Below are positions 1 to 33,698 of a DNA stretch of 33,698 nt, one piece after another (the stretch's first letter is position 1; each line of letters starts with the position of its first letter). The DNA comes from an uncultured Bacilli bacterium (GTDB lineage: Bacteria > Bacillota_I > Bacilli_A > RF39 > UBA660): positions 1 through 33,698 of the forward strand of contig CALVQS010000004.1 of the NCBI GenBank assembly GCA_944358165.1, written 5' to 3'. The translations under genes were made by a program, and so were the position numbers. The notes under the pieces were generated by a model. That model was not told the origin of the DNA and made no database searches. It saw nothing but the letters and a program-made list of their open reading frames with translations.

Positions 1-1529
1 GGATTATTTAAATCAATGGTATCTAAAATAAATACATAACGTTTATTATAAATTGGAATCCAACCAACACTATCACTCTTATTTTCTTCTACTTCATTAT
101 CACTATAGAAAGAATCAGTTGCAATCGTACAATTAGTTAAATCACTACCATTGGCATTACTACATTGATAGCTACCAATTTCCTCCGTTTTATCTTCATC
201 ACTATAAAAATATAATACTCCATCAAAATAACTAATATACTTATATTTTGCACTCATCTTACCATCTAATAAATCAATGGTTTCAGTTCGATCTTTTCCA
301 TCACGAGTAAAAGTAACATCCAAACTATCTTCATTAATCGTAATTTCATAAGCTCTTCTAGTTTCTATAAACTTTTTATCTTCACTATAGACATTTAAAG
401 GATTATAGTAGGTAGAATCAAGATCTACTGCTTCTATATTATATGGATTATTTTGATAATCACGAATATAAAGCAAATCACGATCAATTAATACTGCATA
501 TTCATCTAATAACTCAATATAATCATAAGCATCATCAAATATTAAATTACCATCATAATCATATACATAATATCCATTATTATCTACAACAATATATTTA
601 TTATTATAACTCCGAACTTCATAACGTAATCCACTACTTAAATTTTTACCATTTGTATCATAAATGTAATAGCGATCATTCGTCTTTACCACTAAATTAG
701 AACTACTATTTAATTGCCCAATATAATCATAAGAAAATTCGAAAACTTCTTCTACTCCCTCACTACCAATTTTTATAGCGCCATATCGATTATTATCATT
801 TCTTAAAATAACAAAATCACTATCACTAAAACCTTTAACTAGGGTATAATCTCCAACATTTTCTTGATCTTCAATATTATATAAGAAAACATTCTCACTT
901 TCACTATCTTCATTATCATAAACGAACACATAATTATTCTCATAAATAGCACTTGGTCTTTCAATCAAAGATTCATCTTCATAGACATTTTTCTCACCAT
1001 CAAAATTATCTTCATTGCTATAAGCTGGAACATAACACAAATCTTCTGATTTATGAACACACTCATAAGTACCAATTTCTTCTTCATCATTATTTAAAAA
1101 CACAAGTGTTCCATCACGATAGATATAATTATCTTTTTCAACAATTACTTCTGGCTCATCTGGTTCTACTGGTTTTTCTTCTGGTTTTCTTAAAGCAAAG
1201 AATAAAATGACTCCTACAATAATTAAAAGTAATAAAACAATACTAACAATAATAATGATTTTTTTCTTTTTAGAAAGATTACTCCACTTTTCTTTAAGAC
1301 TTTTCTTCGGTTTCTTTTCTTTTTTCTTTTCTAAAGGCTTAATTTGTTCTTCTCCTTCTTCTTCTTTTTGTGGTTCTACAGCATCATCCCCACTAAGTCC
1401 AAAGGTAAGATCATCCACCATATCTTCTTTACTAATTCCCTCACGATCAATATCATCAATCGGACTAGGTACCTCCATATCTGAAATATCAAACAAATCT
1501 CTAGTCTTTTCTAGATCATCATACTTCAT
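1..1529 (-). CDS. Membrane-anchored extracytoplasmic protein with WG-like repeats (C-terminus cut by window edge)
   Basis: The frame is open from an ATG at 1529 (AGGAG about 8 bases upstream) to the window edge, giving at least 509 residues. Residues 1-90 are acidic then lysine-rich and probably cytoplasmic. A single membrane helix spans about 91-112. The rest should lie outside the membrane. The middle part (about 225-330) has short repeats of the type RYGAIKIG, RYYIYDTNGK and GYYVYDYDG, resembling WG/KWG beta-repeats. A cysteine-containing module EIGTYEC...LC near residue 145 recurs as EIGSYQC...NC near residue 460, so the protein contains an internal duplication. No enzyme motif is visible. 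It is the last minus-strand gene at this edge, with its own promoter and preceded by the rpmF terminator. A role in the cell envelope is inference; the exact function is unknown. Confidence 0.75.
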   Translation of the reverse strand, partial: MKYDDLEKTRDLFDISDMEVPSPIDDIDREGISKEDMVDDLTFGLSGDDAVEPQKEEEGEEQIKPLEKKKEKKPKKSLKEKWSNLSKKKKIIIIVSIVLLLLIIVGVILFFALRKPEEKPVEPDEPEVIVEKDNYIYRDGTLVFLNNDEEEIGTYECVHKSEDLCYVPAYSNEDNFDGEKNVYEDESLIERPSAIYENNYVFVYDNEDSESENVFLYNIEDQENVGDYTLVKGFSDSDFVILRNDNNRYGAIKIGSEGVEEVFEFSYDYIGQLNSSSNLVVKTNDRYYIYDTNGKNLSSGLRYEVRSYNNKYIVVDNNGYYVYDYDGNLIFDDAYDYIELLDEYAVLIDRDLLYIRDYQNNPYNIEAVDLDSTYYNPLNVYSEDKKFIETRRAYEITINEDSLDVTFTRDGKDRTETIDLLDGKMSAKYKYISYFDGVLYFYSDEDKTEEIGSYQCSNANGSDLTNCTIATDSFYSDNEVEENKSDSVGWIPIYNKRYVFILDTIDLNN

Positions 1530-1555
1530 CTTAGACACTCCTTTATATTAAGAAC

Positions 1556-1584
1556 AGTATATCATATTTTTATGTATTTGACTA
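1556..1584 (-). promoter_or_regulatory. SigmaA-type promoter of the membrane-anchored WG-like gene
   Basis: On the minus strand TAGTCA (4 of 6 to TTGACA) is followed after 17 bases by TATACT. It lies about 30 bases upstream of the AGGAG and ATG of the gene starting at 1529, just past the rpmF terminator. Confidence 0.55.
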
Positions 1585-1599
1585 GAGTTTTAGAGCAAG

Positions 1600-1622
1600 A
1601 AAAAAAGTTAGCTAAACTAACT
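1600..1622 (-). terminator. Rho-independent terminator after rpmF
   Basis: The minus strand reads AGTTAG, loop TTTAG, CTAACT, then a run of T. The 6-bp stem overlaps the rpmF stop codon. Confidence 0.7.
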
Positions 1623-1812
1623 ATTCTGCATCATTTTTTTCAACTTGGATTACTTCTTTATTCTTATAGTAACCACATTTAGTACATGCACGATGAGGTC
1701 TAATTGTAGCCCCACACTTAGGACATGTTGTTAATGCTCCAACCTCTTTTTTTAAGTGAGTACGACGCATTCTTTTTTTAGTTTTACTTGTTCTTCTAAA
1801 AGGAACTGCCAT
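1621..1812 (-). CDS. rpmF: 50S ribosomal protein L32
   Basis: This 63-residue protein is the large-subunit ribosomal protein bL32. It begins [17 protein letters not shown], the family's standard N-terminus, and carries a zinc-ribbon of CPKC and CTKC (about residues 31-46), so it is the zinc-binding form of L32. The ATG at 1812 is chosen because GGAAGGAG stands 7 bases upstream and it yields the conserved N-terminus; longer frames only add 10 unrelated residues. The gene starts 4 bases after the yceD stop, and its ribosome binding site lies in the end of yceD. The yceD-rpmF operon is conserved across bacteria. A hairpin terminator follows directly. Confidence 0.97.
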
Positions 1813-1816
1813 GTTT

Positions 1817-2302
1817 TCACTCCTTCCTATCCAAAAGCTCACTCAATTTAGCAAGTCTCGGATCAATTTGTTCTTCTTTATTTTTATCTAGACCCAAACT
1901 CCAACCATCACCAGATAGGTGTGCATCTTCAGTCGCAGTAAATCTCATGGGTACTTCCAGAACAATATTTTCCCACAAAATCTTCATAATATCAAGTATA
2001 TTTTGAGATTTTTGATAATATTCTATGAAATTTTCATCATTTGTGTCTAGTTCTTCCTCAATTTTTGAAGTAAATGGATAGTCTACTGGTTCGGTTGTTA
2101 CACTATCAGGAAGCACCATGATTCCTGTAACCGTTAAATTTACAACCAACATAGATAAAGAATCTAAATAAATACGACCAGTAACATGTAAATCTTTTAA
2201 ATCAAGAATCCCTACACTCTTATAAAGTTCACTACTAATCGTAAAATCTTCATCATACTCTTTTACTTCCCCATTACTTAAAACTGCTAAATTAAGTTCC
2301 AT
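1817..2302 (-). CDS. yceD: YceD/YlbN family protein (DUF177)
   Basis: A 161-residue acidic protein of the DUF177 family, which is almost always encoded directly upstream of rpmF and is linked to 23S rRNA/large-subunit assembly in plants and bacteria; its exact biochemical role is unsettled. Recognition rests on the central motif around VTGRIYLDS, the segment on normal folding of [15 protein letters not shown], the C-terminal [18 protein letters not shown], and position. The ATG at 2302 is preceded by AGGTGGTGAT and is preferred over a start 16 codons upstream, which would be in the promoter. Its promoter overlaps the terminator of the upstream surface-protein gene. In Bacillus the divergent neighbour is ylbM (tmcAL); here that gene lies 2 kb away beyond two inserted genes. 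Confidence 0.88.
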
Positions 2303-2317
2303 AACATCACCACCTAA

Positions 2318-2346
2318 AGTATAGCCCAAACAAAGAAAAAAGACAA
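2318..2346 (-). promoter_or_regulatory. Promoter of yceD-rpmF, embedded in the upstream terminator
   Basis: On the minus strand TTGTCT is followed after exactly 17 bases by TATACT. The -35 box is part of the descending arm of the hairpin that ends the 2357-3580 gene, so terminator and promoter share DNA. Confidence 0.6.
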
Positions 2347-2359
2347 GCAAAACTTGTCA
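2331..2359 (-). terminator. Rho-independent terminator of the C-type-lectin-like gene
   Basis: Minus strand GACAAG, loop TTTTG, CTTGTC, then TTTTTTC. The arm begins inside the TGA stop codon. A hairpin just after a variable region is also a known feature of diversity-generating retroelement targets, so a second role cannot be excluded. Confidence 0.7.
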
Positions 2360-3580
2360 TGACATAGTCAAAGTATATGGACTCAAACTACTTCCATCTC
2401 CCCCAGAAATCGCGATATTAGATTTTAGATAGACAGATGGACGCACGGCACAGCTGCTGCTCGCGCTGCTGCCGAGGACATAGCCAGTGCGGCTCACGAA
2501 AAACACGTTGCTGCTCGTAGAAGAACGAGGAGTTAAAGTCCATTGAGTAGCACTACTATCATATAACCAGTCATTACTTTTACAATAACTATAACTGGAA
2601 CTATCCCAATTATAGAGTTCTTTTGCTAAACAAGACGAGCGATTTGTTGTACTTCCTCCACTTGTTGCATATCCATAATCACTTGGATACATTAATCCTA
2701 TTTTTCCTTCCCATGTTGTTGGTCTTCCACTATATACTGTTGTTCCTCTTTCTCTTTCATAAAACATACTTGCTGTTACACCATTGTTGGTGCTACTTCC
2801 TCCTAATTTCCATGTTACAGTCTCAATCATGTTATTTGTTGCACTGGTTATTCCTTTTCCACTTTCTAAATTAGTTCCACTTAAATAACTTCCATTCAAA
2901 CTTTTTTGTAGACTTGCTGTTGTCCAATCATTTAAAACTCCTGAATCCCATGCAATACCTCCAATACTTTTACTTCTTATTAATTTAACTAACTTTTCAC
3001 CACTCCTACCATGGGTATCTTCACTAAATACTCCAATAATTCTCCATAATTCACATGTATTGCTATTTGGATTATTATAATCATTACAATTAAAATATAC
3101 ATAATTATTTGGATCTACTCCTATATATCTTGCATTACCAGCTTCATCTAATACTACTTCATCTGATGTATTTACTAGGTCTGCTATGACGTCAGATGCT
3201 CCACTTGCTTTTTCAAAATCTAAATAACATTTGGTTCCTTTTGTTGTAAATGGAACTAGGTTTAATGTTTTAGTGGCGCTATCATAAGATAGTTGAATTG
3301 TTGTGTCTTCTTCTCCATCTACTGTACAATAACTAGTATCTAACAAATTATAATTACCATCTGGTATAGTATCACTAGGCTCTCCATCTACTGTAATTGC
3401 TATTATATTTATATCTGCCAAACTATAATTAATCGTCCCATTTACAAGAGGTATACTTTGTGTTACTCGGTACTTTGCTCTTGTAAAATTTAGTATTACT
3501 GCACTAATTATTAGTACTGCTACTACTCCTATTATAATATTTCTTTTTAAATGACTTTTCTTTAATGTTTCGAAATTCAT
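2357..3580 (-). CDS. Membrane-anchored C-type-lectin-like surface protein with GC-rich candidate variable region
   Basis: A 407-residue protein with a short basic N-terminus, one membrane helix (about residues 14-32) and a long extracytoplasmic part, following MNFETLKKSHLKRN. Residues 35-130 look like a small beta domain with Cys pairs. Residues about 150-405 carry spaced Trp, Cys and Gly motifs (NTCELWRIIGVF, MYPSDYGYATSG, SNDWLY, QWTLTPRSS, FFVSRTGYV, CAVRPSVYLKS, GGDGSSLSPYTL) typical of the C-type-lectin-like ligand-binding repeats of gut Firmicutes surface proteins. Codons 355-380 are about 63% GC and rich in NNC codons, unlike the rest of the gene. The start at 3580 has AAAGGATG upstream. 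It has a near-consensus promoter and sits opposite a tandem-HTH regulator gene. Function as a receptor or adhesin is inference. Confidence 0.75.
   Translation of the reverse strand: MNFETLKKSHLKRNIIIGVVAVLIISAVILNFTRAKYRVTQSIPLVNGTINYSLADINIIAITVDGEPSDTIPDGNYNLLDTSYCTVDGEEDTTIQLSYDSATKTLNLVPFTTKGTKCYLDFEKASGASDVIADLVNTSDEVVLDEAGNARYIGVDPNNYVYFNCNDYNNPNSNTCELWRIIGVFSEDTHGRSGEKLVKLIRSKSIGGIAWDSGVLNDWTTASLQKSLNGSYLSGTNLESGKGITSATNNMIETVTWKLGGSSTNNGVTASMFYERERGTTVYSGRPTTWEGKIGLMYPSDYGYATSGGSTTNRSSCLAKELYNWDSSSYSYCKSNDWLYDSSATQWTLTPRSSTSSNVFFVSRTGYVLGSSASSSCAVRPSVYLKSNIAISGGDGSSLSPYTLTMS
2441..2518 (-). other. GC-rich, NNC-codon-rich block: candidate hypervariable region (DGR-like)
   Basis: The 26 codons covering residues 355-380 have 49 G/C of 78 bases, in a gene that is otherwise strongly A/T-rich. 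Sixteen of the 26 codons end in C, with AGC used eight times plus GGC, CGC, CTC, GTC, GCC, TTC and AAC, while neighbouring serines are mainly AGT or TCT. That pattern is what adenine-directed mutagenesis of AAC codons in a template repeat would give. The block sits at the end of a C-type-lectin-like fold, just before VRPSVYLKS. No reverse transcriptase or template repeat is in this window, so the assignment is a hypothesis. Confidence 0.45.
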
Positions 3581-3599
3581 ACTAACATCCTTTCATGAT

Positions 3600-3662
3600 G
3601 CTAGGCTTCATTTTATTTACCATAAAAATAAATTATCATATCCTTATGATGAGTTTCCTAGC
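3600..3662 (-). promoter_or_regulatory. Structured 5' leader of the C-type-lectin-like gene
   Basis: The leader can fold as three helices: a closing stem GCTAGG/CCTAGC (3657-3662 with 3600-3605), an inner ATCAT/ATGAT hairpin (3634-3651), and TTTATTT/AAATAAA (3626-3632 with 3612-3618). I do not recognise a known riboswitch class. The inner hairpin may instead be a protein operator, since the same dyad occurs at the regulator gene. Confidence 0.35.
3634..3651. promoter_or_regulatory. Operator-like inverted repeat, copy 1
   Basis: TATCAT, six bases, ATGATG. It lies just downstream of the predicted start of transcription of the surface-protein gene. The same half sites with the same 6-base spacing occur at 3744-3761, on the regulator side. 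Confidence 0.45.
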
Positions 3663-3672
3663 TTATAGTTAA

Positions 3673-3701
3673 ATTATAAACTTGGGTATACTAAAAGTCA
3701 A
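3673..3701 (-). promoter_or_regulatory. Near-consensus sigmaA promoter of the C-type-lectin-like gene
   Basis: Minus strand TTGACT, 17 bases, TATAAT. The predicted start of transcription is near 3666, leaving a leader of about 85 bases. Confidence 0.8.
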
Positions 3702-3743
3702 GAAAAATATCAATATTATCCTAGTAAAATTTAAAATTAAATT

Positions 3744-3761
3744 TATCATGAGAAAATGATA
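3744..3761. promoter_or_regulatory. Operator-like inverted repeat, copy 2
   Basis: TATCAT, GAGAAA, ATGATA: a perfect 6-6-6 dyad directly before the regulator's start codon. Together with copy 1 it brackets the divergent promoter region, a common arrangement for a regulator controlling itself and its neighbour. Confidence 0.45.
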
Positions 3762-3773
3762 TCGGTGATTAAG

Positions 3774-4229
3774 GTGATTTATGGAGAAAGATTAAAAAAT
3801 TTAAGAGAAGAAAAAGAACTTACCCAAAAAGATATAGCAAAATTATTAGAAATACACTCTGCTACATATAGTCAATTTGAAAGAGAATCAAGTCTTATTC
3901 CTATAAAAAGATTAAATATTTTAGCAAACTTTTTTGATGTATCATTAGATTATTTATTTAATTTCACAAACAATCCAAAATATAATCATAGAAAAAAGGA
4001 ACTTAACTTAGAATTGTCAGGAACAAGATTAAAAGAAATCAGAAAAGAAAATAAAGTAACACAAGTAAAACTTGCAAGCTTTTTTAATACAACCCAATCC
4101 AATATTGTAGGCTATGAAAAAGGAAAATTTATTATAGCAACTCCCTACTTATATATGTTTTGCAAAAAATACAACATTTCTGCTGATTACCTCTTAGGTA
4201 AAATTGATTCACCAAAATATTTAAAATAA
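3774..4229 (+). CDS. Tandem Xre-type helix-turn-helix transcriptional regulator
   Basis: A 151-residue DNA-binding protein made of two Cro/C1-type HTH domains in a row: residues about 3-62 (GERLKNLREEKELTQKDIAK, then YSQFERE and SLDYLF) and 85-145 (GTRLKEIRKENKVTQVKLAS, then NIVGYEKGK and SADYLLGK). No other domain is present, so it should act as a repressor or activator that binds paired sites. I chose the GTG at 3774, giving MIYGERLK, because it has GGTGAT four bases upstream, exactly as in tmcAL; the ATG at 3756 lacks a binding site and lies in the inverted repeat. It is divergent from the surface-protein gene and probably controls it (inference from the two operator-like dyads). A weak AT-rich hairpin follows. 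Confidence 0.8.
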   Translation: MIYGERLKNLREEKELTQKDIAKLLEIHSATYSQFERESSLIPIKRLNILANFFDVSLDYLFNFTNNPKYNHRKKELNLELSGTRLKEIRKENKVTQVKLASFFNTTQSNIVGYEKGKFIIATPYLYMFCKKYNISADYLLGKIDSPKYLK

Positions 4230-4250
4230 TGTCTAGTATATTATTTTTTT
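4224..4250 (+). terminator. Weak rho-independent terminator after the HTH regulator
   Basis: AAATAAT, nine-base loop, ATTATTT, then a T run. The stem is all A/T, so termination may be partial and tmcAL may be read through. Confidence 0.4.
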
Positions 4251-4305
4251 TATTTTTAAATATTCAAATACTTAATTTTTTGATATACTTAAAAAGGTGA
4301 TAAAA

Positions 4306-5421
4306 TTGGAAGCAGTAGGAATTATTTGTGAATATAATCCATTACACAATGGACACATTCATCATATTAAAGAAGTAAAAAAACTTTTTCCAGGAAAATC
4401 TATTATTTTAGTATTAAATGGATATTTCCTAGAACGTGGAGAAATTAGTATATTATCAAAAGAAAATAAAACCAAATTAGCTTTAATTTATGGTGTTGAT
4501 TTAGTTGTAGAACTCCCCTTTATTTTTGGTTCTCAAAGTGCTGATATTTTTGCAGATGCTGCAATTAAAGTATTAGGATATCTTGGCTGTTCTTATCTTG
4601 TTTTTGGAAGTGAATCAAATAATATAGAAGCTCTCCTAAAAGTAGCAGAAATTCAAAATGATCCAAAATATAATGAAAAAGTAAAAGAATTATTAAAAAC
4701 AGGAATGAATTATCCTACTGCTTTATCAAAAGCTTTAAACATGGATATTGATGTTTTTAATCCCAATGACTTACTTGGAATATCTTATATAAAAGCAATA
4801 AAGAAAAACAACTTAAAACTAAAACCCGTAACAATCAAAAGAACCAGTAGCTACCATAACCTAGAAGAAGATGAAAATATCATTAGTGCAAGTAATATTA
4901 GAAATAGATTAAAACAAGGATATGATATTTCTAATTATGTACCAAGAAAAACATTAAAGTTAATTGAAAATATTTCTTTAAATGATTTATTTCCTTTTAT
5001 TAAATATAAAATTTTAACAGACATGGATTTAAGTAAATATTTAACAGTAGATGAAGGAATTGAAAATCGCTTAAAAGAAAAAATAACAGATTCAAATAAT
5101 ATAGAAGAACTAATATTAAATATTAAAACCAAAAGATACACTTATAACAAAATTAGTAGAATGCTAGTCCATATTTTAACAAGCTTACCCAAAGAAATAA
5201 ACAAACTAGCTTCGATTGAATATATTAAAATATTAGGCTTTAACAAAAAAGGAAGAGAATATCTTCATAACTTAAAAGAAGATTTAGAAATATCTTTAAT
5301 CCCAATTCCTAATTCTTTACAATATAAATATGAACTAATCGCTGCTCAAGTTTACAGTTTAATAAGCAAAAATAAAATACTAGCCTACGAAAAAAGCAAT
5401 AAGCCAATCTTTTTTGAATAG
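4306..5421 (+). CDS. tmcAL: tRNA(Met) cytidine acetate ligase
   Basis: A 371-residue protein of the TmcAL (YlbM) family, which uses ATP and acetate to make acetyl-AMP and acetylates C34 of elongator tRNA-Met. The N-terminal nucleotidyltransferase fold is clear: MEAVGIICEYNPLHNGHIHH contains the HxGH-type ATP motif, followed by the conserved LNGYFLERGEISILSKENK. It is slightly shorter than the usual 390-410 residues. The start is a TTG at 4306 with GGTGAT four bases upstream; the in-frame GTG upstream is part of that binding site. The last codons (KSNKPIFFE, stop) and the hairpin after them form one copy of a 44-bp direct repeat whose other copy follows the AAA/TOPRIM-like cassette. In Bacillus this gene is divergent from ylbN-rpmF. 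Confidence 0.92.
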   Translation: MEAVGIICEYNPLHNGHIHHIKEVKKLFPGKSIILVLNGYFLERGEISILSKENKTKLALIYGVDLVVELPFIFGSQSADIFADAAIKVLGYLGCSYLVFGSESNNIEALLKVAEIQNDPKYNEKVKELLKTGMNYPTALSKALNMDIDVFNPNDLLGISYIKAIKKNNLKLKPVTIKRTSSYHNLEEDENIISASNIRNRLKQGYDISNYVPRKTLKLIENISLNDLFPFIKYKILTDMDLSKYLTVDEGIENRLKEKITDSNNIEELILNIKTKRYTYNKISRMLVHILTSLPKEINKLASIEYIKILGFNKKGREYLHNLKEDLEISLIPIPNSLQYKYELIAAQVYSLISKNKILAYEKSNKPIFFE

Positions 5422-5433
5422 TTTATTGCTTTT
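5390..5433 (+). repeat. 44-bp direct repeat, left copy (tmcAL 3' end plus terminator)
   Basis: It matches 7180-7223 at 43 of 44 positions; the one difference, AAG to AAA, is synonymous in tmcAL. It contains the last nine codons and stop of tmcAL and the hairpin AAAAAAGCAATAA / TTATTGCTTTTTT (right arm to 5435), which serves as its terminator. The pair brackets the AAA/TOPRIM-like genes like attL/attR or a target duplication. Confidence 0.85.
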
Positions 5434-5435
5434 TT
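5390..5435 (+). terminator. Terminator of tmcAL
   Basis: A 13-bp perfect stem (5390-5402 with 5423-5435) whose loop holds the stop codon; the T run is part of the right arm. Confidence 0.65.
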
Positions 5436-5488
5436 ATGAATATTTTAAATATTTTTTTCATAAATTAAGACTGAAATTATCATTTTGT

Positions 5489-5517
5489 TTGAATTTTAAC
5501 ACTTTTTTTGTTATAAT
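5489..5517 (+). promoter_or_regulatory. Promoter of the AAA/TOPRIM-like cassette
   Basis: TTGAAT, 17 bases, TATAAT. Transcription should start near 5524, leaving a leader of only about 17 bases with no recognisable Shine-Dalgarno sequence. Confidence 0.75.
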
Positions 5518-5540
5518 TTATATAAAGAAAAATATTTAAT

Positions 5541-6659
5541 ATGAAATTACTAAAAGTTAAAATAAATAATTATAAATTATGTGAAGAAAACTTTAATATT
5601 TCTTTAACACCCTTAGCTAACAAAAGCAAAGAAGATAAAGAATATGAATTAAGTGAAATAGATGAAAATTTATATATCTATAACACTTTAGGAATTGTTG
5701 GAAAAAATGCTTCTGGAAAAACAACAAGCATTGAAGTTCTTTTAATAGCGTACGATATTTTATCAAACTTTAAAATCAAAAATACTCTAGAATATTTAAA
5801 CAATTCGAACAATTTAAAAATAGAATTTTTCTTTTATCATGATGGATACTTATACTTTTATAAAACAGATTTAAATTATCAAAAAGAAAATGATTATGTT
5901 TTATTTCAAAATGAAGAACTATATAAAACAAAATATTACAAAAGTTATGCAAGCGAATTATATAACTTAGACAAATATGAAAAAATAAACATAAACAAAG
6001 AGCTACCAAATGATACATCAATCCTCTATTATATCTTAAAAGAAATTAAAACAAGATGTTTTTCATACAATTATAAAATAGAAAATATTATAATTTTAGA
6101 TGAAATAATAGAATTATATAACTCTTACAACCCTATTATTTTAAATGATATTATTGAATTATTAGATAGTAATATTAAAAATATCAAAATGGAAAACAAA
6201 AATAAATTTATCATTACTTATAAAAAAAATAAAAAAGAAGAAAAAAACAAAAAAGAATTGTATAATATTTTATCAAGTGGAACCATTAAAGGTCTATATT
6301 TATATTTAGATGTACTAATCTCTCTTAAACATGGAGTAGATTTAGTAATTGATGAAATTGAAATTCATTTTCATAAAACATTAGTAGAAAATATCATAAA
6401 TTTATACAAAGATAAAAGAATCAACAAAAAGAATGCCACTTTAATATTTAGTACCCACTATTGCGAGTTACTAGATTTATTTAATCGTTACGATAATATT
6501 TATATTACAACAAATGAAGAAAAAATAAAAATTACAAATGCATACACCTATAACATTAGAAACGAATTATCAAAAAGCAAAAGATTTTATGACAACACTT
6601 TTAATACAGCTGTAAATTATGAGTCTTTAATGAAAGTTAAAAAGCATTTATTAAAATGA
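5541..6659 (+). CDS. AAA/ABC-type ATPase of a two-gene putative defence cassette
   Basis: A 372-residue AAA_15/AAA_21-type ATPase, the SMC/ABC-like class found in OLD, RloA, AbiL and PARIS systems. It shows a Walker A motif (VGKNASGKTTS, about residue 54), an ABC-signature-like LSSGTIKG (near 248), a Walker B with catalytic acid (DLVIDEIEIHFH, near 270) and a switch histidine (FSTHYCELL, near 300). It should be cytoplasmic and couple nucleotide state to its partner, whose ATG overlaps its TGA stop. Codon use is extremely A/T, with K, N, I and Y dominating. The ATG at 5541 lacks a Shine-Dalgarno site but is the only plausible start downstream of the promoter. Both genes lie inside the 44-bp direct repeats. 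A defence role is inferred from family and context. Confidence 0.75.
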   Translation: MKLLKVKINNYKLCEENFNISLTPLANKSKEDKEYELSEIDENLYIYNTLGIVGKNASGKTTSIEVLLIAYDILSNFKIKNTLEYLNNSNNLKIEFFFYHDGYLYFYKTDLNYQKENDYVLFQNEELYKTKYYKSYASELYNLDKYEKININKELPNDTSILYYILKEIKTRCFSYNYKIENIIILDEIIELYNSYNPIILNDIIELLDSNIKNIKMENKNKFIITYKKNKKEEKNKKELYNILSSGTIKGLYLYLDVLISLKHGVDLVIDEIEIHFHKTLVENIINLYKDKRINKKNATLIFSTHYCELLDLFNRYDNIYITTNEEKIKITNAYTYNIRNELSKSKRFYDNTFNTAVNYESLMKVKKHLLK

Positions 6660-7192
6660 AATATCTAATTATGTGCGAAGGAACAAATGAAAAAGCACTA
6701 ATTGAACTTCTACTAAAACATAATAAATTGATTTTTAGTTTAGACGATTTAATAAATTTGGAAATTTTTCACGCAAGGCAATTTGTTCCATACATCATTA
6801 GTCAAACAAACTCATATTATGGCAAAATAAAAGTAATAAGAATTGGAGATAAACAAACAGATTTATTAAGAATTCCTCAAGAATTAGCACATAAAATTAA
6901 AAAAGAAGATATCATTAAATGTCGTACAAGTTTTGAATTAGAGATTCTCCTAATTATAAACGAGGGATTATATAAAGAATTCTTAAAACAAAAATCAAAA
7001 ATAAGTGCGAAAGAATTTGCAAAAAAATATATAAAATATAATAAAAAATACTATGATGGAACTTCTCAATTTTGGTTAAATTATTATAGCAAAAGAATAG
7101 ATAGGCTAGTAGAAAACATAATAGAATGCAAACGATTAACAAAAATCAAAGCAAAAGAAATATATTTAGCAGATTTACTAAAAAAGCAATAA
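6656..7192 (+). CDS. TOPRIM-like partner protein (RloB/AbiLii/DUF4435-like), putative effector
   Basis: A 178-residue protein translated from an ATG that overlaps the ATPase stop (ATGA). The start MKYLIMCEGTNEKALIELLL has the hydrophobic strand plus EGxxE pattern of TOPRIM nuclease folds, and a later strand IRIGDKQTD could supply the acidic metal site, although the usual DxD is degenerate. The C-terminal half is helical and lysine-rich. In RloAB, AbiL and PARIS loci such a small TOPRIM-like protein is the effector released or activated by the ATPase. I cannot say which of these families it belongs to. Its stop codon lies inside the right copy of the 44-bp repeat, so the cassette ends exactly there. 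Confidence 0.6.
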   Translation: MKYLIMCEGTNEKALIELLLKHNKLIFSLDDLINLEIFHARQFVPYIISQTNSYYGKIKVIRIGDKQTDLLRIPQELAHKIKKEDIIKCRTSFELEILLIINEGLYKEFLKQKSKISAKEFAKKYIKYNKKYYDGTSQFWLNYYSKRIDRLVENIIECKRLTKIKAKEIYLADLLKKQ

Positions 7193-7223
7193 ACCAATCT
7201 TTTTTGAATAGTTTATTGCTTTT
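7180..7223 (+). repeat. 44-bp direct repeat, right copy
   Basis: Second copy of 5390-5433. Read in the tmcAL frame it still encodes SNKPIFFE and a stop. It also contains the stop of the TOPRIM-like gene and, on the other strand, the stop and last codons of mutM. Joining the two copies would restore tmcAL converging on mutM with stop codons one base apart and both proteins intact. Confidence 0.85.
7180..7223. terminator. Bidirectional terminator between the cassette and mutM
   Basis: AAAAGCAATAAA pairs with TTTATTGCTTTT; each strand has a T run after the stem, so it can end both the plus-strand cassette and the minus-strand polA-mutM transcript. Confidence 0.65.
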
Positions 7224-8040
7224 CTTTTTGACATTTTGGACAAAAATAAGTACTTCTTCCTCCAACTTTAATATTCTCTATTTTCGTTCCACAAACAAAA
7301 CATGCCTCTCCCTCTCTTTTATGAACTTTTAAATTTTGTTGAAAACGACCTGTAACTCCTAAACTAGAGGTATAACTGCGAATGGTAGTACCACCCATTA
7401 AGATAGCTTCATGAATGATATCTGCTGCTCCCAAGCAAATTTGTTCACATTCTTCCCTAGTAAGGCCATTACACTTTCGAAGTGGATGTATTTTAGCATA
7501 AAACAAAACTTCATTCACATAAATATTTCCAAGTCCACTAATAATGGTTTGATCAAGCAAAGCAGTTTTAATAGGAATCTCTTTATTTTTAAATTTATCT
7601 AAAAGATAAGAGGCAGTTAAATTCTTATCACCTGGTTCAAGTCCTTGTTTTTTAATACATTCCGTATCTTCTAATTCACTTTTCAAAATCAATCTCATTC
7701 TTCCAAATTTCCGCGTATCAGCATACCTCAAAGTAGTATCATCAAAGAAAGTAAAAATCACATGTTCATGTTTTCCTTTTTCTTCTTCTTTATTTTTAAG
7801 AAAGAACTTTCCTTCCATGCGAAGATGAGATAAAAGAAAGTATTGTTCGGTTTCAAATATAAGCCACTTTCCTCTTCTTTTTATGTCTACAAAACTTTGA
7901 CCTACAAGTTTATTTTTAAAATCTTTTAAATCACTTTCAATCATTGGCTCATAAAAAACTTGAACATTTTTGATTCGTTTATTTAAAATTTGCTTTTTTA
8001 ATGTATTTCGAACAGTTTCTACTTCTGCTATTTCTGGCAT
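7213..8040 (-). CDS. mutM: Formamidopyrimidine-DNA glycosylase
   Basis: A 275-residue base-excision repair enzyme that removes 8-oxoguanine and formamidopyrimidines and nicks the strand. The N-terminus MPEIAEVETVRNTL keeps the catalytic Pro2 and Glu3 (with I and A replacing the common L and P that follow). LLSHLRMEGKFFL holds the conserved Lys region, NIYVNEVLF the helix-two-turn-helix, and CFVCGT...YFCPKCQ the C-terminal zinc finger. Full family length. It starts 2 bases after the polA stop, the same polA-mutM order as in Bacillus. Its last codons lie inside the right copy of the 44-bp repeat. Confidence 0.96.
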   Translation of the reverse strand: MPEIAEVETVRNTLKKQILNKRIKNVQVFYEPMIESDLKDFKNKLVGQSFVDIKRRGKWLIFETEQYFLLSHLRMEGKFFLKNKEEEKGKHEHVIFTFFDDTTLRYADTRKFGRMRLILKSELEDTECIKKQGLEPGDKNLTASYLLDKFKNKEIPIKTALLDQTIISGLGNIYVNEVLFYAKIHPLRKCNGLTREECEQICLGAADIIHEAILMGGTTIRSYTSSLGVTGRFQQNLKVHKREGEACFVCGTKIENIKVGGRSTYFCPKCQKEKQ

Positions 8041-8042
8041 AA

Positions 8043-10619
8043 CTACTTCGCCTCGTACAAATCTTTACCGCGAGCTATACCTACTTTTAAAGGAACATCA
8101 AGCTTAATAACATTTTCCATAACATCTTTGACAATCTTAGTTACTTCTTCTTCCTCTTCTTTTAAAGTATCTATTACTAGTTCATCATGAATTTGTAAAA
8201 CCATTTTACTCTTAATATGACGTTTTTGAAATTCATCAAAGACAAGTACCATTGCTTTTTTAATAATATCAGCGCTTGTTCCTTGAATTGGTGTATTAAG
8301 AGCAATTCTCTCTCCGCTAGAACGAATCATATAATTTCGATTATTAAGTTCTTCAATCTCTCTTTTTCGATTAAACAAAGTTCGAACACATCCCGTTTCA
8401 TAAGCCTCTTTAATAATATTATCCATATATTTCTTAACTCCAGGATAAAGTTCATAATACTTATTAATAAATTCTTGAGCTTCTTTATGACTAATATTCA
8501 AGTTTTCTCCCAATCCAAAACCACTAATACCATAAACAATGCCAAAAATAACAGCTTTTGCCGTAGAACGCATCAATTTTGTAACTTTGCTTTCATCTAC
8601 TCCATAGATGTCCGCGGCTACTTTAGTATGAATATCTTGATTATTTCGAAAAGCTTCAATGAGTTCTTTAGAACCAGATATATGTGCTAAAATACGAAGT
8701 TCAATTTGAGAATAATCAATACTTAAAAATAAATCATTCGTTGGTAAAAATGCTTTTCTTACCTTTCTACCTTCTTCCCCCCGAATAGGAATGTTTTGTA
8801 AGTTTGGTTCAGCACTTGATAATCTACCAGTTCTCGTAAGAGTTTGTTTAAAAATAGTATGAATTTTTCCATCAGGAAATTTTGCATTTTCCAAACTAAC
8901 CGTATAAGTTGAAATAATTTTACTATAATTTCGATATTCTAAAATAAGATCAATAATTGGATGTTTTCTCCGGAGTTTTTGTAAAGTTGCTGCATCCGTT
9001 TTATAACCAGTTTGATTCTTTTTACCATTTTGTAGACCTAGTCGTAGAAAGAGCACTTCCCCAAGTTGTTTTGGACTAGCAATATTAAATTCGACTCCTG
9101 CTAAATCATAAATTTCTTTAGAAAGTTCATGAAGTTTTGCTTCTGCTTCTTCTTTAATTTCATCTAAAACTTTACTATCAACTTTTACACCAAAAAATTC
9201 CATATCGGCCAAAACTTTTGATAAAGGCATTTCAATATCTTTAAAAAGTTCATACATAGACTCTGTTTTAAGTCCATTAATATATTCATCTCTAGTATCA
9301 TAGATAAAACGAGATTTTAATACTAAATCTTCTTTTAATTTGGTTAAATCACGAAAGTTATTTTTCTTTTCATCTAGATAAAAAGAAACATTAACCCCTG
9401 CTGGATGCATTAAATATGCAATATCGTCTTTCGTAAACCCTTTTAAAAGATAAGCTGCGATCATTAAATCATAATTAATGGGAATGAAATCCAAATGATT
9501 TCTCATCATCACAACATCTAAGGCTTTTTCATGATAAGTATAAACAACTTTATCCTTTAATAACTTAGGTAATTCTTTTAAATAAGGGGCATCAAGGAAA
9601 TAATTATGTTCTTTATCGCTAAGACTAATTCCTAGCACCTCTCCTTTATGATAATTCTCATCACTTAGTAAAAGAAAAATACTTACTTCATCACCTAAAA
9701 CGACTTTAGACAAATCATCAACCTCTTGATAATCAATATTTTCTTTCACAACTTCCTTTTTATCAAAATTTTTAAGCATAGAATAAAATTCTAAATCATC
9801 AAATATTTCTGCTAAATCATCTTCATTTGCCCCACGATATTTAATATCTTCAAAAGTAATATTTAAAGGAACATCTTTATAAATAGTAGCAATTTCTTTA
9901 CTCATAAAAGCATTTTCACGGTCTTGTTCTAATTTTTCTTTTGTTTTCCCTTTAATCTCTTCAATATGTTCATAAATTCCTTCTAAAGAATCATACTCTT
10001 GCAAAAGTTTTAAAGCTGTTTTTTCACCAATCCCTTTAACACCAGGAATATTATCAGAAGCATCTCCTGCTAAAGATTTCAAATCAATCATCTTAATTGG
10101 TAAAATTCCATAAGTTTCTTTAAAAGTTTCAGTATTAAAATGTACAAATCCAACTTGTTTTAAAAGTTTTACATCAACATCATGACTAATTAACTGCAAC
10201 AAATCTTTATCACTAGAAATAATAGTAGCAATATATTCTGGATCGAAATCTACCATTTTTGCTAAAGTACCAATGATATCATCTGCTTCATATGGCTCTA
10301 ACTCTAAATATTTAATCCCCATTGCATCTAATATTTTCCTAGCAATAGGCATCTGCTCTAAGAGTTCATTAGGTGTTGCCTGTCTACCCTCTTTATAAAA
10401 ATCATATTTTTGTTTTCTAAAATTTTTCCCTATATCAAAAGCAACAGCAATATATTCTGGATTTTCTTCATGAATAATTTTATTCATCATAGATGTAAAT
10501 CCATATAAAGCATTCGTTGGAAATCCTTTACTATTACGCATAATATTTCCGGTATAAGCCGTCGCATAAAAACTACGAAACATCAAATTATTTCCATCAA
10601 CCAAAATAACTTTCTTCAT
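8043..10619 (-). CDS. polA: DNA polymerase I
   Basis: An 858-residue family A polymerase that fills gaps and removes RNA primers. Residues 1-290 are the 5'-3' exonuclease (VDGNNLMFRSF, YEADDIIGTL, GVKGIGEKTAL). The middle part (about 300-460) keeps the exonuclease-like fold but not the acidic residues of 3'-5' proofreading, as in Bacillus. The polymerase domain has motif A (LSIDYSQIELRILAHIS), motif B (RSTAKAVIFGIVYGIS) and motif C (LQIHDELVID). The ATG at 10619 follows AGAGGTGG by 5 bases; the longer reading would start inside that binding site. It is co-transcribed with mutM 2 bases downstream, a repair pair. Confidence 0.97.
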   Translation of the reverse strand: MKKVILVDGNNLMFRSFYATAYTGNIMRNSKGFPTNALYGFTSMMNKIIHEENPEYIAVAFDIGKNFRKQKYDFYKEGRQATPNELLEQMPIARKILDAMGIKYLELEPYEADDIIGTLAKMVDFDPEYIATIISSDKDLLQLISHDVDVKLLKQVGFVHFNTETFKETYGILPIKMIDLKSLAGDASDNIPGVKGIGEKTALKLLQEYDSLEGIYEHIEEIKGKTKEKLEQDRENAFMSKEIATIYKDVPLNITFEDIKYRGANEDDLAEIFDDLEFYSMLKNFDKKEVVKENIDYQEVDDLSKVVLGDEVSIFLLLSDENYHKGEVLGISLSDKEHNYFLDAPYLKELPKLLKDKVVYTYHEKALDVVMMRNHLDFIPINYDLMIAAYLLKGFTKDDIAYLMHPAGVNVSFYLDEKKNNFRDLTKLKEDLVLKSRFIYDTRDEYINGLKTESMYELFKDIEMPLSKVLADMEFFGVKVDSKVLDEIKEEAEAKLHELSKEIYDLAGVEFNIASPKQLGEVLFLRLGLQNGKKNQTGYKTDAATLQKLRRKHPIIDLILEYRNYSKIISTYTVSLENAKFPDGKIHTIFKQTLTRTGRLSSAEPNLQNIPIRGEEGRKVRKAFLPTNDLFLSIDYSQIELRILAHISGSKELIEAFRNNQDIHTKVAADIYGVDESKVTKLMRSTAKAVIFGIVYGISGFGLGENLNISHKEAQEFINKYYELYPGVKKYMDNIIKEAYETGCVRTLFNRKREIEELNNRNYMIRSSGERIALNTPIQGTSADIIKKAMVLVFDEFQKRHIKSKMVLQIHDELVIDTLKEEEEEVTKIVKDVMENVIKLDVPLKVGIARGKDLYEAK

Positions 10620-10686
10620 TCTATCCACCTCTAAGTTTCTATCAAAATTATATCATACTTTCCTAAAAGAAAAAAGGTGGACCACG

Positions 10687-11457
10687 TTAATTCCTTTTAA
10701 GCCTTTCTAATACCAAAACATCTCTTTGATATTTTAAATGAGTATCATCTTCATAAACATCTTTTAAAGATTGAGCTTCTTTTAAATAAGTAATTTCATG
10801 CCCAAGTAATTTTGATAAAGTATTCTTAAGTTCCCAAATAAAATCAACAATATCTAAAAAATTACCTTTACTATAATACATCTCCTTAAGTTTTTGATTA
10901 GTATTTACAACATCTAAAAATAAACCATCTACTAAAAAATACATTACTTCTAAAGAAAGACCTTTTAAATTATTTCGAAGTGTTTCTTCATAATATCCAT
11001 CGATTTTATGATATTCCAAAGTATCAATAATATAAATACGTGAACCAAGCAAAATATTATACATCATATCAAAACAAACAATTCCCTCACGAGTAATCTT
11101 CTTTATATCGGAAACTGCCCAATCAATACATTTTAAAAAGCGATTCAAAGAAATCTCAAGTGGATTTAATTGATATAAATTCCGAGCTTTTTTATAACTA
11201 GTAACATCTCCAATAACCTGTCCATTTAATAAAAGAACATCACTTGGAAAAACAAAAGTAGAAGATTTTACATGACGAAATTGCAAAATATCTTCCTTTG
11301 AAATCACTCCTTCATAATCATGATCAAAATAACTATGATAAATTTTATATGCTTTTTGTAAATTTTGATCTACATAAGTAACTCCTTGAGAACCTTGACC
11401 TAAATAATTTAAAGAATGAATAAAATCTTCTACTTCAAAATCAGAATGAAATGTCAT
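10687..11457 (-). CDS. Protein-kinase-like (probably divergent) protein
   Basis: A 256-residue protein with outlines of a protein kinase fold: a glycine-rich loop LGQGSQGVTY (about residues 19-28), a candidate ATP lysine in AYKIY (about 38), a hinge region, a catalytic-loop-like CFDMMYNIL, and a final acidic residue in IYIIDTLEY. The HRD histidine and the usual D-x4-N spacing are missing, so it may be a pseudokinase or an atypical small-molecule kinase. No membrane segments. The ATG at 11457 has AAGGGG 7 bases upstream. It stands alone between polA and an AI-2E-type gene. Substrate unknown. Confidence 0.5.
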   Translation of the reverse strand: MTFHSDFEVEDFIHSLNYLGQGSQGVTYVDQNLQKAYKIYHSYFDHDYEGVISKEDILQFRHVKSSTFVFPSDVLLLNGQVIGDVTSYKKARNLYQLNPLEISLNRFLKCIDWAVSDIKKITREGIVCFDMMYNILLGSRIYIIDTLEYHKIDGYYEETLRNNLKGLSLEVMYFLVDGLFLDVVNTNQKLKEMYYSKGNFLDIVDFIWELKNTLSKLLGHEITYLKEAQSLKDVYEDDTHLKYQRDVLVLERLKRN

Positions 11458-11510
11458 CAAATCCCCTTCTTTAGGAAAATATAATATCACTCATAGGATT
11501 AGAAGTCAAA

Positions 11511-11536
11511 TGAAAACCACTCGGGTTTAAGTGGTT
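11511..11536 (-). terminator. Terminator after the AI-2E family gene
   Basis: Minus strand AACCACT, loop TAAACCCG, AGTGGTT, then TTCATTT. The 7-bp stem is perfect; the T run is weak. Confidence 0.5.
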
Positions 11537-11537
11537 C

Positions 11538-12689
11538 TTATAAAGATTCTTTCTTTTTCTTTTTTAAAACAATTTTCTTACTATTTTTAACATTCATTTG
11601 ATAATTAACATCGGTTGCTAAAATACTATAACAAATAGATGCAATTGGAACACTGATAAGCATACCTACCACCCCTGCTAAACTAGCTCCAATAGTAACA
11701 GCAACAAAAACCCATATTCCTGGTAAACCAACAGACTTTCCTACAACTTTTGGATAAATCAAATTACCTTCAAATTGTTGTAAAATAAGAATAAAGATAA
11801 TAAAGATGAGTGCTTTTACTGGACTAACCATAAAGATTAAAAAGGCTCCAACAATCGTTCCGATAAATGCTCCATAAACCGGAATCAAAGCAGTTACTCC
11901 AATTAAAACAGAAATCGTCGCTGCATAAGGAATTCCAAGAACAAGCATACCAATAAAACATAATATTCCAATAATGACTGCCTCTAAACATTGTCCACTA
12001 ACAAAACTAGCACATATACGATTCGATAATTTTGCAATATCTTTAATTTTCTCTACTTTACTAGTAGGCAAATAAGCACGAAATACTTTATTTAATTGTC
12101 TTAATAATTTTTCTTTTTGAGCTAACAAATAAATAGAAAAAACAAAAGCAACCACAAAATTAACAACAACGCTAATAACATTCGTAGCAACCCCTAAAGT
12201 AACTTCTATAATTTGATCACTATTGTTTTTAATAAAATCAATCGCTACATCCCCAAAGTTTTTAACACCTTCTTCAATTTCTACAACAATATTTGGATCA
12301 ATATTAAACTTATCTAACAAATCTTTAACATTCTCTTCATATTTTGGCATATTATCTACAAACAATAATGCAGTATTTTTAAGTTGCGGAATAATAAGTA
12401 AAAGTAGAATAATGATAAAAGTAAAAACAAAAGCTAAAGACAAAAGCAAACTAATCGTTCTCTTACTCTTATCAGTCATCTTTGATTTATTAAGTAACTT
12501 TCTTTCTATCAAATTAACTAAAATATTTAAAACAAACGCAATAACAATTCCAATAATAAAAGGCATTAATAACCGAATTAAAAATCCCAAAAAATTCCAT
12601 ATCTCTTTAATATGAATAAAAGCAAAGATTAAAATCACTGCAAACAAAATAATTTTTAATATTTCCTTTTTATTTTCTTTCGTAAACAC
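11538..12689 (-). CDS. AI-2E family transporter (YtvI/PerM type)
   Basis: A 383-residue polytopic membrane protein of the AI-2E family (UPF0118). Hydrophobic segments follow the family layout: a first pair (about 10-60), one near 75-95, a central extracytoplasmic stretch rich in charges, a helix near 165-190, and a dense C-terminal bundle (about 225-360) with GLPGIWVFVAVTIGASLAG and GMLISVPIASICY, which are family hallmarks. Members have been tied to signal export and to Na+/H+ antiport; the substrate cannot be told here. The GTG at 12689 has AGGTGAT four bases upstream and is preferred to the GTG three codons earlier that overlaps that site. Confidence 0.85.
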   Translation of the reverse strand: MFTKENKKEILKIILFAVILIFAFIHIKEIWNFLGFLIRLLMPFIIGIVIAFVLNILVNLIERKLLNKSKMTDKSKRTISLLLSLAFVFTFIIILLLLIIPQLKNTALLFVDNMPKYEENVKDLLDKFNIDPNIVVEIEEGVKNFGDVAIDFIKNNSDQIIEVTLGVATNVISVVVNFVVAFVFSIYLLAQKEKLLRQLNKVFRAYLPTSKVEKIKDIAKLSNRICASFVSGQCLEAVIIGILCFIGMLVLGIPYAATISVLIGVTALIPVYGAFIGTIVGAFLIFMVSPVKALIFIIFILILQQFEGNLIYPKVVGKSVGLPGIWVFVAVTIGASLAGVVGMLISVPIASICYSILATDVNYQMNVKNSKKIVLKKKKKESL

Positions 12690-12726
12690 AAAAATCACCT
12701 ACCAATATTATAATATAAAACATAAT

Positions 12727-12755
12727 AAAAAGGAATGCTTAAAAAGAAACATTCC
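12727..12755 (-). terminator. Terminator after the Rpn-like nuclease gene
   Basis: Minus strand GGAATG, 12-base loop, CATTCC, then TTTTTATT. Confidence 0.65.
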
Positions 12756-12770
12756 GCTATATATAAATAT

Positions 12771-13586
12771 TTAATTTAATGCGTTAATTTGTTTCATGCT
12801 TAAACCGGTTGCTTTGCTGATATTTTCTTTTGAAAGCCCCATTTGCAAAAGATTCTTAGCAGTCTTAATCTTTTCTTGATATTGGCCTTCTTCTTTGGCA
12901 TATCTTTCTACATCATTTATTTTATCATAAACATCTCTGATTTCTTCATCATTTAAAAAATCTTCCATAAACTTTAGTGTTTGTTCCATTACTTCATCTC
13001 CCTCTGCTATTTTACTCATTTCTAACACATCCTTTGCTCCGATGAATCTTAGCCATTTAATAAATCTTTCCTCAGTATCATTATATACTTTTTTCTTTAC
13101 TAAATCAAGTCGTATTAAATACATTTCTAAGCATTCATCTTCCAAGCTTTTTAAGTTTACTTTATTTATAAATCCATAATCATTTACTAACTCATTATTA
13201 TCATGATAATTTTCATTTATAAAATTAAGTCCTATTACTTTCTTAGCATCTAAATATTTCTTGCCACGTTCTAGTTGACCTGAGAATATTCTTGTTATGT
13301 AAGATACGCTTTTGTTAAATTCTTCTTTTTGGAATTTTTGATACATTTCAAGAGAAAAGATCTTGTTTGAATTAGTAAAGATAAGAATATCTCCATAGAA
13401 TACTTTTTTATTTCTACTTTTTCCAATCATTTCATATTGGGTATTTGCTTTTACCTTTAACGTTACTTTCTCTAGATTCATAAATTCCAAAAAAGAATTT
13501 AAGAAATCTTCTAATACTTCTTCCTTACTAAAAATATGCTTAAAACATAAATCATCGGTAAGAGGATAAAATATTTCTGTTTTCAA
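12771..13586 (-). CDS. Rpn family recombination-promoting nuclease / PD-(D/E)XK transposase-like protein
   Basis: A 271-residue protein of the Rpn/PDDEXK_2 family (YhgA-like), DNA nucleases that promote recombination and often spread as multiple copies. The N-terminus PLTDDLCFKHIFSKEE is characteristic; the nuclease core has YGDILI (Asp) and SLEMYQKF (Glu-x2-Gln in place of ExK), and the C-terminus ends in a helix-turn-helix-like tail, LLQMGLSKENISKATGLS. The TTG at 13586 is chosen from GGTGAT four bases upstream; the ATG two codons earlier would overlap this site. It stands alone, ends in a terminator, and carries a 10-bp tandem repeat upstream. No terminal inverted repeats were found, so it is annotated as a gene and not as an element. 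Confidence 0.8.
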   Translation of the reverse strand: MKTEIFYPLTDDLCFKHIFSKEEVLEDFLNSFLEFMNLEKVTLKVKANTQYEMIGKSRNKKVFYGDILIFTNSNKIFSLEMYQKFQKEEFNKSVSYITRIFSGQLERGKKYLDAKKVIGLNFINENYHDNNELVNDYGFINKVNLKSLEDECLEMYLIRLDLVKKKVYNDTEERFIKWLRFIGAKDVLEMSKIAEGDEVMEQTLKFMEDFLNDEEIRDVYDKINDVERYAKEEGQYQEKIKTAKNLLQMGLSKENISKATGLSMKQINALN

Positions 13587-13648
13587 TCGCATCACCTCTC
13601 TTTCTTTTTGATTTAATATCTATCATAGCACAAAGAAAGATGAAATCT

Positions 13649-13668
13649 TGTCGAACCGTGTCGAACGG
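13649..13668. repeat. Two 10-bp tandem repeats (TGTCGAAC) upstream of the Rpn-like gene
   Basis: TGTCGAACCG followed directly by TGTCGAACGG, one helical turn apart, in otherwise A/T-rich DNA between divIVA and the Rpn-like gene. It may be a protein binding site. Confidence 0.5.
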
Positions 13669-13699
13669 CTTGAAAAAGTTTTGAAAATAAAAAGAAGTA

Positions 13700-14125
13700 T
13701 TAATAATCTTCATTAATACTATCTATAAATTCCATTTGCTCGTCTACAACACTTTTAAGTCGCCTTTTAAATACAACCACTCTTCGCTTTAAAGTTTCCG
13801 CATCTTGTTCAATTTTATCAGCTTTTAACAAAGCATCATTAACGATCCTGGATGCATTTCTCCGAGCATCTTCAATCACGCCCTTTGCTTCATCTCTAGC
13901 AACTCTCTTAATTTGATTAGAAGCATCTTCTGCCACTACTAAAGCTCGATTGAGAGTATTTTCCATGTTTTGATATTTTCCTAATTCTTTTTTCAAATTT
14001 TCAATTTCTTCATCCTGTTTTTTTAATTTAGCTAACATAGATTCATACTCTTGTGTTACTTCATTGACAAAATGATTCACTTCAATTTTATTATAACCAC
14101 TAATACTTGTATTAAACTTTCTCAA
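13700..14125 (-). CDS. divIVA: DivIVA domain-containing protein
   Basis: A 141-residue coiled-coil protein. Residues 1-30 form the DivIVA membrane-binding start (LRKFNTSISGYNKIEVNHFV, with the usual GY and NHF positions) and the rest is a continuous coiled coil. DivIVA proteins sense negative membrane curvature and place division or cell-wall factors at septum and poles. It is shorter than Bacillus DivIVA (164) and closer in size to GpsB-like forms. The start is TTG at 14125 with AGGTGGTGAG upstream. It lies 38 bases after sepF in the same orientation, the classic division-gene neighbourhood, although ylmD-H genes are missing between them. Confidence 0.88.
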   Translation of the reverse strand: MRKFNTSISGYNKIEVNHFVNEVTQEYESMLAKLKKQDEEIENLKKELGKYQNMENTLNRALVVAEDASNQIKRVARDEAKGVIEDARRNASRIVNDALLKADKIEQDAETLKRRVVVFKRRLKSVVDEQMEFIDSINEDY

Positions 14126-14163
14126 AAAGTGCTCACCACCTAGACAAACATATACTTTTTATT

Positions 14164-14571
14164 TTACCATTCTTCTTCTACATCTGCTTTATTTTTTTCA
14201 GATTCATCAGATATTTTACCTTGAACATTAACATTTTTTGGTGTACATAAATAAATACCAACACCAATCTTTTGCATCGTTCCACCAATTGCATAAATAC
14301 AACCACTTAAAAAATCTATAATTCTCTTCGCTTGATCAGAAGTAACTCTCTTTAAATTAACAACCACACTATTACGATTCTTTAAATGATCAGCAATTTG
14401 TTGTGATTCTGAATAAGCACGAGGTTCTAATAAAATCATTTTATTACCAGATTTATCTGCTTCTGCTAAAGCATCTGCCTCACTTATATTATAGAATTCA
14501 TCTTCTGTTCCAGTTAAAGATTCATCATCATCTACATCTTTAAAAAGATTCTTTATTTTACCTAGAGCCAT
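14164..14571 (-). CDS. sepF: Cell division protein SepF
   Basis: A 135-residue FtsZ partner that bundles protofilaments and anchors the ring to the membrane. The N-terminal amphipathic helix MALGKIKNLFKDV is the membrane anchor; an acidic linker follows; the core (about residues 40-118) has EPRAYSESQQIADHL, SVVVNLKRV, and the signature FLSGCIYAIGGTMQKIG then YLCTPKNV. AGGAGG stands 8 bases before the ATG. It has its own promoter and is followed by divIVA. Confidence 0.95.
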   Translation of the reverse strand: MALGKIKNLFKDVDDDESLTGTEDEFYNISEADALAEADKSGNKMILLEPRAYSESQQIADHLKNRNSVVVNLKRVTSDQAKRIIDFLSGCIYAIGGTMQKIGVGIYLCTPKNVNVQGKISDESEKNKADVEEEW

Positions 14572-14604
14572 TATGCACTCCTCCTATTATTAAATTACTC
14601 TTTA

Positions 14605-14633
14605 ATTCTATCAAAAATTTATGAATAATGCAA
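14605..14633 (-). promoter_or_regulatory. Promoter of sepF-divIVA
   Basis: Minus strand TTGCAT, 17 bases, TAGAAT, located between the terminator of the upstream gene and the sepF ribosome binding site. Confidence 0.65.
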
Positions 14634-14642
14634 TACTTCAAT

Positions 14643-14681
14643 AAAAAAAAGTTCAAATTATAGATATTCCATAATCTGAAC
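14643..14681 (-). terminator. Terminator of the three-gene unknown operon
   Basis: An 11-bp stem with one G-U pair (GTTCAGATTAT / ATAATTTGAAC on the minus strand), then eight T. Its ascending arm lies in the last codons of the 14658-14945 gene. Confidence 0.75.
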
Positions 14682-14945
14682 ATTTTGAGCTAACTTATCA
14701 ACTAAATCTTTTTGATCATATTTATTAAATATCTCTACAAAGTTACTATTATCCATTAAAAACATATCATGATAATGAACAAAAATATCAATCAAATTGG
14801 TAACACCCATATCATTTAAGTATTCTAAATTCTTAGATACTAATTTCTTATGTGCTTCTAATTCTTTAATTAAGGCACTTGTTGAATTTTCTTTAACAGC
14901 TTCAATATCTTCTTTTTTAAATCCAAATTTTTCTAAAAATTTCAT
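14658..14945 (-). CDS. Small helical protein of unknown function
   Basis: A 95-residue, all-helical, soluble protein with no recognised domain. Its segment NLEYLNDMGVTNLIDIFVHY followed by NKYDQKDLVDKLAQNV resembles a short helical repeat also visible at the C-terminus of the first gene of the operon (residues about 300-345 of the 15738-16895 product). Its ATG overlaps the upstream stop by 4 bases (ATGA), so it is translationally coupled to the 260-residue gene. It closes a three-gene operon directly ahead of sepF-divIVA. A role beside the division genes is suggested only by position. Confidence 0.65.
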   Translation of the reverse strand: MKFLEKFGFKKEDIEAVKENSTSALIKELEAHKKLVSKNLEYLNDMGVTNLIDIFVHYHDMFLMDNSNFVEIFNKYDQKDLVDKLAQNVQIMEYL

Positions 14946-15724
14946 GCCAACCCTCTTCCTTCATTCATGCTTCTTTCCTCGGGAAAAGCACTTAAAACAA
15001 GATCTTTAACACTTTCCATTTCTGGTGTTACATCCATTCCATCAAACATAACCCCTGAAATTACATCACTAAGTGGTAAGAAACGATATTCTTTACGAAG
15101 GATTGCATCAACTACCTTTTTTGTAATATTATTTACAACAATTGGTAAATATTCATTCGTTGGATTTTGTAAAATCAAATAATTTAAATTTTTAATAATT
15201 TGATTATACACTTGTTGATCTTCAGCATCCATTTTGTTAGCAACATCTTCATTTATAGAATGATTCTTTTCCTCTATAGGACCTACTTCTTGAGCAGTTT
15301 TAATCATATTCATTGGCTTATGTGCAGTATATTCGGCAAAAGCTTCTGGTCTTTCTAATTCTTTAATGAAAGTATGATCTTCATATAGATAAGGAAAATC
15401 ATTATTTCTACAAAATTTAACTCTTTCTAAAAATGCTCTTTTAAAAGAAGCAGGTCTAAGATTCGCAGCAAACTCATCTTTTAATCCTAATTCATCAATT
15501 TCGGTTAAAACCTTACCAAGTTCTGCAAATTCCTTTTCATTCATTGTAAAAATCTTCAAAAACTCTCCTGGAACGACATCCATAGAATATCCATGACTAA
15601 CAAATTCTTGTTTTACTCTCTTTGCTATATCAGAATTTGCAATATACATATCCATTAAATATTTGGTAATTAATACTCCTTCTTCTGTTTTAATACCTAA
15701 ATCCATAAAATCTTTAAATTTCAT
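14942..15724 (-). CDS. Unknown protein, second gene of the sepF-linked operon
   Basis: A 260-residue soluble, mainly helical and acidic protein that I do not recognise. It starts MKFKDFMDLGIKTEEG and has a helix-rich second half (about 170-245, with NYLILQNPTNEYLPIVVNNI then FLPLSDVISGVMFDG). No membrane segment, signal peptide or catalytic motif is evident. The ATG at 15724 lies 13 bases after the upstream stop with GGAGG just before it. It overlaps the next gene by 4 bases, so all three products are probably made together and may form a complex. Confidence 0.7.
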   Translation of the reverse strand: MKFKDFMDLGIKTEEGVLITKYLMDMYIANSDIAKRVKQEFVSHGYSMDVVPGEFLKIFTMNEKEFAELGKVLTEIDELGLKDEFAANLRPASFKRAFLERVKFCRNNDFPYLYEDHTFIKELERPEAFAEYTAHKPMNMIKTAQEVGPIEEKNHSINEDVANKMDAEDQQVYNQIIKNLNYLILQNPTNEYLPIVVNNITKKVVDAILRKEYRFLPLSDVISGVMFDGMDVTPEMESVKDLVLSAFPEERSMNEGRGLA

Positions 15725-15737
15725 TTTATAAACCTCC

Positions 15738-16895
15738 CTAATAAGCCATCAAAGGCACTTTCTTTGGATCAAGTCCACTATTTTGAAGTAACAAAATTGC
15801 TTTATCTAAATTTTTATAATCATATTTTGTAAGTACAGTAGGATTTAAGTAAATATCTAGAGCACTCTTACCAATTCTAAGTAAGCGATCCATCTTAGCT
15901 TCTAATTCTTTATCATATAGTAAATTAATATGATCAACAAATATATCTAAGCTAAGATCATTTTCTTTAAAAATATTAACATTTCGACGTATTACTTTTT
16001 CATTAAAATGTTCTAATATTTGATCTAGGTCACTCGTTGTATAATCTAAGTAATCAAGTCCAATTTCATTAAATAAATCAATCAAATCTTCTCGATCAAA
16101 CTTCTTTTCTTCTTGGATAGGTTGTGGCTTAACTTCTTCTACTTGTACCTTTACTGGTTCTTCTTTAATTTCTTCAACTGGCGCTTCTTCCACCTTAGGT
16201 GCTACTTCTTCTTGACTCTTTGCTTCTTGCATTACTTCACTAATACTTTTCTTTTCTGATTCTTTAATTTTAGCATCATAATCATATAAAGCATCTTCTG
16301 GGAACATAAGAATCTTTGCAGCTTCCCTAGTTTCTTCTTCAGACAAATCAAATTGTTCTAAAAGTGAAGTAATAGAATCTCTTGTAATATTAATATTACC
16401 AGCTAAAGCAAGTTCAAAGTATTCATTTAATTTCTCTTGATTAGCAATCGCTGCATCTTTACGAATACCAATTTCTTCAATTGTTGTAATCGCACTATTC
16501 ATTTCTTCTTCTACTTTTACTAATTCTTCTTGACTAGCCTTAATATCTTCATTTACCTTTTCAATCGTTTCTGGTAAATTTTCATCAAGTTTTTGAAGTA
16601 AAGCTTCTGGATCAAAATTAATATGTAAACGGTCAATAACAGTTTCATAAGCACTCTTATCAATTCCCTTTAACAAATCCATTAATTTTTTACCTTGTTC
16701 ACTTAAATTCTTGCTATCACTTTCAAGTCCAGCAATTTTCTCTTGTAAAGCACCCTTTTCTTTTGTTGTTCTTTCTTTTGTTTCTTCTGCTTTAGCATGA
16801 GCACTTTCCATTTCTTTAAATACCACACTATCACTGCCACGTAGATTATATAACTTATCAAGAAGTCTTGTAACTTCTGGAGATAATATTTTCAT
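15738..16895 (-). CDS. Coiled-coil protein of unknown function, first gene of the sepF-linked operon
   Basis: A 385-residue protein of three parts: a coiled coil (about residues 25-165, rich in E, K and L), a flexible charged linker rich in E, P and V (about 220-262), and a C-terminal helical domain (about 263-385) with repeats such as REDLIDLFNEIGLDYL and NIFKENDLSLDIFVDHINLL. The helical repeats, with the pattern leucine-rich helix, short Gly/Asp turn, next helix, faintly recall mTERF-type repeats; this is only an impression. No membrane segment. The ATG at 16895 is used because AAGGAG precedes it at 8 bases. A promoter with extended -10 lies upstream. Function unknown. Confidence 0.7.
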   Translation of the reverse strand: MKILSPEVTRLLDKLYNLRGSDSVVFKEMESAHAKAEETKERTTKEKGALQEKIAGLESDSKNLSEQGKKLMDLLKGIDKSAYETVIDRLHINFDPEALLQKLDENLPETIEKVNEDIKASQEELVKVEEEMNSAITTIEEIGIRKDAAIANQEKLNEYFELALAGNINITRDSITSLLEQFDLSEEETREAAKILMFPEDALYDYDAKIKESEKKSISEVMQEAKSQEEVAPKVEEAPVEEIKEEPVKVQVEEVKPQPIQEEKKFDREDLIDLFNEIGLDYLDYTTSDLDQILEHFNEKVIRRNVNIFKENDLSLDIFVDHINLLYDKELEAKMDRLLRIGKSALDIYLNPTVLTKYDYKNLDKAILLLQNSGLDPKKVPLMAY

Positions 16896-16921
16896 AATCA
16901 ACACTCCTTATTCTATAAACA

Positions 16922-16950
16922 ATTATAGCAAACCCTAAACAAATTGTAAA
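16922..16950 (-). promoter_or_regulatory. Promoter of the three-gene unknown operon
   Basis: Minus strand TTTACA, 17 bases ending in TGC, TATAAT: an extended -10 sigmaA promoter about 25 bases upstream of the first gene. Confidence 0.7.
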
Positions 16951-17056
16951 CCACTTTTTAACAAAACTTAAATCACAAATTTAAACATTTCTAAAAAATA
17001 ACCATTTCCAAAAGAAAGAATATAATACATTGGAATATATAAAGGAGGAATATATT

Positions 17057-18052
17057 TTGAAAAAGAAAATAATTATCATTTTGATTGCCATCATCCTAAT
17101 CGTTGTAATTGCTCTTACTACTCTAAAAATAACAAACAAAAAAGAGACAAGCGAAAACTTAACTACCATAAAACTAGCCGAAGTAACGCATAGTGTTTTT
17201 TATGCTCCCATGTATGTTGCAATCGAAAATGGTTATTTTGAAGAAGAAGGAATTAAAATAGATTTAATACTCACAAGTGGTGCTGATAAAGTAAGTGCAG
17301 CCGTTCTATCAAACACGGTCGACGTCGGTTTTGCTGGTACAGAATCATCTATTTACATTTATGCAGGTGGTGAAGAAGATTATCTCGTAACTTTTGCCGG
17401 ACTTACCAAAAGAGATGGACAATTTATTCTTACTAGAGATTGTAGTAAAGATTTTGAACTAACCGATCTTTATGGAAGCGAAATTCTAGTAGGAAGAGCC
17501 GGAGGAATGCCTGCCGTAAATTTCTTAAATGCCATGAAAAATGCCAACATTGATGTAAGTAAAATAAATGTAAACTACTCCATTGATTTTGCCTCTTTAT
17601 CTGGATCATTTATTGGAGGTATCGGTGATTATGTCAATTTATTTGAACCAACTGCCACAACAGTTGTAAATGTATCAGATGCTTGTATTGTAGAATCGAT
17701 TGGTAGACTATCAGGTGAAGTACCTTATACTGCCTTTTATGCTCGTAAAAGTTATTTAGAAGAAAATACCGAATTATTAAAAGGATTTACAAGAGCAATT
17801 AAAAAAGGATTAGAATTTGTTTTAGAAAATAATAGTACAACTACTGCCGAAGTAATTCTACCTCAATTTCCAGATAGTGCCTTAAATGATATTATTACCA
17901 TTATTGATAATTACAAAAAATATGATTCATGGTTATCTAGCCCCTATATTAGTGAAGAAAGTTTTAATAATTTACAAGATATGTTAATTGATAATAATCT
18001 TCTAGAAGAAAAAGTCCCTTATAGCGCTCTCATCCATAACTTAGATGAATAA
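17057..18052 (+). CDS. ABC transporter substrate-binding protein (NMT1/SsuA/TauA type)
   Basis: A 331-residue periplasmic-binding-type protein of the NMT1/THI5-like family. The first 20 residues are a hydrophobic helix after MKKK with no lipobox cysteine, so it is anchored by an uncleaved helix or is secreted. The family signature is clear: LAEVTHSVFYAPMYVAIENG then YFEEEGIKIDL and VDVGFAGTESSIYIY. Relatives bind sulfonates, taurine, nitrate, riboflavin or thiamine pyrimidine precursors; the ligand cannot be assigned, and no TPP riboswitch is visible. The TTG at 17057 has AAAGGAGG about 9 bases before it. It overlaps the ATPase gene by 8 bases. Confidence 0.85.
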   Translation: MKKKIIIILIAIILIVVIALTTLKITNKKETSENLTTIKLAEVTHSVFYAPMYVAIENGYFEEEGIKIDLILTSGADKVSAAVLSNTVDVGFAGTESSIYIYAGGEEDYLVTFAGLTKRDGQFILTRDCSKDFELTDLYGSEILVGRAGGMPAVNFLNAMKNANIDVSKINVNYSIDFASLSGSFIGGIGDYVNLFEPTATTVVNVSDACIVESIGRLSGEVPYTAFYARKSYLEENTELLKGFTRAIKKGLEFVLENNSTTTAEVILPQFPDSALNDIITIIDNYKKYDSWLSSPYISEESFNNLQDMLIDNNLLEEKVPYSALIHNLDE

Positions 18053-18791
18053 ACTATTAAGTGTTAAAAACTTAAACAAAGTATATTACAATAAAAAAGA
18101 AGAAACAGAAGCTATAAAGGATATATCGTTTGATTTATACGAAGGTGAATTTATATCAATTGTAGGTCCATCTGGCTGTGGTAAATCTACCCTTTTAAAT
18201 ATCTTAACGGGTATGGATCATTTAACCAAAGGAACCATTGACTTAAAAGAAAATTTAAAACTAGGTTACATGCTTCAAAGCGATTCCATGTTAGAATGGA
18301 AAAAAGTAATCGATAATGCTCTTTTAGGATTAGAAATCAAAAGAGAAAAAACAGAAGAAAACAAAAATTATGTAAAAGGATTATTTCAAAAATATGGTTT
18401 ATCCGACTTTCTAGATAAGTATCCTAAAGAACTATCTGGAGGCATGAGAGAAAGAGTTGCCTTAATCCGTACTCTAGCATTAAAACCAGACATTCTCATA
18501 TTAGATGAGCCATTTTCCAAATTAGATTATCAATCAAGATTAAAAGTAAGTGATGATGTTTATAAAATAATGAAAGAAGAAGGAAAAACAGCTTTAATGG
18601 TGACGCACGATATTTCAGAAGCAATCAGCATTTCAGATCGCGTAATTGTTTTAAGTGACCGTCCCTGTACAATAAAAAACATTTATAAAATAAAAAGAGA
18701 AAAAGAAGGAACACCAATTGAAAACAGAAAAGATAAATATTTTGCTTACTATTATGATTGTATCTGGAAGGATCTAGCTTACCATGAGTGA
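18045..18791 (+). CDS. ABC transporter ATP-binding protein (SsuB/TauB type)
   Basis: A 248-residue ATPase that powers the importer. It has Walker A GPSGCGKST (about residues 41-49), Q-loop MLQSDSMLEWKKV, signature LSGGMRERVAL, Walker B ILILDEPFSKLD and switch histidine VTHDISEAI. The Q-loop text and the Arg-rich signature are those of the nitrate/taurine/sulfonate class. The ATG lies within the end of the binding-protein gene, with translation coupling likely because no good binding site is seen; the stop overlaps the permease start by 8 bases. Confidence 0.92.
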   Translation: MNKLLSVKNLNKVYYNKKEETEAIKDISFDLYEGEFISIVGPSGCGKSTLLNILTGMDHLTKGTIDLKENLKLGYMLQSDSMLEWKKVIDNALLGLEIKREKTEENKNYVKGLFQKYGLSDFLDKYPKELSGGMRERVALIRTLALKPDILILDEPFSKLDYQSRLKVSDDVYKIMKEEGKTALMVTHDISEAISISDRVIVLSDRPCTIKNIYKIKREKEGTPIENRKDKYFAYYYDCIWKDLAYHE

Positions 18792-19566
18792 AGAACATAT
18801 CCATTATTTAAAAAAAATAAGAAAAGAAAAAATCATTGTATTTACCAGCCAAATAACAATATTAATTGGTTTTATTCTATTATGGGAAATATTAAGCAAA
18901 TATAAAATCATTAATCCATTCATCTTTTCTTCTCCCACTAGAATTTTAACAACCATAAAAAATCTATATCTAAACTATGATCTAATTAGTCATATCCTAA
19001 CTACTTTATACGAAACTTTAATAGCTTTTTTACTAGGTATCACCCTAAGTTTTATCTTTGCGGTAATTCTTTATGAATTTAAAATATTAAACAAAATCAT
19101 TGATCCTTATTTAACTATGCTAAACAGTCTTCCAAAAGTAGCATTAGGGCCACTAATAATTATCATTTCTGGAGCTAGTTCAAAATCTATTATTGTGATG
19201 GCTTTATTAATCAATTTAATTGTTGGTATCATGACCATTTACAACGGCTTTAACAATATTGATCCTGATTTAAAAAAACTATTTCAAACCTTCCATGCAT
19301 CTAGAATGGACATATTACTAAAGCTTACCATCCCAGCCTCTTATAAAACAATTATATCAAGCCTAAAACTAAATATATCAATGACTTTAATCGGCGTAAT
19401 CATGGGTGAATTCTTAGTAAGTAGAAAAGGACTTGGCTATTTAATCATATATGGAACACAAGTATTTAATTTAGATATGGTAATGAGTGGAATCATCATA
19501 CTAATAATTATATCTTTTATTCTCTACAAAATCATCACTTATATCGAAAAAAAATTATTAAAATAA
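18784..19566 (+). CDS. ABC transporter permease (SsuC/TauC type)
   Basis: A 260-residue inner-membrane permease with six helices (about 18-36, 75-97, 110-130, 135-153, 195-215, 230-252). The cytoplasmic EAA-like loop (NIDPDLKKLFQTFHASRMDI then KLTIPASYKTIIS) contacts the ATPase, and LGPLIIIISG is typical of this subclass. GGAAGG precedes the ATG, which overlaps the ATPase stop. A strong hairpin terminator closes the operon. Confidence 0.92.
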   Translation: MSEEHIHYLKKIRKEKIIVFTSQITILIGFILLWEILSKYKIINPFIFSSPTRILTTIKNLYLNYDLISHILTTLYETLIAFLLGITLSFIFAVILYEFKILNKIIDPYLTMLNSLPKVALGPLIIIISGASSKSIIVMALLINLIVGIMTIYNGFNNIDPDLKKLFQTFHASRMDILLKLTIPASYKTIISSLKLNISMTLIGVIMGEFLVSRKGLGYLIIYGTQVFNLDMVMSGIIILIIISFILYKIITYIEKKLLK

Positions 19567-19599
19567 AGACTGTCATATTTATTTTCTGACAGTCTTTTC
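19565..19599 (+). terminator. Terminator of the ABC transporter operon
   Basis: AAGACTGTCA, 11-base loop, TGACAGTCTT, followed by TT. The perfect 10-bp stem starts at the permease stop codon. Confidence 0.8.
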
Positions 19600-19627
19600 A
19601 CATTCTTAAAAATTAACACAAAAAATA

Positions 19628-19671
19628 TTCTGCAAATCTCTGCGAAAAGTTCTGCAAATCTCTGCAAAAAA
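19628..19671 (-). repeat. 22-bp tandem repeat at the 3' end of the AlbA_2 gene
   Basis: Two 22-base units, 19628-19649 and 19650-19671, agree at 20 of 22 positions. On the minus strand each unit holds GCAGAGATTTGCAGA, so the core GCAGA occurs four times at about one-turn spacing, directly after the AlbA_2 gene's stop. Confidence 0.7.
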
Positions 19672-19672
19672 A

Positions 19673-21337
19673 TTATTTTTTTAAGATCCATATAGGCTTT
19701 GAATCAGAACCTATATTTTCAATTCTATTTTCTTTTTTCAGCATTGCTAACAAATAACGAACTCTATTATTTTTATTCTTTTCTGTCATATTTACAGGTA
19801 ATTTTGGATATATTAATTTATTAATATCATCTCTATTGGCTTTTTCAAATTTTTCTATATAAGTTATAATATAATCCTTATAATATGAGTTATCTAATCC
19901 TTTATTATCTATATACTCATCTTTTTTATTGGTTATTTTAGCTATATCTGATGATATATAAATATTAGGATATCTACCTTCTATTAAATTATCTTTTCTT
20001 AAATAGTCACTTTGTTCTTTTGTTATTTCATATCCTTTTTGAACTCTATCTAAAAGCATTACTTTTTCAATATCTAAATTAGTTTTTTCAAATAATATTT
20101 TACTATATTTTTCATCTATTATTTTTCCATATAAAGTTACTTTAACTCTATTATCAACGCTTAAGTCATAATCAGGCATTGGAAAAAACTTTCTTTTTTG
20201 AATATCGTAAATTCTTCTTATTCCACTTCCAACAGTATCAATCATATTTAAATTTACCATTGCATTTGCTAAAAATTGATTTTTATAATATGGTGATGAA
20301 AAACCATCTTTTAAAACATTTTCAACCGTTTCAGGAATAAAATTACCTTCGTTTGTAATAATTAATTTATCTTTATATTCCATAACATTAATATTTCCAT
20401 GAAGCCTGTAATCCTGATGAACAATACAATTATTAATTAACTCACGTAAAATATAATTATCATATTGATCTACTTCATTTGGAAATAAAGTATTTTCATT
20501 GACTATATATCTATATCTTAAATTTCTAATCTTAGATTTTAATTTTTCTACATTTACAATAAATGGAATACCAAAATGTTCATAATCAACAACATTTATT
20601 TCATCATATAATTTCCACGTCATTTTAGGATTATATCCATTCATTAAATAATCGTCTTCATTTTTTCCTAAAAGCAGCATACAAGCCATAGTAATTTTCC
20701 CATTTAAAGTAAGTTTTATTTTATTTAAAAAATCCATATCAGATATACTATCAACTTCATTTGCTACTTCTTTTCCTTCATATTTTTTCTTAAATTGTTC
20801 ACGTGCTAATTTGATTGCTTCTTTATCAATATTTTCAATCGTTGCTTCGTAAATTATTTGTCTAGACCAATCATAATTTGCAGTTGCTTTTATTTGTTCT
20901 ATTTTATTTGATGCAAGTGGCACAAGAGATTCTCCAGTTCTACCATAAGCAAAACCTTTCCAATTAATAGGCACTCCAGAGGCCGCAGGTACTTGAAACA
21001 TAATAACTCTTTTGTCGTCTTTGTAAATTGAATATATTTCAATAAAAGTTATATTATCAGTAGTATTATCTGCTATTTGCTTTTTTACTTTATTAAAATT
21101 ATCATCATTATAAAAATTAGTTCCTACAATATCATGAGTTTTATCATCAACGCCAAAAATAATCCAAGAATATTGCTTATTCTTTAAATTTGCTTCATTT
21201 CCAAGTGCAGAAAAATATTTACCCAATAAATCTATATCAAAATCTTTTTTAGCATGCTTGAACTCTATACATTCATTTTCTTCGCTTGCTAATAATTCGT
21301 CTAATATATCTAAAAGTTCATCATTATTTTTATACAA
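19673..21337 (-). CDS. Schlafen/AlbA_2 domain ATP-binding protein (RecG-like regulator family)
   Basis: A 554-residue putative DNA-binding regulator. Residues about 15-140 are the AlbA_2 (Schlafen-type) domain: ECIEFKHAKKDFD, KYFSALGNEANLKN, IIFGVDDKTHDIVG and the GFAYGRTGESLVPL loop. Residues about 280-400 show a GHKL/HATPase_c_4 motif set (ILRELINNCIVHQDYR, IITNEGNF). The C-terminal 150 residues look like winged helices. Members occur as solo regulators and near mobile or defence genes. The TTG at 21337 has GGTGAT four bases upstream. A 22-bp tandem repeat lies just past its stop. Confidence 0.8.
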   Translation of the reverse strand: MYKNNDELLDILDELLASEENECIEFKHAKKDFDIDLLGKYFSALGNEANLKNKQYSWIIFGVDDKTHDIVGTNFYNDDNFNKVKKQIADNTTDNITFIEIYSIYKDDKRVIMFQVPAASGVPINWKGFAYGRTGESLVPLASNKIEQIKATANYDWSRQIIYEATIENIDKEAIKLAREQFKKKYEGKEVANEVDSISDMDFLNKIKLTLNGKITMACMLLLGKNEDDYLMNGYNPKMTWKLYDEINVVDYEHFGIPFIVNVEKLKSKIRNLRYRYIVNENTLFPNEVDQYDNYILRELINNCIVHQDYRLHGNINVMEYKDKLIITNEGNFIPETVENVLKDGFSSPYYKNQFLANAMVNLNMIDTVGSGIRRIYDIQKRKFFPMPDYDLSVDNRVKVTLYGKIIDEKYSKILFEKTNLDIEKVMLLDRVQKGYEITKEQSDYLRKDNLIEGRYPNIYISSDIAKITNKKDEYIDNKGLDNSYYKDYIITYIEKFEKANRDDINKLIYPKLPVNMTEKNKNNRVRYLLAMLKKENRIENIGSDSKPIWILKK

Positions 21338-21457
21338 GTAAATCACCAACTTTCTAATAATATTTTATCGCATTACCCACACTTTTGTATCTATAAATAA
21401 ATTCTAATACCATTACTTTTTAATATGCTTTTCGTTCATTCTCTATCCTTCAAAAGT

Positions 21458-22771
21458 TTAATTATTGCTTTTTAAGTCATTATAAATACAAAATACAGCA
21501 TATAAAGGAACAGATTTAATATTATTTTCAAATCCAAAATTTTTTGTACTAATTCTAATTCCATATAAAGGCTCATATTTGCTCATATACTCTCTCAAAC
21601 TTTTACGATTTACTCTTCTTCCACTTTTAACTTCAACTGGTATCACATTTCCATTGATTTTAATTAAAAAATCAATTTCATATTGTTTAAATTGATAATA
21701 ATAAAGTTCCTTTGCTTTAGAATAGAATTCACAAGCTACGTAATTTTCTGATAGCACTCCTCTATACATTTCGTTCATATCAAAAAGAATTTCTTGATAA
21801 TCAATATTGGCTAAGCTTCTAAGTATTCCTACATCACTTAAATATAATTTAAATTTATCTTGATCAAGAAAGGCTTTTAAAGGAGATTCTGGCTTAGATA
21901 CTAAATCACATTTCAGAACCATTCCACTAGCATCTAACCAATCCAAACTGCTTTCATATCTTACTCTTCTAGCATCCTTATCAACCAAACTAAACTTAAA
22001 AGTATTATTTTCTCTAGCTAACTCTTTTGGAATTGCATGATAAATTTTACTATTCTTAATACTTTCAGTATTTTCTGTATATTTATTCATATCAGCTAAA
22101 TAAGAAGTAATAATATCATCTTGAATAGAAAAAGTTACATCAGCAATAGATTTATTTTTCGAAATATAATCTGAAATAACCGCTGGCATTCCTCCTAATA
22201 TTAAATATTTTTTATATAAATCTAAAGCTTTTTCATGAATAGCTTCTAATAAAGGAGTATCCTCTAAATAGTGCTTTTTAATCTCTGTAATAAGTTGATC
22301 TTCACCACTAGCCATTAAAAATTCTTCAAAATCCATAGGATATAAATATTGAATTAAAACTTTACCAACCGGAAAAGAAGAAGCAAAACGATGAATTTTA
22401 ACTCCAAGTAAAGAACCAGCACACACAATTTTATAAGGTTTACTACTTTCGCAAAAATATTTAAGCGAAGTAATTGCCCTTTCATTAACTTGAATTTCAT
22501 CTAAAAAAATAACGGTATTCTCTACATCAAAATCAACATTTTTTAAAATTCTAATACTTTCAATAATTTCTTCCGGATCTATGGTCTGAGTAAAAATATC
22601 AGATATATTATTTTCTTTTTCTAAATTAATATAAATATAATGCTCAAAATTGGTTCTACAAAATTCGTCTAAAATATAAGTTTTACCAGTCTGTCTTGCT
22701 CCAATTAACATGAGTGGCTTCCAAAAATTTTGTTTCCATAACTTTAATTCATTCATTATTTTTCTATTCAT
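21458..22771 (-). CDS. AAA_14/DUF4143 family ATPase
   Basis: A 437-residue predicted ATPase. The N-terminal AAA_14 domain has Walker A (LIGARQTGKTYILD) and Walker B (VIFLDEIQVNERAI) and a sensor CAGSLLGVKIHR; the C-terminal DUF4143 part has the restriction-endonuclease-like pattern YQFKQYEIDFLIKINGNVIP then VEVKSGRR, i.e. a D...ExK nuclease-like core. Such proteins are widespread in gut bacteria and archaea, of unsettled role, possibly in DNA transactions. The ATG at 22771 follows GGAAGGTG. Its promoter lies within an operator-like inverted repeat. Confidence 0.82.
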   Translation of the reverse strand: MNRKIMNELKLWKQNFWKPLMLIGARQTGKTYILDEFCRTNFEHYIYINLEKENNISDIFTQTIDPEEIIESIRILKNVDFDVENTVIFLDEIQVNERAITSLKYFCESSKPYKIVCAGSLLGVKIHRFASSFPVGKVLIQYLYPMDFEEFLMASGEDQLITEIKKHYLEDTPLLEAIHEKALDLYKKYLILGGMPAVISDYISKNKSIADVTFSIQDDIITSYLADMNKYTENTESIKNSKIYHAIPKELARENNTFKFSLVDKDARRVRYESSLDWLDASGMVLKCDLVSKPESPLKAFLDQDKFKLYLSDVGILRSLANIDYQEILFDMNEMYRGVLSENYVACEFYSKAKELYYYQFKQYEIDFLIKINGNVIPVEVKSGRRVNRKSLREYMSKYEPLYGIRISTKNFGFENNIKSVPLYAVFCIYNDLKSNN

Positions 22772-22790
22772 ATTTTCACCTTCCAAGCAA

Positions 22791-22819
22791 ATTATACCAA
22801 AAAACGTACAAATTGTCCA
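22791..22819 (-). promoter_or_regulatory. Promoter of the DUF4143 ATPase gene
   Basis: Minus strand TGGACA, 17 bases, TATAAT. One arm of the inverted repeat 22801-22855 covers the spacer and part of the -35 box. Confidence 0.7.
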
Positions 22820-22855
22820 TATTTATCTTAGTTTTTTGTACATTTTGCACGTTTT
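22801..22855. promoter_or_regulatory. Operator-like imperfect inverted repeat at the DUF4143 promoter
   Basis: AAAACGTACAAATTGT (22801-22816) and the reverse complement of AAAACGTGCAAAATGT (22840-22855) match at 14 of 16 positions, spaced by 23 bases. The left arm lies on the promoter, so a bound protein would block it. Confidence 0.5.
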
Positions 22856-22862
22856 TAGCATT

Positions 22863-23873
22863 TTACTTCAATAAAAAGTCAATGCTTCCTTTTCCGTTCT
22901 CACTAATTATAGTTGCATAAGCCCCATTAATAATAGTCATTCTAGGAGGAACATGCCCAAAATCAGCATCCATAATAATAGGAATTGATAGAGAAGAAAG
23001 TACTCTTTTTACAGCATCATAAATACTCATACCAAAATTACTGGCAAAAGTTGCACTTCTTCCAAAAATAACAGCATTCGTATAACGAAACCATCCATTA
23101 TCTTTAAATTTCCACAAAGTACGAACTAAATCTTCACATGATAATTCACAATTATCAAAATACCAAATAAAGCCATCTTCTTTATATTTCTCTAAAAATT
23201 CTTTAGTTTTATCAAAACGTGTTCCAAAAAGCTCAGTTAAAATATCAATGCAACCACCAATCATTCTACCTGATACTTGAACTTTTTCTTCTCCGTTTAA
23301 ATTTCTCCAACATACAGGAGTATCCAAATGATACCCTTCCGTACCAGTAATATTTTCACCGCACTCTTTCTCATACATAGGAAAACTGTTTTGTTTAACA
23401 TTCTTCCCCTCTAAAATTTGGTAATTGCAAGTAATAGACTTATGCCAAACATCCATACCAAATCCTGCAAAATTATGTCCATAAATCGTCGCAATATCAT
23501 AATTAGTCGTAATAGTAAACAAAAGTCCCGTTGGATCAGAATACCCTTGCAACCATTTTACATTTTCTAAAACCAGTGAAAAATCAAAATAAGGCAACAT
23601 TTCAAGTAAGAACTCACCACCAGTAGCTAAAATAATTGCTTTTACTTCATCATTTTGATACAAACTTGCTAATTCGCATGCTCTTGTTTTGGCATCAGTA
23701 CTCGCATAATCTTCATTACAACGTACATATTTGGTTTCTAAAACCGAATAACCCAAATCTTCAAATTTCTTGATTGCCAAATTTAAAGCATTTACTTTTT
23801 CTTTTCTAGTAATCCCATTTGACGGTGCACAAACCCCAATCGTATCTCCAGGCTTTATAAATTTTGGATAAAT
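22863..23873 (-). CDS. S66 family LD-carboxypeptidase (LdcA/MccF-like)
   Basis: A 336-residue serine peptidase of family S66, which trims the terminal D-Ala from muropeptide tetrapeptides (LdcA) or hydrolyses microcin C-type compounds (MccF). The start MIYPKFIKPGDTIGVCAPSN is typical; the nucleophile elbow is GYSDPTGLL (Ser), the oxyanion/Gly segment GGCIDILTELFGT, and the catalytic His lies in DADFGHVPP. Cytoplasmic; no signal peptide. GGAAGTGAT precedes the ATG at 23873. It lies alone behind the nusG terminator. LdcA and MccF cannot be told apart with certainty; GYSDPT leans to the MccF-like branch. Confidence 0.85.
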   Translation of the reverse strand: MYPKFIKPGDTIGVCAPSNGITRKEKVNALNLAIKKFEDLGYSVLETKYVRCNEDYASTDAKTRACELASLYQNDEVKAIILATGGEFLLEMLPYFDFSLVLENVKWLQGYSDPTGLLFTITTNYDIATIYGHNFAGFGMDVWHKSITCNYQILEGKNVKQNSFPMYEKECGENITGTEGYHLDTPVCWRNLNGEEKVQVSGRMIGGCIDILTELFGTRFDKTKEFLEKYKEDGFIWYFDNCELSCEDLVRTLWKFKDNGWFRYTNAVIFGRSATFASNFGMSIYDAVKRVLSSLSIPIIMDADFGHVPPRMTIINGAYATIISENGKGSIDFLLK

Positions 23874-23913
23874 CATATCATCACTTCCTAACAACATTTT
23901 ATCATTCTTGATC

Positions 23914-23942
23914 AAAAAAAAGCAAGAATTTCATATTCTTAC
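23914..23942 (-). terminator. Terminator of secE-nusG
   Basis: Minus strand GTAAGAAT, short loop, ATTCTTGC, then eight T. An 8-bp stem with one G-U pair, just past the nusG stop. Confidence 0.75.
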
Positions 23943-23944
23943 TT

Positions 23945-24478
23945 TTAAGCTTTACTAACTTGATAAACTTCAACTTCAACTGGTGTTTCTTGACCAAATA
24001 AATCAATTAAAACATTTAAACGATTATTTTCTAAATCAATTGAATCAACTTTACCCATCATACCTTTAAATGGACCATCGATAATGCTAACTTTATCACC
24101 AATAGCCATTTCTGATTCAATATTAACACGACTCATACCCATACCAGCTAAAATCTTATCGATTTCGGAAGGAAGTAATGGCGTAGGTTTTGCCCCCTTA
24201 CCACTAGAACCAATAAATCCTGTAACACCAGGAGTATTACGAACAATGTACCAAGCTTCATCACTCATAATCATTTCAACAAGTACATAACCTGGAAACA
24301 TTTTCTTTTTCTTTTCTTTCTTTTGTCCGTCTTTTACTTCCACTTCCGTTGTTTCTGGAACAATTACTCGAAAGATATAATCTTGCATTCCCATTGATTC
24401 AGTTCTAGCTTCTAGTTTTTCTTTTACTTTTGATTCATGACCAGAATAAGTATTAACAACATACCACTCTTTTTCCAT
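23945..24478 (-). CDS. nusG: Transcription termination/antitermination protein NusG
   Basis: A 177-residue elongation factor that binds RNA polymerase and links it to ribosomes or Rho. The NGN domain begins EKEWYVVNTYSGHESKVKE and includes MFPGYVLVEM and RNTPGVTGFIG; the C-terminal KOW domain is GDKVSIIDGPFKGMMGKVDS. Its ATG shares one base with the secE stop (TAATG). The pair secE-nusG is universal; here it is followed by a terminator and not by rplK. Confidence 0.97.
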   Translation of the reverse strand: MEKEWYVVNTYSGHESKVKEKLEARTESMGMQDYIFRVIVPETTEVEVKDGQKKEKKKKMFPGYVLVEMIMSDEAWYIVRNTPGVTGFIGSSGKGAKPTPLLPSEIDKILAGMGMSRVNIESEMAIGDKVSIIDGPFKGMMGKVDSIDLENNRLNVLIDLFGQETPVEVEVYQVSKA

Positions 24479-24753
24479 TAATTAAAAGCCCCCTTTATAA
24501 CAGACATAAGTAAACTAAGTAATACAAAGAATAATACTAAAATAATGATAAAAACTAAAGTTGCAATCGTATACTTTAAAACCTCTTTTTTAGTAGGCCA
24601 CTTTACTTTGGAAAGTTCATTTCTAACTCCTGCAAAAAAAGATTCTTTCTTTACTTTTTTACTATTTTTTTCTTTACTCTTCTTAACATCTGTACTTTTT
24701 TTAGTACCCTTTTTTTCTTTTTTAACTTCTTTTTCTTCCATTTTTTTTGCCAT
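24478..24753 (-). CDS. secE: Preprotein translocase subunit SecE
   Basis: A 91-residue subunit of the SecYEG channel. The conserved amphipathic part FFAGVRNELSKVKWPTKKEV (about 39-58) is followed by one membrane helix (about 61-83). A long Lys/Glu-rich N-terminal tail of some 37 residues is added to the minimal 55-60 residue form. The rpmG gene often found upstream is absent. It is coupled to nusG through a 1-base overlap. Confidence 0.95.
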   Translation of the reverse strand: MAKKMEEKEVKKEKKGTKKSTDVKKSKEKNSKKVKKESFFAGVRNELSKVKWPTKKEVLKYTIATLVFIIILVLFFVLLSLLMSVIKGAFN

Positions 24754-24781
24754 AATGTTTCCCCTCTAAATTAAAGTATTT

Positions 24782-24800
24782 AAAAAAACACTTCCGTGTT
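24782..24800 (-). terminator. Short GNRA-loop hairpin with T run between the DUF368 gene and secE
   Basis: Minus strand AACAC, GGAA, GTGTT, then TTTTT. It may end the DUF368 transcript; if the secE promoter lies upstream of it (TTGATT, 17 bases, TAAATT near 24806-24836) it would act as a leader attenuator. Confidence 0.5.
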
Positions 24801-24853
24801 CATCTATAATTTACCACAAACAAATACAAAAATCAAGTAAAAATACACTTTTT

Positions 24854-25630
24854 CTATCGATCAAGCAAATATCCTGAAACAAGACCGATAACAAATAAAA
24901 GAAACAAAAACAAATTCATCACATTACACACATTTAAAAACAATAAAAATAAAGAACAAATCGAAAAGGCAAAAACAACAACATTCGTCTCTTCCTTCCA
25001 TCTCCTAAGAAAATAATACATAAGTAAACATGTCAAAATAACCCCTATTCCAAGTCCTAAAAGATAAAGAAAAAATAAAAGTGAATTAGGATTTCCTAAA
25101 ATAGTTAAAACAAACGAATAAGAACCAAGCATCATAAAAATAGCAGTCCCACTAATACCAGGCACAATCGACGTAACCGCATCTATTACCCCCAAAAAGA
25201 CAACATATAAATAATGAATAAAATGATTTTGAAAAACATAAAGATTCGGATTTTGTAAAAAAGGAAGAAAAAACATGAGTAAAAGAGCAAAGAAAAAAAT
25301 ATATTTATTTTTTCCATGAAAAGAAACACTTTTCTCAAAACGCAAAACGGTACCCATAATTAATCCTAAAAATAAATAAATTGTTTCTTCATAATAATGA
25401 TTGAGTAAAAACAAAATAACTTTACTAAATAATACAATTGCTAAAAAAAGTCCAATCCCAAAATTTAAAAGTAACAAAAAATGATGTTTCTTATCATCAA
25501 AAAATCTAGTAACCGCTTCCATTAAATCTTCATAAATCCCCATAAACATAGCAAGCATAGCCCCACTAACACCAGGTATAATTTTACCAATACCAACAAT
25601 AAAACCTTGTAAGATTAATTTTATTTTCAT
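24854..25630 (-). CDS. DUF368 family polyprenyl-phosphate transporter (PopT-like)
   Basis: A 258-residue polytopic membrane protein of the DUF368 family, recently shown to return undecaprenyl phosphate across the membrane for reuse in wall synthesis. Two halves repeat the signature: GFIVGIGKIIPGVSGAMLAM near the start and GVIDAVTSIVPGISGTAIFM near residue 155, each with the PG(V/I)SG core at the membrane; about eight hydrophobic segments in all. The ATG at 25630 has GGAG 6 bases upstream. It stands alone between the zinc-ribbon protein gene and secE. Confidence 0.88.
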   Translation of the reverse strand: MKIKLILQGFIVGIGKIIPGVSGAMLAMFMGIYEDLMEAVTRFFDDKKHHFLLLLNFGIGLFLAIVLFSKVILFLLNHYYEETIYLFLGLIMGTVLRFEKSVSFHGKNKYIFFFALLLMFFLPFLQNPNLYVFQNHFIHYLYVVFLGVIDAVTSIVPGISGTAIFMMLGSYSFVLTILGNPNSLLFFLYLLGLGIGVILTCLLMYYFLRRWKEETNVVVFAFSICSLFLLFLNVCNVMNLFLFLLFVIGLVSGYLLDR

Positions 25631-25650
25631 ATGCTTCTCCACTTAATCAT

Positions 25651-25683
25651 ATGAAAAAAGATCAGTTTTTAAACCAATCTTTT
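25651..25683 (-). terminator. Terminator of the zinc-ribbon membrane protein gene
   Basis: A 13-bp stem with two G-U pairs (AAAAGATTGGTTT / AAACTGATCTTTT on the minus strand), which includes the stop codon of the gene. Confidence 0.75.
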
Positions 25684-26137
25684 AAAAAGCTACCATAACA
25701 AATTCAGCAATACATAACAAAATAGTAATAATATTTAATACAAGTCCTGCCGTATTAGAGCCATTCTTTATTTTTCCCCTACTACTAATAGCTAAACAAA
25801 AGCCAATAATAGAAAGTACTGCTGGAACAAATATAACCATAATTGCCATGACCATAAGTTCATCATTATAAGTATAAGAAATATACTCATGAACTAAATG
25901 ACTAACATTTACATAAGTAGAAATACTAACAGCAATAAAGAAAGCAATAATTCCTGCAATAATAGCTAAAATACCTAAAACCATACTAGCAGTAGCAGCC
26001 CCACTTCCAGGTACAGATTGTACTACCACAGAATTATTATTCGTTATACTTTCCTCTTTTCCATTTAAAGCATAACCACAATTCGCACAAAAGCGAGCAT
26101 TCTCTTCTACTTTTGTTCCACAATTTGAACAATACAT
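25682..26137 (-). CDS. Zinc-ribbon membrane protein (DUF4190-like)
   Basis: A 151-residue protein: an N-terminal zinc ribbon MYCSNCGTKVEENARFCANC (four Cys), a short Asn/Ser linker, then three membrane helices (about 48-72, 95-118, 130-149). The GSGAATASMVLGILAIIAG and the following small-residue helices match the DUF4190 type. The zinc ribbon should be cytoplasmic. The ATG at 26137 has AGGAG 11 bases upstream. Common in gut Firmicutes; no known function. Confidence 0.75.
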   Translation of the reverse strand: MYCSNCGTKVEENARFCANCGYALNGKEESITNNNSVVVQSVPGSGAATASMVLGILAIIAGIIAFFIAVSISTYVNVSHLVHEYISYTYNDELMVMAIMVIFVPAVLSIIGFCLAISSRGKIKNGSNTAGLVLNIITILLCIAEFVMVAF

Positions 26138-26242
26138 ACATACTTCAACTCCTCTATTAAAAATATATCATACCAACCTAAAAAATACAATCAAATAAAA
26201 ACAATTTCTATACAATTTTCTATGCATTACAAAAAATATCAC

Positions 26243-26273
26243 ATAAAAAAAGAAGACTAACAGCATCTTCTTT
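26243..26273 (-). terminator. Terminator of the CotD-like gene
   Basis: AAAGAAGA, 9-base loop with the stop codon, TCTTCTTT, then a T run on the minus strand. Confidence 0.75.
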
Positions 26274-26586
26274 CATAAACATTTTGTACATCATTTTCTT
26301 CGCAACAAGAATAAGCTGGCATATAAGTATGACGATAAATATGATGATTAATAATTCTTGTATTGCAAGGTATAATATGAGGAACTTCATGACAGATATA
26401 ACGATGACATACCGTCTCTTGTGGACACTCCCATACCGGTGGGCAAAGGGCTCCTGGAATATTTTCACCCATCATACAACCCATTCCTACATCACATGCT
26501 TCTGGATAAACATCTTTATCTTCCCATTTCATTTGATATCCATCTTTCTTTGTTGCATCACAATTGCGATTATTATTTATTTTCAA
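26257..26586 (-). CDS. CotD-like putative spore coat protein
   Basis: A 109-residue Cys- and His-rich protein. Residues about 55-105 (CPQETVCHRYICHEVPHIIP, then TRIINHHIYRHTYMPAYSCC) follow the pattern of the inner spore coat protein CotD, whose core is an I-V-P-H-I-x-P / VNH / H-x-Y-x-P-H sequence and a terminal Cys pair. Eleven or so cysteines suggest cross-linking or metal binding. The TTG at 26586 (AGTGAT four bases before) is preferred. A CATAAGATA box upstream (near 26604) resembles mother-cell sigma -10 elements, but the -35 is unclear. Together with gpr and spoIIP it supports sporulation in this organism. Assignment is by pattern, not by search. Confidence 0.6.
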   Translation of the reverse strand: MKINNNRNCDATKKDGYQMKWEDKDVYPEACDVGMGCMMGENIPGALCPPVWECPQETVCHRYICHEVPHIIPCNTRIINHHIYRHTYMPAYSCCEENDVQNVYERRCC

Positions 26587-26650
26587 GATAATCACTTTCC
26601 CTTTCTAGTTTATCTTATGAAAGAATAGGAAACGTGTCTAGGTATTTATC

Positions 26651-27046
26651 CTAAATTTTCTTTTTATTTGTTAAAAAATAATTAAAGAAAAAGATAAGTA
26701 CATTAATAAGTATTCCATAATAAACAGAACTTATTAAAACGAGAAAAGCAAACAAAGTTAAAGTTTCATTAGGAAGGATAATAATTAAAAGAATGGGAGC
26801 AAATATTCCTAAAACCAAATTTAAAATTCCCACATAGTAAATATATTTTTTTGCTTTCATATCTAGTTTCTGAAACAAGAATCGGATGATTAAATAAAAG
26901 AGGATTGCTACTAAAAACAAGCCTATAAAGTGAAGCAATAATTCTAAAATTTTATTATTAATGGGAATAAGCCCAATAAGTACCATAAAAAAGGTATAAA
27001 AGATAAATTCAAAAATAGCAGATAACGCAATAATAAACTTCTTCAT
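26651..27046 (-). CDS. Small four-helix membrane protein, co-transcribed with ffh
   Basis: A 131-residue hydrophobic protein with four membrane helices (about 5-27, 33-58, 68-93, 96-125) and a KKK tail; no motif identifies its job. Its ATG has GGAG 5 bases upstream and lies 8 bases after the ffh stop, so it is the second gene of the ffh transcript. Could assist membrane insertion given the partner, but this is only positional inference. Confidence 0.65.
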   Translation of the reverse strand: MKKFIIALSAIFEFIFYTFFMVLIGLIPINNKILELLLHFIGLFLVAILFYLIIRFLFQKLDMKAKKYIYYVGILNLVLGIFAPILLIIILPNETLTLFAFLVLISSVYYGILINVLIFFFNYFLTNKKKI

Positions 27047-27054
27047 ATTTCTCC

Positions 27055-28362
27055 TTAAAATGGCATCTTCATATTACCACTACTAAGTTTCTTCATCATA
27101 TCTTTCATAGATTCGAATTGCTTTAATAACCGATTTACTTCTTCAACGCTTCGTCCACTACCCTGAGCAATTCTCTGTTTACGACTTGCTTTTAAAATTT
27201 CTGGATTTTTTCGTTCTTTTGGTGTCATGGAACTAATAATAGCCTCAACATGAGCAAGCTGTTTTGGATCAATATTTACATTATTAAGTCCCATCTTTCT
27301 AGCACCAGGAAGCATTTTCAAAATATTTTCTAAAGGGCCTAATTTTTTAATTTGTTTTAAATTTGTTAAAAAATCTTCCAAATCATATTTTCCTTTACGC
27401 ATTTTAGCAACTTGACTTTTAGCATCATCTTCACTAATTAGTCCTTCTACTTTTTCAGCAATCCCTAAAATATCACCCATATCCAAAATACGTTCTGCCA
27501 TTCGATCCGGATAAAATTCTCTAAGTCCATCCATCTTTTCGGAATCTCCGACAAACTTGATTGGAATATGGGTAAGATGCCTAACAGACAAAGCAACTCC
27601 ACCTTTAGTATTACCATCTAACTTCGTTAAAATAGTTCCTGTTAATTTTAATTTATCATTAAAACCAGTAATAACATTAATCGCATCTTGTCCCATCATT
27701 GCATCAATAACTAAAATAGTCTCATCAATTTTAAAAGACTTACAAATATCTTCTAACTCTTGCATTAATGCTTCATCAATTTGCAAACGTCCAGCAGTAT
27801 CGATAATAATATAATCAAGCCCATTTTCTTTTGCATAATTAAGAGCTTCTTCTACAATTAAAACCGGACTTATTTTTCCTTTTGTAAATACCGGAACATC
27901 AAGACTTTTACCAATTTCCATTAATTGTTCAATAGCAGCAGGACGATAAATATCACATGCAACTAAAAGTGGCTTTTTATGATATTTCTTCCTAACATAA
28001 TTAGCAAGCTTTCCAGCAGTCGTTGTTTTACCACTTCCCTGTAGGCCACAAAGCATCAAAATCGTCATACCATTATTAACTTTTAAAGGTTCATATTCTC
28101 CACCTAAAAGTTCAATTAATTCATCTTTAACTAACTTAATAAATAATTCATCTGGCTTAAGACTCTTGGAAACATCTAATCCCAATGCTTTTTCTTTTAC
28201 ATGACCGACAAATTCTTTAACAACTTGATAATTAACATCTGCTTCAAGTAAAGCTAGTCTAATTTCTCTCATTGCATCACTAATATTTTCTTCCGTAATC
28301 GTACCCATTCCCTGGATATTCTTAATCGCTTTACTAATTCGATCTCCCATATATTCAAACAT
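27055..28362 (-). CDS. ffh: Signal recognition particle protein Ffh
   Basis: A 435-residue SRP GTPase that brings nascent membrane proteins to the FtsY receptor. N domain at the start (MFEYMGDRISKAIKN), then the G domain with GLQGSGKTTTAGKLA (G1), DTAGR (G3), TKLDGNTKGG (G4) and GDSEKMDGL; the C-terminal M domain ends KNPEILKASRKQRIAQGSGR and a Met-rich helix for signal peptide and 4.5S RNA binding. The ATG at 28362 follows GGAGAGTGAT. The usual ylxM gene is not found upstream. Confidence 0.97.
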   Translation of the reverse strand: MFEYMGDRISKAIKNIQGMGTITEENISDAMREIRLALLEADVNYQVVKEFVGHVKEKALGLDVSKSLKPDELFIKLVKDELIELLGGEYEPLKVNNGMTILMLCGLQGSGKTTTAGKLANYVRKKYHKKPLLVACDIYRPAAIEQLMEIGKSLDVPVFTKGKISPVLIVEEALNYAKENGLDYIIIDTAGRLQIDEALMQELEDICKSFKIDETILVIDAMMGQDAINVITGFNDKLKLTGTILTKLDGNTKGGVALSVRHLTHIPIKFVGDSEKMDGLREFYPDRMAERILDMGDILGIAEKVEGLISEDDAKSQVAKMRKGKYDLEDFLTNLKQIKKLGPLENILKMLPGARKMGLNNVNIDPKQLAHVEAIISSMTPKERKNPEILKASRKQRIAQGSGRSVEEVNRLLKQFESMKDMMKKLSSGNMKMPF

Positions 28363-28395
28363 GATATCACTCTCCAGTAAAAATATTTTACCATA

Positions 28396-28422
28396 GAAAA
28401 AGGCTAACTTCAACCTTAGCCT
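28396..28422 (-). terminator. Terminator of the ZnuA-like lipoprotein gene
   Basis: Minus strand AGGCTAA, 8-base loop, TTAGCCT, then TTTTC; the stem begins at the stop codon. Confidence 0.7.
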
Positions 28423-29273
28423 AATGTCGTATTTCTAATATGATCAATAAAATCTCTCATAATTGTTAGATAATTTTCATTATTATTTGCTTCTTCATCT
28501 GTAAGAGTATACATAGTATCCACCATAATAATATTCGCATCATATTCACTTTCTAAAGAATTAATAAAATCCGTTTTCGTATCGGTATCACACAAATAAA
28601 AATCCGTATAAGTTCCTTCGTCAAACGCCTCTCTTACAGCATCTCCATTATTACTCTCATCAAGAATAATAACATCAAATCCATAATTCTTTAAAAAAGC
28701 AAGTTTACTACTAGATACCACTAAAGTAGGATTTCCATCACTTCTCGCTTCCGTTGCAACACTTCTTAGTTCTGCATCCATAAAAGATAAAGTAACTTCT
28801 AATTCCTCATATTTTTCTTCAATACTTTCTACTAATACCGTACTCGTTGTATAATCAATTAAATTATTACGAATATTTTTAGCTAACATCAAGAAATTAT
28901 TAGGACTTAACCATAACTCTTCAATAGCATATTCATAATTAAGACCATAAGAAACATCAATTAAAAGCAACTTAGGATTCTGATTTAAAAATTCTCTAGC
29001 AAGTTTTTTTTCTTCAGTAAGTCCATTATAAACAAATAAATTTCCTTTACTATAATTCTCTACTTGTCGATCTGTAAGTTCATAACTAGCTACATCTGCC
29101 CCATGTGGATAAATGCTATTAACAGTGCTATCATCTCCATATAAATAACTAGTCAAATATTCAATCGGATAAATCGTAGTATAAGTATTACCAGTATTTA
29201 AGCTACCCTCAGAACATCCTGATAAACCCAACATAAACAAACATACCAATAACAATTTAAAATATTTCTTCAT
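28416..29273 (-). CDS. ZnuA/AdcA-like metal-binding-type lipoprotein
   Basis: A 285-residue lipoprotein with signal peptide and lipobox LGLSGCSEG (Cys20). The mature part has the ZnuA/TroA-type layout: TTIYPIEYLTSYLYGDD, the PHG loop, a long connecting helix with WLSPNNFLMLAKN, and a second lobe ending in the YLTIMRDFIDHI helix. Of the usual three His ligands, the one before WLSP (normally HxWLSP) is Glu-Leu-Trp here, and others are unclear, so metal binding may be altered. No ATPase or permease is next to it; it lies downstream of an ABC-F gene with its own promoter. Zinc or manganese capture is inference. Confidence 0.7.
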   Translation of the reverse strand: MKKYFKLLLVCLFMLGLSGCSEGSLNTGNTYTTIYPIEYLTSYLYGDDSTVNSIYPHGADVASYELTDRQVENYSKGNLFVYNGLTEEKKLAREFLNQNPKLLLIDVSYGLNYEYAIEELWLSPNNFLMLAKNIRNNLIDYTTSTVLVESIEEKYEELEVTLSFMDAELRSVATEARSDGNPTLVVSSSKLAFLKNYGFDVIILDESNNGDAVREAFDEGTYTDFYLCDTDTKTDFINSLESEYDANIIMVDTMYTLTDEEANNNENYLTIMRDFIDHIRNTTLG

Positions 29274-29298
29274 TTATTAGTCCTCCATGACTATTATT

Positions 29299-29327
29299 AT
29301 TTTAAATTATTTTTATAAATAAATCAA
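29299..29327 (-). promoter_or_regulatory. Promoter of the ZnuA-like lipoprotein gene
   Basis: Minus strand TTGATT, 17 bases, TAAAAT, just past the ABC-F stop. Confidence 0.6.
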
Positions 29328-29340
29328 TAGCATTTATTCC

Positions 29341-31179
29341 TTAACGCATGAGAAGCTCATTTAATTCATCTTCCTTATTTTTAATTTTTTCTAATATTTC
29401 TTGATATTTTTCTGGATTTGTATAAACTTCTTCTAAATAAAGCTGTTCATTTAAATCATGAAGTTCTTTTTCTAATTTTGTAATCTTTTTGTTTATAGCA
29501 TCCGTATTTTTATTTTTAGATTGTTTCTTCTTTTCTTTTTTTACAACTTTTTCTTCTTTTATCTCCATATTTTCTTTTTTCTTTTCCAAATAAGATTCAT
29601 AATCATAGTCATAATAAGTAACTTGATGATGATCAAAATCTAAAATAGAATCAGCCATCTTTTTAATAAAATACCTGTCATGAGATACAAAAAGAATCGT
29701 CCCAGGATAACTTGCTAAAACATCTTCTAACTTTTCTTTCGACAAAATATCTAAATGATTGGTAGGTTCATCTAAAATCAAAAAGTTAGCTTCCCTATAA
29801 ACCACTTCACACAAAGCAAGACGCACCTTTTCTCCACCAGATAATACTTCTATTTTTTTATCGATATCTTCTTTAAAAAAGAGAAAACTAGCTAAGGCAG
29901 AACGGATTTCAAAATCATTTTTAAAAGGAAACTTCTCTTGAAACTCTTCATAAACGGTTAATTGAGCATTTAATTGCAAAAAATTTTGATCAAAATAAGC
30001 AACTTGAACATGAAAACCAAATTCGAAATTTCCAGAAAGCGCTGGTATTAGTCCCACAATGGTTTTTAACAAGGTAGACTTTCCTGTACCGTTTTGCCCA
30101 ACAATTCCCAGTCTTCTTCCCTTACTTAAAGAAAAATTTGCTTCGCCAAGTACCTTATCATAACCAAATTGTAAATGATTCACATTTAAAACGACTTTCC
30201 CACTTTCCTGAAAATTAGAAAAACGATAATGAAAAGTACGATAATCTTCCTCTTTAGGAGCGCGAGTCTTAGAAAGTTTCTCAATTTGTTTTAATTTTGA
30301 CATAGCCATCCGTGCCTTTGATGGCTTATAACGAAACCTCTCGACAATTCGCTCTAAACGCTCAATTTCCTTTTGAACTCGCACGTAATTATTAAGTTCA
30401 ATTTCCCTTCGTTTCTTTTTTTCTCTTTCATAGTATTCATAATTACCATGATAAACTTGAACTTCACCAAATTCAATTTCATAAATTTTATTTACTACTC
30501 GATTTAAAAACATCCGATCATGACTAACAACGACAAAAGTTTTTGGATAATTTCTTAAATATTCTTCTAACCACAAAACACCTGCAATATCAAGGTGATT
30601 CGTCGGTTCATCTAACAAAAGCAAATCAGGTTTACTAAGAACCAGTTTAATAAAACAAATTTTGGTTTGTTCCCCACCTGAAAAAGAAGAAATAGGTCTT
30701 TCTAAATCGTCTTCCGTAAATCCATTTTTAGTTAAAGCCATCAAATATTCCTTTTTATATTCATATCCACCCATATTTTTAAAAGTATCTTCCAGTTCCA
30801 CATACCTATTAGCATCCTCTAGTGAAGAAGTACCAGACTCTAACTTTTCTTCTAATTTTTTTATTTTGGCATAAACATCAAGAATTGGCTGATAAACTTC
30901 TAATATTTCATCTAATAAAGTATGCTTGGAGAATAAACCTTCATTTTGCTTTAAATATCCAACTTTAAAATCATTCGAAGACATAATCCCAAATTTTTCT
31001 TCCGCTACACCACTCTCAAATAGATCTGGATGAATGATTGCCTTTAAAAGTGTTGACTTTCCTGCTCCATTCCGTCCGACAATACCAATATGTTCATGAT
31101 CTTTAATTTCCATATTGACACTTTCTAATATGGATTCATTATTTATAGAAACTGCTCCATTTACTACTTTAAAATACAT
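29341..31179 (-). CDS. ABC-F family ATPase
   Basis: A 612-residue soluble tandem ATPase that acts on ribosomes (translation factor or antibiotic protection). Domain 1 has Walker A GRNGAGKST and signature FSGGEQTKI with LLLLDEPTNHLDIAG; domain 2 has GQNGTGKST, LSGGEKVRL and LILDEPTNHLDILS. Between them is the P-site interaction linker, a helical KKKRREIELNNYVRVQKEIE segment and an RYKPSKARMAMSK loop; the C-terminal 80 residues form a Lys-rich coiled coil. Closest by outline to the YdiF/Uup group. No membrane domain. GAGGG lies 8 bases before the ATG. Specific resistance cannot be inferred. Confidence 0.9.
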   Translation of the reverse strand: MYFKVVNGAVSINNESILESVNMEIKDHEHIGIVGRNGAGKSTLLKAIIHPDLFESGVAEEKFGIMSSNDFKVGYLKQNEGLFSKHTLLDEILEVYQPILDVYAKIKKLEEKLESGTSSLEDANRYVELEDTFKNMGGYEYKKEYLMALTKNGFTEDDLERPISSFSGGEQTKICFIKLVLSKPDLLLLDEPTNHLDIAGVLWLEEYLRNYPKTFVVVSHDRMFLNRVVNKIYEIEFGEVQVYHGNYEYYEREKKKRREIELNNYVRVQKEIERLERIVERFRYKPSKARMAMSKLKQIEKLSKTRAPKEEDYRTFHYRFSNFQESGKVVLNVNHLQFGYDKVLGEANFSLSKGRRLGIVGQNGTGKSTLLKTIVGLIPALSGNFEFGFHVQVAYFDQNFLQLNAQLTVYEEFQEKFPFKNDFEIRSALASFLFFKEDIDKKIEVLSGGEKVRLALCEVVYREANFLILDEPTNHLDILSKEKLEDVLASYPGTILFVSHDRYFIKKMADSILDFDHHQVTYYDYDYESYLEKKKENMEIKEEKVVKKEKKKQSKNKNTDAINKKITKLEKELHDLNEQLYLEEVYTNPEKYQEILEKIKNKEDELNELLMR

Positions 31180-31226
31180 TTTAATTCCCTCTTTAAAATT
31201 ATTGTACTAAAATTTATATAGAAAAT

Positions 31227-31556
31227 CTACCAAAAAAGTCCTTTAATTGCATCAAATAGACCAGTAAGCCCTTTCGTCATAACTTCACTAATCCCATTCG
31301 TAATTTTATTTCCAATTCGTGTAACACTATTAGAATAATCTACACTATCATCTTCTAGATAGTCTTTAATATCCACCACTTCTCCATTTTCTACATCACT
31401 TTCAAACTTTTCCATAGCTTCTTTCGTTAAAACTGCTTTATTCCCCATTCTTGTCTCATAATAACCAGATTCATAAGCAATTAAAAGAGCTGTAAAAACA
31501 AGAAAAAAGGCAAATAAAATTCGAAAAAAATACTTACTTTTTTTACTCTTCTTCAT
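31227..31556 (-). CDS. YqxA-like small membrane protein behind spoIIP
   Basis: A 109-residue protein with a very basic start (KKSKKSKYFFR), one membrane helix (about 12-28) and an acidic extracytoplasmic tail ending in amphipathic helices (VTRIGNKITNGISEVMTKGL). Bacillus has yqxA (DUF3679, similar size, one helix) directly after spoIIP; position and layout match, sequence kinship is uncertain. Its ATG lies 14 bases inside spoIIP with AAGGAGG before it, so it is coupled to spoIIP and may act in sporulation. Confidence 0.55.
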   Translation of the reverse strand: MKKSKKSKYFFRILFAFFLVFTALLIAYESGYYETRMGNKAVLTKEAMEKFESDVENGEVVDIKDYLEDDSVDYSNSVTRIGNKITNGISEVMTKGLTGLFDAIKGLFW

Positions 31557-32469
31557 TTTGTTCCTCCTTTATATAAGTAGCAATGACCTCGGCAAGAATT
31601 TTTAGACTTCGTGTTACTTCATCAATCGTATTATGAACTCCCCCTACTTGAATAAGTAAAGTATAGTGAGAAAAATCCTGATTATAAACACCTTGATATC
31701 CACTTCCTCCTCTAAGAGATACTCCTCGTGATAAAGTAGGACTTGTCTTTTCTAAAAGTGCATTTAACTTTTGAGCAAAAAAAGCATTATCCTGATAATT
31801 CCCATAATCGGTACCAACTACAAATAGAATTTTGGCATATACAACATCATCAATCACCACTGTAGTAGCCTCTCTATCATAATCAGATACTTGCAAGTCA
31901 AAAAAGTATTTTAAACTTTTTGTCTCATTACTATTTTCTTCTAAAAGAATTCTAGAGGCTGCATAACTATTGGTATAAGGAATATCATGTTCTTTAGCAA
32001 CTTTAACAACACTTGCCTCTTCCACAATACTTCCAATATTCTCATCTTCCAAATATTCACTTAAAATAAAACTTGCTTGAGTAACATAAGAAGCGATACT
32101 ATAACTATGAAAAGAATTACTTTTATATTGATCGGTCTGAAAAGTATTATATAAATAAACCACTTGATCATAATCTTCCACATAAATATCTTTTAAAGAA
32201 TAATTCGTATCCATTACCATTTCACTAGAATCATATGGAAAACCAAAACTATTATAATAAAGAGCATTTGTATCCAAAAAAGAATCCGTAAAAGAGCCAA
32301 AACTATTGCGAACAAGGACATTTTTAAATCCATCATAAGAAACATGATTTAAGAAAAAAGAAACAAACAGATTCAAGAAGAAAATCATAAAAACTACTAA
32401 AGCAAAAATAAAATAATAAAGTTTATAACGAGGAACTTTAATTTTCTTATGAGTAATAAACTGTTTCAT
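31543..32469 (-). CDS. spoIIP: Stage II sporulation protein P (engulfment amidase family), with altered active-site residues
   Basis: A 308-residue membrane-anchored protein of the SpoIIP family. SpoIIP cuts the stem peptides of septal peptidoglycan with SpoIID and SpoIIM so that the mother cell can engulf the forespore. One membrane helix (about 18-40), then the extracellular part; family motifs are TTVVIDDVVYAKILFVVG, GVYNQDFSHYTLLI and VGGVHNT. Two normally conserved residues differ: the DxH of the metal site reads DLQ (Gln193) and the Glu of LLIExGG reads LLIQVGG (Gln274). The enzyme could be inactive or use other ligands. It lies between gpr and a yqxA-like gene, as in Bacillus, and a terminator separates it from gpr. 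Confidence 0.88.
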   Translation of the reverse strand: MKQFITHKKIKVPRYKLYYFIFALVVFMIFFLNLFVSFFLNHVSYDGFKNVLVRNSFGSFTDSFLDTNALYYNSFGFPYDSSEMVMDTNYSLKDIYVEDYDQVVYLYNTFQTDQYKSNSFHSYSIASYVTQASFILSEYLEDENIGSIVEEASVVKVAKEHDIPYTNSYAASRILLEENSNETKSLKYFFDLQVSDYDREATTVVIDDVVYAKILFVVGTDYGNYQDNAFFAQKLNALLEKTSPTLSRGVSLRGGSGYQGVYNQDFSHYTLLIQVGGVHNTIDEVTRSLKILAEVIATYIKEEQNEEE

Positions 32470-32505
32470 TTAACTAATCACCACTATCATTATATAATAG
32501 CAAAT

Positions 32506-32536
32506 AAAAAAATAGTGTCGAAAGGTGATACTATTT
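32506..32536 (-). terminator. Terminator of gpr
   Basis: Minus strand AAATAGT, 13-base loop, ACTATTT, then T run; it overlaps the gpr stop codon. It suggests that spoIIP has its own promoter. Confidence 0.65.
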
Positions 32537-33265
32537 ATAAAAAAATAATTCATTTAAAGCATCCGCTATAATGGTACTTGCAAGATGTAGTACTTCTCCA
32601 ACATCCGGAGTTGTATACATTCTTTTATTCTTTTCTAGTACCAAAGCAACACCAATAGCAACAATGGGAATACCAAACGTATTTTTATCAATTTTTTTAT
32701 TATCTTTAATAGCACTCCCAGGAATAATACCCGTATTATTGACTTCAATACAATTATTTAAAAGTTCTGGATTATTAGTTGCTAAAGAATCAATCATAAT
32801 AATCATACTTGGTTTTAGCTTCCGTACTACCATCTCAATTAAAGAATAAGAGCTAATACCCGTTTTTTCGACAACTTCTGGATTAAACAAAGCCACTTTT
32901 GGCATATTTAAAAAATCAGTAAAATGATTGGTAGCCATAACTTTATTAGTAGTTGAAACTCCCAAACTATCACATAAAATACTAGAATTCCCAAGTCCAA
33001 TGATTAAAGGATCAGTTGTTTTTAAATCTTTAAATAAAATCCTTAATATTTTCATCAATTCCTTTTTAATAGCATTTCTTTTTTGATGCAAAGAAACAGA
33101 ATCAAAAGTAATCGTAAAATAATCTCCGCGACACCTTTTAATATAACCTTCACTCTTATAATCAACACAAAAATGATGAACCAAATAACCTCTTCCTTTT
33201 TTCTTATCAATCGAAAACTTTTTCTCCTCAAGTATTTTTGATACATCCATAAACGCTTTTTTCAT
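32531..33265 (-). CDS. gpr: Germination protease GPR (short form)
   Basis: A 244-residue aspartic-type protease that degrades small acid-soluble spore proteins when spores germinate. Conserved blocks: DYFTITF; GLGNSSILCDSLGVSTTNK with the first catalytic Asp; KPSMIIMIDSLATNN with the second; NTGIIPGSAI; and FGIPIVAIGVALVLE. It is much shorter than Bacillus GPR (about 370), lacking the C-terminal extension and a recognisable propeptide. The ATG at 33265 follows GGGTGG. A sigma-G-like promoter precedes it, fitting forespore expression. rpsT is divergent, as in Bacillus. Confidence 0.9.
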   Translation of the reverse strand: MKKAFMDVSKILEEKKFSIDKKKGRGYLVHHFCVDYKSEGYIKRCRGDYFTITFDSVSLHQKRNAIKKELMKILRILFKDLKTTDPLIIGLGNSSILCDSLGVSTTNKVMATNHFTDFLNMPKVALFNPEVVEKTGISSYSLIEMVVRKLKPSMIIMIDSLATNNPELLNNCIEVNNTGIIPGSAIKDNKKIDKNTFGIPIVAIGVALVLEKNKRMYTTPDVGEVLHLASTIIADALNELFFYK

Positions 33266-33279
33266 ACTTCCACCCTTAT

Positions 33280-33308
33280 TATTATGAGAAAAAGTGCTAT
33301 AAAAATTC
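33280..33308 (-). promoter_or_regulatory. Candidate sigma-G (forespore) promoter of gpr
   Basis: Minus strand GAATT, 17 bases, CATAATA. The -10 fits the sigma-G consensus CATWMTA fully; the -35 fits GHATR at 4 of 5. The leader would be only 8-14 bases. Confidence 0.5.
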
Positions 33309-33357
33309 TAAAAAGCATATATTTTTAACAACTTCCGAGTATTTTCTCTTAAAAAAC

Positions 33358-33386
33358 TTGAAAAATCATAAATATTCTGTTAAAAT
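33358..33386 (+). promoter_or_regulatory. Promoter of rpsT
   Basis: TTGAAA, 17 bases, TAAAAT, about 30 bases upstream of the rpsT start. Confidence 0.75.
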
Positions 33387-33417
33387 GGATACTGACAAAC
33401 AAGAGAGGAGTTTAAAA

Positions 33418-33681
33418 ATGGCAAATATTAAAAGCTCTAAGAAAGCAATCAAAGTAATAGCAAAAAAGACTGAAAACAATCATGAATTAAAAGCAAGAGT
33501 TAAAAATTTAATTAAAGAAACAGAAAAAGCGATTGCTAGTAATGATAAAGAAAAAGCAAGTCTTTTATGGAATGATGTTCAAAAATACTTAGACCAAGCT
33601 GTAAGTAAAAGTCTAGTACATAAAAATACATCTGATAGACAAAAATCAAGATTATCTTTAAAAATTAAAAATATGAAGTAA
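33418..33681 (+). CDS. rpsT: 30S ribosomal protein S20
   Basis: An 87-residue small-subunit protein (bS20) that binds 16S rRNA. It starts MANIKSSKKAIKVIAKKTEN and is lysine-rich, with the conserved ARVKNLIKETEKAI and the HKNTSDRQKSRLS tail. The ATG at 33418 has AGAGGAG 8 bases before it; the frame upstream overlaps the promoter and is not coding. Divergent from gpr, an arrangement shared with Bacillus. The terminator, if any, is cut by the window edge. Confidence 0.97.
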   Translation: MANIKSSKKAIKVIAKKTENNHELKARVKNLIKETEKAIASNDKEKASLLWNDVQKYLDQAVSKSLVHKNTSDRQKSRLSLKIKNMK

Positions 33682-33698
33682 CAAATGATTGTTGGCTT

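Follow-up and report, generated by a model that had tools for sequence, protein, structure and literature searches.

A GC-rich block in a lectin-like gene of an uncultured gut Bacilli bacterium as a probable variable repeat of a trans-acting diversity-generating retroelement

We have analysed a 33,698-nucleotide stretch of DNA (the window), and its positions 2437-2530 are very probably the variable repeat (VR) of a diversity-generating retroelement (DGR) that acts in trans, has its operon elsewhere in the genome, serves at least five other targets and diversifies a lectin-like protein. This reading is based on sequence, namely the relation between VRs and the template repeat (TR) in a sister species, the restriction of changes to adenines, a family of VRs in the same genome, an operon start in that genome and the predicted fold of the protein. 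We infer that the unassembled part of the operon is complete and active and that cDNA homing occurs.

A GC-rich variable repeat in a lectin-like gene

The original prediction described positions 2441-2518 on the minus strand as a block of 63% GC (49 of 78 bases), in which 16 of the 26 codons end in C and eight are AGC, directly preceding VRPSVYLKS; our recount agrees throughout and places the block in frame. The 354 codons upstream include only 21 C-ending and 3 AGC codons (P = 6×10−12 for C-ending codons against the block, Fisher's exact test), and the GC content is 34% in the target gene and 28% in the window. Outside the block region, no stretch of the window has more than 40 G+C per 78 bases; the block has no counterpart elsewhere in the window. 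Among 100 dinucleotide shuffles of the window, the maximum was 43 G+C per 78 bases compared with the 49 seen, and therefore the block is not a product of chance. Homology to the template spans from 2530 to 2437, which makes the functional unit slightly larger than the block. The features of the gene are as follows.

2357..3580, minus strand: DGR target gene (ORF), 407 amino acids, with an N-terminal membrane helix, a linker domain and a C-type-lectin-like domain
3473..3574, minus strand: N-terminal membrane helix, residues 3-36, probable signal anchor (predicted helix and hydrophobic sequence; membrane role inferred)
2360..3205, minus strand: predicted C-type-lectin-like domain, residues 126-407 (structure alignment of the model)
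2437..2530, minus strand: VR including the 3′ stretch common to the template, GCCGTGCGTCCAT (alignment to the intergenic TR of G012:C18)
2342..2358, minus strand: putative intrinsic terminator hairpin of the target gene, GACAAGTTTTGCTTGTC followed by TTTTTT (sequence)

The GC-rich GCCGTGCGTCCAT is common to the 3′ ends of the TR and of the window VR, where the initiation-of-mutagenic-homing stretch would be positioned. The hairpin at 2342-2358 (GACAAG-TTTTG-CTTGTC on the minus strand) does exist as had been noted, but its proposed link to the DGR does not hold: a run of TTTTTT comes after it on the strand of the gene, and it is best read as an intrinsic terminator rather than a DGR target-site hairpin.

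The C-type-lectin-like tail assumed from the sequence agrees with the fold model of the protein (AlphaFold2, 25 sequences, mean pLDDT 84.5). In VIA-align searches with the C-terminal domain, the N-terminal part of 9qa6 (Thomasclavelia IgA peptidase) reaches a Z of 16.6, the C-terminal domain of Legionella Lcl a Z of 6.7, and many C-type lectins a Z of about 4-5.5 over target residues 161-385, scores that are middling and mutually consistent. The VR codons correspond to residues 351-381 and lie inside this lectin-matched part. A search of NCBIfam with the target protein gave no match, and DUF6273 was matched in Pfam only weakly and below threshold. The model thus predicts a C-type-lectin-like fold carried on an N-terminal membrane helix, and the protein is probably a receptor or adhesin whose specificity changes, for which a surface location and a ligand-binding role are presumed.

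The window is contig C4 of genome G000 (1.218 Mb in 127 contigs, 72.9% complete). Using the 3′ end of the gene as a query against the whole genome, we have identified VR paralogues on C6, C28, C35, C63 and C106, plus a shorter related sequence on C44, so that the genome holds at least six VR-bearing targets including that of the window. Common to these VRs are the flanks TTAACTCCT ... CCATCTRTYTATCTAAAATCTAATATC and a framework of codons that includes GTG, GGC/GGT and GTG-CGY-CCA, between which the NNC or NNT codons differ; Tyr, Asn, Asp, Gly, Val and Arg occur in the paralogues at corresponding variable codons, within an invariant framework. All six frames (C4, C6, C28, C35, C63 and C106) are open and keep their framework codons. 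The VRs of C4, C6, C28 and C35 form one class and those of C63 and C106 another.

Template repeat, retroelement machinery and alternative explanations

A template was inferred with A at the variable columns and searched for in 36 genomes of the genus. Among the new matches, the best is a noncoding, intergenic TR located directly after the stop codon of a DGR-type reverse transcriptase (RT) in G012 (C18), with an Avd-like gene before the RT. Between the window VR and this TR, which belongs to another species of the genus, mismatches occur at 20 of the 34 adenines and at 3 of the 56 other positions (53 of 56 match; P = 2.5×10−8, Fisher's exact test); the adenine-seeded query slightly favours this result, and the match at non-adenine positions and the comparison within G012 are independent of the seeding. 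The window VR lacks one AAC codon of the TR. Pooled over the six VRs of G000, 98 of 198 adenines and 28 of 327 other positions are mismatched. Agreement with this TR is poorer for the VRs of C63 and C106 (10 of 55 and 8 of 55 non-adenine mismatches, respectively), which makes a second template likely. Within G012, the TR of C73 differs from eight VRs at 115 of 256 adenines and at 5 of 440 other positions (P = 6×10−52), and the substituted bases are used about equally (T 44, G 39, C 32). Mismatches restricted to adenines in this manner bear the sequence signature of mutagenic retrohoming.

The DGR machinery is found on other contigs, and none of the ORFs in the 33.7-kb window is an RT. Contig C50 carries a MutS-domain-I-like ORF, a bAvd-like ORF (match to PF22296, E = 1.2×10−5, below the curated cut-off) and a DGR-type RT (RT1), in which FPIGNMTSQ/GLPIGNMTSQ (depending on the frame) and YMDD are recognisable in pieces; RT1 and RT2 of relatives have GLPIGN[LM]TSQ and YMDD. 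PADLOC matches of the RT reflect shared RT-domain similarity, and a defence RT was dismissed on this ground. Contig C106 carries a VR-bearing target gene and a second MutS-domain-I-like ORF (MSL2), and it breaks off 14 codons into Avd2 (MNDFKILKKVKEYI, as in G012). The same order is seen on G012:C73 and continues there with Avd, RT2 and the TR, and therefore RT2 and TR2 of G000 most likely fall in an assembly gap. The TR also adjoins RT2 in relatives (G012 on C18 and C73, G013, G003, G014 and G029). Searches of the 72.9% complete G000 assembly with the inferred TR and with RT2 found neither TR2 nor RT2, the RT2 query finding only RT1. In the 8 kb surrounding RT1 on C50, a scan that let template adenines match any base gave no TR for the VRs. 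The window VR gene is accordingly unlinked to an RT or TR, with the only RT of the assembly on C50 and the start of the second DGR operon on C106. Taken together, the concentration of TR/VR mismatches at adenines, the DGR-type RT locus on C50 and the second operon start on C106 bear out the proposal of a remote VR; the genome search suggested along with it did yield a DGR-type RT locus, but the template with adenine mismatches came only from another species, G012.

Several minor observations concern these loci. The small MutS-domain-I-like ORFs of the DGR operons lie at 2197-2604 (minus strand) in L019 and at 33-281 (minus strand) in L024, and the C50 copy matches PF01624. RT1 (L019 on C50, 764-2102, minus strand) and Avd1 appear to be broken by shifts of a single base within short homopolymers, and the start of MSL2 (L024 on C106), read by eye, has an apparent shift in a short G run. 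These interruptions could be either real decay or assembly error; the G013 copy of RT1, which shares 94% identity with the read-through query, is intact. The closest contig match, L136, was considered as a strain of the window's species and set aside, as its VR is the same as that of the C75 target of G012, to which it belongs. An intergenic TR-like element on C2 was likewise rejected as the template of the window, as it belongs to a separate family (type 1, see below). In IMG/VR, the 3′ flank of the VR had no match and the RTs were only distant.

These findings are best explained by the following mechanism. An operon elsewhere in G000, in the order target gene, MutS-like ORF, Avd, RT and TR, would transcribe the noncoding, AAC-rich TR; a complex of Avd and RT would copy it, placing random bases opposite adenines; and the cDNA would replace the homologous 3′-end stretch in the window gene and in at least five other target genes. 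Template asparagine codons (AAC) would in this way turn into NNC (Ser, Gly, Tyr, Leu, Arg and others), while GTG, GGC, TAT-GTC, GCG and GCC-GTG-CGT-CCA would stay unchanged, and the outcome would be diversification of part of the C-type-lectin-like domain on a membrane-anchored protein.

The main alternative named in the original prediction, import of the block by recombination from a high-GC donor, is suggested by 63% GC in a 28% GC window, but it is refuted by the TR match and retains a very small probability. The G012:C18 TR is only 43% GC and 39% A while the window VR is 61% GC, and G or C replaced 16 of the 20 altered adenines; these changes make up the difference, so that the block arises without any donor. 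Moreover, the flanking and non-adenine positions match the template of the low-GC genus itself. Less probable still is that the tail is simply serine-rich and of low complexity, with a bias in its codon use, and that no DGR is involved: AGC does account for 8 of the 26 codons, but the VR family refutes this explanation, since the corresponding codons of the paralogues, set in the invariant framework, specify Tyr, Asn, Asp, Gly, Val and Arg.

More weight, although it too seems unlikely, is due to the possibility that the VR is a fossil, written by a DGR since lost from the lineage and no longer changing. It would be in keeping with such a loss that the only assembled RT, on C50, apparently has two frameshifts, that the adjoining Avd is interrupted, that MSL2 on C106 has its short G-run shift, and that RT2 and TR2 are not in the G000 assembly. 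However, the apparent shifts fall within short homopolymers and RT1 is unbroken in close relatives, so that they may be assembly errors; the missing RT2 would lie exactly past a contig end of an incomplete assembly; and the open frames and kept framework codons of the six VRs speak against decay. 

Target locus and comparison with known systems

The neighbours of the target gene are the following.

1817..2302, minus strand: yceD/DUF177-like gene, flanking the inserted target-regulator module at one end (ORF, locus comparison)
3756..4229, plus strand: two-repeat XRE/HTH-like regulator, divergent from the target gene (ORF; homologues beside several targets)
4315..5421, plus strand: ylbM (tRNA acetate ligase family), flanking the module at its other end (locus comparison)

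The target-HTH module (2357-4229) is inserted between yceD-rpmF and ylbM. An empty site, with yceD next to ylbM and no insertion, is present in nine genomes of the genus, and a target-HTH module is found at the same site in several relatives with closer ylbM sequences. Its tail at the ylbM locus is a type-1 VR in G003 and is not VR-like in G014, G012 and G006, so the locus offers no orthologous comparison within the same VR class. HTH homologues also adjoin targets on C28, C106 and C44 (degraded) of G000 and in L136-L139 and L142, as well as at the ylbM locus of relatives. The target-HTH pair thus appears to be a module with an exchangeable 3′ end, and the pairing of the HTH regulator with many DGR targets suggests regulated expression of the variable proteins.

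The DGR of Bordetella phage BPP-1 consists of Avd, RT and TR and carries out adenine-specific mutagenesis of a C-type-lectin fold. It acts in cis on one phage gene, whereas here there are at least six chromosomal targets and an extra MutS-domain-I-like ORF; its mechanism has been summarised (PMC12875486). The feature in the window is a genuine remote DGR target, and the mechanism is already known. Remote DGR targets in cyanobacteria (PMC7517822) are similarly dispersed and C-type-lectin-like, with the VR at the 3′ end and TR and RT elsewhere, but they belong to another phylum, and here the target is membrane-anchored and several of the target genes have an HTH regulator next to them. The trans DGRs of Thiohalocapsa PB-PSB1 (PMC10907252) likewise have VRs that match the TR of another locus at all non-adenine sites; their variation was shown in metagenome reads, whereas here it is predicted from the comparison of VR and TR sequences. 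Treponema denticola (PMC4891356) shares the arrangement of a core cassette with remote target genes, and differs in the organism and in the accessory genes; the genome studied here has at least six targets and a second DGR.

With the present case, the organisms that vary several membrane-anchored, lectin-like proteins by means of a single retroelement would include an A/T-rich lineage of uncultured gut Bacilli. Where RT and TR are unassembled or on another contig, a GC-rich NNC block in a low-GC gene can still point to a remote DGR target; a contig-based survey states that it misses such cases (PMC8144416).

Dispersed type-1 elements of the genus as probable templates

An intergenic, AAC-rich template of about 95 nucleotides with a conserved 3′ tail of ~120 nucleotides (ATATCCT...TTGGTTAAGGCTAA...TAGGATACAAGATTA) is present in 32 of the 36 genomes of the genus, ranging from 1 to 25 copies each. 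These type-1 elements often form arrays about 300-345 nucleotides apart (e.g., in G026:C15, G028:C16 and G018:C49). Their tails show compensatory changes in 12 of 16 predicted base pairs, and no Rfam family reaches the cut-off for this TR-RNA tail. Outside the genus, one of about 290 genomes of the family matches, weakly. G000 has at least two coding type-1 VRs and the following elements.

C2:26195-26417, C5:16828-17048, C5:17564-17791 and C47:7897-8124: four type-1 elements (L075, L265, L264)

Type-1 templates, which would belong to the RT1 system, fail to match the VR of the window. The ylbM locus of G003 has a VR (C36, L301) that differs from an intergenic element on C173 (L326) of this genome at 0 of 70 non-adenine positions and at 15 of 32 adenines, with RT1 on C138, apart from both. 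To judge from the aligned sequences, this match is a direct sign of a template acting in trans. The pooled comparisons of VRs and elements in G003 and G017 are strongly adenine-biased, and many VRs are without a near-perfect template among those extracted. Copies of the element across the genus differ at adenine columns by 21% and elsewhere by 7%, an excess that could mean either that the templates themselves are rewritten or simply that framework codons are constrained.

These results make it likely that the genus has a many-template DGR, in which a conserved MSL-Avd-RT1 is served by dispersed stand-alone TR-RNA genes supplying different VRs in trans, and that the window VR is part of another, more conventional DGR. 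Earlier work already describes remote VRs and DGRs with several TRs (PMC7517822, PMC10907252, PMC4891356, PMC6642488); no description of dispersed TR-RNA gene families was found in the non-subscription literature searched, and their novelty is provisional. If these genes are real templates, DGRs can be multi-template and the choice of template by a VR becomes testable. Beside the template element on C2, we further noticed a collagen-like protein with GPTGPTG repeats (L033, 1767-2828, minus strand).
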